Shown piece by piece: positions 1 through 45,167 of a stretch of DNA of 45,167 bases. How positions within the stretch are numbered: the first letter of the stretch is position 1; every line of letters begins with the position of its first letter. Below the pieces are notes generated by a model. The model was not told where the DNA came from and made no database searches. It saw nothing but the letters and a program-made list of their open reading frames with translations. The translations under genes were made by a program, and so were the position numbers. The DNA lies in assembly GCA_019745975.1 (NCBI GenBank), contig JAIESQ010000170.1, positions 1 to 45,167 on the forward strand. Reading direction: 5' to 3'. This stretch comes from Pirellulales bacterium (GTDB lineage: Bacteria > Planctomycetota > Planctomycetia > Pirellulales > JAEUIK01).

Positions 1-2643
<2,643 letters not shown>

Positions 2644-3412
2644 ACATTGATCCAATCCTCGGCGCCCTGCGGTCAGGCCGCCGACGAGCACGTTGCTCGC
2701 CAGTTGCCGCCGCCGAAACCAAGCATTGCGACCCAATGCGTGCTACTGCCAACCGCCACGCCACGCGGCGCATAACTTCCGCTGACGCGACTACACGGCT
2801 GGCTTTAGTAACGATCAAATCCGAGGCACCAGAGCAACCGCCTGTCGACCGTACCGCCACGCCCGCGAGGGCCCAGCGTTACCACCGACATTCCGGCCGC
2901 TCCAGCACGTCTTTGCGCTAAGAGCCGTCAAGACCTGCCACTCGCCAGTCGCTGCAAAGCGACGAACAAACAACAGTCTTGCGAATGCCACTTTTCCACG
3001 ACCAAATTGTCAAAGATCAATACGTGCACATTGCACGCGCCTAATCGGCTTGCGGCCGACTCGGCCCCAACGGAGCGAACGAATTCGCAACCGTCAGCCC
3101 TGTCGCCTTGGACAGGGGCCTAGAACTATACGGCACCGCACTCAAAACGGTTCGCAAAGTTCCAGGCCCGCGGCCAAAAATCGACACTCGATAGACACCC
3201 CAGAAACAACGTGCCGAACGGGATCGGCTCCGCTCGGCAAGGCTCGAAGATGCAGTGGGGTTGTCTAGCGAGTCCAGAATCTTATCGTGGCCCGCTGGCA
3301 CCGTCAATCGCCTCTAGTTCGTGTTTAGGAAAGATCTCCGAAAGCTCGTCGCTGGGCGACTTGAGCCCGGGTTCTGGCGACGCTGGTTGATCGGCGCAAT
3401 CGATTTTCGAAG
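2644..3412 (-). other. Internal transcribed spacer, tRNA-Ala to 23S
   Basis: About 770 nt lie between tRNA-Ala and 23S with no convincing coding sequence on either strand. The only motif recognised is the boxA-like element near 3001-3020. The rest should be the precursor region processed away during 23S maturation. Confidence 0.8.
3001..3020 (-). promoter_or_regulatory. boxA-like rRNA antitermination motif
   Basis: The minus strand reads TTGATCTTTGACAATTTGGT. This closely resembles the E. coli boxA region TGCTCTTTAACAATTT, which recruits NusB/NusE for antitermination of rRNA transcription. It lies about 360 nt upstream of the 23S 5' end, inside the spacer, as expected for a 23S leader. TTGACA inside it could by chance be read as a -35 box, but no matching -10 was seen at the right distance. 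Confidence 0.6.
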
Positions 3413-3485
3413 TGGACGCGAAGGGATTCGAACCCTCGACCCCCGGCTTGCAAAGCCGGTGCTCTCCCAATTGAGCTACGCGCCC
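3413..3485 (-). tRNA. tRNA-Ala (anticodon TGC)
   Basis: The minus strand folds as a standard cloverleaf. The acceptor stem is GGGCGCG/CGCGTCC, the D arm GCTC/GAGC, the anticodon stem CCGGC/GCCGG with loop TTTGCAA (anticodon at 3450-3452), and the T arm contains GTTCGAAT. The discriminator base is A. CCA is not encoded: ACT follows the acceptor stem. It lies between tRNA-Ile and 23S, the usual place in a bacterial rRNA operon. Confidence 0.97.
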
Positions 3486-3788
3486 TCGCGTCTCGCATTC
3501 CTCGCGGGTTTCACAGTCCAAACCCGCCGTATCGCTGCTTTCGCTTGGGTGATGGTGGTCTCAGCCAAGAGCAAGCTAAATCGGCAGAACGCGGCCCCCT
3601 GTTGCCAAAATTCGCAAGTCGCACGTCCAGAAACTCGCCAGGCTGCGCGACTTCGCTATCTCCGCGATCTGCCGAAAGTCAGGGTTAGGCATCGCACAAT
3701 CGCCCGGCGCGCAGATGGCTCGACAGCAAGCATCGAGTGCCCCGGTTGAACCCTCGGGGCCCCATGTGCTTGCGCGTCATATCACCAA
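3486..3788 (-). other. Spacer between tRNA-Ile and tRNA-Ala
   Basis: These 303 nt separate the two tRNAs, which in many bacteria are only tens of bases apart. I see no gene and no convincing promoter. A GC-rich inverted segment (GGGGCCCCGAGGG..CCGGGGC on the minus strand) lies just downstream of tRNA-Ile and may be a processing hairpin. Confidence 0.6.
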
Positions 3789-3862
3789 TGGGCGCACCAA
3801 GATTCGAACTTGGGACCTCGTCCTTATCAGGGACGCGCTCTAACCAACTGAGCTATGCGCCC
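3789..3862 (-). tRNA. tRNA-Ile (anticodon GAT)
   Basis: The minus-strand cloverleaf has acceptor stem GGGCGCA/TGCGCCC, D arm GCTC/GAGC, anticodon loop CTGATAA (anticodon at 3826-3828) and T loop GTTCGAAT. The discriminator base is A and CCA is not encoded. It is the first gene of the operon: no 16S sequence lies upstream, where the divergent CDS at 4140 begins instead. Confidence 0.97.
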
Positions 3863-3878
3863 GGCGGCGAAACCTCGT

Positions 3879-3906
3879 ATTCTAGGCGGCCCTTTAAGGG
3901 TGTCAA
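3879..3906 (-). promoter_or_regulatory. Promoter of the tRNA-Ile/tRNA-Ala/23S operon
   Basis: On the minus strand a perfect -35 box TTGACA (3901-3906) is followed after 16 nt by TAGAAT (3879-3884), one mismatch from TATAAT. Start of transcription is predicted near 3870-3873, only about 10 nt before the tRNA-Ile 5' end at 3862. Position and quality indicate a dedicated sigma-70 type promoter for an rRNA operon that lacks 16S. This is the best promoter match noticed in the window, though it has no experimental support. Confidence 0.8.
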
Positions 3907-4139
3907 ACCGCCTGCAATTTCGGAACTTCGGGCGTCGAACCGCACCGGCTTGCATGATCAAGGAGGCGTGCCAGAGCCCCTCGGTTCACCCCCGCTACGA
4001 CCCGGAAAACCGTTACAGATTCCGTCATGGGCCGGCGGCCAACTGGTCGAAAACATCGCCAGAGACGTGCCGTGCTGGCCGCAGCGCGCGCTATCGCTGC
4101 CAAGTACTCCGTCGCTTTCTGAGAGAAGGATACCTCGTC

Positions 4140-6059
4140 ATGCGATCGACCTGGCGTCGTTGGACCGTGGCGTGCACCATCGCCTCGGGAGTTTGGGGGA
4201 CCGTTGGCATCCAATTGGCAACTGCGGCCCCACCCCCAATCGAACAAGCGCTGGGGCTCAATTCCATCCAGCGCGACGTCGAATACGATCGTCCCGCCGC
4301 CGCCGACATCCCCAAGTGCACGATCCAGGCCGAAAACGTCGGCCAATCGAAGGGTTGGGTTGTCCGCAGCCCCGCCGGACAGACGCTGCGCAAATTTGTC
4401 GATACCAATGGCGATAATGTCGTCGATCTGTGGTGCTACTATCAGGACGGCCTCGAGGTCTACCGCGACATCGACACCGACAACAACGGCAAAGCCGATC
4501 AATATCGCTGGCTGAACACCGCCGGCTGCCGCTGGGGCCTCGACAGCAACGAAGACGGCAAGATCGATTCCTGGAAGCAAATCTCGGCCGAAGAAGTCAG
4601 CGCCGAAGTGATCGGGGCGATCGTCGCCCGCGACGCCGCCCGCTTCAGCAACGTGCTGTTGACCGCTGCCGAGCTCGCGGAGCTCGGGCTCAGCCCCGAG
4701 CGCGTGACCGAAGTCAAAGCCAAGCTCGATGCGGCGCCGACGGCCTTCAACGAAGCGCTCCGCGCGCAGAAGCTAGTGCCGGCAAAATCGCAATGGGTGC
4801 AGTTTGGCGCCGGTCGACCGGGGATCGTCCCCGCCGGAACCGACGGTTCGACCAAAGACATCCTCGTCTACGAAAATGTCGTGGCGGTGATCGACAGCGA
4901 AGGCAAACACGGACAGGTGCCGATCGGCACGCTGATCCAGGTCGGCAACAATTGGCGGCTCCTGGGAGCGCCCGACCTGGCTGCCGAAGAAGGCCTGGCC
5001 GACAGCGGGCTTTTCTTCCGGGTAGTCCCCAACGTGCCGGCGCCAGCCGCCGACGGCCAAACACCTGGCGCTCCCGACAAGGCCACGCAAGACCTATTGG
5101 CCAAGCTCGAGGAAGTCGACAAAGCCAGCGCCAAGGCAGCCAATCCCGAAGAAGAGGCGCGCTTCAACGCCCAACGGGCCGACATCCTCGGTCAGTTGGC
5201 CGCTGGCGCCGCCACCGATGCCGACCGCGCCCAATGGTGCCGGCAACTGGCCGACACGGTCAGCGCCGCAGTGCAGAGCAATGCCTTGCCCGATGGTGTC
5301 GATCGGCTCGCCGCCTTGTTCGAGCAGCTCAAGACCAAGGGGGCTGATGCCGAGCTGCTGGCGTATGTCAAGTTCCGGCAGCTCACTGCCGACTACAGCC
5401 GCAGCCTGCAGGCCAGCGACGCCGACTTTGCCAAAGTCCAAGACAAGTGGCTGGCCGACCTGCAGCAGTTCGTGGCCGATTTCCCCAAGAGCCCCGATAC
5501 GGCCGAGGCGATGCTGCAATTGGCGATCGCCAAAGAGTTCGCCGGCGAAGAAGACCAGGCCAAGACGTTCTACGCCAAAATCGCCACCGATTTCGGCGAC
5601 TCCTCTTCAGCCGCCAAGGCGGCCGGCGCCAAGGCACGCCTCGAGTCGGTCGGCAAGCCGCTCGTGTTGCGCGGTGCTGATTTGCAGGGCCGCAAATTCG
5701 ACATCGGACAATTCCGCGGCAAGGTGGTTCTCGTGCAGTACTGGGCCACTTGGTGCGAGCCGGCCAAGGCCGACATGGCCCTGCTGAAGGAGCTGCAAGC
5801 GAAATACGCCAAGTCGGGCTTCACCGTGATCGGCGTCAACCTCGACAACCAGCGGGCGTCGCTCGACGAGTTCCTCAAGACCAACCGCTTACCCTGGTTG
5901 CAGATCTTTGAGCCAGGCGGGCTCGACGGTCGGCTGGCTAACGAGATGGGCATCCTCACCCTGCCGACGATGTTGCTCATCGACGAAAAGGGGAATGTCG
6001 TGGATCGCAATATCCACGTCTCGCAGCTCGATACCGAGCTTAAAAAGCGGCTGAAGTAG
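4140..6059 (+). CDS. Secreted TlpA/thioredoxin-fold protein with degenerate active site
   Basis: This is a 639-aa protein. The ATG at 4140 follows AGAAGGA at good spacing, and an upstream in-frame extension overlaps tRNA-Ile and is rejected. Residues 1-30 look like a signal peptide ending in ATAA. Residues 86-145 hold three Asp/Asn-rich loops (starting at about D88, D112 and D135) of the EF-hand/dockerin calcium-loop type. The middle (about 250-500) is Ala/Glu/Gln-rich and helical, with TPR-like character near 440-500. Residues about 510-639 form a TlpA-like thioredoxin domain. TlpA relatives reduce disulfides in the periplasm through Cys-x-x-Cys. Here the motif reads W-C539-E-P-A542, so the resolving cysteine is absent and classical dithiol chemistry is unlikely. 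A one-cysteine peroxiredoxin-like or structural role is possible but not shown. It is divergent from the rRNA operon and stands alone. Confidence 0.9.
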   Translation: MRSTWRRWTVACTIASGVWGTVGIQLATAAPPPIEQALGLNSIQRDVEYDRPAAADIPKCTIQAENVGQSKGWVVRSPAGQTLRKFVDTNGDNVVDLWCYYQDGLEVYRDIDTDNNGKADQYRWLNTAGCRWGLDSNEDGKIDSWKQISAEEVSAEVIGAIVARDAARFSNVLLTAAELAELGLSPERVTEVKAKLDAAPTAFNEALRAQKLVPAKSQWVQFGAGRPGIVPAGTDGSTKDILVYENVVAVIDSEGKHGQVPIGTLIQVGNNWRLLGAPDLAAEEGLADSGLFFRVVPNVPAPAADGQTPGAPDKATQDLLAKLEEVDKASAKAANPEEEARFNAQRADILGQLAAGAATDADRAQWCRQLADTVSAAVQSNALPDGVDRLAALFEQLKTKGADAELLAYVKFRQLTADYSRSLQASDADFAKVQDKWLADLQQFVADFPKSPDTAEAMLQLAIAKEFAGEEDQAKTFYAKIATDFGDSSSAAKAAGAKARLESVGKPLVLRGADLQGRKFDIGQFRGKVVLVQYWATWCEPAKADMALLKELQAKYAKSGFTVIGVNLDNQRASLDEFLKTNRLPWLQIFEPGGLDGRLANEMGILTLPTMLLIDEKGNVVDRNIHVSQLDTELKKRLK

Positions 6060-6105
6060 GCGTCCCGCGCAAGAACGCGGAAGCCGCCGCTGTCGAATCA
6101 ACGCG

Positions 6106-6144
6106 CGAGCCCGTGGCAGCCTCGTCTGACGTGCCACGGGCTCG
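6106..6144. terminator. Hairpin between convergent genes
   Basis: CGAGCCCGTGGCA (6106-6118) and TGCCACGGGCTCG (6132-6144) form a perfect 13-bp stem with a 13-nt loop. It lies between the ends of the convergent genes 4140-6059 (+) and 6221-6403 (-). No T-run follows, so a bidirectional terminator role is inferred from position. Confidence 0.55.
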
Positions 6145-6220
6145 GCGTCGTAGTGCCAGAATGGGGCGCGGCTTGCCTGAGTTGTTGTTCCAGTGCCGCC
6201 GCCCAAGCGTCGTGTGCGGT

Positions 6221-6403
6221 TTACCACTGCCAGTGTTTGTTGCGGCGGCGGGCCATCCCGCCCCCTGGCACCGGGCTGTTGCGGCGAGCCTTGCGGGCGT
6301 TCTTGGCTTTGGGGCTGTTGGCCCGGCGATACTGCTTCGCCTTCTCATCGTTCGACGACGAATAATCGGGCTGTTCCTCTTCGTAGTTCAGATCAGCATG
6401 CAC
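6221..6403 (-). CDS. Small basic hypothetical protein, GTG start
   Basis: This 60-aa protein starts at GTG 6403. The start is supported by AGAGGAG seven bases upstream on the minus strand, one of the better ribosome-binding sites in the window. The first 20 residues are acidic and Tyr/Ser-rich. The rest is strongly basic, rich in Arg, Lys and Asn, and ends in an aromatic tail HWQW. There is no signal peptide, membrane segment or cysteine. The composition suggests nucleic-acid or ribosome binding, but this is inference and I do not recognise a named family. It converges with the thioredoxin-fold gene across a 13-bp hairpin. Opposite-strand frames over the same bases look like shadows. Confidence 0.65.
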   Translation of the reverse strand: MHADLNYEEEQPDYSSSNDEKAKQYRRANSPKAKNARKARRNSPVPGGGMARRRNKHWQW

Positions 6404-7621
6404 TGGCAGCTCCTCTCATGTCACTGCCGGCCCGCAGTTGCGACTTACCAATCCTGACCTCGCGCGCGCTACAAGCGCGCAGTCGCCAACGCGGTCCGAC
6501 GATACGCAGGCTGCACAATTGGCAAGTGGCGCGCCGCGGCCGGCAAGCCACGCCGGAGCGAAGACGGGCCGACGCGCTAAACTGGCCCCTCGACGGGAGT
6601 TCTCGCCACGCGAGCTAGCGGGCAACCTCGCCTCGCCAGGCGATCGCCAGTCGGGTCGCTCCACAGAATTGGTGATCGTCGCCACGATCCGCCCGAAGCG
6701 CCTTTTTTAGCAGGCACTTGCGCGCATTGGCCGGCGACTTCCGAGGGCCACCTGGTCGGTCAGATCGACAGAACCCAATGACGTACCACTACTTGCGCAA
6801 TATCACAAAGACGAGCGACGTTTCACTGCTTTAATGAAATTCACTCGACACCGCTCGGCGCGCACCTCGATCGGGCGAGGCCGCTCGGCCTGGCTTTTCG
6901 CGCCCGCCACGCGCGCACCGCGATCCCGGCGCGCCAGACCGACTGCGATCGACCAAGGCGCGCAGCATCTCCGTGGTCATCCCCTAAGCATGGCGCGCAA
7001 CGTGCGCGCACGGTTACGCCTAGCGCTGGCGCGAACGTTCCGATGCGGGGCTTAAGGCATTACGGAGAAAAGAGTTGTCTGAGTCAGTTCAGACTCGCTA
7101 CATCAGCGACTCCGCACTCGCGATCAGGTACTGAATTGGCGTGATCGTCGAGCCCGCCAGGTGAATGCCAAGCTAGAAACGAAGCCTCGAGCTCTTCCGG
7201 CCGCGAAACTCGCGTTCCTTCGCGCGCATTTCCTCCGCCCCCGGCGGACCTGCCCCGTAGGAAACCCCAGCAACTGCCGTGCCGGATCATCCGAATAGGG
7301 CGATGATTGCGGCAGTTTGTGTTACGCGACCTCGTACCGGTCGCTTGGCCAAAGCACGCGACCGTTGTAGAAACTTCCGCGATCGACCACGCCAATCCAG
7401 CACCAGGGACGACCGAATCAGAACTCGAGCCATGCCCGATATCTCATTGCGGCAACTATTTACATCCTGGATATCCGCGCAGGTTGGGCACTCGTCGGCA
7501 GGCGGCATGGTAATCGCTCCAGCAGCCGGCCGTCACGCGGCCACGAAGGCCGCCGCAGTCAGCGGATAATCGGACGAGTTGCTCGACCGCTCCGCTCCAC
7601 CCAGGAAGGGTACTCTCCGCC
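6404..7621. other. Long gene-poor interval rich in GCGCGC
   Basis: About 1.2 kb have no reading frame with convincing protein character or a ribosome-binding site. The part at 6460-7010 carries the hexamer GCGCGC about ten times by eye. I checked for RNase P RNA, tmRNA and SRP RNA signature motifs and saw none. It must contain the promoter of the minus-strand small gene and probably that of the plus-strand gene at 7622. Confidence 0.5.
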
Positions 7622-7903
7622 ATGTTCCACTCGTTCGCGCCGGCCGTCAGCCTGCTGTTTGCTGTCCAGGTGCTCGGGGTCCTCAGTTCGATCAGCGTTC
7701 GCCGCTGTGCCGGCACCGGCCGAGAACCGCTGGTGCAGTTCTCCTTCTTTGTCTGGCTGACGCTCGTCGGCCTGTCGACGATCGCTTCGGCCCTGTTTGC
7801 TCCCGGCTACTGCCTGGTCTGCGGAACGACCTTGGCGATCATGGTCCTCACGGCGATCTGGGATACGCGTCCGGCCGAACCGGCGGCTCCTTTCGGCCGC
7901 TAA
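7622..7903 (+). CDS. Small membrane protein, unknown function
   Basis: This 93-aa hypothetical protein has an ATG preceded by AGGAAGG at about 11 nt. Three hydrophobic stretches are visible, at roughly residues 5-25, 40-58 and 62-80, separated by a short basic loop (RRCAGTGR). This suggests a small integral membrane protein with the C-terminus after WDTRPAEP. No catalytic motif or family was recognised. It is followed by a perfect 10-bp palindrome and 250 nt of non-coding sequence before the BON protein, so it is probably a single-gene unit. Confidence rests on hydrophobic pattern, start signal and lack of competing frames. Confidence 0.6.
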   Translation: MFHSFAPAVSLLFAVQVLGVLSSISVRRCAGTGREPLVQFSFFVWLTLVGLSTIASALFAPGYCLVCGTTLAIMVLTAIWDTRPAEPAAPFGR

Positions 7904-7982
7904 GGCCAGCCCTTCGATCGCGTGGCTCAGTACTAGGGCGCGCGCTGCGCCCCTCGCGCACGAACTTCTCGCCGCCGACTGC

Positions 7983-8004
7983 TAGCGCCAGCCTGCTGGC
8001 GCTA
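7983..8004. repeat. Perfect palindrome TAGCGCCAGC-CT-GCTGGCGCTA
   Basis: Two 10-nt arms (7983-7992 and 7995-8004) are perfect reverse complements separated by only two bases. It lies 80 nt after the stop of the small membrane protein. It could be a REP-like palindrome or a terminator stem, but no T-run follows. The rest of 7904-8152 shows nothing else. Confidence 0.6.
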
Positions 8005-8152
8005 CCCGCGTTCTGCAGCGGTGCTACCACCGCCAAATTCCAAAAAAAGCTTTCAATCGCTGCAACCGTGCGCCGACACCTATTAAGCAGCATCGATACC
8101 GACGCTCGGCTACGCGCCAGCGAGACTGCTTCCTTCAGGGAGGGCACGACCC

Positions 8153-8977
8153 ATGCGAAAACTGTTCTTGGCCGTCGGCCTGTTGGCCGCGGCCACACCC
8201 GGCTGGGCCGCAGCCGGAGATCGCGAGGTGGCGCAGCAAATCGCGGATCGGCTCCGCGATAGTGGCCAGCTCCAAGACTACCGCATTGAAGTTAAGTTCA
8301 ACGGCGGCACCGCCTGGCTTTCGGGCCGGGTGACCAGCGACGACCAACTCACGAGCGCCTTGCAGATCGCCAACGGCAGCCCCGAAGTCGATCGCGTCGT
8401 CAGCAAGGTCGAAGTCGCCAGCTCGGAGCCGCCGCACATGGCCTCCACGGCCGGGCACTTCGAAGACGATTCGCCCGCCGACGACGCTGTGCAGCGGGCC
8501 GACTTGTATGAGCCCGAGATGCCGCGCCCCTCGCGCAGCCCAAGTATGAATCGTGCCAGCGGCCGGTCGCGCCCCGCGGCCCCGCGGCAAGCCTCGGCTT
8601 CGCGTGGCCGTCGTGGACGTCCTCTCCCGCACGGCGCGGTTGCCCCGGCCAACTATCCGGCGCGAATGAACCAGGAAGAAGTTCGCCCGTACGAAGCTGG
8701 CGCGGGTCGCCCGATGCCTTCCTTCGTGCAACCGGTCGGCTCGGACGTGGCTCCGGCCCGCTACGATCATCCGCACATGCCCGGCTATGCTTGGCCCAGC
8801 TACGCGCCGTACCCGAACTACGCGGCCCTGACCTATCCGCGGCAGTACTCGCCAACGGCCTGGCCGTACATCGGTCCGTTCTATCCCTATCCGCAAGTGC
8901 CGCTCGGCTGGCGCAAAGTCACCCTCGAGTGGGACGACGGTTGGTGGTTCCTCGATTTCTCGGATTGCCCCTACTAG
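8153..8977 (+). CDS. Secreted BON-domain protein
   Basis: This 274-aa protein has an ATG preceded by GGGAGGG at 7-8 nt. A signal peptide covers about residues 1-21 (MRKLF, hydrophobic core, then GWAAAG). Residues about 22-95 match a BON domain (osmY-type fold): an amphipathic helix with QQIADRLRDSG, then KFNGGTAWLSGRV and a segment ending in SKVEV. BON domains are thought to bind phospholipid or act at the envelope surface. The rest is low-complexity: an Arg/Ser/Pro linker, then a Tyr/Pro-rich tail (about 165-255) ending in a Trp/Asp patch. This architecture suggests an envelope-associated protein. Transcription probably ends at the hairpin near 9122-9163. Confidence 0.85.
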   Translation: MRKLFLAVGLLAAATPGWAAAGDREVAQQIADRLRDSGQLQDYRIEVKFNGGTAWLSGRVTSDDQLTSALQIANGSPEVDRVVSKVEVASSEPPHMASTAGHFEDDSPADDAVQRADLYEPEMPRPSRSPSMNRASGRSRPAAPRQASASRGRRGRPLPHGAVAPANYPARMNQEEVRPYEAGAGRPMPSFVQPVGSDVAPARYDHPHMPGYAWPSYAPYPNYAALTYPRQYSPTAWPYIGPFYPYPQVPLGWRKVTLEWDDGWWFLDFSDCPY

Positions 8978-9121
8978 TCGCCTGACGCTGTCATCTCGCC
9001 GAGCTTGGGCCTTCCCGGCCGGGGAAGCAATCTGGCGGCCAGCAGCCGCCAGGGCCGGGAGCGCCCGACTCGCGAACCGACGGCAAGAGTTTTCGGCTTG
9101 GTTCGTGTCGTGAATGTCTCG

Positions 9122-9163
9122 GGGGAGTGGTTGCTTGTAGGGCGACCACTCCCCTCTTTTTTT
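9122..9163 (+). terminator. Rho-independent terminator after the BON gene
   Basis: GGGGAGTGGTTGC (9122-9134) pairs with GGCGACCACTCCCC (arm ending at 9154, one G-U pair). It is followed by TC and seven T residues (9157-9163). This is a classical intrinsic terminator on the plus strand, about 145 nt after the BON stop codon. The remainder of 8978-9294 shows no gene. Confidence 0.9.
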
Positions 9164-9294
9164 GCGCACGCGTCGCGGCACTTTCGCCAGATCGCGTTGC
9201 CGCCTGAATCGACCAGGTGCTATCTTGTGGCCGTGTCGCGCGACGAAGCGCTTCACCGGCGACGTCACGCTCCGCCCAACCGCAGGACCACGCC

Positions 9295-10656
9295 ATGCTC
9301 AGGCTGCTGGGGCCCGTGGACCGCACCACGCTGTGCGACGGCATCTCGCGGCGGAACTTCCTGCGCATCGGCGGACTAGGCGCCGCCGGGCTGGCCCTGT
9401 CCGACGTGCTGCGGGCCGAAGCGGCCACGGGCGCCGGCAACCGCCGCAAGTCGGTCATCCTGATCTACCTGGTCGGCGGGCCGCCACACCTCGACATGTT
9501 CGATCTTAAGCCGCTGGCGCCGCGCGAAATCGCCGGCCCCTTTCGGCCGATCGCGACGAACGTGCCCGGCATCGAGATCTGCGAATACCTGCCGCGGCTG
9601 GCGCGCATAATGGACCGCGTGGCCATTGTGCGCTCGATCGCCGATTGCCAGGCCGATCACGACGCCTTCCAGTGCTACACGGGGCGCGACGCGTTGCGCA
9701 CTCCCGTTGCGGGCGGCTGGCCGACGATCGGCTCAGCGGTCGCTCGCTTGCAAGGAGCCGCCGTGGCCGGCATGCCTCCCTATGTCAGCTTGTGCTATCC
9801 CTGCACGCATCCCCCCTACAACGAGCCGGGCCCCGGCTTCGTCGGCGTCGCCCACACGCCGTTTCGACCATTGGGAGACGGCCGCGCCGACCTGGTGCTC
9901 AACGGCATCACCTATGACCGGCTGCACGATCGCCGGCAGTTGCTCACGAGCGTCGACCGCTTTCGCCGCTCGGCCGACACCACGGGCACGATGCAGGGGA
10001 TCGACGCCTTCACCCAGCAGGCGCTCGGCGTGCTCACCTCCTCACGGCTCGTCGAGGCGCTCGATCTGTCGCGCGAGGACCCCAAGGTCATCGAGCGCTA
10101 CGGCACCGGCAATCCCAAAGTGTTCATCGACGACAACGGCGCCCCGCGCGTCCCGCAGAGTTTTCTAGCGGCCCGGCGCCTGGTCGAAGCCGGCGCCCGC
10201 GTCGTCACGGTCAACTACAGCAAGTGGGACTGGCACGGCCATCCCTACGGCTCGTGCTTCGACCGTTGCCGTGAGGATCTCGAAGCGTTCGACCGCGGCT
10301 TCACGGCACTGCTCGAAGACCTGCGCGCCCGCGATCTCGAAGATGATGTGACCGTGGCTGTCTGGGGCGAGTTCGGCCGCACTCCGCAGATCAACGCCAA
10401 CGTGGGGCGCGATCATTGGCCACGCGTCGCCTTCGGCTTGTTGGCCGGCGGGGGCTTGCGCACCGGCCAGGTCATCGGCGCCACCGATCGCCTGGGGGGC
10501 GAACCGATCGAACGCCCCGTGAAGTTCGGCGAGCTGTTCGCCACGCTTTACCACACGCTGGGGATCGACGTTCGCGACACGACGCTCAACGACCTCAACG
10601 GCCGGCCGCAGTACCTGGCCGACGCCGGCGCCGAGCCGTTGGCAGAGTTGGTGTGA
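9295..10656 (+). CDS. DUF1501 family secreted protein
   Basis: This is a 453-aa protein. The N-terminus has a twin-arginine-like signal, SRRNFLRIGG followed by a hydrophobic stretch to about residue 40, so export folded through Tat is likely. The body matches DUF1501, a sulfatase/alkaline-phosphatase-like fold abundant in Planctomycetota. Visible family marks are YLVGGPPHLDMFD, the GPFRPIATNVPGIEICEYLPRL-type segment, a W-D-W-H-G stretch and GEFGRTPQIN near the C-terminus, followed by GRDHWP. Substrate and reaction are unknown. DUF1501 genes usually pair with a DUF1549/DUF1553 cytochrome gene, but here the partner type is 29 kb away. The start at 9295 is chosen because it places the Tat motif near the N-terminus. 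The RBS is weak (AGGACC). Confidence 0.92.
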   Translation: MLRLLGPVDRTTLCDGISRRNFLRIGGLGAAGLALSDVLRAEAATGAGNRRKSVILIYLVGGPPHLDMFDLKPLAPREIAGPFRPIATNVPGIEICEYLPRLARIMDRVAIVRSIADCQADHDAFQCYTGRDALRTPVAGGWPTIGSAVARLQGAAVAGMPPYVSLCYPCTHPPYNEPGPGFVGVAHTPFRPLGDGRADLVLNGITYDRLHDRRQLLTSVDRFRRSADTTGTMQGIDAFTQQALGVLTSSRLVEALDLSREDPKVIERYGTGNPKVFIDDNGAPRVPQSFLAARRLVEAGARVVTVNYSKWDWHGHPYGSCFDRCREDLEAFDRGFTALLEDLRARDLEDDVTVAVWGEFGRTPQINANVGRDHWPRVAFGLLAGGGLRTGQVIGATDRLGGEPIERPVKFGELFATLYHTLGIDVRDTTLNDLNGRPQYLADAGAEPLAELV

Positions 10657-10689
10657 GCTGATCAGTTAACCATCTGATAGCAATCGCCT

Positions 10690-10719
10690 GGGTGCCACTG
10701 CTGGCTCGTCCAGCAGTGC
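10690..10719 (+). repeat. GGGTGC-headed palindromic repeat, copy 1
   Basis: The head GGGTGC is followed by a perfect 9-bp hairpin: CACTGCTGG (10696-10704), loop CTCGT, CCAGCAGTG (10710-10718). It lies between the convergent DUF1501 and hydrolase genes. A near-identical 30-mer, differing at two loop positions, is inside the gene at 32237-34231. Confidence 0.85.
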
Positions 10720-10794
10720 GCGGTTCGTAGCCGAAATTCCGGGGGGCAGCCGGCTCACGAAAACACTTGTGCACGAGCATCGAGGCGTCGCACT

Positions 10795-11781
10795 CTACTT
10801 CGTCTTCAAGTGCTCGTCGAACCACGCCAGCGATTCCTTGAGCGCCGCGTCGCGAGCTTCCAGATAGACGCCGTAGTGCTTGATCTTGGGAAGGATCACC
10901 AACTTCTTGGGGCCCGTCGCCTTTTCGTAAGCCGCCATGCCATGTTCGCGGTTGTCGAACAGCTCTTCGTTCTCGGCCAGCACGAACAGCATCGCGCACC
11001 CCGGCGCTTTGCCGGCATCCTCGACCGGCGCGTAGTTGATCATCTTCTCGCGGATCGGGGCGCCCTTGAGATTGCCCACGACGCGCGCACCTGGCGGCGG
11101 GTAGCCGATTTCGCCGCGCGCCCGCTGGGTCGCCTCGCTGTAGGTCTTCTCCCGTTCAGCTTCCGCGAGCACCACGAAGCGCGAATCGAGGGCCGGCACC
11201 TGGCTCACGGTGGCTTTCACGCGCGGATCGCGCGCGGCCGCGTAAACGACGTGCCCCCCCGAGTAGCTGCTCCCCCACAGCCCAATGTGCGCCGTGTCGC
11301 ACTGCGGCTCGCCTTGCACCCAGTGCAGCGCGTTCAACAGATCGTTCGTCTGATCGAGCGGGTCGACCACTTCGCGAATTTCGAGCACTTCGGCGGTGAA
11401 GCGGCCGTCGGGCCGTTCGTCGGGCGGAGGGCTGGTAAGGATCACCCGCGAGTCGCTCGCGCCCCAGCCCCGGTAGTCGAACGCCACGACGAGATAGCCC
11501 GCCCGCGCGAAGGCGATCGCCTCCGGCCGCAAGAGCGACGCTTGCCCACCCCAGCCGTGGCTCATGATGATCGTCGGCAGCTTGGCGTCGCCGCTGGCCT
11601 TGGCGCAGTAGACCTCGGCGGCCATCCGCACCCCTTCGCTCAGGATGGTCGCCTGGCGGTAGTTGATGTCGTCGGGCGGTTTGTACTCGCGGCGCGGCGC
11701 CTGTCCGGCGGCGATCGCCGGCATGAGCGCCACGAAACAGCAAATGACGAAGAGCAAGCGAGCGCGGATCGAGTGGACCAT
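10795..11781 (-). CDS. Secreted alpha/beta hydrolase, CocE/S15-like
   Basis: This is a 328-aa protein. The start at 11781 has an excellent RBS, GGAGGTGA, upstream on the minus strand. A signal peptide occupies residues 1-25 (ending in AIAAGQ). The alpha/beta-hydrolase features are SHGWGG (oxyanion region, about 74-79), FDYRGWGAS (101-109), the nucleophile elbow GSSYSG with probable nucleophile S172, and a catalytic histidine candidate H302 in KHYGVY. The G-x-S-Y-x-G elbow is typical of CocE/X-Pro dipeptidyl-peptidase relatives, though short dienelactone-hydrolase-like members share it. Esterase, amidase or acyl-transfer activity on an extracytoplasmic substrate is inferred; the substrate is unknown. 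A group II intron lies about 320 nt upstream in the same orientation. Long frames on the opposite strand are codon-bias shadows. Confidence 0.9.
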   Translation of the reverse strand: MVHSIRARLLFVICCFVALMPAIAAGQAPRREYKPPDDINYRQATILSEGVRMAAEVYCAKASGDAKLPTIIMSHGWGGQASLLRPEAIAFARAGYLVVAFDYRGWGASDSRVILTSPPPDERPDGRFTAEVLEIREVVDPLDQTNDLLNALHWVQGEPQCDTAHIGLWGSSYSGGHVVYAAARDPRVKATVSQVPALDSRFVVLAEAEREKTYSEATQRARGEIGYPPPGARVVGNLKGAPIREKMINYAPVEDAGKAPGCAMLFVLAENEELFDNREHGMAAYEKATGPKKLVILPKIKHYGVYLEARDAALKESLAWFDEHLKTK

Positions 11782-12100
11782 CGGCGAATCACCTCCAATA
11801 CGAGGTCTGGGTTGACCAGTGGATTGGCAAGCAGCCGGGCAGCAAACGCGCCGCCTGCGGAAAATTATCATAGTGCCGGGAAAGCACCGCTGCCTGCTAC
11901 CGCCCTGGTTGAGAGCCAAAAGGCGCGACACCGCGTGCGAGCCGAGGGGCTCAGGGCTCAGCACAGGTCAGAGTCGGCGTGAAGAGCGGCGTCCGGCGCG
12001 CGCGCGCTAGATGCCACACACTAACCCGCGGCGCTAGCAAGGGTTCGCCCAAGTGGTCCCTCGCCGGTGCGTTGCACGCACGCTACAAGGTCGTGAACCA
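11782..12100. other. Non-coding interval downstream of the group II intron
   Basis: About 320 nt between the hydrolase start and the intron 3' end. It should hold the hydrolase promoter, but I see no convincing -35/-10 pair. Reading frames here lack protein-like composition. Confidence 0.5.
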
Positions 12101-12782
12101 GTCGAGTAGGAGAGGGGCAGCACGTTGCTGCCGCCTCTCCCCTCCTCAAACCGGACGTGCGGAGCTACCGCATCCGGCTTTCCCGAAGACACTCATTGCT
12201 GGACATGCACGAATGTTGACCGCATCCGCTTGGACCAACAACCAGTGGCGGTCGCGAAAGGACGCGTTGAATTCCGTAGTCGGGTGCAAGACCCAAGCGG
12301 CACGTCCTTCGTTGACTGCCACGACTCTCCGGCAGGGTTCCTTCGCTCGGCCGGCGTTGCCCGGCTTCGTCGCTACTACGAACCCCTCCGACTCCTGCGC
12401 CGGTCCGAGGGCGGTTATGTCTTCCCGCCGCCGGTTGCGCGCGACGGAGCGTCGCGGGCTGCCGTCGCAGGTCTCCCAGGTTCCTGATTGTTCTTTCGAT
12501 GCCCGCTGTCCCCTATCACCCCGGAGAGCCCGACCGCTGCGCGTGCTCGTTGCTTGGCGGTCGGCGTCAGGCTTCACCGAATCCGGGCGGCTGGCCACTC
12601 TCACGCTTGTAACGAGGCCGAATCGGGTTCACGCTTGCGCATTACGGCTGACATCGTCGTCGCTGGCGGGCTTCGCACGGCCGGTCGCCCTGCCGCACGC
12701 CGCTCGACTTCATGGTGAACGAGCAAGTGCCATGATCAGTACCTTTCAACTGACAAGAACAACCAGGCTTTGCCTGGCGCAC
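12101..12782 (-). mobile_element. ORF-less group II intron, apparently complete
   Basis: On the minus strand the element starts GTGCGCC (12782) followed by a CCAGGC/GCCTGG hairpin, as bacterial group II introns do. It ends with a typical domain V and domain VI. Domain V (12148-12180) starts AAGCCGGATGCGG and ends CCGCACGTCCGGTTT, including the CG bulge. Domain VI (12101-12147) has a long GC stem and a bulged A at 12107, seven bases from the 3' end CTCGAC. An upstream segment (about 12300-12500) resembles the leader that normally precedes the intron-encoded reverse transcriptase, translating as ESEGFVVATKPGNAG. No reverse transcriptase gene is present: only about 120 nt separate that leader from domain V. 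At 682 nt the length fits a bare ribozyme. Splicing and mobility would need a maturase supplied in trans. Confidence 0.85.
12226..12300. repeat. Inverted repeat replacing the intron ORF region
   Basis: CCGCTTGG (12226-12233) and CCAAGCGG (12293-12300) are perfect 8-bp inverted arms inside the intron, between the degenerate ORF leader and domain V. They could close a shortened domain IV stem where the reverse transcriptase gene would normally sit. The assignment to domain IV is inference. Confidence 0.5.
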
Positions 12783-12784
12783 CG

Positions 12785-12854
12785 GATTTCGCCGATTGCA
12801 CAGATGAGAAATCGTTGTCGCGTCCGTTGGCTAATCTGCGTCCTCGGCGAAATC
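12785..12854. repeat. Imperfect inverted repeat at the intron 5' junction
   Basis: GATTTCGCCGA (12785-12795) is the exact reverse complement of TCGGCGAAATC (12844-12854). The inner CAGAT (12801-12805) pairs with ATCTG (12834-12838). The whole is a long imperfect hairpin ending two to three bases from the intron 5' splice site. Some bacterial group II introns (class C) insert beside stem-loops, so this is a plausible target. Confidence 0.75.
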
Positions 12855-12910
12855 TGAGATAAACAAATTTGAGTCCTTGGCGCCTTCGCGCCTTGGCGCG
12901 AGCTCAATGC

Positions 12911-12973
12911 TTAGGACGCAAAACCGCGCTTAGGACGATCGAGGACGCAACGGTTTTGGATTTTGCGTCCTAA
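12911..12973. repeat. Nested inverted repeat with TTAGGACG units
   Basis: TTAGGACGCAAAA (12911-12923) and TTTTGCGTCCTAA (12961-12973) are perfect 13-bp inverted arms. Inside them AAAACCG pairs with CGGTTTT. Further copies of TTAGGACG or AGGACGC occur at about 12930, 12942, 13020 and 13028. It looks like a small palindromic repeat element. The interval 12783-13104 otherwise has no gene. Confidence 0.7.
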
Positions 12974-13104
12974 AATAACTCGTTGCTGAGAGAAGACTTA
13001 ACTACTTTTGACAGCCGCTTAGGACGGTTAGGACGCAAATTCCCGGTTAATCTTATTCTGGGCCCCCCAACCTGGAGTCCGCACCGGGAAGCCGACTGGC
13101 GGCG

Positions 13105-14145
13105 TTACCGCCCAAGCGGCAGCGTCGGGCCGTCGTCGGTTGTGGGGGTCTCGTCGCTTGGAGACTCGCCAGCTTCAGAAGCGCCGGATTCGGCCGCGGA
13201 CTCGTCGGTCGGCGGATCGTGCGCCGGTCGCTCTGCGTCATCAGGAGCAGGAACGTGCTCGCCGCTGGGTTGGAAGTCCTCAGACGTTGGCGTGCTGACT
13301 TCTGGACCGGGCTTCAACAACTCGCCAGGAACCTCTTCGGCCGCATCTGCGCCTGACAGGGCGTCGGCCGGTGTTGGTTGCCCGACCGACTCTGCAACTT
13401 CTTGTTCGTCGTCGAATGGGCCGAGCGACTCGCCCGGCAGTTCGTGTGCGTAGGGCAATGGGCCATAGCTTCCTTGCCAGCCTTTCATGGGTCCAATCAG
13501 CGATTCGGCGTTGTCGATCGAAGCCGAGTAATCGGTCAGCCCACCATGCGGGATGACCGGGGTATCGCCGGCCATGTCGCCCGACGGCCAGGCATATTGC
13601 CAGCCGACCGGTTTGCGCGCGGCATAGCCGTTGTTCAATTCCCAGGGCGCGTTGATCGCCAGCCCCATCATGGTGTTGCGGGCCGACTCGAAGAAGAAGT
13701 CGTGGGCGGGGCCCGGTTCGGTGAACATCGGAATGTTCATCGGGGCGAGCTTGAATCGCGGCTTCCAGCGTGGCCGGCCGCGCATCGGCGGCACCGGCGT
13801 GATCACCACGTCGCCGCCGCGGCCGATCGTGACATCCTGTCCCGGTTTCAACTCGATTTGCTCGCCGTATTCGACGGCGCCAGGACCGTCAGCTCGGCCG
13901 ACTTCGGTCGGGGCGCCTGGCAACACCTCGGACTGCGCTTCGGCTTGGACTTCGGGTTGGCGCTGGGCTTGTGCGCGGCTGCGGGCCATAGCTGCGCGAT
14001 TCGCGTAGCTTTGCATGCTTCGGGAATTCGCCGCTGGCCAACTGCCGCGCCCTTGCCCGGCGGAGGCCTGGCAAGCGACACTCAACAGCGCGAAAACTCC
14101 CCACAGACAAATGGTTTTTCCAGATCGCCGCATGATGTTGCTCAC
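13105..14145 (-). CDS. Secreted hypothetical protein with acidic C-terminus
   Basis: This is 346 aa if translation starts at GTG 14145; an ATG at 14133 would give 342 aa. Neither has a strong RBS. Residues about 10-30 form a signal peptide; VAC just before QASAG might serve as a poor lipobox. Residues 31-80 are Gln/Ala/Arg-rich. A middle section (about 95-230) is better conserved in character, with ELKPGQDVTIGRGGDVVITP, then PRWKPRFKLAPMNIPMF and an aromatic-rich segment around GWQYAWPSGDM. The last 110 residues are a Glu/Pro/Ser-rich disordered tail. No family was recognised. Export to the envelope is the only supported inference. It is divergent from the membrane protein at 14317. Confidence 0.75.
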   Translation of the reverse strand: MSNIMRRSGKTICLWGVFALLSVACQASAGQGRGSWPAANSRSMQSYANRAAMARSRAQAQRQPEVQAEAQSEVLPGAPTEVGRADGPGAVEYGEQIELKPGQDVTIGRGGDVVITPVPPMRGRPRWKPRFKLAPMNIPMFTEPGPAHDFFFESARNTMMGLAINAPWELNNGYAARKPVGWQYAWPSGDMAGDTPVIPHGGLTDYSASIDNAESLIGPMKGWQGSYGPLPYAHELPGESLGPFDDEQEVAESVGQPTPADALSGADAAEEVPGELLKPGPEVSTPTSEDFQPSGEHVPAPDDAERPAHDPPTDESAAESGASEAGESPSDETPTTDDGPTLPLGR

Positions 14146-14316
14146 GGAGTTTCGGATGCCCAGCCAGGGCAGACTTGGCGGCGCCCTCGACCCAGCGTGG
14201 AAACGTGATCCACATGTTCACGGCAATGGGGCGCGTGGCGGGTGTGCGCGGAGGGCGCGGCCAAAGCCGCTCCACTGAACGCTGCCACGTGCGCGGCCTC
14301 AAAGCAACCGCGATCG

Positions 14317-15339
14317 ATGCCTTTTACCCACATGTTTACTTTTAGCAGCGCGACCTTGACGACAGTGACGGTTGCCGCGTTTGGCGTTCGTCCGCTCGCG
14401 ATGTACTTCGCTCCGAGCGTTCCGGTTGAAGCGACCATCGTGGTCGCGACGGTCGTAGGCATGGGAGTGCTCATGCGCGTGCGGGCGGCACTGGCCGGCA
14501 CCACGCTCGTCGCCCCTTGGTGGTGGTCTACTCTGACTTTCTTGATCGTGACCGCGCTGGAACTGATCGTCGTGGTCGCCGAGCGCGGCACGACCAGCGG
14601 CCCGAACGCCGGCGCCGCTGGCCCAGTTTGGACGAGTCACGTATCACTCGTCGCGGCGTCGCTGACGTTCTGCCCTTTAATGGGGCTCTTGGGAGCGAAG
14701 CGGCCGCAAGATCGGGCCTGGCAGTTCATCGTCTTCTCACTGGCGGTCGTGCTCTTGTTGCCGGCCGCCGAGGGAGCGCTGTTTCGCCCCGATTCGTCAT
14801 TAACGCTACACGCGGCGCGGCGCTGGTTTCTGGCGATTCTCGTCGCGATCACGCTAGTCACGGGATTGCCGACGCGTCGCTGGCTGGCGACGCTGCTGTT
14901 GGTCGCAGGTCACGTGGTGCTGTTGGGCGCGCATTTGCCGGGAATGAGCCAGGCGGCCGCGACCCTGGGCATGTGGCGCTCACCGATAGGAATCACCCTT
15001 TTCGCGATGGCCCTTCTCGCAGCGGCGCACCCGTATCCGCGGCGGAGAACCGCGCTAGCGCCCTGGGACCGCACCTGGCTCGACTTTCGAGACTCGTTCG
15101 GCACACTGTGGGGCCTGCGCGTGATCGAACGGTTCAACGACGTGGCCCGACGCAGTGGCTGGCCGGTGCGCCTGACCTGGAGCGGCTTTGAATTCGAACA
15201 AGAAGTGCAGGGCGAGCTGATTTTGCAGATGCGCGCGGCGATGGCGTCGCTGTTGTGGCGGTTTGTCAGCGACGACTGGCTCCAGCGCCGCTGGCCGAAT
15301 GCCGATGCGAACACGCTAGCAACCATCGAGCGCGCATGA
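14317..15339 (+). CDS. Multi-pass membrane protein, unknown function
   Basis: This is 340 aa from ATG 14317; an earlier in-frame start at 14242 would add a non-hydrophobic 25-aa extension and is less likely. About seven hydrophobic segments span residues 10-255, including a W-W-W turn after the third and clusters such as FSLAVVLLLPAA. The final 85 residues are soluble, with WDRTWLDFRDSFGTLWGLRVIERFN and a Trp/Phe-rich end. This soluble tail is the most distinctive part and may interact with a cytosolic partner, but I do not recognise it. A strong hairpin with an A/T-run begins at the stop codon. Spacing of 445 nt to the next gene argues against co-transcription with sucB. Confidence 0.75.
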   Translation: MPFTHMFTFSSATLTTVTVAAFGVRPLAMYFAPSVPVEATIVVATVVGMGVLMRVRAALAGTTLVAPWWWSTLTFLIVTALELIVVVAERGTTSGPNAGAAGPVWTSHVSLVAASLTFCPLMGLLGAKRPQDRAWQFIVFSLAVVLLLPAAEGALFRPDSSLTLHAARRWFLAILVAITLVTGLPTRRWLATLLLVAGHVVLLGAHLPGMSQAAATLGMWRSPIGITLFAMALLAAAHPYPRRRTALAPWDRTWLDFRDSFGTLWGLRVIERFNDVARRSGWPVRLTWSGFEFEQEVQGELILQMRAAMASLLWRFVSDDWLQRRWPNADANTLATIERA

Positions 15340-15340
15340 A

Positions 15341-15382
15341 AAAGGGCCCGGGTGGCCTCGCGGGGATGGCCAACCGGGCCCT
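15341..15382. terminator. Strong hairpin, minus-strand T-run
   Basis: AGGGCCCGG-G-TGGCC (15343-15357) pairs with GGCCA-A-CCGGGCCCT (15368-15382), about 14 bp with one mismatch. On the minus strand the stem is followed by TTTTT, so it is a good intrinsic terminator in that direction. For the plus-strand gene ending at 15339 it could act as a 3'-end hairpin. Nothing else was seen in 15383-15784. Confidence 0.65.
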
Positions 15383-15784
15383 CTCGGCCGTGAAAAACTG
15401 GGACTGGCCCGTGGCGGGCAATTTGTCGCCTGATAGCGAGGCGAAGCGCTCCTAAGATTCACGGTCCTGGCAAGTTCCCCAATCGAAGGCGTCCGGTACA
15501 CGGCCACCAGGGCGGCAACCGTGTCCCCTCGACTGCTGGGTCAACCAGGGAACGATCGACAAGGAGCACCCGGCGTGCCAAACACAAGCAACAGCCACTG
15601 AGTCGGCAGATCGCACTAACGCAAATGGCCGGTAGCACTGTGATTACAGAAAAGACCCAGTATCGCTGCCACACGTGTACGGCTCGTGCAAACCGGCCCT
15701 AGTGTGTAACTTTTACAGAGTTTGAAACTCATGCTCGCAGGCATTTCGCGAGCAGCCCGTTCGTTGCTAGCACCGCAGGTTGTC

Positions 15785-17077
15785 ATGGCCATTGAGTTGA
15801 AGGTGCCCTCCGCTGGCGAGTCGATCACCGAAGTGCAGATCGGCCAATGGCTCAAGGGCGAAGGGCAGTTCGCCCGCGCGCAGGAATCGCTCGTCGAAAT
15901 CGAGACCGACAAGGCGACGATGGAATTGCCGGCCCCTGTCTCGGGCGTCGTCACCAAGGTGCTCAAGCAGCAAGGCCAACGAGCCACGGTTGGCGAAGTG
16001 ATTGGCTACTTTGAGGAACGTGCTGCGGCCGACACTTCTCCGACCACCCCTGGCCAGCGAGACTCTAGCGTGGCGGGAACAAGGCAACACGCCCAAGCAG
16101 CGACGACCAACCATTCCGCTCAAGCGAACGTTGGCACCAAGCCGCTCGGCTCGAGCGCCGCTCAGGCCGGCGCGAAACCAGAACCGCGCATTATGCCGGC
16201 CGCCGCGCGAGCGCTCGACGAACATGGTTTGACCACCGATCAGGTTGATGCAACCGGTCCCGGTGGGCGGTTGTTGAAAGAAGATGTCGAACGCGCCGCC
16301 GTGCGCGGGCCGGCTCCAAGCGCTACGCCAACGCCGCTGACAGTTGCACCCGCCGCCACGCACATCGTTCCCGGCAGCCGCAACGACCGCGTGCGGCCGA
16401 TGTCGCTCATCCGCCAACGGATCGCGGAGCGCTTGGTAGCAGCTCAACAGAACTCGGCTCTGCTGACAACGTTCAATGAGATCGACATGTCGGCGGTGAT
16501 TGTCCTACGCAAAGAGCATGGCGAGGCCTTCCGCGAGCGCTACGGCGTCAAGCTCGGCTTCATGTCGTTCTTCATCAAGGCCGCCGTCGAAGCCCTCGGC
16601 CAATTTCCCGAAATCAACGCCGAAATCCGTGGCCAGGACATCGTCTATCACGACTATTGCGACATCGGCGTGGCGGTTGGCGGCGGCCGTGGACTCGTCG
16701 TGCCGGTGCTGCGTAACGCCGAACTGATGAAGTTCTCCGATCTGGAAATCGCAATCGCCGACTTTGCCCGCCGCGCGGCCGACAACAAGCTCGAGCTCTC
16801 GGAACTGCAAGGGGGCACGTTCACGATCTCCAACGGCGGCGTCTACGGCTCGCTGCTATCGACGCCGATTGTCAATCCGCCGCAGAGTGGGATCCTCGGA
16901 TTGCACGCGATCCAGGAGCGGCCAGTTGCTCGCCAAGGACAAGTCGTGATCCGTCCGATGATGTATGTGGCGCTAACCTACGATCACAGGCTCGTCGATG
17001 GTCGCGAAGCGGTCACGTTCCTGCGACGCATCAAAGAGTTGATCGAAGACCCAGCCCGCTTGCTGCTCGATGTGTGA
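15785..17077 (+). CDS. sucB: 2-oxoacid dehydrogenase E2, dihydrolipoyl succinyltransferase type
   Basis: This 430-aa protein transfers the acyl group from the E1-bound intermediate to coenzyme A through a lipoyl arm, in the 2-oxoglutarate dehydrogenase complex of the TCA cycle. Residues 2-77 form a lipoyl domain with lipoylated K43 in ETDKATMEL. An Ala/Thr/Gln linker follows. The E3/E1-binding subunit domain (about 136-170) contains [13 protein letters not shown]. The catalytic domain (about 200-430) carries DHRLVDG with catalytic H401 and D405. [16 protein letters not shown] at the N-terminus is typical of the succinyltransferase rather than the pyruvate type. ATG 15785 is chosen because it starts the lipoyl domain. 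The E3 gene follows after 89 nt, presumably in one operon. No E1 gene is near. Confidence 0.93.
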
Positions 17078-17166
17078 GTGTCCACGTCCCCCCTCGACCT
17101 TCGCCGGAAAGGGACCGGGGGCGAGGGGTTCATTGCGACTGCAATTCGATCTTGCCAGGGCCACGC

Positions 17167-18558
17167 ATGCCTGAATCAGCTCACGACTTGATCGTCATCG
17201 GCGGCGGGCCGGGTGGCTACGTGGCTGCCATCCGCGCCGCGCAACTCGGGCTCAACTCCGCCTGCGTCGAGCGCGAGCCGCGGTTGGGTGGCACGTGCCT
17301 GCGCGTCGGGTGCATTCCCAGTAAAGCGCTGCTTGAAGCCAGCGCGCGATACGCCGAAGCGCGCACTGGCCTGGCGCAATTTGGAGTGCGCGTCGCGTCC
17401 GTCGAGCTCGATCTGGCCGCGATGCAGCAGCGAAAGGCCAGCATCGTCGCTGGACTGGCCCAAGGGGTCGATGGACTATTGCGCAAGAACAAGGTGACAC
17501 GGTACGCGGGGCACGGCCGCCTCGCCGGCGCGGGGCAAGTCGTCGTCGAGCAACAGGGCAAAACGCTTCAACTGGCGGCCAAGTACATCGTGATCGCCAC
17601 CGGCAGCCTGCCAGCTTGGCTCCCTGGCGTCGAGCGCGCCGCGCAGTTCATTGGCGGCAGCACGGAAGCGCTCGAATTCGATGGCGTGCCGAAATCGTTG
17701 ATCGTCATCGGCGGCGGGTACATCGGGCTCGAACTTGGATCGGTCTGGAACCGCTTGGGCTCACAGGTCACGGTGCTTGAGTATCTCGATCGGTTGCTGC
17801 CAGGCATGGACCACGAGTTGGCGACCGAAGCCCAACGCGCCTTTAGCAAGCAGGGACTCGACTTCCGGCTCTCCTGCCGCGTGACCGCGGCGCGCGTGGC
17901 AGGGCAAGAGTGTGTTGTCGAGGTCGCCGGCCAGCAACCGCTCCGCGCGGCGCGCGTCTTGGTGGCTGTGGGACGTGTACCCAACACCAAAGACCTTGGT
18001 CTCGAATCCGTCGGCATCAAGCCCGACGGCAAGGGACGCATCGAGGTCGATGAACATTTCCGCACGAGTGCCGCTGGCGTGTACGCCATTGGCGATGTGA
18101 TTGGCGGCATCATGCTGGCTCACAAGGCCGAGGAAGAAGCCGTCGCCTGCGTCGAGCGGATCGTCACTGGCTACGGCCACGTGAACTACAACGCCATTCC
18201 CGCGGTCGTATTCACCGAGCCAGAAATTGCCACGGTCGGCCGCACCGAGGACGATCTCAAGGCCGCAGGCATCCAATACAACCGCGGAGTGTTCCCCTTC
18301 AAGGCCAACGCCAGGGCGCGCACTTTGGGGCACATCGAGGGATTCGTCAAAGTGCTAGCCGACGCCACCACCGATCGCGTGTTGGGGGTACATATCATTG
18401 GCCCGCGCGCCGGCGAATTGATCGCCGAAGCGACGGCCGCGATTGAATTCGGCGCGTCGAGCGAGGACATTGCTCGCACGTGCCATGCGCATCCGACCCT
18501 GCCCGAGGCGCTCAAGGAAGCGGCACTAGCGGTCTCCAACCGCACAATTCATCTTTAG
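17167..18558 (+). CDS. lpdA: Dihydrolipoyl dehydrogenase (E3)
   Basis: This 463-aa flavoprotein reoxidises the dihydrolipoyl group of E2 and passes electrons to NAD+. An FAD-binding GGGPGG lies at residues 12-17. The redox-active disulfide is C44/C49 in GTCLRVGCIPSK. A second nucleotide-binding motif, IVIGGGYIGLELG, lies in the NAD domain. The FAD motif GVYAIGDV follows, and the C-terminal interface has HPTLPE with catalytic H442 and E447. Length and all motifs are normal for the family. ATG 17167 is chosen because the preceding in-frame 31 residues are not family-like and overlap the end of sucB. It sits directly downstream of E2. Confidence 0.96.
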   Translation: MPESAHDLIVIGGGPGGYVAAIRAAQLGLNSACVEREPRLGGTCLRVGCIPSKALLEASARYAEARTGLAQFGVRVASVELDLAAMQQRKASIVAGLAQGVDGLLRKNKVTRYAGHGRLAGAGQVVVEQQGKTLQLAAKYIVIATGSLPAWLPGVERAAQFIGGSTEALEFDGVPKSLIVIGGGYIGLELGSVWNRLGSQVTVLEYLDRLLPGMDHELATEAQRAFSKQGLDFRLSCRVTAARVAGQECVVEVAGQQPLRAARVLVAVGRVPNTKDLGLESVGIKPDGKGRIEVDEHFRTSAAGVYAIGDVIGGIMLAHKAEEEAVACVERIVTGYGHVNYNAIPAVVFTEPEIATVGRTEDDLKAAGIQYNRGVFPFKANARARTLGHIEGFVKVLADATTDRVLGVHIIGPRAGELIAEATAAIEFGASSEDIARTCHAHPTLPEALKEAALAVSNRTIHL

Positions 18559-18813
18559 TCGATCGTCGTCACTGCTGTCGCTTCTGCTAGCTACCGAGGC
18601 CTAGCACAACGACCAGGTCAGGGACAGCAGCGAAACCGCGCGCGGTTTTACTCGCTTACCCGCGTGTCTGATTCCACGATGAACTGGCCTTGCGGTCGCC
18701 GCAGCCGCCCACTATGCTCCCGCCCCCGATCGCCCGGCGAATCGGCGACACGCTCTTCTCGTCATCATGTTGTGGGGGGTTGCAATTCGGCATTTGCCCC
18801 CCAGTTTGCGCTT

Positions 18814-19563
18814 ATGGCTGTCACATCTTCTCGGTTGCTTGAGCCCGGATCGGTACGCGGCGCGGCACTGGCGGCGCTCGTCGTCGCGGCGATGGCTAGC
18901 GGCGGCTGCCGTGCACTTTCCAGCACGCAAAATGTGCAAGGGGTACAGCTCTATCAGCAGGGGAACTACCAGGCCGCGCTGCAGAAGTTCCAGCAGGCGT
19001 TGACCACCGACCCGAACGATGCCAACGCCTATTACAACCTGGCCGCTACTTACCATCGGCTCGGCACACTGCAAAAACAAAAGACGCTGCTCGACCAGGC
19101 CGAGAGCTACTACCATCAGGCTCTTGCCTACAACCCCAACCAGGTCGACGCCTATCGCGGCCTGGCGGTATTGCTGACGGAAGGGAACCGCTCCGAGGAA
19201 GCGTTTAAGCTGCTGCAGGCCTGGGCCGACCGCAGCCCGACGCTAGCCGCCGCGAAGGTTGAACTGGCACGCTTGTCGGAGGAATTCGGCGACAAGGAGC
19301 ATGCGCGGCAGTACCTGCTCGAAGCCATTGAACGCGATCCGTACGATGCTCGCGCGTTGGCCGCGCTAGGCAAGCTTTACGAACAACTTGGTAACTCAAC
19401 TCAGGCGCTCGCGGTGTACCAGCGGTCGCTCTGGCAGAATCAGCATCAGCCCGAAGTAGCAGCGCGAATCGCCGCGCTGCAAGGCGCGGCCGGGGGCATG
19501 CCCGTCGTTACTCCGCCCGGCGGAACGCGCGTGGTTGGCGTGCCTAATCCGATCTATCGCTAA
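18814..19563 (+). CDS. TPR-repeat lipoprotein
   Basis: This is 249 aa from ATG 18814. The N-terminus has a hydrophobic stretch (about 16-28) ending in ASGGC with C32, a plausible though imperfect lipobox, so anchoring to a membrane is likely. Residues about 40-225 contain at least four TPR units: the first around GVQLYQQGNYQAALQKFQQAL, the next with NAYYNLAATYHRLG, and later copies with ALAALGKLYEQLGN. TPRs form protein-protein interaction scaffolds. The C-terminus is Gly/Pro-rich. The next gene, another TPR protein, begins 51 nt later. Upstream in-frame sequence to 18664 is Arg/Ser-rich and unlike a gene start. No specific function can be assigned. Confidence 0.85.
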   Translation: MAVTSSRLLEPGSVRGAALAALVVAAMASGGCRALSSTQNVQGVQLYQQGNYQAALQKFQQALTTDPNDANAYYNLAATYHRLGTLQKQKTLLDQAESYYHQALAYNPNQVDAYRGLAVLLTEGNRSEEAFKLLQAWADRSPTLAAAKVELARLSEEFGDKEHARQYLLEAIERDPYDARALAALGKLYEQLGNSTQALAVYQRSLWQNQHQPEVAARIAALQGAAGGMPVVTPPGGTRVVGVPNPIYR

Positions 19564-19613
19564 CCTCGCTGCCAGCGCAGCGCCGGCGCCCTCTCTCGCA
19601 TGGCAGGCCCGTC

Positions 19614-21005
19614 ATGATTCACTCACCCGCTGCGTTGCGCGTGATCTCGACTCGTTGTTGGCGGGCGCTGGCGTTGTCAGCGGCGCTGAGTTGTTGTTTC
19701 AGCGCGGCCGACTTACGCGCCGAGGACGTCGGCAGCCACCCGCGATCCATCGACGCCACGCCCCTGGAACGTGCGGTGTCCGAGGCGCTGGACGGGAACT
19801 TGGCCGACGCCCGCGAGTTAATCGAAGCCACGCGCGCCCAGATTGCCGAGTTGTGCGGGCCGCTCGATTGGCGCCTGATCGATGCCACGCTCGCGGCGCG
19901 CTACATCGACGAGATCGCTGAGCTTTCGCCCGACGCGCGACGTCGGCTAAGTGGGATGCGCGCGATGTACGAAGAATCGCAACAACTCTATGGGCTCGGC
20001 AAGTTGCTCGAGGCGCGAGAAAAGGCATCACTGGCAGTCGAGGCTGCGCGCGCAGTATTGGGAGACGACCACGACGAAACCGCCCGCTGCATGAATGCCT
20101 TGGCCTCGCTCTACCTGGAAACGGGTGAGTATCAGAGTGCCGCGCCGTTGTTGGAACAAGTCGCCGAAACGCATCAGCGCGTAGGCCGTCTGCAGCATCC
20201 CGACTACGCGCGCACGCTCAATAACCAGGCGTCGTTGGCTGTCCTTGGAGATGGTGATTTTGCCGTGGCCGAGCAGCTCTTGCGCGAAGCCCTCGATTTG
20301 AAAAAGCAGCTTGGCCTGAACTCTGATGCCACGTACTCGCGCGCCTTGAGCAATCTGGGGTGGCTCTATCTCATGCTCGGCGACTACCGGCAAGCCGGCG
20401 GCCCGTTGCGCGAATCGTTACGACTCAAGCAACGGCTCGCGATGGAGATGCATCCCGACTACGCGAACAACCTGCTTGGACTAGCTCGACTACGCATCCA
20501 CGCCAAGGACAACGAAACCGCGATGGCCCTGGTCACGATGGCCAAGCAGGTGACCGAGCGCAGCCTGGGCAAGCAAAGCGAGCTCTACGGACGCTGCCTA
20601 CGCGTCGAAGGACAGATTCTGCTGGCTGATCATAAGGTCGACAGCGCAGTACCTGTGCTGCGCGAGGCCGCGGCCACGGTCGCCCAGTCCGTCGGCGAGG
20701 ACACTCCGAGTTACGCCACTTGTTTGCCGGCCTTGGCCCAAGCACTCGCCGCTTCGGGGCAGCAGGACGAAGCCCTCAAACTTCTGGAAGATTGTCTGAC
20801 GATCCAGGAACCGAAGTTGCCGCCAACCCACCCCGACCTGGCCGAGACCTGTGAAGCACTGGCCGCGCTCTACCGCACGAAGCCAGAATTCCGCGAAGAC
20901 GCCGAGGCCCTGGCGGCGCGGGCCAACGATATCCGCAACCGGCTGCGAGTTCAGCGTGCCCGGCTGGCGGCTGCGCCCATCGCCAACTCGCAATTGCAAC
21001 GGTAG
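19614..21005 (+). CDS. Secreted TPR (kinesin-light-chain type) protein
   Basis: This is a 463-aa protein. A signal peptide covers about residues 1-36 (hydrophobic ALALSAALSCCFSAA, then LRAED). From about residue 140 to 440 there are repeated 42-residue units of the TPR_12/kinesin-light-chain kind: ARCMNALASLYLETGEYQSA, then YARTLNNQASLAVLGD, YSRALSNLGWLYLMLGDY, YANNLLGLARLRIHAKD, and later copies. Such arrays act as scaffolds for other proteins. There is no enzymatic domain. It is the second of two adjacent TPR genes (51-nt gap) and ends 241 nt before serA. Secretion and scaffold role are inferred from signal and repeats only. Confidence 0.88.
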   Translation: MIHSPAALRVISTRCWRALALSAALSCCFSAADLRAEDVGSHPRSIDATPLERAVSEALDGNLADARELIEATRAQIAELCGPLDWRLIDATLAARYIDEIAELSPDARRRLSGMRAMYEESQQLYGLGKLLEAREKASLAVEAARAVLGDDHDETARCMNALASLYLETGEYQSAAPLLEQVAETHQRVGRLQHPDYARTLNNQASLAVLGDGDFAVAEQLLREALDLKKQLGLNSDATYSRALSNLGWLYLMLGDYRQAGGPLRESLRLKQRLAMEMHPDYANNLLGLARLRIHAKDNETAMALVTMAKQVTERSLGKQSELYGRCLRVEGQILLADHKVDSAVPVLREAAATVAQSVGEDTPSYATCLPALAQALAASGQQDEALKLLEDCLTIQEPKLPPTHPDLAETCEALAALYRTKPEFREDAEALAARANDIRNRLRVQRARLAAAPIANSQLQR

Positions 21006-21057
21006 AATCAGCCCCTTCTGGGCAGCGATAGGCCCGCCTTGCGACCGCTCTCGGGTG

Positions 21058-21081
21058 GCCCCGGCAACTTGTTGCCCGGGT
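21058..21081 (+). terminator. GC-rich hairpin after the TPR gene
   Basis: CCCCGGCAAC and GTTGCCCGGG form an imperfect 9-10 bp stem with a two-base loop, 53 nt after the stop of the TPR gene and 165 nt before serA. No T-run follows, so it may be a weak terminator, an attenuator or a processing hairpin. Confidence 0.4.
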
Positions 21082-21246
21082 ACCGGAGGCACAAGAGGTC
21101 TGCCTTGAAGCCGTGGCACGATGAGTTGCGGCGCAATTGCAATCCCTCTTATCGCTGCGACCAAGGTTGCCGTGTCGCGGAAGCGTTCGTGATGCGGCTG
21201 GGCCGCGTCCGCGCCACTAATGTCCTACGAGAGAGTAAAAGCCTGC

Positions 21247-22875
21247 ATGCCACGAGTGATTGTTCTCGATCCATTGGCCAGCGAGGGGTTGGCCCTATTC
21301 GACGCTGCCCCGGGAATTGAGTACGAAGTTCGGCCCGGTCTTAAAGGTGCGGACCTGCGCAGCGCGTTAGCTCAGTTCGACGGCGCGATTGTGCGCAGCG
21401 GAGTCAAGATCACCGCCGAGGCCCTCGAAGGCAATCGCCGACTCAAGGCGATTGTGCGCGCCGGTGTTGGCACTGACAACATCGACAAAGTTGCGGCCAC
21501 GCGGCTGGGCATCGTCGTGATGAACACGCCGACCGGCAACACACTCAGCACGGCCGAGCACACGATCGTGATGATGATGGCCCTGGCCCGCAACATTGCG
21601 CCGGCCTATCAGAGCCTGATCGAAGGGCGCTGGGACCGGGGCAAATACATGGGAACCCAATTGGCCGACAAGACGCTCGGGATCGTCGGGTTGGGGCGTA
21701 TCGGCCAGGCGGTCGCCGCACGAGCTCGGGCGCTTGAAATGCGGCTGTTGGGATACGATCCGTTCCTCTCAAGCGAGCGGGCTAAAGAGCTGGGGATCAA
21801 GATCATTCCCTCCGTGCGAGAGATGCTGCCGGAAGTTGACTTCCTGACCGTTCACACGCCTTTGACTGAAGAGACGCGCAACTTGATAGATTTGGCCGAG
21901 CTTGATTTGCTTAGACCCGGTGCGCGACTCATCAATTGCGCTCGCGGAGGGATCTACAACGAGTCGGCGCTGTTAGCCGGGCTCGAAAACGGACGAATCG
22001 CCGGCGTCGCGCTCGATGTTTTCACCGAAGAGCCTTGCACCAAGAGCCCATTGTTTGGGCGACCCGGAGTTGTGTGCACGCCGCATCTTGGAGCCAGCAC
22101 CGAAGAGGCGCAGTCGCAGGTCGCCGTCGAGGGGGCCCACTTGCTGATCGACTTTTTGACGCGCGGCGCCATCCGGCATGCAGTCAACGTTTCGTCGATC
22201 GACCCGCAGACTCTGGCGGGCTTACGCGGTTATCTCGACGTCGCCTACCGCTTGGGATTGTTACAAGCACAAATGCACCGTGGCACGGCACGGCGCTGCC
22301 GGTTGTTATTTCGCGGAGAAGTTGCCAGCAAAGACACGCGGCTGCTTTCGGCCAGCTTCGCTGCAGGCTTGTTGCACAATGCCCTCGAAGGGGACGTGAA
22401 TATCGTGAATGCCGAGTTGCTGCTGCGGGAGCGCGGCATCGACCTCGTCGAGGAATCGCGCAGCGAAGTCGGCGACTTCAGCTCGCTGATCACGACCGAA
22501 CTGGAGACTGAGAGCAAGACCTACATTGCGGCCGGCACGGTATTCGGCAACAAGCTCGTGCGGCTTGTCAGACTCGGCGACTATCGCCTGGAAGCGTATC
22601 TCGATGGAACTTTGCTGATCTTCACGCACAACGACGTGCCCGGCATCATCGGTTGGGTGGGGACGATCTTCGGCAAGCACGGCGTGAACATCGCGCAGAT
22701 GTCGGTGGGACGCGAGGGAGCAACGCCCGGGGGCGGGGCGATTGGCGTGCTGAATCTCGATAATCCCCCGACGGCCGAAGCACTGGCCGCGGTCCAGGAG
22801 CACCCCGACATCCAAAGCCTGACGGTGATTCGGCTCCCCGTCGCTGGCGAATTGCCAGCGTGGATGATAGGTTGA
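21247..22875 (+). CDS. serA: D-3-phosphoglycerate dehydrogenase
   Basis: This 542-aa enzyme oxidises 3-phosphoglycerate to 3-phosphohydroxypyruvate with NAD+, the first step of serine biosynthesis. The N-terminal substrate domain contains VRAGVGTDNID. The NAD-binding domain has GLGRIGQ after DKTLGIV. The catalytic residues are the Arg in NCARGG, the Glu in FTEEP and the His in TPHLGAST. Residues about 315-460 are the extra allosteric-substrate-binding domain of the long (type 1) enzymes, and the last 75 residues are an ACT domain (TLLIFTHNDVPGIIGWVG) for serine feedback. Length fits the long form. ATG 21247 gives the canonical MPRVIVLDPL start, with another ATG 27 nt upstream. A lipoprotein gene follows after 39 nt. 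Confidence 0.97.
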   Translation: MPRVIVLDPLASEGLALFDAAPGIEYEVRPGLKGADLRSALAQFDGAIVRSGVKITAEALEGNRRLKAIVRAGVGTDNIDKVAATRLGIVVMNTPTGNTLSTAEHTIVMMMALARNIAPAYQSLIEGRWDRGKYMGTQLADKTLGIVGLGRIGQAVAARARALEMRLLGYDPFLSSERAKELGIKIIPSVREMLPEVDFLTVHTPLTEETRNLIDLAELDLLRPGARLINCARGGIYNESALLAGLENGRIAGVALDVFTEEPCTKSPLFGRPGVVCTPHLGASTEEAQSQVAVEGAHLLIDFLTRGAIRHAVNVSSIDPQTLAGLRGYLDVAYRLGLLQAQMHRGTARRCRLLFRGEVASKDTRLLSASFAAGLLHNALEGDVNIVNAELLLRERGIDLVEESRSEVGDFSSLITTELETESKTYIAAGTVFGNKLVRLVRLGDYRLEAYLDGTLLIFTHNDVPGIIGWVGTIFGKHGVNIAQMSVGREGATPGGGAIGVLNLDNPPTAEALAAVQEHPDIQSLTVIRLPVAGELPAWMIG

Positions 22876-22914
22876 CGAGCTGGATTCCGTCCCCCTCAGC
22901 AGGATATGTACGTC

Positions 22915-23448
22915 ATGCCGCGCATCGCTCCGCTGGCCGTCGCGCTAAGCTGCCTTATCGTGCTCTGCGGTTGTGGGAAGCCTAAGCCCAAGTATCGGGT
23001 AGCTCCTTTGGAGGAGCCGACCGCGACCGAGGAAACCACCGATACGCCGGCGGAGGCCTCCACCACCGAGGCGACGACTGACGGCCAGGCAGCGTCCGTG
23101 GGTGACGGCGCCGGCACGAGCGAAGCGGCCACCCCCGCCGAGCCTGAAACGCCCCCCAGTCCGCGCCCGAGCATTCTGGTCAAGGTGATGACCGATCCAC
23201 TGCAAGAAGCGCTGCAGTCGAATATGGCGGCCCTGCAGGCGGTGATTGGAGCGGTGACGAAACAAGCTGGTATCGCCCCGCCCGCAGGCGCTCCTGCGAA
23301 GCCAGCCGAGGAGCAGAAGCCAACCGACGCCGCCACTCCGAATGCCGCGCGCCCGGGCGAAACCACTGAACCGCCGAATGACGCGCCCGCCACCGATGCC
23401 AAGTCTGACGACGCAAAGCCGGCCGCTGCGCCCACGCCCCCGAACTGA
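22915..23448 (+). CDS. Low-complexity lipoprotein
   Basis: This is 177 aa from ATG 22915, with AGGA about 10 nt upstream; an ATG at 22906 would add three residues. Residues 1-20 form a lipoprotein signal with lipobox LCGC (C20). After the cysteine comes a short basic patch (KPKPKYR), then Glu/Thr/Ala/Pro-rich disorder. A short ordered-looking helix (about 80-115, SILVKVMTDPLQEALQSNMAALQAV) is followed by an acidic Pro/Ala/Asp tail. No family was recognised. The helix may be the functional segment. It follows serA by 39 nt and precedes the M48 peptidase by 45 nt, so co-transcription is plausible. Confidence 0.75.
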   Translation: MPRIAPLAVALSCLIVLCGCGKPKPKYRVAPLEEPTATEETTDTPAEASTTEATTDGQAASVGDGAGTSEAATPAEPETPPSPRPSILVKVMTDPLQEALQSNMAALQAVIGAVTKQAGIAPPAGAPAKPAEEQKPTDAATPNAARPGETTEPPNDAPATDAKSDDAKPAAAPTPPN

Positions 23449-23493
23449 CCGCAATCGGGCCAGCATTTGAGCCATCGGCGCGCGGTAATTAGC

Positions 23494-24984
23494 ATGGTGC
23501 CGACGCTCCTAGCTAAGGCCAATCCGCCGAACTCCATGCCACTCTCAAGCGCCGTCGCCATTGTCCTCGCTCTGGCTTGGGCCGATCTAGCGGTGCCGAT
23601 CAGCCATGCGACCGCGGGTTGCGCGATCCTCGCGATGCTGGCCGGCCAAGCAATTCTCATGCTTGCCCAATGGTGCTTCACCCGGCGCTTCTTGGTGCAA
23701 CTCCGCGCAGGCGGCTACCAGACTCGCCACGCCAGCGTGGTGGTTAAGCGAATGCAGCAGCGTCTGCAATGGTTCGGCACGCTCGGGGCGCTGGCCCTCT
23801 TGATTGGCCTCGATTGGTGCCATCTGGTGCGCGCTTGGGCTTGGGCCCACGCCGTCCCATTGGCGGACGATCTGCTCGTGGTGCTGCCGGTCTTGGTGCC
23901 ACTATTGATTGGTTGGAGTTTCTTCTACGACATCCAGGATTCGTTGCCTGCGGTGCATGGCCCTGAGGCGATGCCAGTTACAAGCAACCGATTCCACTAC
24001 GTCATTAGCGAGCTGCGCCGCCAGTTGGCGCTGCTGTTGATTCCACTCGGGTTGATGTTGGCCATGCAGGACGGTGCGAGATTGGCACTTCCCGGCCTGC
24101 TCGACGGCGCCCAAGCGGGTGCCTTTTGGCTTGCCGCCGGTGCGCTCTTGTTTCTGATCTTTCCCCTGACCTTGCGGGCAGCCTTGTCGACGGAGCGGCT
24201 CCCCACCGGCCCGCTGCGGGATCGTCTCGAGCGACTCACGTCGTTGGCGGGCGCTCACGTGACTGACATTCGCGTGTTGAACACACGTGACGGTGCAGCG
24301 AATGCGGCCGTGGCCGGACCGCTGCGAGCTCTACGATACGTGTTCCTGACCGATTCCCTGCTCGCCCGATTGTCAGACGATGAAATCGAGGCAGTTTTCG
24401 CGCATGAGTTGGGGCACGTGAGACACCGGCACCTGGCTTTGCGTCTGGCCGTCGGCTTCGCGCCTTGCGCGACATGGCTGGCCGCGCGCGACTGGCTCCT
24501 AGCACAAGCGGCTGCCTTTCCTGTGGCACGGATTGAACCGGGTGAAGCGGTCCGCGCGGCATTGGGTGCCAATCCGCTCGATTGGTGCGCGCTGGGATTG
24601 ATCGCCTTGGCGACGGCGTGCGGCTTCATCTGGTGCTCGCGACGCTGGGAGCATGAGGCCGATCTATTTGCGTGCCGGTTGTTGGATCGACGATTGCGAA
24701 CACTTGATCGAGATGCAGCAGCGACCGATGGCTACGCCCGCTTCGCTGCCGCACTCGAACGACTCGCCGCCGTCAACGGCCAAGCGTCCGCGCGCAACGG
24801 CTGGCAGCATGCGAGCCTCGAGCGCCGCGTCGAGTTCTTGCGGTGCGCGACGATTTGTCCGGGCTTCGCCGCACGGTTCCGACGGCGTACCCTGCTCGTC
24901 GGCTCACTGCTGGTTGGGCTGGCGGCTGGCGGGTTACTCGCGATCGGCTGGAGTATCGTCCGGCAGTACGCGACGACACCGTAA
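23494..24984 (+). CDS. M48-family membrane zinc metallopeptidase
   Basis: This 496-aa membrane protease is of the Ste24/HtpX clan. Several transmembrane segments occupy residues about 18-255. The zinc site is HELGH at H304-H308 in AVFAHELGHVRHRH, and the third ligand is probably E386 in W-E-H-E-A-D, matching the family's E-x-x-A-D. Another hydrophobic pair follows HELGH, and a TM near the C-terminus (LLVGSLLVGLAAGGLLAIG) ends the protein. Family members degrade damaged or misfolded membrane proteins; the substrate here is unknown. Start choice is uncertain: ATG 23494 is preferred over the upstream TTG at 23467 and the downstream ATG at 23536. It is the last gene of a plus-strand run that begins with serA. 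Confidence 0.9.
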   Translation: MVPTLLAKANPPNSMPLSSAVAIVLALAWADLAVPISHATAGCAILAMLAGQAILMLAQWCFTRRFLVQLRAGGYQTRHASVVVKRMQQRLQWFGTLGALALLIGLDWCHLVRAWAWAHAVPLADDLLVVLPVLVPLLIGWSFFYDIQDSLPAVHGPEAMPVTSNRFHYVISELRRQLALLLIPLGLMLAMQDGARLALPGLLDGAQAGAFWLAAGALLFLIFPLTLRAALSTERLPTGPLRDRLERLTSLAGAHVTDIRVLNTRDGAANAAVAGPLRALRYVFLTDSLLARLSDDEIEAVFAHELGHVRHRHLALRLAVGFAPCATWLAARDWLLAQAAAFPVARIEPGEAVRAALGANPLDWCALGLIALATACGFIWCSRRWEHEADLFACRLLDRRLRTLDRDAAATDGYARFAAALERLAAVNGQASARNGWQHASLERRVEFLRCATICPGFAARFRRRTLLVGSLLVGLAAGGLLAIGWSIVRQYATTP

Positions 24985-25171
24985 CAAACCGTGCGATTGA
25001 TACGATCGCGCCTGCGGGCCTGTCTTTCCTAGGTCCCTCAACCGTTTGGCCTGATGTCCGTTTGCCAATCTGCCGATATTTCAAGCGTCGCCAACCCCCC
25101 GGCCGTGCGTGCGAAGTCCTGACTTCCTGCCGCACCGCGGCAGCCTCGCATTCGGCAAGGAATTATCGGCC

Positions 25172-25396
25172 ATGTCCCGCGTCGTTCCCGATCTCGTGGC
25201 GGCAGCCACCCGCGCGCTCGAACAGCATCCTCACTTGTTGCATCGACGTGGTATGGAGATTCGTGCCGACAAAGGGCGCGTTGAGCTCCATGGCACGGTC
25301 CGCTCCTTCTACCACAAGCAACTCGCACAAGAGACGCTGCTGCGTATCGACGGCATCGACGAGATCGATAATCGCCTGGTGGTGAACTGGGCGTAG
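25172..25396 (+). CDS. Small cytoplasmic BON-domain protein
   Basis: This is 74 aa from ATG 25172, with AAGGAA about 10 nt upstream. The whole protein fits a single BON domain: an N-terminal helix (ATRALEQHPHLLHRR), then MEIRADKGRVELHGTV, a second helix (YHKQLAQETLLRI) and a final strand with IDNRLVV. Unlike the BON protein at 8153 it has no signal peptide, so it is probably cytoplasmic. BON domains are linked with envelope stress and phospholipid binding. The function here is unknown. It converges on the STAS gene with a gap of only 25 nt. Confidence 0.8.
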   Translation: MSRVVPDLVAAATRALEQHPHLLHRRGMEIRADKGRVELHGTVRSFYHKQLAQETLLRIDGIDEIDNRLVVNWA

Positions 25397-25421
25397 CTGC
25401 CGCCGTGCGCGACGTTCGCCT

Positions 25422-25781
25422 TCAAAACCCGACGACAGCGTCGTAACGGTTCCGATACGTCGGCAGTTGATCTTCGAGCCGCACTGCGGCGAGGGCCTCG
25501 CGATTCTGCTGAGATAGCCCGCACAGCCGCAGCATTCCCCCGCGCGAATGGATGCGCCGACCAAGCAACAGCAATTGACCGATCAAATAGCTGCGCAACA
25601 GATCGAGTTGGTCGAGCTCGAGGACGCAACGGTAGGTCATATGCTCGTCGAGAACCGCCCAGAGTCGCTGTGCCAGCGCCGGCTCGGCGGCGGCACTCTG
25701 GCTGTCCGCGTGTAGCCGCACAAAAAGACACTCCGGGCCGCGGTCGACATCGCAATCCCATCCGGCAGCAAGCTGTGTCAT
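25422..25781 (-). CDS. STAS-domain-like protein
   Basis: This is 119 aa. The start at 25781 has a strong RBS, GGAGGGACCCC, directly upstream on the minus strand. The pattern fits a STAS (anti-sigma-factor-antagonist-like) fold: a strand CLFVRLHA, a strand YRCVLELDQLDLLRSYLIGQLLLLGRRIHSRGGMLRLCGLS, where LLRSYLIGQLLLLGRRI is the typical helix after the switch site, and a C-terminal helix. The usual phosphorylatable Ser/Thr after the central Asp corresponds here to L-R-S. STAS proteins act as switches in partner-switching stress regulation, but no anti-sigma factor or phosphatase gene is adjacent. It is divergent from tpx. Confidence 0.7.
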   Translation of the reverse strand: MTQLAAGWDCDVDRGPECLFVRLHADSQSAAAEPALAQRLWAVLDEHMTYRCVLELDQLDLLRSYLIGQLLLLGRRIHSRGGMLRLCGLSQQNREALAAVRLEDQLPTYRNRYDAVVGF

Positions 25782-25939
25782 GGGGTCCCTCCTATAAAGC
25801 AGGGTCCGTCGCCACAGACGCGATCCGTTACCGGGCTAGCGACGGTCGCGTCGCTGCGTGTCGAACCAACTGTGAGCATACCGCGTTCGAAAGTGCCAAG
25901 TAAGTCTTCCGTCACCGCGGCTCGAGTCTGTCGGCACCC

Positions 25940-25967
25940 TTGAACGCCGGCTCAAAAACCCGATACT
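25940..25967 (+). promoter_or_regulatory. Candidate tpx promoter
   Basis: TTGAAC (25940-25945), a 16-nt gap, then GATACT (25962-25967). Transcription would begin near 25974, leaving a leader of about 48 nt to the tpx ATG. The match is moderate (-35 five of six if compared with TTGACA, -10 four of six). Confidence 0.35.
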
Positions 25968-26021
25968 GGCGGTGCCTACCCAATTCGACAGCTTGAACCA
26001 ACAAAAAGAAGGACCCACACG

Positions 26022-26540
26022 ATGTCACGCACTGGCGTTGTAACATTCAAGGGCAACCCGATGACGCTGGCCGGCGCAGAAGTCAAGCCAGGCCAGCAAG
26101 CCCCTGAGTTCACCATGCATGTTTTCGAAGGGGGCATCAAGCCAGTCACCCAGGCGGACCTCAAGGGAAAGCCGTCGTTTATCAGCGTCGTCCCATCGCT
26201 CGACACGCCGGTCTGCCAAATTCAAACTAAGAAGTTCAACGAGCAGTTGAGCGCATTAGGCGACAAGGTCAACGCCTGGACGGTGAGCCTTGACCTGCCG
26301 TTTGCGATGAACCGCTTCTGTGGGGCGGAGTCGATCAAGAACATGCGCGCGGTCAGCGATTATCAAGATCGCACTTTCGGCAAGAACTGGGGCATGCTCA
26401 TCGAAGAGCTCAAGATCCTGGCCCGCGGCGCGTTCGTGCTCGACAAGAACGGCAAGGTCGTCTACGCCGAAACGGTCAAAGAAGTCGCCAACGAACCAAA
26501 CTACGAGGCGGCTCTCCAGGCGCTCAAGTCGCAGTTGTAA
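26022..26540 (+). CDS. tpx: Thiol peroxidase
   Basis: This 172-aa atypical two-cysteine peroxiredoxin of the Tpx type reduces hydrogen and alkyl peroxides with thioredoxin as electron donor. The peroxidatic cysteine is C65 in SLDTPVCQIQT (family consensus PSVDTPVC). The resolving cysteine is C100 in NRFCGAE. The N-terminal MSRTGVVTFKGNPMTLAG and the C-terminal VVYAETVKEV are also typical. Length is normal. The ATG is preceded by AAGAAGGA at about 9 nt. It is divergently transcribed from the STAS gene and shares a 240-nt intergenic region with it. A hairpin GTAACG/CGTTAC lies just after the stop. Confidence 0.97.
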   Translation: MSRTGVVTFKGNPMTLAGAEVKPGQQAPEFTMHVFEGGIKPVTQADLKGKPSFISVVPSLDTPVCQIQTKKFNEQLSALGDKVNAWTVSLDLPFAMNRFCGAESIKNMRAVSDYQDRTFGKNWGMLIEELKILARGAFVLDKNGKVVYAETVKEVANEPNYEAALQALKSQL

Positions 26541-26806
26541 TACGTAACGTTCGGCACATCCGGCATACGCGTTACACGCTGAGCCCCTAACAACGCTGGA
26601 ACCCGTTAAACCACGGCATGTTAGCGAGCCTGCGCAGCTTGAACGCCTCGCGCGATCAAGTTACCATGATGCTGTTGCCGCTGCACGGTGAATTGTCCGA
26701 GAGCCCCGTGGTTGTTACCCGAATTCGGGTGGACGACAGAGGCGTGCAGTGACGCTTCGTCGCTCATCACTTGCCTAGCGCCCAAAAGTTGTGGAGCGTG
26801 GGATTC

Positions 26807-28246
26807 ATGAAACGGCTTGCTGGCCTGATTGGCATTTTGGCGTTTCTCGGTACGTCGCTTGTCGGGGCGCAGGATGTAGCGCTCGTCGACCTCTATGGCA
26901 ATGCGGTCCACGCATACTTTGCTGGCGATTTCACCGCCTCGTGGAATGATCTGTCGGCTGCAATCGATGCGGGCAGCGAAGATCCGCGTGTGTACTATTT
27001 TCGTGGATTGTGCAGCAGCCGGTTAGGACGTCCGCAGGAGGCCTCCGAGGATTTCGCCCTGGGTGCGAAACTCGAGGCAGCCGACAGCGACCACTTTTAC
27101 AACGTCAGTAAGTCGCTCGAGCGCGTGCAGGGGAGCGTGCGACTGGGATTGGAACGTTACCGTTCTCAAGCCCGCTTGGCGGCCATGCGCGAAGTGCAGC
27201 GATTGAATTACGAGCGGTACGAGCGCATTCGTAAAGCCGAGCCGCGCGTGACCATCCCGGTCGAGCGCGAACCAGCCGGCGATGCCACCGAGCCGAGCGC
27301 GACCCCGGAAGAGCCCGCCGAAGAGGAACCGACCGATCTGCCCGCTCCTGCCGACGAAACGCCGGCTGCCGACGAGCCTGCGGACGAAGCGGAAATGCCG
27401 GCCGAAGAAGAAGCGGCGACATCCGAGGCGGAAGCAACGCCCTCGGAGGATGCCGACCCGTTCGGCTCCGATGGTGATACGCCGGCAGCCGCTGAGGAGC
27501 CGAGTGCGGACGAGCCTGGGGCCGAAATGGAGGAGCCGGCCGCCGAAGAGGCTCCCGCAGCCGATGAGCCAGCCAGCGAACCGGCGGCCGAAGAAGCTCC
27601 CAGCGACGAAACGCCCGCCGACGAAGGCCCCGAACTGAGTACGCCGGCTGAGAAAGCTGGTGATTCGGCAGATTCCGAGCCTGGATCGGCTGACGAAGCC
27701 GATCCGTTTGCCCCAGGCGCTGACGCCTTAGACTCGACCGGAACGCCCGATGCTTCAACCGTCGACGAAACTCCAGCGGAAGAGGCGAACGAGGAGGAAC
27801 TGCCGGGCGAGGATGCGACCGGAACGCCCGATGAATCGAGCGCGGATCGGGCGCCCTCGGACGACGCAGCCACTGACGAGATGCCGGCTGAAGACGAGGC
27901 TCCCGCAGACGCAGCTCCGGCTGATGAATCGCCCGCCGATGAGGCTCCGGCCGACGAGCCGGCGGCCGACGAAGCACCCGCTGACGAGATGCCCGAGGAG
28001 GAAGAAGTTCCGATCGACGAGCCTGCGGCAGATAAACCTGCAGCCGACGAGCCTACAGCAGATGAACCAGACGCCGATGAGCCTGCGGCTGACGAAGAAG
28101 CGCCCACCGATGAACCGGCTGCCGACGAGCCCCCTGCCGACGACGAGGCCGCGACGGACGAGAAACCTGCTGCCGAAGACGAAGCGCCCGCCGACAAGCC
28201 GAAAGAGGAAGAAGACCCGTTCGCGCCAGAGGGGTCGGCGGCGTAG
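26807..28246 (+). CDS. Secreted acidic repeat protein (PADE repeats)
   Basis: This is 479 aa from ATG 26807. A signal peptide covers residues 1-22 (to GAQDV). Residues about 25-95 resemble a TPR hairpin pair (YGNAVHAYFAGDFTASWNDLSAAI, then VYYFRGLCSSRLGRPQEASEDF). Residues 96-150 form a charged helix rich in Arg/Tyr. From about 152 to the end the protein is almost only Ala, Asp, Glu, Pro, Ser and Thr, with irregular repeats such as PADEAPADE and three DPF motifs (ADPFGS, ADPFAPG, and EDPFAPEG at the C-terminus). The tail would be disordered and highly acidic, perhaps calcium-binding or a spacer at the cell surface. The codons of the repeats vary, so the repeat is kept at protein level. A long antisense frame over the tail is an artefact of composition. 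Confidence 0.85.
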   Translation: MKRLAGLIGILAFLGTSLVGAQDVALVDLYGNAVHAYFAGDFTASWNDLSAAIDAGSEDPRVYYFRGLCSSRLGRPQEASEDFALGAKLEAADSDHFYNVSKSLERVQGSVRLGLERYRSQARLAAMREVQRLNYERYERIRKAEPRVTIPVEREPAGDATEPSATPEEPAEEEPTDLPAPADETPAADEPADEAEMPAEEEAATSEAEATPSEDADPFGSDGDTPAAAEEPSADEPGAEMEEPAAEEAPAADEPASEPAAEEAPSDETPADEGPELSTPAEKAGDSADSEPGSADEADPFAPGADALDSTGTPDASTVDETPAEEANEEELPGEDATGTPDESSADRAPSDDAATDEMPAEDEAPADAAPADESPADEAPADEPAADEAPADEMPEEEEVPIDEPAADKPAADEPTADEPDADEPAADEEAPTDEPAADEPPADDEAATDEKPAAEDEAPADKPKEEEDPFAPEGSAA

Positions 28247-28272
28247 CAGTTAGAGGGTCGTCGTCGAGCATC

Positions 28273-29472
28273 ATGCGGGTCGCGCTTTCCTATCGCGTAA
28301 TGCAGCATTGGCGCACACCCGTGTTTCGCCGCTTGGCGCAATGGCCTGGCATCCAGTTCCGGGCGTTCTACGGCGCGGATTTTGCCGGCACCAAGACCGT
28401 CAGCGGCAAGAACCTGACGGGCTTCGATCATCACCGTATGGCGACGATCAAGGTCCGCCTCCCCTACGAAGGCGAGGCGATCGGGCTGCCGATCTGCCCC
28501 GGCTTGCCGTGGAATCTGGCGCGGTTCCGCCCTGACGTGATCCTGGCCGAGGGGGCCAACAACTTCAACAATGTCATGATTTACGCGTACGCCGCGCTGA
28601 CGCGCACGCCCGTCGTGTGGTGGACCCTCGGTGAGCTGCGCAAGCACGAGCACATGTCGCTAAAGATGCGGGCTTGGCGGACGCTGCACTGGGGCTTGGA
28701 ACGCCGCTCCACGGCCCTGCTGGGTTATAGTAGCCTGGCGCTGCAGTACTTCGACAGCATGGGCTATCCGCGCGAAATGCAATTCCGGGCCGTCAACTGC
28801 GTCGACACCGATCTCGTGTTGGCGCGGCTCGACGCGGCGTGGGCGGCCGTGCCGGCCCTGCGCACACGGCTGGGGCTCGACGCCTGCCGGGTGCTGTTGT
28901 TCGTCGGCGCGCTCACCCCCGTCAAGCGGCTCGAAGATCTGTTCGTGGCCTATCGCACGCTGCGACAGCAGTTTCCCGAACTGCGTGTGCTGATCGTCGG
29001 CGACGGGCCGCATCGCCGTTCGCTCGAGGAGTTCGCCCAGGCGCAAGGCGTGGCCGATGGCGTGATCTTCGCCGGTGAGCAGATCGACGAGGTTTCGAGC
29101 TACTTTCTGCTAGGCGATATCTTCGTGTTGCCGGGGCTGGGTGGGCTGGGGATTTCCGAAGCGATGGCCCATAGCTTGCCCGTGGTGTGCACCAAGGCCG
29201 ACGGCTGCGAGCTTGACCTGGTTGAGTCGGGGCGCAATGGTTACCTGGTTGGCGTGGGGGACGTCGCCGCGCTGACTAGCACGCTCGCGGGGATGATGGC
29301 CGATCGCGAGCAACTGGCCCGCATGGGGGCCCACTCGCGCTGGATCATCGATCACAAGTACAACATCAACACCTACATGGCCAACGTCGTGGCGGCACTG
29401 GAGTACGCGTACCACGTGAGCCGCGGCGAGCCGGCGCCGGCCCGCACACCGATTTGCCAGTTGCCGGCCTAA
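28273..29472 (+). CDS. GT4-family glycosyltransferase
   Basis: This is a 399-aa protein of the GT-B fold. The N-terminal half (acceptor domain) begins MRVALSYRVMQHWRTPVFRRL. The C-terminal half has the GT4 marks: FVGALTPVKRLEDLF, VLIVGDGPHRRSLEEFA, a segment with VIFAGEQIDEVSSYF, and the donor-binding region GISEAMAHSLPVVCTKADG followed by NGYLVGVGD. Such enzymes transfer a sugar from an NDP-sugar (retaining) during surface-polysaccharide synthesis. The next two genes, an acetyltransferase and an amidotransferase, follow in the same direction with short gaps (68 and 58 nt), supporting a polysaccharide operon. There is no clear RBS before ATG 28273. Confidence 0.92.
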   Translation: MRVALSYRVMQHWRTPVFRRLAQWPGIQFRAFYGADFAGTKTVSGKNLTGFDHHRMATIKVRLPYEGEAIGLPICPGLPWNLARFRPDVILAEGANNFNNVMIYAYAALTRTPVVWWTLGELRKHEHMSLKMRAWRTLHWGLERRSTALLGYSSLALQYFDSMGYPREMQFRAVNCVDTDLVLARLDAAWAAVPALRTRLGLDACRVLLFVGALTPVKRLEDLFVAYRTLRQQFPELRVLIVGDGPHRRSLEEFAQAQGVADGVIFAGEQIDEVSSYFLLGDIFVLPGLGGLGISEAMAHSLPVVCTKADGCELDLVESGRNGYLVGVGDVAALTSTLAGMMADREQLARMGAHSRWIIDHKYNINTYMANVVAALEYAYHVSRGEPAPARTPICQLPA

Positions 29473-29540
29473 GAAGCGTACTGCGGCGCGCGGCCGCTCG
29501 GGGTTAGCCGCTTGCGCGTTTCGAGAGGAATTGGATTGCG

Positions 29541-30143
29541 ATGCTTGGCGATCTGGCGCGGCGATTGCTCGGCTACGAAGACACCGTGCCAGGTTTGCGC
29601 AGCGCCTACCGCGCCGCCCGCTTGTGGTTGCAAACGCGCTTCAGGTATCAGTTGCTGTCGGTCGGCAAAGGAGTGGTGATCGGCGCTGGCACGCACATTC
29701 GGCCCGGCAGCGTTTCGATCGGCGAATATACGTTCATCGGCGGGCACTGTTGGCTCGAAGGGAAGATCACCATCGGCCGCTTCGTGCTGTTCGCCTCCGA
29801 CGTGTCGATTGTCGGCGGCGACCATCGCTTCGACGTGGTGGGGGTGCCGATGATCCGCACCGGCCGCGACGAAATGAAGCCGGTTGTGGTGGAAGACGAC
29901 GTCTGGATCGGTCGCGGCGCGATCGTGATGCACGGGCTGACGATCGGCGAAGGCGCGATCGTGGCCGCCGGCGCCCTGGTGACGCGCAACGTCGAGCCCT
30001 ATACGATCGTGGGTGGGTCGCCGGCGCAAGTGTTGCGACAGCGCTTCCAGAACGAACGCGAGGTCGCCGAGCATCGGGCCCGACTGGCCGAGCTGCGGGC
30101 CGCGAGGGCCGATTGCCCGGCAATGAAGTCTGTGCCTAACTAA
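29541..30143 (+). CDS. Hexapeptide-repeat acyltransferase
   Basis: This is a 200-aa protein of the left-handed beta-helix class. ATG is preceded by AGAGGAA at about 11 nt. From about residue 45 to 175 the repeats of the [LIV]-G-x4 type are visible: VVIGAGTHI, SIGEYTFIGG, ITIGRFVLF, VWIGRGAIV, LTIGEGAIVAAGALV. The likely catalytic base is H95 in GGDHRFD. The C-terminal signature VEPYTIVGGSPAQVLRQRF is typical of maltose/sugar O-acetyltransferase relatives (WcaF/NodL-like). It probably acetylates a sugar of a surface polysaccharide made with the flanking glycosyltransferase; the donor would be acetyl-CoA by analogy. Confidence 0.9.
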   Translation: MLGDLARRLLGYEDTVPGLRSAYRAARLWLQTRFRYQLLSVGKGVVIGAGTHIRPGSVSIGEYTFIGGHCWLEGKITIGRFVLFASDVSIVGGDHRFDVVGVPMIRTGRDEMKPVVVEDDVWIGRGAIVMHGLTIGEGAIVAAGALVTRNVEPYTIVGGSPAQVLRQRFQNEREVAEHRARLAELRAARADCPAMKSVPN

Positions 30144-30201
30144 CCGGTGCGTTTCACTCACCCTGCATCCGACCAACGTAGTCAGAAACGAGTACAGTTC
30201 G

Positions 30202-32145
30202 ATGTGCGGAATCGCCGGCGCCGTCAACTGGGGAGACGCCGCCACGCTTGCGCGCATGACTGACGTGCAAACGCATCGCGGGCCCGACGACCGCGGCCAG
30301 TGGGAGACTACCCTGGCTGATGGCACCTGGGTCGGCCTCGGCTCTCGCCGGCTGGCGATTGTCGATCTCTCGCCGGCCGGTCACATGCCGATGCAAACGC
30401 CCGACGGGCGGTACACGCTGGTCTACAACGGCGAAATCTACAACTACCCCGCCCTGCGCCGGCGGCTGGAGGCGGCCGGCTACCGGTTCCGCTCGCACAG
30501 CGATACCGAGGCTGTGCTGTATCTCTACGCCGAACTGGGCCCCGACTGCGTCCGCGAGCTCAATGGCATGTTCGCCATCGCCTTGTGGGATGCCGAGCGC
30601 CAACAGTTGTTTCTGGCCCGCGATCGTTTCGGCATCAAGCCGTTCTATTACTGCCATCAGGGTTCGCGGCTGGCGTTCGCCTCCGAGGTCAAAGGGCTGC
30701 TCGAACTGCCCGGCATGCCGCGCGATTTAGACTACGCGGCGCTCAATCAGTACCTGTCGTTCTTATGGGTGCCCGATCCGCTCACCATGTTCCAAGGCAT
30801 CTTGAAGCTGCCTGCCGCGCACTACGCCATCTTTCGTCAGGGGCGGCTCGAGCTGACCGAATACTGGGACTTGAAACTCCCCGAGGCGGGACACCACTTC
30901 GCCGGCAGCGAGCAAGACCTGGCCGCCGAGCTGCGACGGCGCTTCACCGACACCGTGCAGAGCCAATTGCGCAGCGACGTGCCGCTGGGAGCGTTCTTGA
31001 GCGCGGGGGTCGATTCGAGCTGCATCGTAGCCGCGATGGCCGATGTCACCGAGCAGCCGGTCCACACGTTCACAATCGCCCCTTCCGAGCGCTATCAGAC
31101 CGGCGGCGCGTTCTTGAACGACGATCAGCGCGTGGCGGCACGCACGGCGGCCCACTTCGGCTGCCAGCACACGGAGATCGTCGCCGATCCCGACGTCGCC
31201 GAGCTGCTGCCGAAGCTCATCTGGCACATGGACGAGCCGACCGCCGATCCGGCGATCTTGTCATGCTACTTGATCAATCGCGAGGCCCGTCCGCACGTCA
31301 CCGTGATTCTGGCGGGCAACGGCGGCGATGAGCTGTTCGCGGGCTACCGCAAGTACGTGGCGCACTTTCTGGCGCAGCGCTACCAGAGCATTCCGCGCCC
31401 CGTGCGGCGGAAGTTGCTCGAGCCGGCCGCCGCGGCGCTGCCGTCGCTGCGTGGCACGCCGCTGGCTCGCTACGTCCACCTGGTGAAGAAGATGGCCCGC
31501 AGCGGGTCGCTGCCGCCGGTCGAGCGGTTCATCCAGGATAGCGACTATCAGCAGGCAAGCCTGAAACAATCGCTCTGCACGGCCGACACCTGGCGGCAGT
31601 TTGGCGGGGCCGATCCGCGCGAGCGGCACCTGGCCCACATCGGCCGCGTGTCGCACGCCGACTTCTTGAACCAGATGCTGTACCTCGACACCAAGACGTT
31701 CCTGGTCAGCCTGAACTTGACCTACAACGACAAAATGAGCATGGCCAGCTCGGTCGAAGCCCGGGTGCCCTATCTCGATCACGAGCTGGCCCAATGGGCG
31801 ATGAGCCACGTGCCGCCGGGCTTGAAGCTGCGCGGCCGCTCGACGAAGTACCTGCTGCGCAAGAGCATGGAAGACCGCGTGCCGGCCGAAGTCTTCCAGC
31901 AGAAGAAAGCGGGCTTCGGCGCGCCTGTGGATTACTGGCTTGCCCACGATCTGCACGAAATGGTCGACGACTTGCTTAACCCCGATCAACTGCGGAGCCG
32001 CGGGCTGTTCGAGCCGGCGATGGTCGAGCGAATGCTGCGCGAGCATCGCAGCGGGCGGCGCGACTGGAGTTTCCAGATCTGGCAGTTGGTGACGCTGGAA
32101 CTTTGGATGAGGACGTTTCTGGATGGGGCCGCTCGCGCCACGTAA
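30202..32145 (+). CDS. asnB: Glutamine-hydrolysing asparagine-synthase-like amidotransferase
   Basis: This is a 647-aa protein. The N-terminal class-II glutaminase has catalytic C2 (MCGIAGAVN), HRGPDD, RRLAIVDLS, YNGEIYN and SDTEAVL. The synthetase domain begins around residue 230 and has the PP-loop LSAGVDSS (residues 266-273), a later GNGGDELFAGYRKY, and SSVEARVPYLDHEL. These are the hallmarks of AsnB, which makes asparagine from aspartate, glutamine and ATP. Planctomycete and other bacterial polysaccharide clusters often carry AsnB paralogues (exosortase-type amidotransferases). Given its neighbours, a glycoconjugate-amidating or EPS-linked role is as likely as free asparagine synthesis. 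The gene symbol is for the family. Confidence 0.92.
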   Translation: MCGIAGAVNWGDAATLARMTDVQTHRGPDDRGQWETTLADGTWVGLGSRRLAIVDLSPAGHMPMQTPDGRYTLVYNGEIYNYPALRRRLEAAGYRFRSHSDTEAVLYLYAELGPDCVRELNGMFAIALWDAERQQLFLARDRFGIKPFYYCHQGSRLAFASEVKGLLELPGMPRDLDYAALNQYLSFLWVPDPLTMFQGILKLPAAHYAIFRQGRLELTEYWDLKLPEAGHHFAGSEQDLAAELRRRFTDTVQSQLRSDVPLGAFLSAGVDSSCIVAAMADVTEQPVHTFTIAPSERYQTGGAFLNDDQRVAARTAAHFGCQHTEIVADPDVAELLPKLIWHMDEPTADPAILSCYLINREARPHVTVILAGNGGDELFAGYRKYVAHFLAQRYQSIPRPVRRKLLEPAAAALPSLRGTPLARYVHLVKKMARSGSLPPVERFIQDSDYQQASLKQSLCTADTWRQFGGADPRERHLAHIGRVSHADFLNQMLYLDTKTFLVSLNLTYNDKMSMASSVEARVPYLDHELAQWAMSHVPPGLKLRGRSTKYLLRKSMEDRVPAEVFQQKKAGFGAPVDYWLAHDLHEMVDDLLNPDQLRSRGLFEPAMVERMLREHRSGRRDWSFQIWQLVTLELWMRTFLDGAARAT

Positions 32146-32236
32146 CCAGCACGCGGCGATCCGAGGCGCGTTACCAATTCGTCCATGTCATAGAAGTTTA
32201 GGCCGTACGCGACCACGGCCTGAACGGCAGGACGTC

Positions 32237-34231
32237 TTACGGTCCCCGGCTGCCAGCCTGCAGGCGAGCCCTTACTTGATCCAGCGCTTGCCGTGCCTCG
32301 ACATCCGCCGAATTCAGGCGCACGGCCGCGGCGAGGAATGGCTCGGCAGCCGCATCCTGACCGATGTGGGCGAGGATTCGGCCCTTGGCCGACAAGGCTT
32401 GAGGTTCGTTGGGTTTGCGGAGCAACACGTGGTCAACTTGTTGGAGTGCCGCTTGGCTCTTGCCCTGAGCGCCTAGGGCCAGCGCATAAGCACAGCGGGC
32501 GAGGTGAAAATTAGGGTCACAACGCAGCGCTTCTGCGAAACTACGCTCTGCCTCGCCGAGCCGGTCTTGCAGCACGAGTGCATTACCCAGGTTGTAGCGC
32601 GCAATGTGGTCGTTTGGAATCAGGCGCACAACAGCCGCGAATTGATCCTCTGCCTCTGGTAACCTCTGCAGACCGGCGAGGGTCGTGCCGGCGTCGTTAA
32701 AGGCAGTGAAAAAACCCGGATGCAGCTTTTGAGCCTTGAAAAAGTACTCGAGCGCTTTTTCTGCCTGCCCTTGCTGCACGAGCTGCCGGCCCACCTCGTC
32801 CCAGGCAAGCGCGCTTTGCGGGCTGACATCAAGTGCATGGCGAAAGAGCGCTGTTTCATTCCGCCAGAACCGCACTTGGAAGGCGCTCAAAAGGGCCAAC
32901 ACCCCGAGAATCCCGGCAGCGGCCGGAACAGCCCAGCCTGCTTTCTGGTCTGCGAGCCACCAGGCCAGCGCAAAGGCCGGACCCAGCAGGGCGAGATACG
33001 CATAGCGGTCGGCTACCGTTGAGTAGTAGCTCTGGTACACGAACGGGATGAAGCCGAGCACGGGCAGGAGTGCAACCACGAACACTGCCGCCGCCGTCAA
33101 CAGCTTCCACTGCCGCCGCCAGACGAGTACGGCAGCAATCGCGATGGGCAAAGCCGCTGTCAACCAAGTCCAGCCGGCGGCAACTAGCCGATGAACGGGT
33201 CGGCCATAATCGGGGGCCAGATTCCACGGTACGAACAGCTTGTAGAGATAGAACGAAATCGCATCACCGGCCAGCCGCGGTCGATCGATAGGTGGCGCCA
33301 CCTCGGGAACGACATCGCCCGATTGCTGTGTCTTCGTGATCGCTGCCAGGACCAACGCCAATGCAACCATCGGCCCCAGACTCAGTCCGATCGCCCGCCA
33401 ACTCCGTCGCAAGATCGCAAAATCGACAACCAGGAGAACGAGCGGTATCGACACGGCCGAGGGCTTCGAGAGCACCGCCAGAATGAATGTCGCCAGCGCC
33501 GCCATGTACCAGCCTGACACACGCCAGCTTCCCGTGGAATCGTTAGAAGGAGTTTCAAAACGTGGTTTGGGTGCCACTGCTGGCTTGCCCAGCAGTGCAA
33601 AGTTCGACCGGGCACTACTAGGCGAGCTCGCAGTGTCACTCGCCGCCGGTTCAGCGCCGGTTTTGAAATCACCTCTGGTATCCACCCACGATACATAGAG
33701 CCAGATCGTCGAAAGCCCAAAGGTGGCTGACAACAATCCGCGGGTCTCAGTAATCCAGGCGACGCTCTCAACTTGCAACGGATGCACGGCAAACAGCAGC
33801 GCGCCCAGTGCCGCCGGCAGTTCGCGACCGACTAGCCGTCGCAGGAGCACGAACACAAGCAGGGTGTTCGTGATGTGCAGTCCGACGGAGCCGAGGTGAT
33901 AGATCCCCCAAAACGGCTCGGTCGCGGTTCCCAAGTGCAGGGCAAGCCACGTTTCGCCCGCCAAGAACGTGTAAGCCATCGGCACGTAGAGGCCAGCGTA
34001 GGGGGCCTTCCAAAGCTCTGCCAGGCCGTGCCATGAGGGTGGCATCAGATGCGGGTTGCGGGTGATGTTGAGGGGATCGTCCCATTCAAGCAGCCTGAAA
34101 AGCGCGGTCTGCGCGTAAATAGCCGCAGGCACGAGCGCGATGATCACGCACCACAGCCAGAAGTTGCGCGCCGAATACCGCGACGCATTTCCGTTGCCCT
34201 GCCGAGAGCTGGCCTTGCGCTTGCGCGGCAT
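32237..34231 (-). CDS. Multi-TM protein with C-terminal TPRs (TMTC-like)
   Basis: This is 664 aa, from ATG 34231 with a basic N-terminus (MPRKRKASSRQ). About 10 TM segments span residues 25-470. Family-typical points are EWDDPLNITRN (about 49-59, the acidic first-loop motif), HPLQVESVAWITETRGLLSA (about 150-170) and AVLSKPSAVS (about 252-261). The C-terminal 170 residues hold about four TPRs (ALAWDEVGRQLVQQGQAEKA and later). This resembles GT-C-fold O-glycosyltransferases of the TMTC type, which glycosylate proteins from a lipid-linked sugar; activity here is inferred. The loop at about residues 184-236 is far longer than in the paralogue at 36112 and contains a 30-nt palindromic repeat in frame (codons 212-221). 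Start choice avoids a 39-codon upstream extension. Confidence 0.88.
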   Translation of the reverse strand: MPRKRKASSRQGNGNASRYSARNFWLWCVIIALVPAAIYAQTALFRLLEWDDPLNITRNPHLMPPSWHGLAELWKAPYAGLYVPMAYTFLAGETWLALHLGTATEPFWGIYHLGSVGLHITNTLLVFVLLRRLVGRELPAALGALLFAVHPLQVESVAWITETRGLLSATFGLSTIWLYVSWVDTRGDFKTGAEPAASDTASSPSSARSNFALLGKPAVAPKPRFETPSNDSTGSWRVSGWYMAALATFILAVLSKPSAVSIPLVLLVVDFAILRRSWRAIGLSLGPMVALALVLAAITKTQQSGDVVPEVAPPIDRPRLAGDAISFYLYKLFVPWNLAPDYGRPVHRLVAAGWTWLTAALPIAIAAVLVWRRQWKLLTAAAVFVVALLPVLGFIPFVYQSYYSTVADRYAYLALLGPAFALAWWLADQKAGWAVPAAAGILGVLALLSAFQVRFWRNETALFRHALDVSPQSALAWDEVGRQLVQQGQAEKALEYFFKAQKLHPGFFTAFNDAGTTLAGLQRLPEAEDQFAAVVRLIPNDHIARYNLGNALVLQDRLGEAERSFAEALRCDPNFHLARCAYALALGAQGKSQAALQQVDHVLLRKPNEPQALSAKGRILAHIGQDAAAEPFLAAAVRLNSADVEARQALDQVRARLQAGSRGP
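33569..33598 (+). repeat. GGGTGC-headed palindromic repeat, copy 2, inside a CDS
   Basis: This is the same 30-mer as at 10690-10719 apart from two loop bases: GGGTGC, then CACTGCTGG (33575-33583), loop CTTGC, CCAGCAGTG (33589-33597). It is read in the minus-strand gene 32237-34231 as exactly ten codons, ALLGKPAVAP (residues 212-221), in the variable loop between two membrane segments. Confidence 0.85.
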
Positions 34232-34306
34232 TCGAAACGACCTCGACTTGCGCTCCACGCGTGATTCTTGGCCTGAACTCTGTTTCGTGCGAACGCGTAA
34301 CGCGCG

Positions 34307-34345
34307 AAAAAAAAGAGGCCGGCTCCACTTTGGAACCGGCCTCTT
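34307..34345 (-). terminator. Rho-independent terminator of the PEP-CTERM gene
   Basis: On the minus strand GAGGCCGGTTCC (34343-34332), a five-base loop, GGAGCCGGCCTC (34326-34315) and then eight T residues (34314-34307). The stem has 12 bp with one G-T mispair/wobble. It lies 30 nt after the stop of the PEP-CTERM gene and before the start of the TPR gene, so the two minus-strand genes are probably separate transcripts. Confidence 0.93.
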
Positions 34346-34376
34346 CAAAGCTAAGCAATCAGAGACAAGAAGGAAG

Positions 34377-35276
34377 TTACTTCCTTCGGCGCCTCACGAT
34401 AGGCACGATGCCTAGAGCGGCACAGAGCCCCACGCCCAACAGTGCGATGCTGCCTGGCTCGGGTACGGTGATCGTCTCCAGGTGATACCCAACGGCGACA
34501 TTGATCGTGGAGAGCAAGTCAATCGCAAGGTTGATCGTCGACGCTGTGCTGACCAGCGTTGACACCAGCGAGAGGGGCACGCTCAGCGTCGTACTACCAT
34601 CAAGCTCGATCTTGCGCTGACCAAAGCCGATCGCCGTCGACTTCCAGGTTCCCGAAAGGGGGAACGAGTTCGTCAAATTCGTCGGTGCGATCGTCAACGT
34701 GTACAACGGCGAACCAAACGCACCGAGGACAGCCTGCAAGTTCGACAGCGTGGCCGTCAGGTTGCCATCCACCGAGAACGTGCCGTTCGAATTCACGGGG
34801 CCAGCCAGGATCGTCGCCAGCGTCGCGGCGCCCGTCTGCGAGAACGTCAGGCCACTCAAGGTACCACTGACATCGAGCGTCACGGGGAACGGGATCGCGT
34901 TGATGTTCAGCGTGTTGGCCTTGAAGTTCGTCGTCTGGCCATTGAGCATGTCAAGGTCGAGCGAATTGATGTCGACCAGATTGTTCGTATTCGGGGCAAC
35001 CAAATCGCCCGTGTCGGGCAGATTGTTGCTAGTCGGATCCGAGGTTACGCTCGGCGTACCGGCCAGCGAGAACGGGATGGTCTGGCTCGGGAACGTCAAG
35101 AACAGCGCGGTACCCGAGATCTTCAAACTTCCGCTGGCGCCCAAGCTGCCATTGAAGTTCTGCTGGGTTCCAGTGAACACCAAGGGCACCGTGACCGCTC
35201 GAACCGGCAAGGCAGTCAGCAGTGCCAAACTGGCTACGCCAACCACTGCCATCAGACGAGAGAGATGCGTTCGCAT
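34377..35276 (-). CDS. PEP-CTERM sorting-domain exported protein
   Basis: This is 299 aa from ATG 35276, with GGAG 9 nt upstream; a GTG at 35291 would add five residues. A signal peptide covers residues 1-28 (hydrophobic core, then LPVRAVT). The body is Ser/Thr/Asn/Leu-rich and beta-strand-like, without cysteine, resembling a secreted adhesin-like or matrix protein. The last 30 residues form a PEP-CTERM signal: V-PEP-GSIALLG (about 271-281), a transmembrane helix, then a basic tail VRRRRK. PEP-CTERM proteins are processed by an exosortase and linked to extracellular polysaccharide production in biofilm-forming bacteria. No exosortase gene is in the window. It is followed by a strong terminator. 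Confidence 0.9.
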   Translation of the reverse strand: MRTHLSRLMAVVGVASLALLTALPVRAVTVPLVFTGTQQNFNGSLGASGSLKISGTALFLTFPSQTIPFSLAGTPSVTSDPTSNNLPDTGDLVAPNTNNLVDINSLDLDMLNGQTTNFKANTLNINAIPFPVTLDVSGTLSGLTFSQTGAATLATILAGPVNSNGTFSVDGNLTATLSNLQAVLGAFGSPLYTLTIAPTNLTNSFPLSGTWKSTAIGFGQRKIELDGSTTLSVPLSLVSTLVSTASTINLAIDLLSTINVAVGYHLETITVPEPGSIALLGVGLCAALGIVPIVRRRRK

Positions 35277-36111
35277 TGATTGAAACTCCACTAATTACGT
35301 TGCACTAGCGTGTCTTCTACCGAGTGGTGATGCTGTTAACCCCAACGACTCAACTCTCATTTGCTGATTCCCTGCCTCACCTGTTGTCAGCGATGAGCTG
35401 GCCGTTTCAATCTCCAGACGAAACGAGAGAACAAAGGACAAACGTAACCAACTAATTCGATTGGTGCGAATCCCCCTTTCCAGGATTTCCCATGCCAGCG
35501 ACGAACTGAAGGGGAGCCCCCTGTTCTGGCGCCTACCTCGAAACCAATTGCGCTTGGTTTCCCGAGCAGACGTGTCTGAGAATACCCATGCCTACTAACC
35601 ATGTCAAACAAAAAATTCGTGGAATAGGCAAATCACTTGATAGGTTCCGGCGATTACGCGATCCAGCGAGTCCCAACCCCGTTCCATGGCACCGAGAGCA
35701 AGGGCTTGATGTTGCTGTAAGGTATTACAGAAAAAAGAGATAGATCGCGCTGTCCTCGCAGGATGAGCAATGCGATTTTGTGGCCGGCTGTATCCGAGCG
35801 CAACAGCGAGTCACGCGATTATTTTGAGTATTTTCGTGGAAAAACTCGACCGCCTCGGTTTTTTTGCATCCGGCTGTTGCCCTCCGGTTCACCGCCATCC
35901 GAGGCGTCTTTTCAGCGCCACCGTGCGCCGTGGCTGCCACATCAGCGGCGACGCGGCCGCGTCGTTGAGCGGAAACGATCGCGTAGCGTAAGTACTAGTT
36001 GGGTCTGCGCAGCCAGTTAGACTTTAAGCTAAGGCGCGGGGCCGCGAATTCGCTGGCTCGAGTGCTCGCTTCCTGGCGACTGGTACTTGTTTTTGTGGGG
36101 GAATTCTTCGC
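35277..36111. other. Non-coding divergent region, includes a leader hairpin
   Basis: These 835 nt separate the PEP-CTERM gene (-) and the TPR membrane gene (+). Reading frames here are not protein-like. The one structure seen is an 8-bp pairing CGCCTCGG (35851-35858) with CCGAGGCG (35899-35906) followed by TCTTTT, which could be a terminator or attenuator in the plus-strand leader. No certain promoter was found. Confidence 0.5.
35851..35912 (+). promoter_or_regulatory. Possible leader attenuator hairpin
   Basis: CGCCTCGG and CCGAGGCG, separated by 40 nt, are exact reverse complements, and the second arm is followed by TCTTTT. The loop contains CATCCGG and CCGG, which could pair as an alternative. 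With about 200 nt to the GTG start of the next gene this could be a transcription attenuator or the end of a small RNA. I do not recognise a known riboswitch. Confidence 0.3.
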
Positions 36112-38310
36112 GTGACGCGGACTCGTTTGAAGTGGTTGCTAGCCACAGGTTTGATGGTCGTGACGGTCGGTCTCTTCGGCCGCATGGTCTGGGACAAGCA
36201 CGACTTCGTCAATTACGACGATCACCTTTATGTCACGCGCAATGACGATGTCCAGCAGGGTTTGAGCTTCTGGGGCGTCCTCAGAAGCTTCGACCTGCGT
36301 TCGACGGTTGCCGCCAATTGGCACCCCTTGACCATGATCACCCACATGGCCGACTGCAGCATGTGGGGCGTGAAGCCCTGGGGGCATCATTTCAACAATT
36401 TGGTGCTGCACACGTTCAACGTCGTGCTGCTGTTTCTGGTCTTTGCCCGCATGACCGGTCAAATCTGGCCGAGCGCCTTGTTGGCCGCGCTCTTCAGTTG
36501 GCATCCCTTGCATGTCGAGTCGGTGGCCTGGGCTTCCGAACGCAAGGATGTGCTGAGCGCCCTGTTCTGGCTGTTGACGATGTGGGCCTACACGCGCTAC
36601 GTCGAGCGACCAAGCCTGGCGAAGTACGCGAGCATGGCCCTGTTGCTGGTGCTCGGATTGTTGAGCAAGCCCATGGTCGTCACGTTGCCCTGCGTGCTGT
36701 TGCTGCTCGATCTGTGGCCCTTGAATCGACTCGGCGGCGCCAACCTGTTCACCGTCGAGGGCTTCGGCAAAGCGGCCCAGCGGCTGCCACTGTTGCTCTT
36801 GGAAAAACTCCCCCTGTTTGCGTTGGTGGCAATGGCATCGGTCATCACGTTCATCGCGCAGCGCAGTCAGTCGGCGGTCGCGCCGCTGGAAGCCATCCCC
36901 ATCTCGGTTCGACTTGTCAATTCACTGATGTCGTATAGCGCGTACGTTTCCAGCACGCTGTGGCCAGTCGATCTGGCAATTCCCTATCCGTTGGACACTC
37001 GCGAGTTGACGGTTCTGCAGGCGGCCCTGGCATTCGTCGGCGCGTGCTTGATCACGCTCGTGACGGCGATGCTCTTTCGTTGGGCGCCGTACCTGCTTGT
37101 CGGCTGGCTGTGGTATCTGGGCACACTGGTGCCGGTAATCGGCTTCGTCCAGGTCGGCAGCCAGTACATGGCGGATCGATACACGTACATTCCGTTGATC
37201 GGGGTTTTTGCGGCCCTGGCATTCGGTCTGGCAGACTTGCTTGATTCATCGAAGCGTGTTCCGGCCTGGGCCTTCGTGCCGATCTGGCTGTTGGCGACGG
37301 CATTGCCAGCAATGGCGGTGTTGACCGAATACGGGCGACGCGCCGGAGAGCCTGTGCCCGTGACGTGGCTATTGGCAACGCTCGGCGGCCTGTTCTTGCT
37401 GGCGCTGCTGTTTGGGCTGCTGGCTTCGCGAGTTCGGACCGCGGGCATTTGGGGAGCTGGGGCCGGTGCCGGTTTCGTCCTGGCTTCGCTTGGAGTGCTC
37501 ACCTACTGGCAAGTGGGCTACTGGAAGGACACGTTGCACCTTTTCGGTCACACGGTTCTCGTTACGCCGCGGAATCACGGTGCCTATTTTGGACTGGGGA
37601 CCGCCTACTGGCAGGAGGGTAACCTTGATAAAGCACTCGAGATGTTTGAAACGTCGCTGAAGATCGGCCCGAACCTTTCCATGGGGCGATACAACCGCGC
37701 CCTCGCGCTGGGTGCCGCCAAGGAGTACGAGCGGGCCATCCGCGAGTTTGAAATCGCCATGCGCTGCGGCACGCCGGAACGCAGTGGGCGACTAGAGATC
37801 GGCCGGACTTATCTGTTCATGCGCCGTTGGGAGGACGCCAAGCGGCAATTCACCCGCGTGCTCGAGATCGATCCCGACGATCATAGCGCGCATTCCAATT
37901 TGGGTATCGCACTCATGCAGCTAGGTCAAACCGATGCGGCCGTCGCGCAGTACCAACAGGCTGTCGCTGGCGATCGGGCCGACCCCCGCGCGGCAGTGCT
38001 ACTGAGCCGCGTCTACGCAACTCACCCCAACCCCAAGTACCGCGATCCCGACAAAGCGTTGGCGCTGGCCAAAAATTCCTGCCGCCTGACGCAGATGCGA
38101 AACGCCCTGGCACTCGACACCCTGGCGGCAGCCTACGCAGCAAAGAAGGACTATGAACAGGCCCGCCATTTTGCCATGAAAGCCAAGCAGCGGGCTTATT
38201 TCGACAAAGAAGACGACTTCGCACTGGAGATCGAGAAGCGTTACCGGCTGTACTCCGCCAATCGCCCTTATATTGAAGACCCGCTGAACTTCGATCCCTT
38301 GCGAACCTGA
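36112..38310 (+). CDS. Multi-TM protein with C-terminal TPRs (TMTC-like), paralogue
   Basis: This is 732 aa from GTG 36112, placed by the TM segment KWLLATGLMVVTVGLF right after the start; the RBS is weak. About 11 TM segments span residues 5-465. Early motifs match the paralogue at 32237: FVNYDDHLYVTRND, NWHPLTMITHMADC, HPLHVESVAWASERKDVLSA and GLLSKPMVV. The C-terminal 260 residues carry TPRs (HGAYFGLGTAYWQEGNLDKALEMF, SAHSNLGIALMQLGQTDAAV and others). The architecture is that of TMTC-like putative GT-C O-glycosyltransferases; the donor and acceptor are unknown. It lacks the long hydrophilic insert of the paralogue. It is divergent from the PEP-CTERM gene across an 835-nt gap. Confidence 0.9.
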   Translation: MTRTRLKWLLATGLMVVTVGLFGRMVWDKHDFVNYDDHLYVTRNDDVQQGLSFWGVLRSFDLRSTVAANWHPLTMITHMADCSMWGVKPWGHHFNNLVLHTFNVVLLFLVFARMTGQIWPSALLAALFSWHPLHVESVAWASERKDVLSALFWLLTMWAYTRYVERPSLAKYASMALLLVLGLLSKPMVVTLPCVLLLLDLWPLNRLGGANLFTVEGFGKAAQRLPLLLLEKLPLFALVAMASVITFIAQRSQSAVAPLEAIPISVRLVNSLMSYSAYVSSTLWPVDLAIPYPLDTRELTVLQAALAFVGACLITLVTAMLFRWAPYLLVGWLWYLGTLVPVIGFVQVGSQYMADRYTYIPLIGVFAALAFGLADLLDSSKRVPAWAFVPIWLLATALPAMAVLTEYGRRAGEPVPVTWLLATLGGLFLLALLFGLLASRVRTAGIWGAGAGAGFVLASLGVLTYWQVGYWKDTLHLFGHTVLVTPRNHGAYFGLGTAYWQEGNLDKALEMFETSLKIGPNLSMGRYNRALALGAAKEYERAIREFEIAMRCGTPERSGRLEIGRTYLFMRRWEDAKRQFTRVLEIDPDDHSAHSNLGIALMQLGQTDAAVAQYQQAVAGDRADPRAAVLLSRVYATHPNPKYRDPDKALALAKNSCRLTQMRNALALDTLAAAYAAKKDYEQARHFAMKAKQRAYFDKEDDFALEIEKRYRLYSANRPYIEDPLNFDPLRT

Positions 38311-38420
38311 TGCGGACAACGCTTCATTTTCACGCACGGCGCTGCTACCTTGGCGAGCAGATCGCCTTAGGCCAGGGGCAAGATGCGATTTGCTCCCCGG
38401 CAGGCAACGAGGGTCGGGCT

Positions 38421-39863
38421 ATGAAGGTGCTGTGGCATTGGTCCTTGGTTGTTGTCCTTGGCGTGGTTGGATTCGATTGGTCTTCGGGATGCCCGGCGGC
38501 CGAGGTACCAGCCGAGGGCGGGGCCGCGCCGGCCAAGATCAGCTTCTGGACCAACGTCCGCCCCATCTTGCAAGAACACTGCCAGGGGTGCCATCAACCG
38601 GCCAAACCGTTGGGCGGCTTGGTGCTGACCTCGGCCAACGACTTGCTCAAGAGGGGCGAGAGCGGTGAGCCCGGCGTGGTGGCCGGCAAGCCCGACGAAA
38701 GCCCGTTGGTTCAGCAAGTCACGGCGCCCGATGGCCAGCCGCCGGCGATGCCCAAGGGGAGCGCACCGCTCGCGGCGGCCGACGTGGCGACGCTGCGCGG
38801 CTGGGTCGAGCAAGGGGCGGTCGACGACTCGCCGACGCGCGAAGCCGTCGACGTCGACCAGACCCACCCACCCGTCTATCAATTGCCGCCGGTGATCGCG
38901 GCGCTCGACTATTCGCCCGACAGCCAACTACTGGCGGTCACCGGCTACCACGAGATTTTGCTGCACAAGGCCGACGGCAGTGAGCTGGTCGCGCGGCTGG
39001 TGGGGCTGGCCGAGCGCGTGCAGTCGCTAGCCTTTTCGCCCGACGGCAAACTGCTGGCGGCTGCCGGTGGCTCGCCGGGGCGATTCGGCGAGTTGCAGAT
39101 TTGGGATGTCGCCTCGCGCGAGTTGAAGCTCTCGAAGCTGGTGACCTACGACACGATGTACGGCGTGAGCTGGTCCCCCGACGGCACGCGCGTGGCCGTG
39201 GGCTGCGGCGACAACACGCTGCGGGCCTTCGACGTGGCCAGCGGCAAGCAGATTCTTTTTCAAGGGGCACACGGCGACTGGGTGCTCGACACGGTGTTTT
39301 CGACCGACGCCTCGCACCTGGTGTCGGTCAGCCGCGATCGCTCGGTCAAGCTCACCGAAGTGGCCACCGAGCGGTTCGTCGACAATATCACGAGCATCAC
39401 GCCTGGCGCGCTCAAGGGAGGATTGCTGACCGTCGATCGACACCCAACCAAGGACGAGGTGGTGATCGGCGGAGCCGATGGCACACCCAAGATCTATCAA
39501 CTATATCGCACCAAGCCGCGGCAGATCGGCGACGACTTCAACTTGATTCGCCAGTTCGAGCCGCTGCCGGGTCGTATCTTTTCGGCCGAATTCAACGCCG
39601 ACGGAAGTCGGTTCGTCGTAGGCGCCAGCGATCGCGGTACCAGCGGCGAGGCCCGCGTCTACCAGACCGACGACGGCCAGCTTGTCTGCCGGCTCGAAGG
39701 TGAGCGCGGCCCGGTCTACGCGGTCGCCTTCCGTCCCGATGGGCAACAGGTGGCCAGCGCCGGCTTCGAGGGACTGGTGCGGCTGAACGACGCTGCCACG
39801 GGCAAGCTGATCAAGGAATTCGTCGCGGTGCCGTTGACCACGGCCGTCGCGGCAGGGAAGTAA
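38421..39863 (+). CDS. Planctomycete cytochrome-c/WD40 fusion protein
   Basis: This is 480 aa from ATG 38421. A signal peptide covers about residues 1-27. A single c-type haem motif, C54-Q-G-C57-H58, sits in NVRPILQEHCQGCHQ, the hallmark of the planctomycete cytochrome C (PSCyt) domain, which extends to about 130 (VATLRGWVEQGA). Residues about 150-475 form a WD40 propeller with repeats ending in forms such as LAFSPDGKLLAAAGG, GVSWSPDGTRVAVGCGD, VFSTDASHLVSVSRD and VAFRPDGQQVASAGF. The protein should be exported; haem-linked sensing or electron transfer is inferred. The next gene, another cytochrome-family protein, follows after 65 nt, so the two are likely an operon. Confidence 0.92.
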   Translation: MKVLWHWSLVVVLGVVGFDWSSGCPAAEVPAEGGAAPAKISFWTNVRPILQEHCQGCHQPAKPLGGLVLTSANDLLKRGESGEPGVVAGKPDESPLVQQVTAPDGQPPAMPKGSAPLAAADVATLRGWVEQGAVDDSPTREAVDVDQTHPPVYQLPPVIAALDYSPDSQLLAVTGYHEILLHKADGSELVARLVGLAERVQSLAFSPDGKLLAAAGGSPGRFGELQIWDVASRELKLSKLVTYDTMYGVSWSPDGTRVAVGCGDNTLRAFDVASGKQILFQGAHGDWVLDTVFSTDASHLVSVSRDRSVKLTEVATERFVDNITSITPGALKGGLLTVDRHPTKDEVVIGGADGTPKIYQLYRTKPRQIGDDFNLIRQFEPLPGRIFSAEFNADGSRFVVGASDRGTSGEARVYQTDDGQLVCRLEGERGPVYAVAFRPDGQQVASAGFEGLVRLNDAATGKLIKEFVAVPLTTAVAAGK

Positions 39864-39928
39864 GCGGACGATTGATTGGGGATTGACCTCGCTAGACGGT
39901 TAACTGTCGAACCAGGGAAAGCCAAATC

Positions 39929-42427
39929 ATGGGCAAGGCGAAACAGTTCGCAGTGGTGGTATCGATTTTCTGGCTGCTGGCCTGCGCGCCGCTCTGGGCC
40001 GCCGATCAGCAAACGGCGCAACCGGTCGCTCCCGAAGAGCAGTTGCCCGCCGGCATGCGCATTGTGTCGATCGAGGCGCATCCGGCCGCGATCGAGCTGG
40101 CGAATCGTTACGCCTATCGCCAGTTGTTGCTTACGGGCGTGACGGCCGACGGCGAGCGAGTCGACGTCACCCGGCTGGCGCGCGTCGCCGGCGACTGCCC
40201 TCAGGTGACGGTGTCTGCGACGCGGCTGGTGCGGCCGGTGGCCGACGGAGCCGGCTCGCTGGTATTCGAATTCAGCGGCCAACAGATTGCCGTCCCGGTG
40301 ACCGTGGCCGGGTTCACCGCGCCGTACGCGGCGAGCTTCGTGCGCGACGTGATGCCGGTAATGTCGAAGCTCGGCTGCAACGCCGGCACGTGCCATGGCG
40401 CCGACGCCGGCAAGAACGGCTTTAAGCTCAGCCTCCGCGGCTACGATCCGGCTATGGATCATGCGGCCCTGACCGACGACCTGGCCGGCCGGCGGTTCAA
40501 TCGTTCGGCCCCCGAGCAAAGCCTGATGCTCCTGAAGCCCTCGGGCGTGGTGCCGCACCAGGGGGGCGTGCTCATGCATGCGGGCGAGCCTGCCTATGAA
40601 TTATTGAAGGAGTGGATCGCCGGCGGCGTGGCGCTCGACCTCCAGTCGCCGCGCGTGGTGTCGATCGAGCTGGCCCCCAAGAACCCGCAGATTCCGCTGC
40701 CGGGCATGCGTCAGCAGATGACTGTGCTGGCCACCTATGGCGACGGCACGAAGCGCGATGTGTCGGCCGAGGCATTTCTCGAGAGCAGCCTGGCCGAAGT
40801 GGCCGAAGTCAACAAGCAAGGGCTGATCACGGCGGTGCGCCGCGGCGAGGCGGCGGTGCTGGCCCGCTTCGAGGGGAACTACGCCGCGACGACCGTGACC
40901 GTCATGGGGGACCGCAGCGGCTTCGTGTGGCACGAGCCACCAGTGAACAATTACATCGACGTGCTGGTGTACGACAAGCTGCGGCGCACCAAGATCGAAC
41001 CGAGCGAGCTGGCTGGCGACGCCGAGTTTCTGCGGCGTATCTATCTCGATCTGACCGGCTTGCCGCCTGAGCCTGTGACGATCCGTGCGTTCCTTGGCGA
41101 CCCGCGTGAGACGTGGATCAAGCGCAATGAGCTCGTCGATCAGTTGATCGGCAGTCCCGCCTACGTCGAACACTGGACGAACAAGTGGGCCGACTTGCTG
41201 CAAGTCAATCGTCGGTTTTTAAGCGAGAAGGGGGCCTGGGCGCTGCGCGACTGGGTCCGCCGCGCGGTGGCTGCGAACATGCCGTACGACAAGTTCGTGC
41301 ATACGATCCTCACGGCCAGCGGCTCGACCTTCGAGAATCCGCCCGCGGCCTACCTGCGCGTGCTGCGCGAGCCCGTCGACGCCATGGAGAACTCAACGCA
41401 GTTGTTCCTCGGCGTCCGGTTCAACTGCAACAAGTGCCACGACCATCCGTTCGAGCGCTGGACCCAGGGTCAGTACTACCACCTGGCCGCCTACTTTGCG
41501 CAAGTGAAGCGCAAGCCGGGGCAGTCGGCCGAAGACGAGATCATCTTCGACACGCCAGGCGCGGGCGAAGTGACGCACGTCAAGACGGGCCAGGTGGCTG
41601 AGCCGGCGTTTCCGTATCAGCATCCTGGAGCGATCCCTGCCGACGGCAACCGCCGCGCGCAGTTCGCCGCCTGGGTGACCGCGAAGGAGAATCCGTATTT
41701 CGCTGCGAGCTTCGTCAACCGCATGTGGAGCTATCTGCTGGGCATCGGGCTGATCGAACCGATCGACGACTTGCGGGCCGGCAACCCGCCGTCGAACCCC
41801 GAACTGCTCAAAGCGCTGAGCGACGACTTCGTGGCGGCCGGCTTCGATGTCGAGCACTTGGTGCGGCGCATCTGCACTTCGCGCACCTATCAGCATTCAA
41901 TCGTCCCCAACCGCTGGAACGAGGACGACGGCATTAACTACTCGCACGCCGTGGCGCGGCGCTTGCCGGCCGAAACCTTGTACGACGCCGTGCACCGCGC
42001 CACCGGCACGTCGCCGCACTTGCCGGGCTTGCCAGCCGGTTTCCTGGCGACGCAACTGCCCGACTCGAACGTCTCGCTCCCCGGCGGCTTCTTGGATCTA
42101 TTCGGCAAGCCACCACGCGAGAGCGCTTGCGAGTGCGAGCGTTCCGGCGGTGTGGTGCTGGGACAGGCGCTCACGCTGGTCAACGGGCCGGTGATCGCCG
42201 AAGCGATCGGCGACGCGCACAGCCGCATCGCCAAGCTCACGGCGCAGTACAGCGACGATCGTCAACTTGTGGAAGAGCTGTTCCTGGCGATCTTGTGTCG
42301 GCTGCCGACGGCCGCCGAGCGCGACGCCGGCGCCAAAGCGATCCAGGCCGGCGAGGATCGATTATCCGGCGCGCAAGACCTGGCCTGGGCGCTAATCAAC
42401 AGCCCCGCGTTCCTTTTCAATCACTAG
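39929..42427 (+). CDS. DUF1549/DUF1553 cytochrome-domain protein
   Basis: This is an 832-aa exported protein. A signal peptide covers residues 1-25 (to LWAAD). A first domain ends in the haem-like motif C150-N-A-G-T-C155-H156 (four residues between cysteines) followed by GADAGKNGFKLSLRGYDP. A bacterial Ig-like (Big_2-type) domain occupies about 250-330. The DUF1549 domain begins near 340 (IDVLVYDKLRRTKIEPSEL, then YLDLTGLPP) and contains C500-N-K-C503-H504. The DUF1553 domain runs from about 560 to 830 (NRMWSYLLGIGLIEPIDDLR, GNPPSNPELL). The family is strongly expanded in Planctomycetota and often neighbours DUF1501 genes; its reaction is unknown. It follows the cytochrome/WD40 gene by 65 nt and precedes a GT39-like gene by 33 nt. 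Confidence 0.95.
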   Translation: MGKAKQFAVVVSIFWLLACAPLWAADQQTAQPVAPEEQLPAGMRIVSIEAHPAAIELANRYAYRQLLLTGVTADGERVDVTRLARVAGDCPQVTVSATRLVRPVADGAGSLVFEFSGQQIAVPVTVAGFTAPYAASFVRDVMPVMSKLGCNAGTCHGADAGKNGFKLSLRGYDPAMDHAALTDDLAGRRFNRSAPEQSLMLLKPSGVVPHQGGVLMHAGEPAYELLKEWIAGGVALDLQSPRVVSIELAPKNPQIPLPGMRQQMTVLATYGDGTKRDVSAEAFLESSLAEVAEVNKQGLITAVRRGEAAVLARFEGNYAATTVTVMGDRSGFVWHEPPVNNYIDVLVYDKLRRTKIEPSELAGDAEFLRRIYLDLTGLPPEPVTIRAFLGDPRETWIKRNELVDQLIGSPAYVEHWTNKWADLLQVNRRFLSEKGAWALRDWVRRAVAANMPYDKFVHTILTASGSTFENPPAAYLRVLREPVDAMENSTQLFLGVRFNCNKCHDHPFERWTQGQYYHLAAYFAQVKRKPGQSAEDEIIFDTPGAGEVTHVKTGQVAEPAFPYQHPGAIPADGNRRAQFAAWVTAKENPYFAASFVNRMWSYLLGIGLIEPIDDLRAGNPPSNPELLKALSDDFVAAGFDVEHLVRRICTSRTYQHSIVPNRWNEDDGINYSHAVARRLPAETLYDAVHRATGTSPHLPGLPAGFLATQLPDSNVSLPGGFLDLFGKPPRESACECERSGGVVLGQALTLVNGPVIAEAIGDAHSRIAKLTAQYSDDRQLVEELFLAILCRLPTAAERDAGAKAIQAGEDRLSGAQDLAWALINSPAFLFNH

Positions 42428-42460
42428 CGCGGCCAAGACGTCGTCGAGATTGGGCGATTC

Positions 42461-44107
42461 TTGAAACGCAAGAAACCTCAGCAAGAGCGTGCTGCGGTCG
42501 GTTCTCAGGTTGATCCGACGCACGGCGCGGCGCTGGTTTGGTTCTTCGTCGCTGCCGCCGTGCCGCTGGGTTTCTTGGCCCAGCGGTTACCGCTCGATCT
42601 GTGGTACGACGAGGTCTATACGCTCGTGCACTTCGTCCATCGGCCCTGGACGGAAATTGTCACCGACTACTCGGCGCCCAATAACCACATTGCTTATTCG
42701 TTGTTCCTGCGTCCGCTCTGGCTGCTGGGGGCGCAACCGCTCGAGCTGCGACTGGTGAGCTACGCGCTGGCCGTCGCAACCTTGGCCCTGGTATTTGCTC
42801 TAGGTCTGAGGATGGCCGGCCGAAATGTCGCCGTGCTGGCGACAGCGCTCTTGGGCTTGTCGCAAATGTATTTGTCGCACGCCATTCAGGTGCGCGGTTA
42901 CGGACTGTCGATGCTGCTGGTCTTGGCGCTGGCGAATCTAGCCGCCGCGGCCTGGCATGCCACGATCGGACGCTGGCGACCGGTGGGCATCGTGCTGTGC
43001 AGCGCCACATCGCTCTACACGATTCCGACCAACCTGTTGTTCATCGTGCCCGTGGCGCTGTGGGGCGTGTGGTTGGCCTGGCGACGCCATGGGCGCCAGC
43101 GCGCCGGCATCGAAGCTGGGTTGTGGGGCGGAGGGTTGCTGCTGGGGGCCGCCCTGTATTTGCCGGTGCTCGAACAATTGCGTGCCCATTCGGCAGGAGC
43201 GCCGCGCCCGTCGCCCTGGGGAACGCTGCAACTGGCCGGCGATGTGCTCTGGGGCGCCGGTCACGACGCCTGGCCGCTGGCGCCGCTGTTTCTTATCGGG
43301 CTCGCAGGCTCGATCGTGGCTTGGCGCCGCGGCTTGGCGCCCCTGCGCCTGAATCTCATCTCGTTCGTCGCGCTGGCTGGAGTGGGGTCGCTGGCGATCG
43401 CCTGGGCGCTAGGCATTTCGCCGTTTGTACGCAACTTCTGTCCGCTGTTGCCGGTGCTTGCCATCGGCGCCGCCTGGCTCGTCGACGAATCCTTGGTCGC
43501 GGCAGTGCGGTGGGCACGGCGTTGCCCCGGCGAAAGCTCGACCAGGCGAGTGGTGGTTGGGCTGCTGGTCTGCGCTGCGGTGTTCGTGCCGCAACTGTTG
43601 ACCTATCCCGCACGGCTAACCGCTGTGCGCGACATACAAGGAGCCGTGCAGGACGGCTACTTCAATTATTACGCCGCGAATTTCGAACCAGCTCGCGCCG
43701 CGTCCATCGTCGCCGGCCAGGTGCGCGACGAACCAAATTTCCAGGTCGCATACGATGACGCCGAATACTACAACCTCATCTACTATCTGATCGCCGAAGG
43801 CATCGCCTCGCCGCCGGCGGACGTAACCAAGGATGCCGAGCATGCGCCGCAGGGCTATCTCTACCTGGTGCTACCGCCGAAGCCGAACGTGACCCGGCTC
43901 CTAGCGCGGATCGCAATTCCCGCCGACGAGTGGACCCACTGGCCCGAGGTCGCGCGCGTGGGCTACTTCCGCGTGCTGCGCTCGCCCGAGCGGCGCTCGC
44001 TCGTCGAATTTCAAATGCAGGCGCCAGCCCCCATGCCCCAGGAGCCGACAAAGTCGGTGCTGCCAACGCTTAGCGAAGAGCTCGAGCGCGCGCTGGAAAG
44101 CCCGTGA
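42461..44107 (+). CDS. GT39/ArnT-like membrane glycosyltransferase
   Basis: This is 548 aa if it starts at TTG 42461 (basic KRKKPQQER); no ATG lies early in frame. The first TM is at about residues 25-42. Then comes LDLWYDEVYTLVHFV, the conserved acidic loop of GT-C/GT39 enzymes, and APNNHIAYSLFLRPLWLLG, another family hallmark. About ten further TM segments follow to about residue 390. The C-terminal 150 residues are a soluble extracytoplasmic domain containing YDDAEYYNLIYYLIAEG. Family members transfer a sugar from a polyprenyl-phosphate donor to protein or lipid. The substrate is unknown. The gene closes a possible three-gene operon (38421-44107). Confidence 0.85.
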   Translation: MKRKKPQQERAAVGSQVDPTHGAALVWFFVAAAVPLGFLAQRLPLDLWYDEVYTLVHFVHRPWTEIVTDYSAPNNHIAYSLFLRPLWLLGAQPLELRLVSYALAVATLALVFALGLRMAGRNVAVLATALLGLSQMYLSHAIQVRGYGLSMLLVLALANLAAAAWHATIGRWRPVGIVLCSATSLYTIPTNLLFIVPVALWGVWLAWRRHGRQRAGIEAGLWGGGLLLGAALYLPVLEQLRAHSAGAPRPSPWGTLQLAGDVLWGAGHDAWPLAPLFLIGLAGSIVAWRRGLAPLRLNLISFVALAGVGSLAIAWALGISPFVRNFCPLLPVLAIGAAWLVDESLVAAVRWARRCPGESSTRRVVVGLLVCAAVFVPQLLTYPARLTAVRDIQGAVQDGYFNYYAANFEPARAASIVAGQVRDEPNFQVAYDDAEYYNLIYYLIAEGIASPPADVTKDAEHAPQGYLYLVLPPKPNVTRLLARIAIPADEWTHWPEVARVGYFRVLRSPERRSLVEFQMQAPAPMPQEPTKSVLPTLSEELERALESP

Positions 44108-44117
44108 GCGTCCGCGC

Positions 44118-44148
44118 GGGTGCCATGTCCCACGCTTGCGTGGACATG
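44118..44148 (+). repeat. GGGTGC-headed palindromic repeat, copy 3
   Basis: The head GGGTGC is followed by a hairpin CATGTCCCACGC-TT-GCGTGGACATG, 11 bp with one bulged C. The arms differ in sequence from copies 1 and 2, but the head and the CA...TG ends are shared. It lies just after the stop of the GT39 gene. Confidence 0.75.
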
Positions 44149-44165
44149 CACTACATCTCGACGAA

Positions 44166-44203
44166 CATGGCCACTTCGGGGTACCTCAGTGGCCATGGCA
44201 CCC
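44166..44203 (-). repeat. GGGTGC-headed palindromic repeat, copy 4
   Basis: On the minus strand GGGTGC is followed by CATGGCCACT, an 12-nt loop and AGTGGCCATG, a perfect 10-bp hairpin. It points towards copy 3, and both lie between the convergent genes 42461-44107 and 44248-44844, a position suited to bidirectional termination. Confidence 0.75.
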
Positions 44204-44247
44204 CGTTCAAACCATTGAGCTAGCGGAATAGCGCATGAGGGGCACGC

Positions 44248-44844
<597 letters not shown>

Positions 44845-45103
44845 GTGGAATTGACTCCCGGTGTTTTGCCGAACGGGTGTGGCGAGCGCGGCGCGAGACA
44901 ACCTCCGCTGCCGCGCATCTTAGCAAATTGGCCACATGGTTCGAGACTCCTGGCGCGCAAATCGCACCGGAGTCTAGGCATGCGAACCAATCCAAACGCT
45001 CGCTCTTGTTCCGTATTGGGGAACTTTTCCCCGCTGGGACGCGTCGAACGAGTTACATTTGTGGCGGCGGCCTGCGCGCCGGACGCTTGGACCACGGATG
45101 GCA

Positions 45104-45167
45104 GTCGAGTAGGAGAGGGGCAGCACGTTGCTGCCGCCTCTCCCCTCCTCAAACCGGACGTGCGGAG
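45104..45167 (-). mobile_element. 3' end of a second group II intron copy, cut by window edge
   Basis: These 64 nt are identical to 12101-12164. They contain the whole domain VI (45104-45150), including the bulged branch-point A at 45110, and the 3' half of domain V. The identity extends two more bases into the 3' exon (both start TG) and then stops. The intron body lies beyond the right edge, so whether this copy has a reverse transcriptase gene is unknown. Confidence 0.85.

Follow-up and report, generated by a model that had tools for sequence, protein, structure and literature searches.

Palindromic repeats inside bacterial genes have been reported in several forms. In the available parts of the literature, in-frame palindromic elements (RPE), intragenic REPs, TAG stops supplied by REP ends and a few MITE-built signal peptides are already described (PMC2229807, PMC2759123, PMC10969869, PMC3733652). 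The Rickettsia palindromic elements, known from the work of Ogata in 2000 and 2002 (via PMC2229807 and PMC10969869), are palindromes of ~100-150 bp with terminal inverted repeats, which the portions of these papers that could be consulted place in frame in unrelated conserved genes as well as between genes. REPs and REPINs, treated together with RAYT transposases, are high-copy hairpins, two of them in inverted order (PMC3116915, PMC8049555, available in part). Intragenic REPs of the GTAG/CGTC type lie in frame in genes of several species, with ends giving TAG stops and an excess at N-termini (PMC3733652). Section 15 of that survey treats many N-terminal cases as possibly lying outside genes and makes no mention of signal peptides. 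The enterobacterial repeats RU-1/RU-2 (YPAL), for example in YPO1552, are described at a few separate loci in the available portions of PMC2759123 and PMC2229807.

The element considered here was found in a window of 45,167 nucleotides, the whole stretch of DNA that was analysed, from a Pirellulales bacterium. It is probably a REPIN-derived, MITE-like element that spread in this planctomycete. By its behaviour, it can be likened to the Rickettsia elements: it lies in frame in unrelated conserved genes and is absent from their relatives. Unlike RPE, it belongs to another phylum, contains two REP hairpins, is enriched in signal peptides, adds a net 132 nt and has four open frames. With REPINs it shares two inverted REP hairpins, high copy number and a REP-flanked, RAYT-type Y1 transposase gene in the same genome. 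Unlike them, it carries terminal inverted repeats of 17-20 nt outside the hairpins and shows by eye no GTAG/CGTC tag; the hairpin foot reads TGG-GTGCC in copies and consensus, which places it outside the GTAG/CGTC superfamilies. As in MITEs, the unit is short (134 nt), ends in inverted repeats (CTAGAAGCAGTTTCAAAACC / GGTTTTGAAACTGCTTCTAG) and holds no transposase gene. In contrast to RU-1/RU-2, it occurs in ~20 genes of one genome at a common insertion position. The features of the window are collected in Table 1.

Table 1. Coordinates of the host gene, the composite element and related features in the window.
Feature	Positions	Strand	Remarks
Host gene	32237..34231	-	C-terminal TPR repeats (Pfam), many membrane spans by eye; 664 aa from the ATG used; element at residues 184-229
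Paralogue named in the sequence-only reading	36112..38310	+	loop short at the equivalent place, by eye from the translations
Full-length 134-nt composite element	33545..33678	-	in coding sequence, phase p2, ~44 codons; model 3-133, 115 bits, no length change
Hairpin A (the flagged 30-nt palindrome; REP core 33571-33598)	33569..33598	+	
Hairpin B, degenerate inverted copy of the REP core	33612..33639	-	5 substitutions against the search pattern
Terminal inverted repeat, one end, AGAAGGAGTTTCAAAAC	33545..33561	+	read against the consensus
Terminal inverted repeat, other end, GTTTTGAAATCACCTCT, diverged from GTTTTGAAACTGCTTCT	33660..33676	+	read against the consensus
Solo REP hairpin	10690..10719	+	intergenic; element model matched only in part (model 17-91, 35 bits)

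The sequence-only reading had flagged a 30-nt palindrome translated as ten codons inside a membrane-protein gene. The minus strand of 33569-33598 does encode ALLGKPAVAP, inside the open reading frame 32237-34348. The palindrome is real, but instead of standing alone as an insertion it forms hairpin A of the 134-nt element. When the hairpins of the genomic copies are set side by side, many of them prove to be part of a longer unit, made of two inverted REP hairpins (one degenerate in the window copy) between terminal inverted repeats, in the order CTAGAAGCAGTTTCAAAACC, hairpin B, spacer, hairpin A, GGTTTTGAAACTGCTTCTAG. The near-identity claimed with the copy at 10690 holds for a 39-nt stretch that is 87% identical to 10689-10727, but at 10690 there is only a solo hairpin. 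A terminator or isolated-hairpin reading was set aside, the folding of three 56-nt stretches being unexceptional (z -1.0, -0.7 and -1.3). The 28-nt core has two matches in the window against none expected from window shuffles; across the 6.98 Mb genome, it gives 175 + 169 matches with at most three mismatches, and the reversed pattern gives none.

A 134-position profile built from 102 seed copies was used to scan 100 stretches and the window, together 637,261 bases or ~9% of the genome, each stretch having been chosen for holding a hairpin. This yielded 135 non-redundant matches, 99 of them full length; before removal of duplicates, 78 of 100 full matches measured exactly 134 nt. The 99-copy sample favours well-kept copies and under-represents older ones, because it goes back to the best 100 of 344, the best 100 of 159 and 40 scored candidates. 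The window copy, at full length and without indels, is among the more diverged. Since the element begins and ends with CT, the alignment points to a net insertion of 132 nt, or 44 codons. Four of the six consensus frames contain no stop. With these open frames and a net length divisible by three, a copy that lands in a gene often stays in frame.

Across the order, the REP core is present in 56 of 117 genomes, the own genome included. A DNA search of seven family genomes with the element consensus returned full-length matches in the own genome only and partial ones in G001 and G003. The exact arm-B pattern occurs in five stretches of two planctomycete MAGs, with no match spanning both element ends. 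A REP lies inside a gene at one of 40 loci from five other genomes, a weak figure given that the coding scores were trained on the genome of the window. Within the genome, Y1_Tnp has 15 matches, 14 of them above the cut-off; three of the 15 loci (L183, L185 and L187) have inverted REPs on both sides, and three more have one REP nearby. These REP-flanked genes make a Y1 transposase a candidate for the mover of the 134-nt form. The flank profiles contain no clear target-site duplication, and by eye the two ends of a copy often have unlike outermost bases. The 637 kb scanned (~9% of the genome) yielded one unattached end motif and no autonomous partner sharing these ends.

Some further repeats were observed in passing. 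One locus (L009 1501-1715, contig C65 of the own genome, G000) holds three REPs 93 nt apart with identical surroundings, running to the contig end, and a second repeat, TGTAGGGTGCGTGCAACGCACC, lies between them. In the window, an exact 66-nt direct repeat occupies 12099-12164 and 45102-45167, the second of which closes the window; the stretch CCGGACGTGCGG may resemble the surroundings of group II introns. The open reading frame 26771-28246 contains a long degenerate repeat array (families D1 and D2), rich by eye in Ala, Glu, Asp and Pro.

The feature in the window gene is probably one copy of this REPIN-derived, MITE-like element, spread in the genome and kept in frame. The comparison rests on homologues of ~30-37% identity: searches for a strict orthologue came back empty both at E <= 1e-90 in the 117 order genomes, the own one aside (at most nine candidates scored in each), and at 1e-100 in the other six family genomes. 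The own genus is represented by one genome, so that empty alleles within the species are not visible. Relatives match the window gene in two separate stretches, interrupted at the element. Measured by hand in 13 match pairs (12 in relatives and one in the own genome), the loop of the window protein is 30-52 residues longer. A multiple alignment of 14 homologous ORFs from four related genera (G003-G006), with the L204 row left out as the same ORF as L208, places 1-29 residues in the 45 element columns. The homologues lack the segment, and the inserted unit is therefore the whole element.

A spreading repeat did thus enter the gene in frame and in a permissive loop, as had been proposed. Both split matches and alignment show a loop that exceeds that of relatives by tens of residues; it is also longer than in the paralogue at 36112, as judged by eye from the two translations. 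The proposal that a precise 30-nt insertion accounts for the difference does not survive, since the excess over relatives is larger and the inserted unit is the 134-nt element with its net 132 nt. The alignment recommended in the sequence-only reading, made here with homologues, gave the 1-29 residues reported above. The outcome that would have pointed to an ancestral peptide, the same residues in relatives with other codons, was not seen; by eye, the residues of the 14 homologues are unlike the element. A paralogue of the window gene in the same genome (L088) has an element copy of its own at a different place.

Other genes carry the unit in frame as well. Judged by codon score on both flanks, 18 of the 99 full copies are gene-interior, and 16 are free of stops, 14 in phase p2 and two in m1. 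Of the two interior copies with stops, L092 lies on the opposite strand of a signal-peptide gene. The other, L167, was considered as a broken gene and rejected: the element there sits between convergent genes that both end at it (2965-3100), apparently via the TAG of its CTAG termini. The hosts include mnmE, purQ, an ATP-grasp protein and an MFS transporter, as well as miaA, which fell below the codon-score threshold and was added through homology; planctomycete cytochrome C domains occur in two host proteins. PDB matches are interrupted from 242 to 348 in MnmE (element 241-286, the unmatched part reaching past it), from 171 to 249 in PurQ (element 194-239) and from 289 to 362 in MiaA (element about 305-349). 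NCBIfam matches to the same three proteins are likewise split into two stretches. The MnmE element is without counterpart in all five genomes that match, with 0-9 residues in the element columns, and the sixth family genome gave no MnmE match; the mnmE query for PDB, relatives and NCBIfam began at an internal ATG and missed the N-terminal part. The notion that gene invasion is special to the 134-nt form found no support, as the interior rate of full elements (16/99) is not above that of the other REP hairpins of the genome (7/37, where four of the seven are two pairs 41 nt apart). One locus (L132 57-6002, contig C193 of G000) holds an ORF of 1982 residues with two elements, in m1 at about residue 662 and in p2 at about residue 1464; this ORF has no Pfam match.

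The second setting of the element is the signal peptide. Read outward, each terminal repeat spells TTG AAA CTG CTT CTN, or (M)KLLL. Among 198 element ends, the downstream ORF, counted at 100 codons or more with a coding score above 0.08, follows this outward frame in 44 cases, the next frame in five and the third in 33. In 24 of the 44, chosen by eye, the flank goes on to form a hydrophobic core and has a cleavage-like site. Within the 25 codons upstream, 20 of these 24 have an in-frame ATG, as opposed to 94 of 570 other strand and frame combinations. By a crude, home-made rule (not SignalP) applied to flanks joined across the element by script, 22 of 99 elements were assigned to a predicted signal peptide, versus 173 of 6000 random positions in the same regions (p = 9e-14); L088, among the 22, is probably an interior transmembrane helix. 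The insertion lies within four residues of the start of the hydrophobic window in 17/22 copies against 162/490 control positions (p = 4e-5), the controls being those inside a predicted signal peptide among 20,000 positions drawn. Phases p0 and m1 account for 18 of the 22, and signal-peptide copies mostly end in ...VLKLLL at the hydrophobic core. The signal peptide of a prolyl oligopeptidase is split by the element; that of its relatives, at 72% identity in G004 and 65% in G001, is by eye unbroken. Near 3125 in L086, a repeat-end-like stretch, TTGAAACTGCTTCG, lies in the signal peptide of a secreted-protein gene just downstream of an element; it may be a remnant or a coincidence.

The two settings differ in phase. 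In a table compiled by hand, signal-peptide copies (the 24 hand-picked ones with L139, L116, L125 and L157) number 24 in p0/m1 and four in p2/m0, whereas the 16 stop-free interior copies number two and 14 (p = 2e-6). The p2 consensus consists of 66% Ser, Ala, Gly, Thr and Pro without Cys or Trp, and p0 contains four Cys/Trp; gene-interior copies accordingly encode mostly a Ser/Ala-rich linker. All 24 hand-picked signal-peptide copies keep an open frame across the element, compared with 27/54 (p0) and 30/54 (m1) of the remaining copies, and this openness fits read-through from the old ATG. The interior figure of 17/17 open against 32/54 remaining in p2 is a circular comparison, the 17 (16 stop-free copies and miaA) having been stop-free beforehand, which also makes the count of 45/45 intact partly circular. 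Codon-position bias does not differ between genic and other copies (p = 0.73, 0.97 and 0.75; 14 interior p2 copies of length 134, and 16 + 7 of the 24 signal-peptide copies). Selection on the peptide therefore finds no support, and the inserted peptide looks like a tolerated passenger because its codons lack a third-position bias. The earlier expression "new protein sequence" is literally right, but the 14 gene-interior p2 copies tested bear no codon-position bias. Coding-like sequence running into an element end was scored in 38 cases: it passes through in 18, stops inside the element in six and ends no more than 6 nt from the edge in 14, with TAG as the stop in 12 of the 14. A stop role of the ends is a lead only, because some run-ins are probably antisense shadows of real genes.

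The N-terminal copies permit other readings. A tentative one is that the terminal repeat is a portable translation start, at which TTG-AAA-CTG-CTT-CTN (MKLLL) begins a new signal peptide and the old ATG goes unused. An outward LKLLL-like start joined to a hydrophobic core in the 24 hand-picked genes agrees with this, as do the four of 24 without an in-frame ATG within 25 codons upstream and the L121 copy, which has ATG in place of TTG. However, TTG is no better kept at signal-peptide ends (19/24) than at other ends (145/174); it is equally kept elsewhere, and therefore nothing points to it as a start in use. Three of the 24 have TGG, TGG or TCG at this position and one has CTG, and the openness of all 24 through the element would be unneeded if translation restarted. 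Conservation of TTG as a start is thus unsupported. Stated more broadly, a portable signal-peptide starter that brings a fresh start codon together with a lysine and a run of leucines to the front of the hydrophobic core is a somewhat doubtful proposition; if true, one mobile repeat would repeatedly rebuild the export signals it breaks itself, other phases would give a stop or a linker, and insertion would be tolerated in any reading phase. It is rather unlikely that target-site preference alone, with CT-type sites in Leu-rich signal peptides and p0/m1 arising from CTN codons, accounts for the pattern without peptide selection. The outermost bases of the left end are C in 74/99 and T in 64/99, and the flanks have a weak TSR/YSA preference, but this leaves unexplained the shortage deeper in the signal peptide (2/22 insertions more than four residues past the window start versus 147/490 controls) and the excess of p2 inside genes.

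That N-terminal copies lie in 5' untranslated DNA, with the true starts downstream of the element, is likely for some of them, such as L086 and L112, which have an ATG after the element, and the same caution on REPs at ORF N-termini is voiced in the available part of the 2013 survey (PMC3733652). As a general account it is improbable: the 22 rule-based copies insert before the predicted signal-peptide end once the flanks are joined, and for 20 of them a start at any ATG, GTG or TTG in the following 60 codons would yield no predicted signal peptide. An ancestral peptide, from which the genomic repeats would derive, is scarcely credible. No evidence in its favour was found; there are 344 genomic core matches, the host genes are unrelated to one another, and the segment is missing from the relatives compared for the window gene and MnmE, so that the alignment already contradicts it.

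The preferred reading remains a mobile REPIN-derived element kept in frame. Copying may have been carried out in trans by a REP-type Y1 transposase, as suggested by the Y1 genes flanked by REP hairpins. The element is absent from the relatives of the genes compared, keeps the frame, has open phases and is enriched at the start of predicted signal-peptide cores; selection would have removed harmful insertions and left three kinds of copies. Loop copies, mostly in phase p2, would add a hydrophilic linker rich in Ser, Ala, Gly, Thr and Pro, as in the window gene. Signal-peptide copies, mostly in p0 or m1, would place ...VLKLLL at the hydrophobic core, and the extra residues would leave with the signal peptide. 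Perhaps a third kind lies at gene 3' ends, where the terminal CTAG would give a TAG stop.

In the literature covered, which mostly excluded subscription papers, no account was found of insertions recurring at the front of signal-peptide hydrophobic cores; in the available parts of these sources, precedents for a signal-peptide bias are found at isolated loci only. Annotation should expect family models to match element-bearing proteins in two stretches. The element provides a natural case, beyond Rickettsia and the surveyed intragenic REPs, of a palindromic element in frame in unrelated protein genes, and it allows many insertions of one element to be compared within one genome. Signal peptides may act as safe landing sites because their residues leave the mature protein, a suggestion that can be tested.
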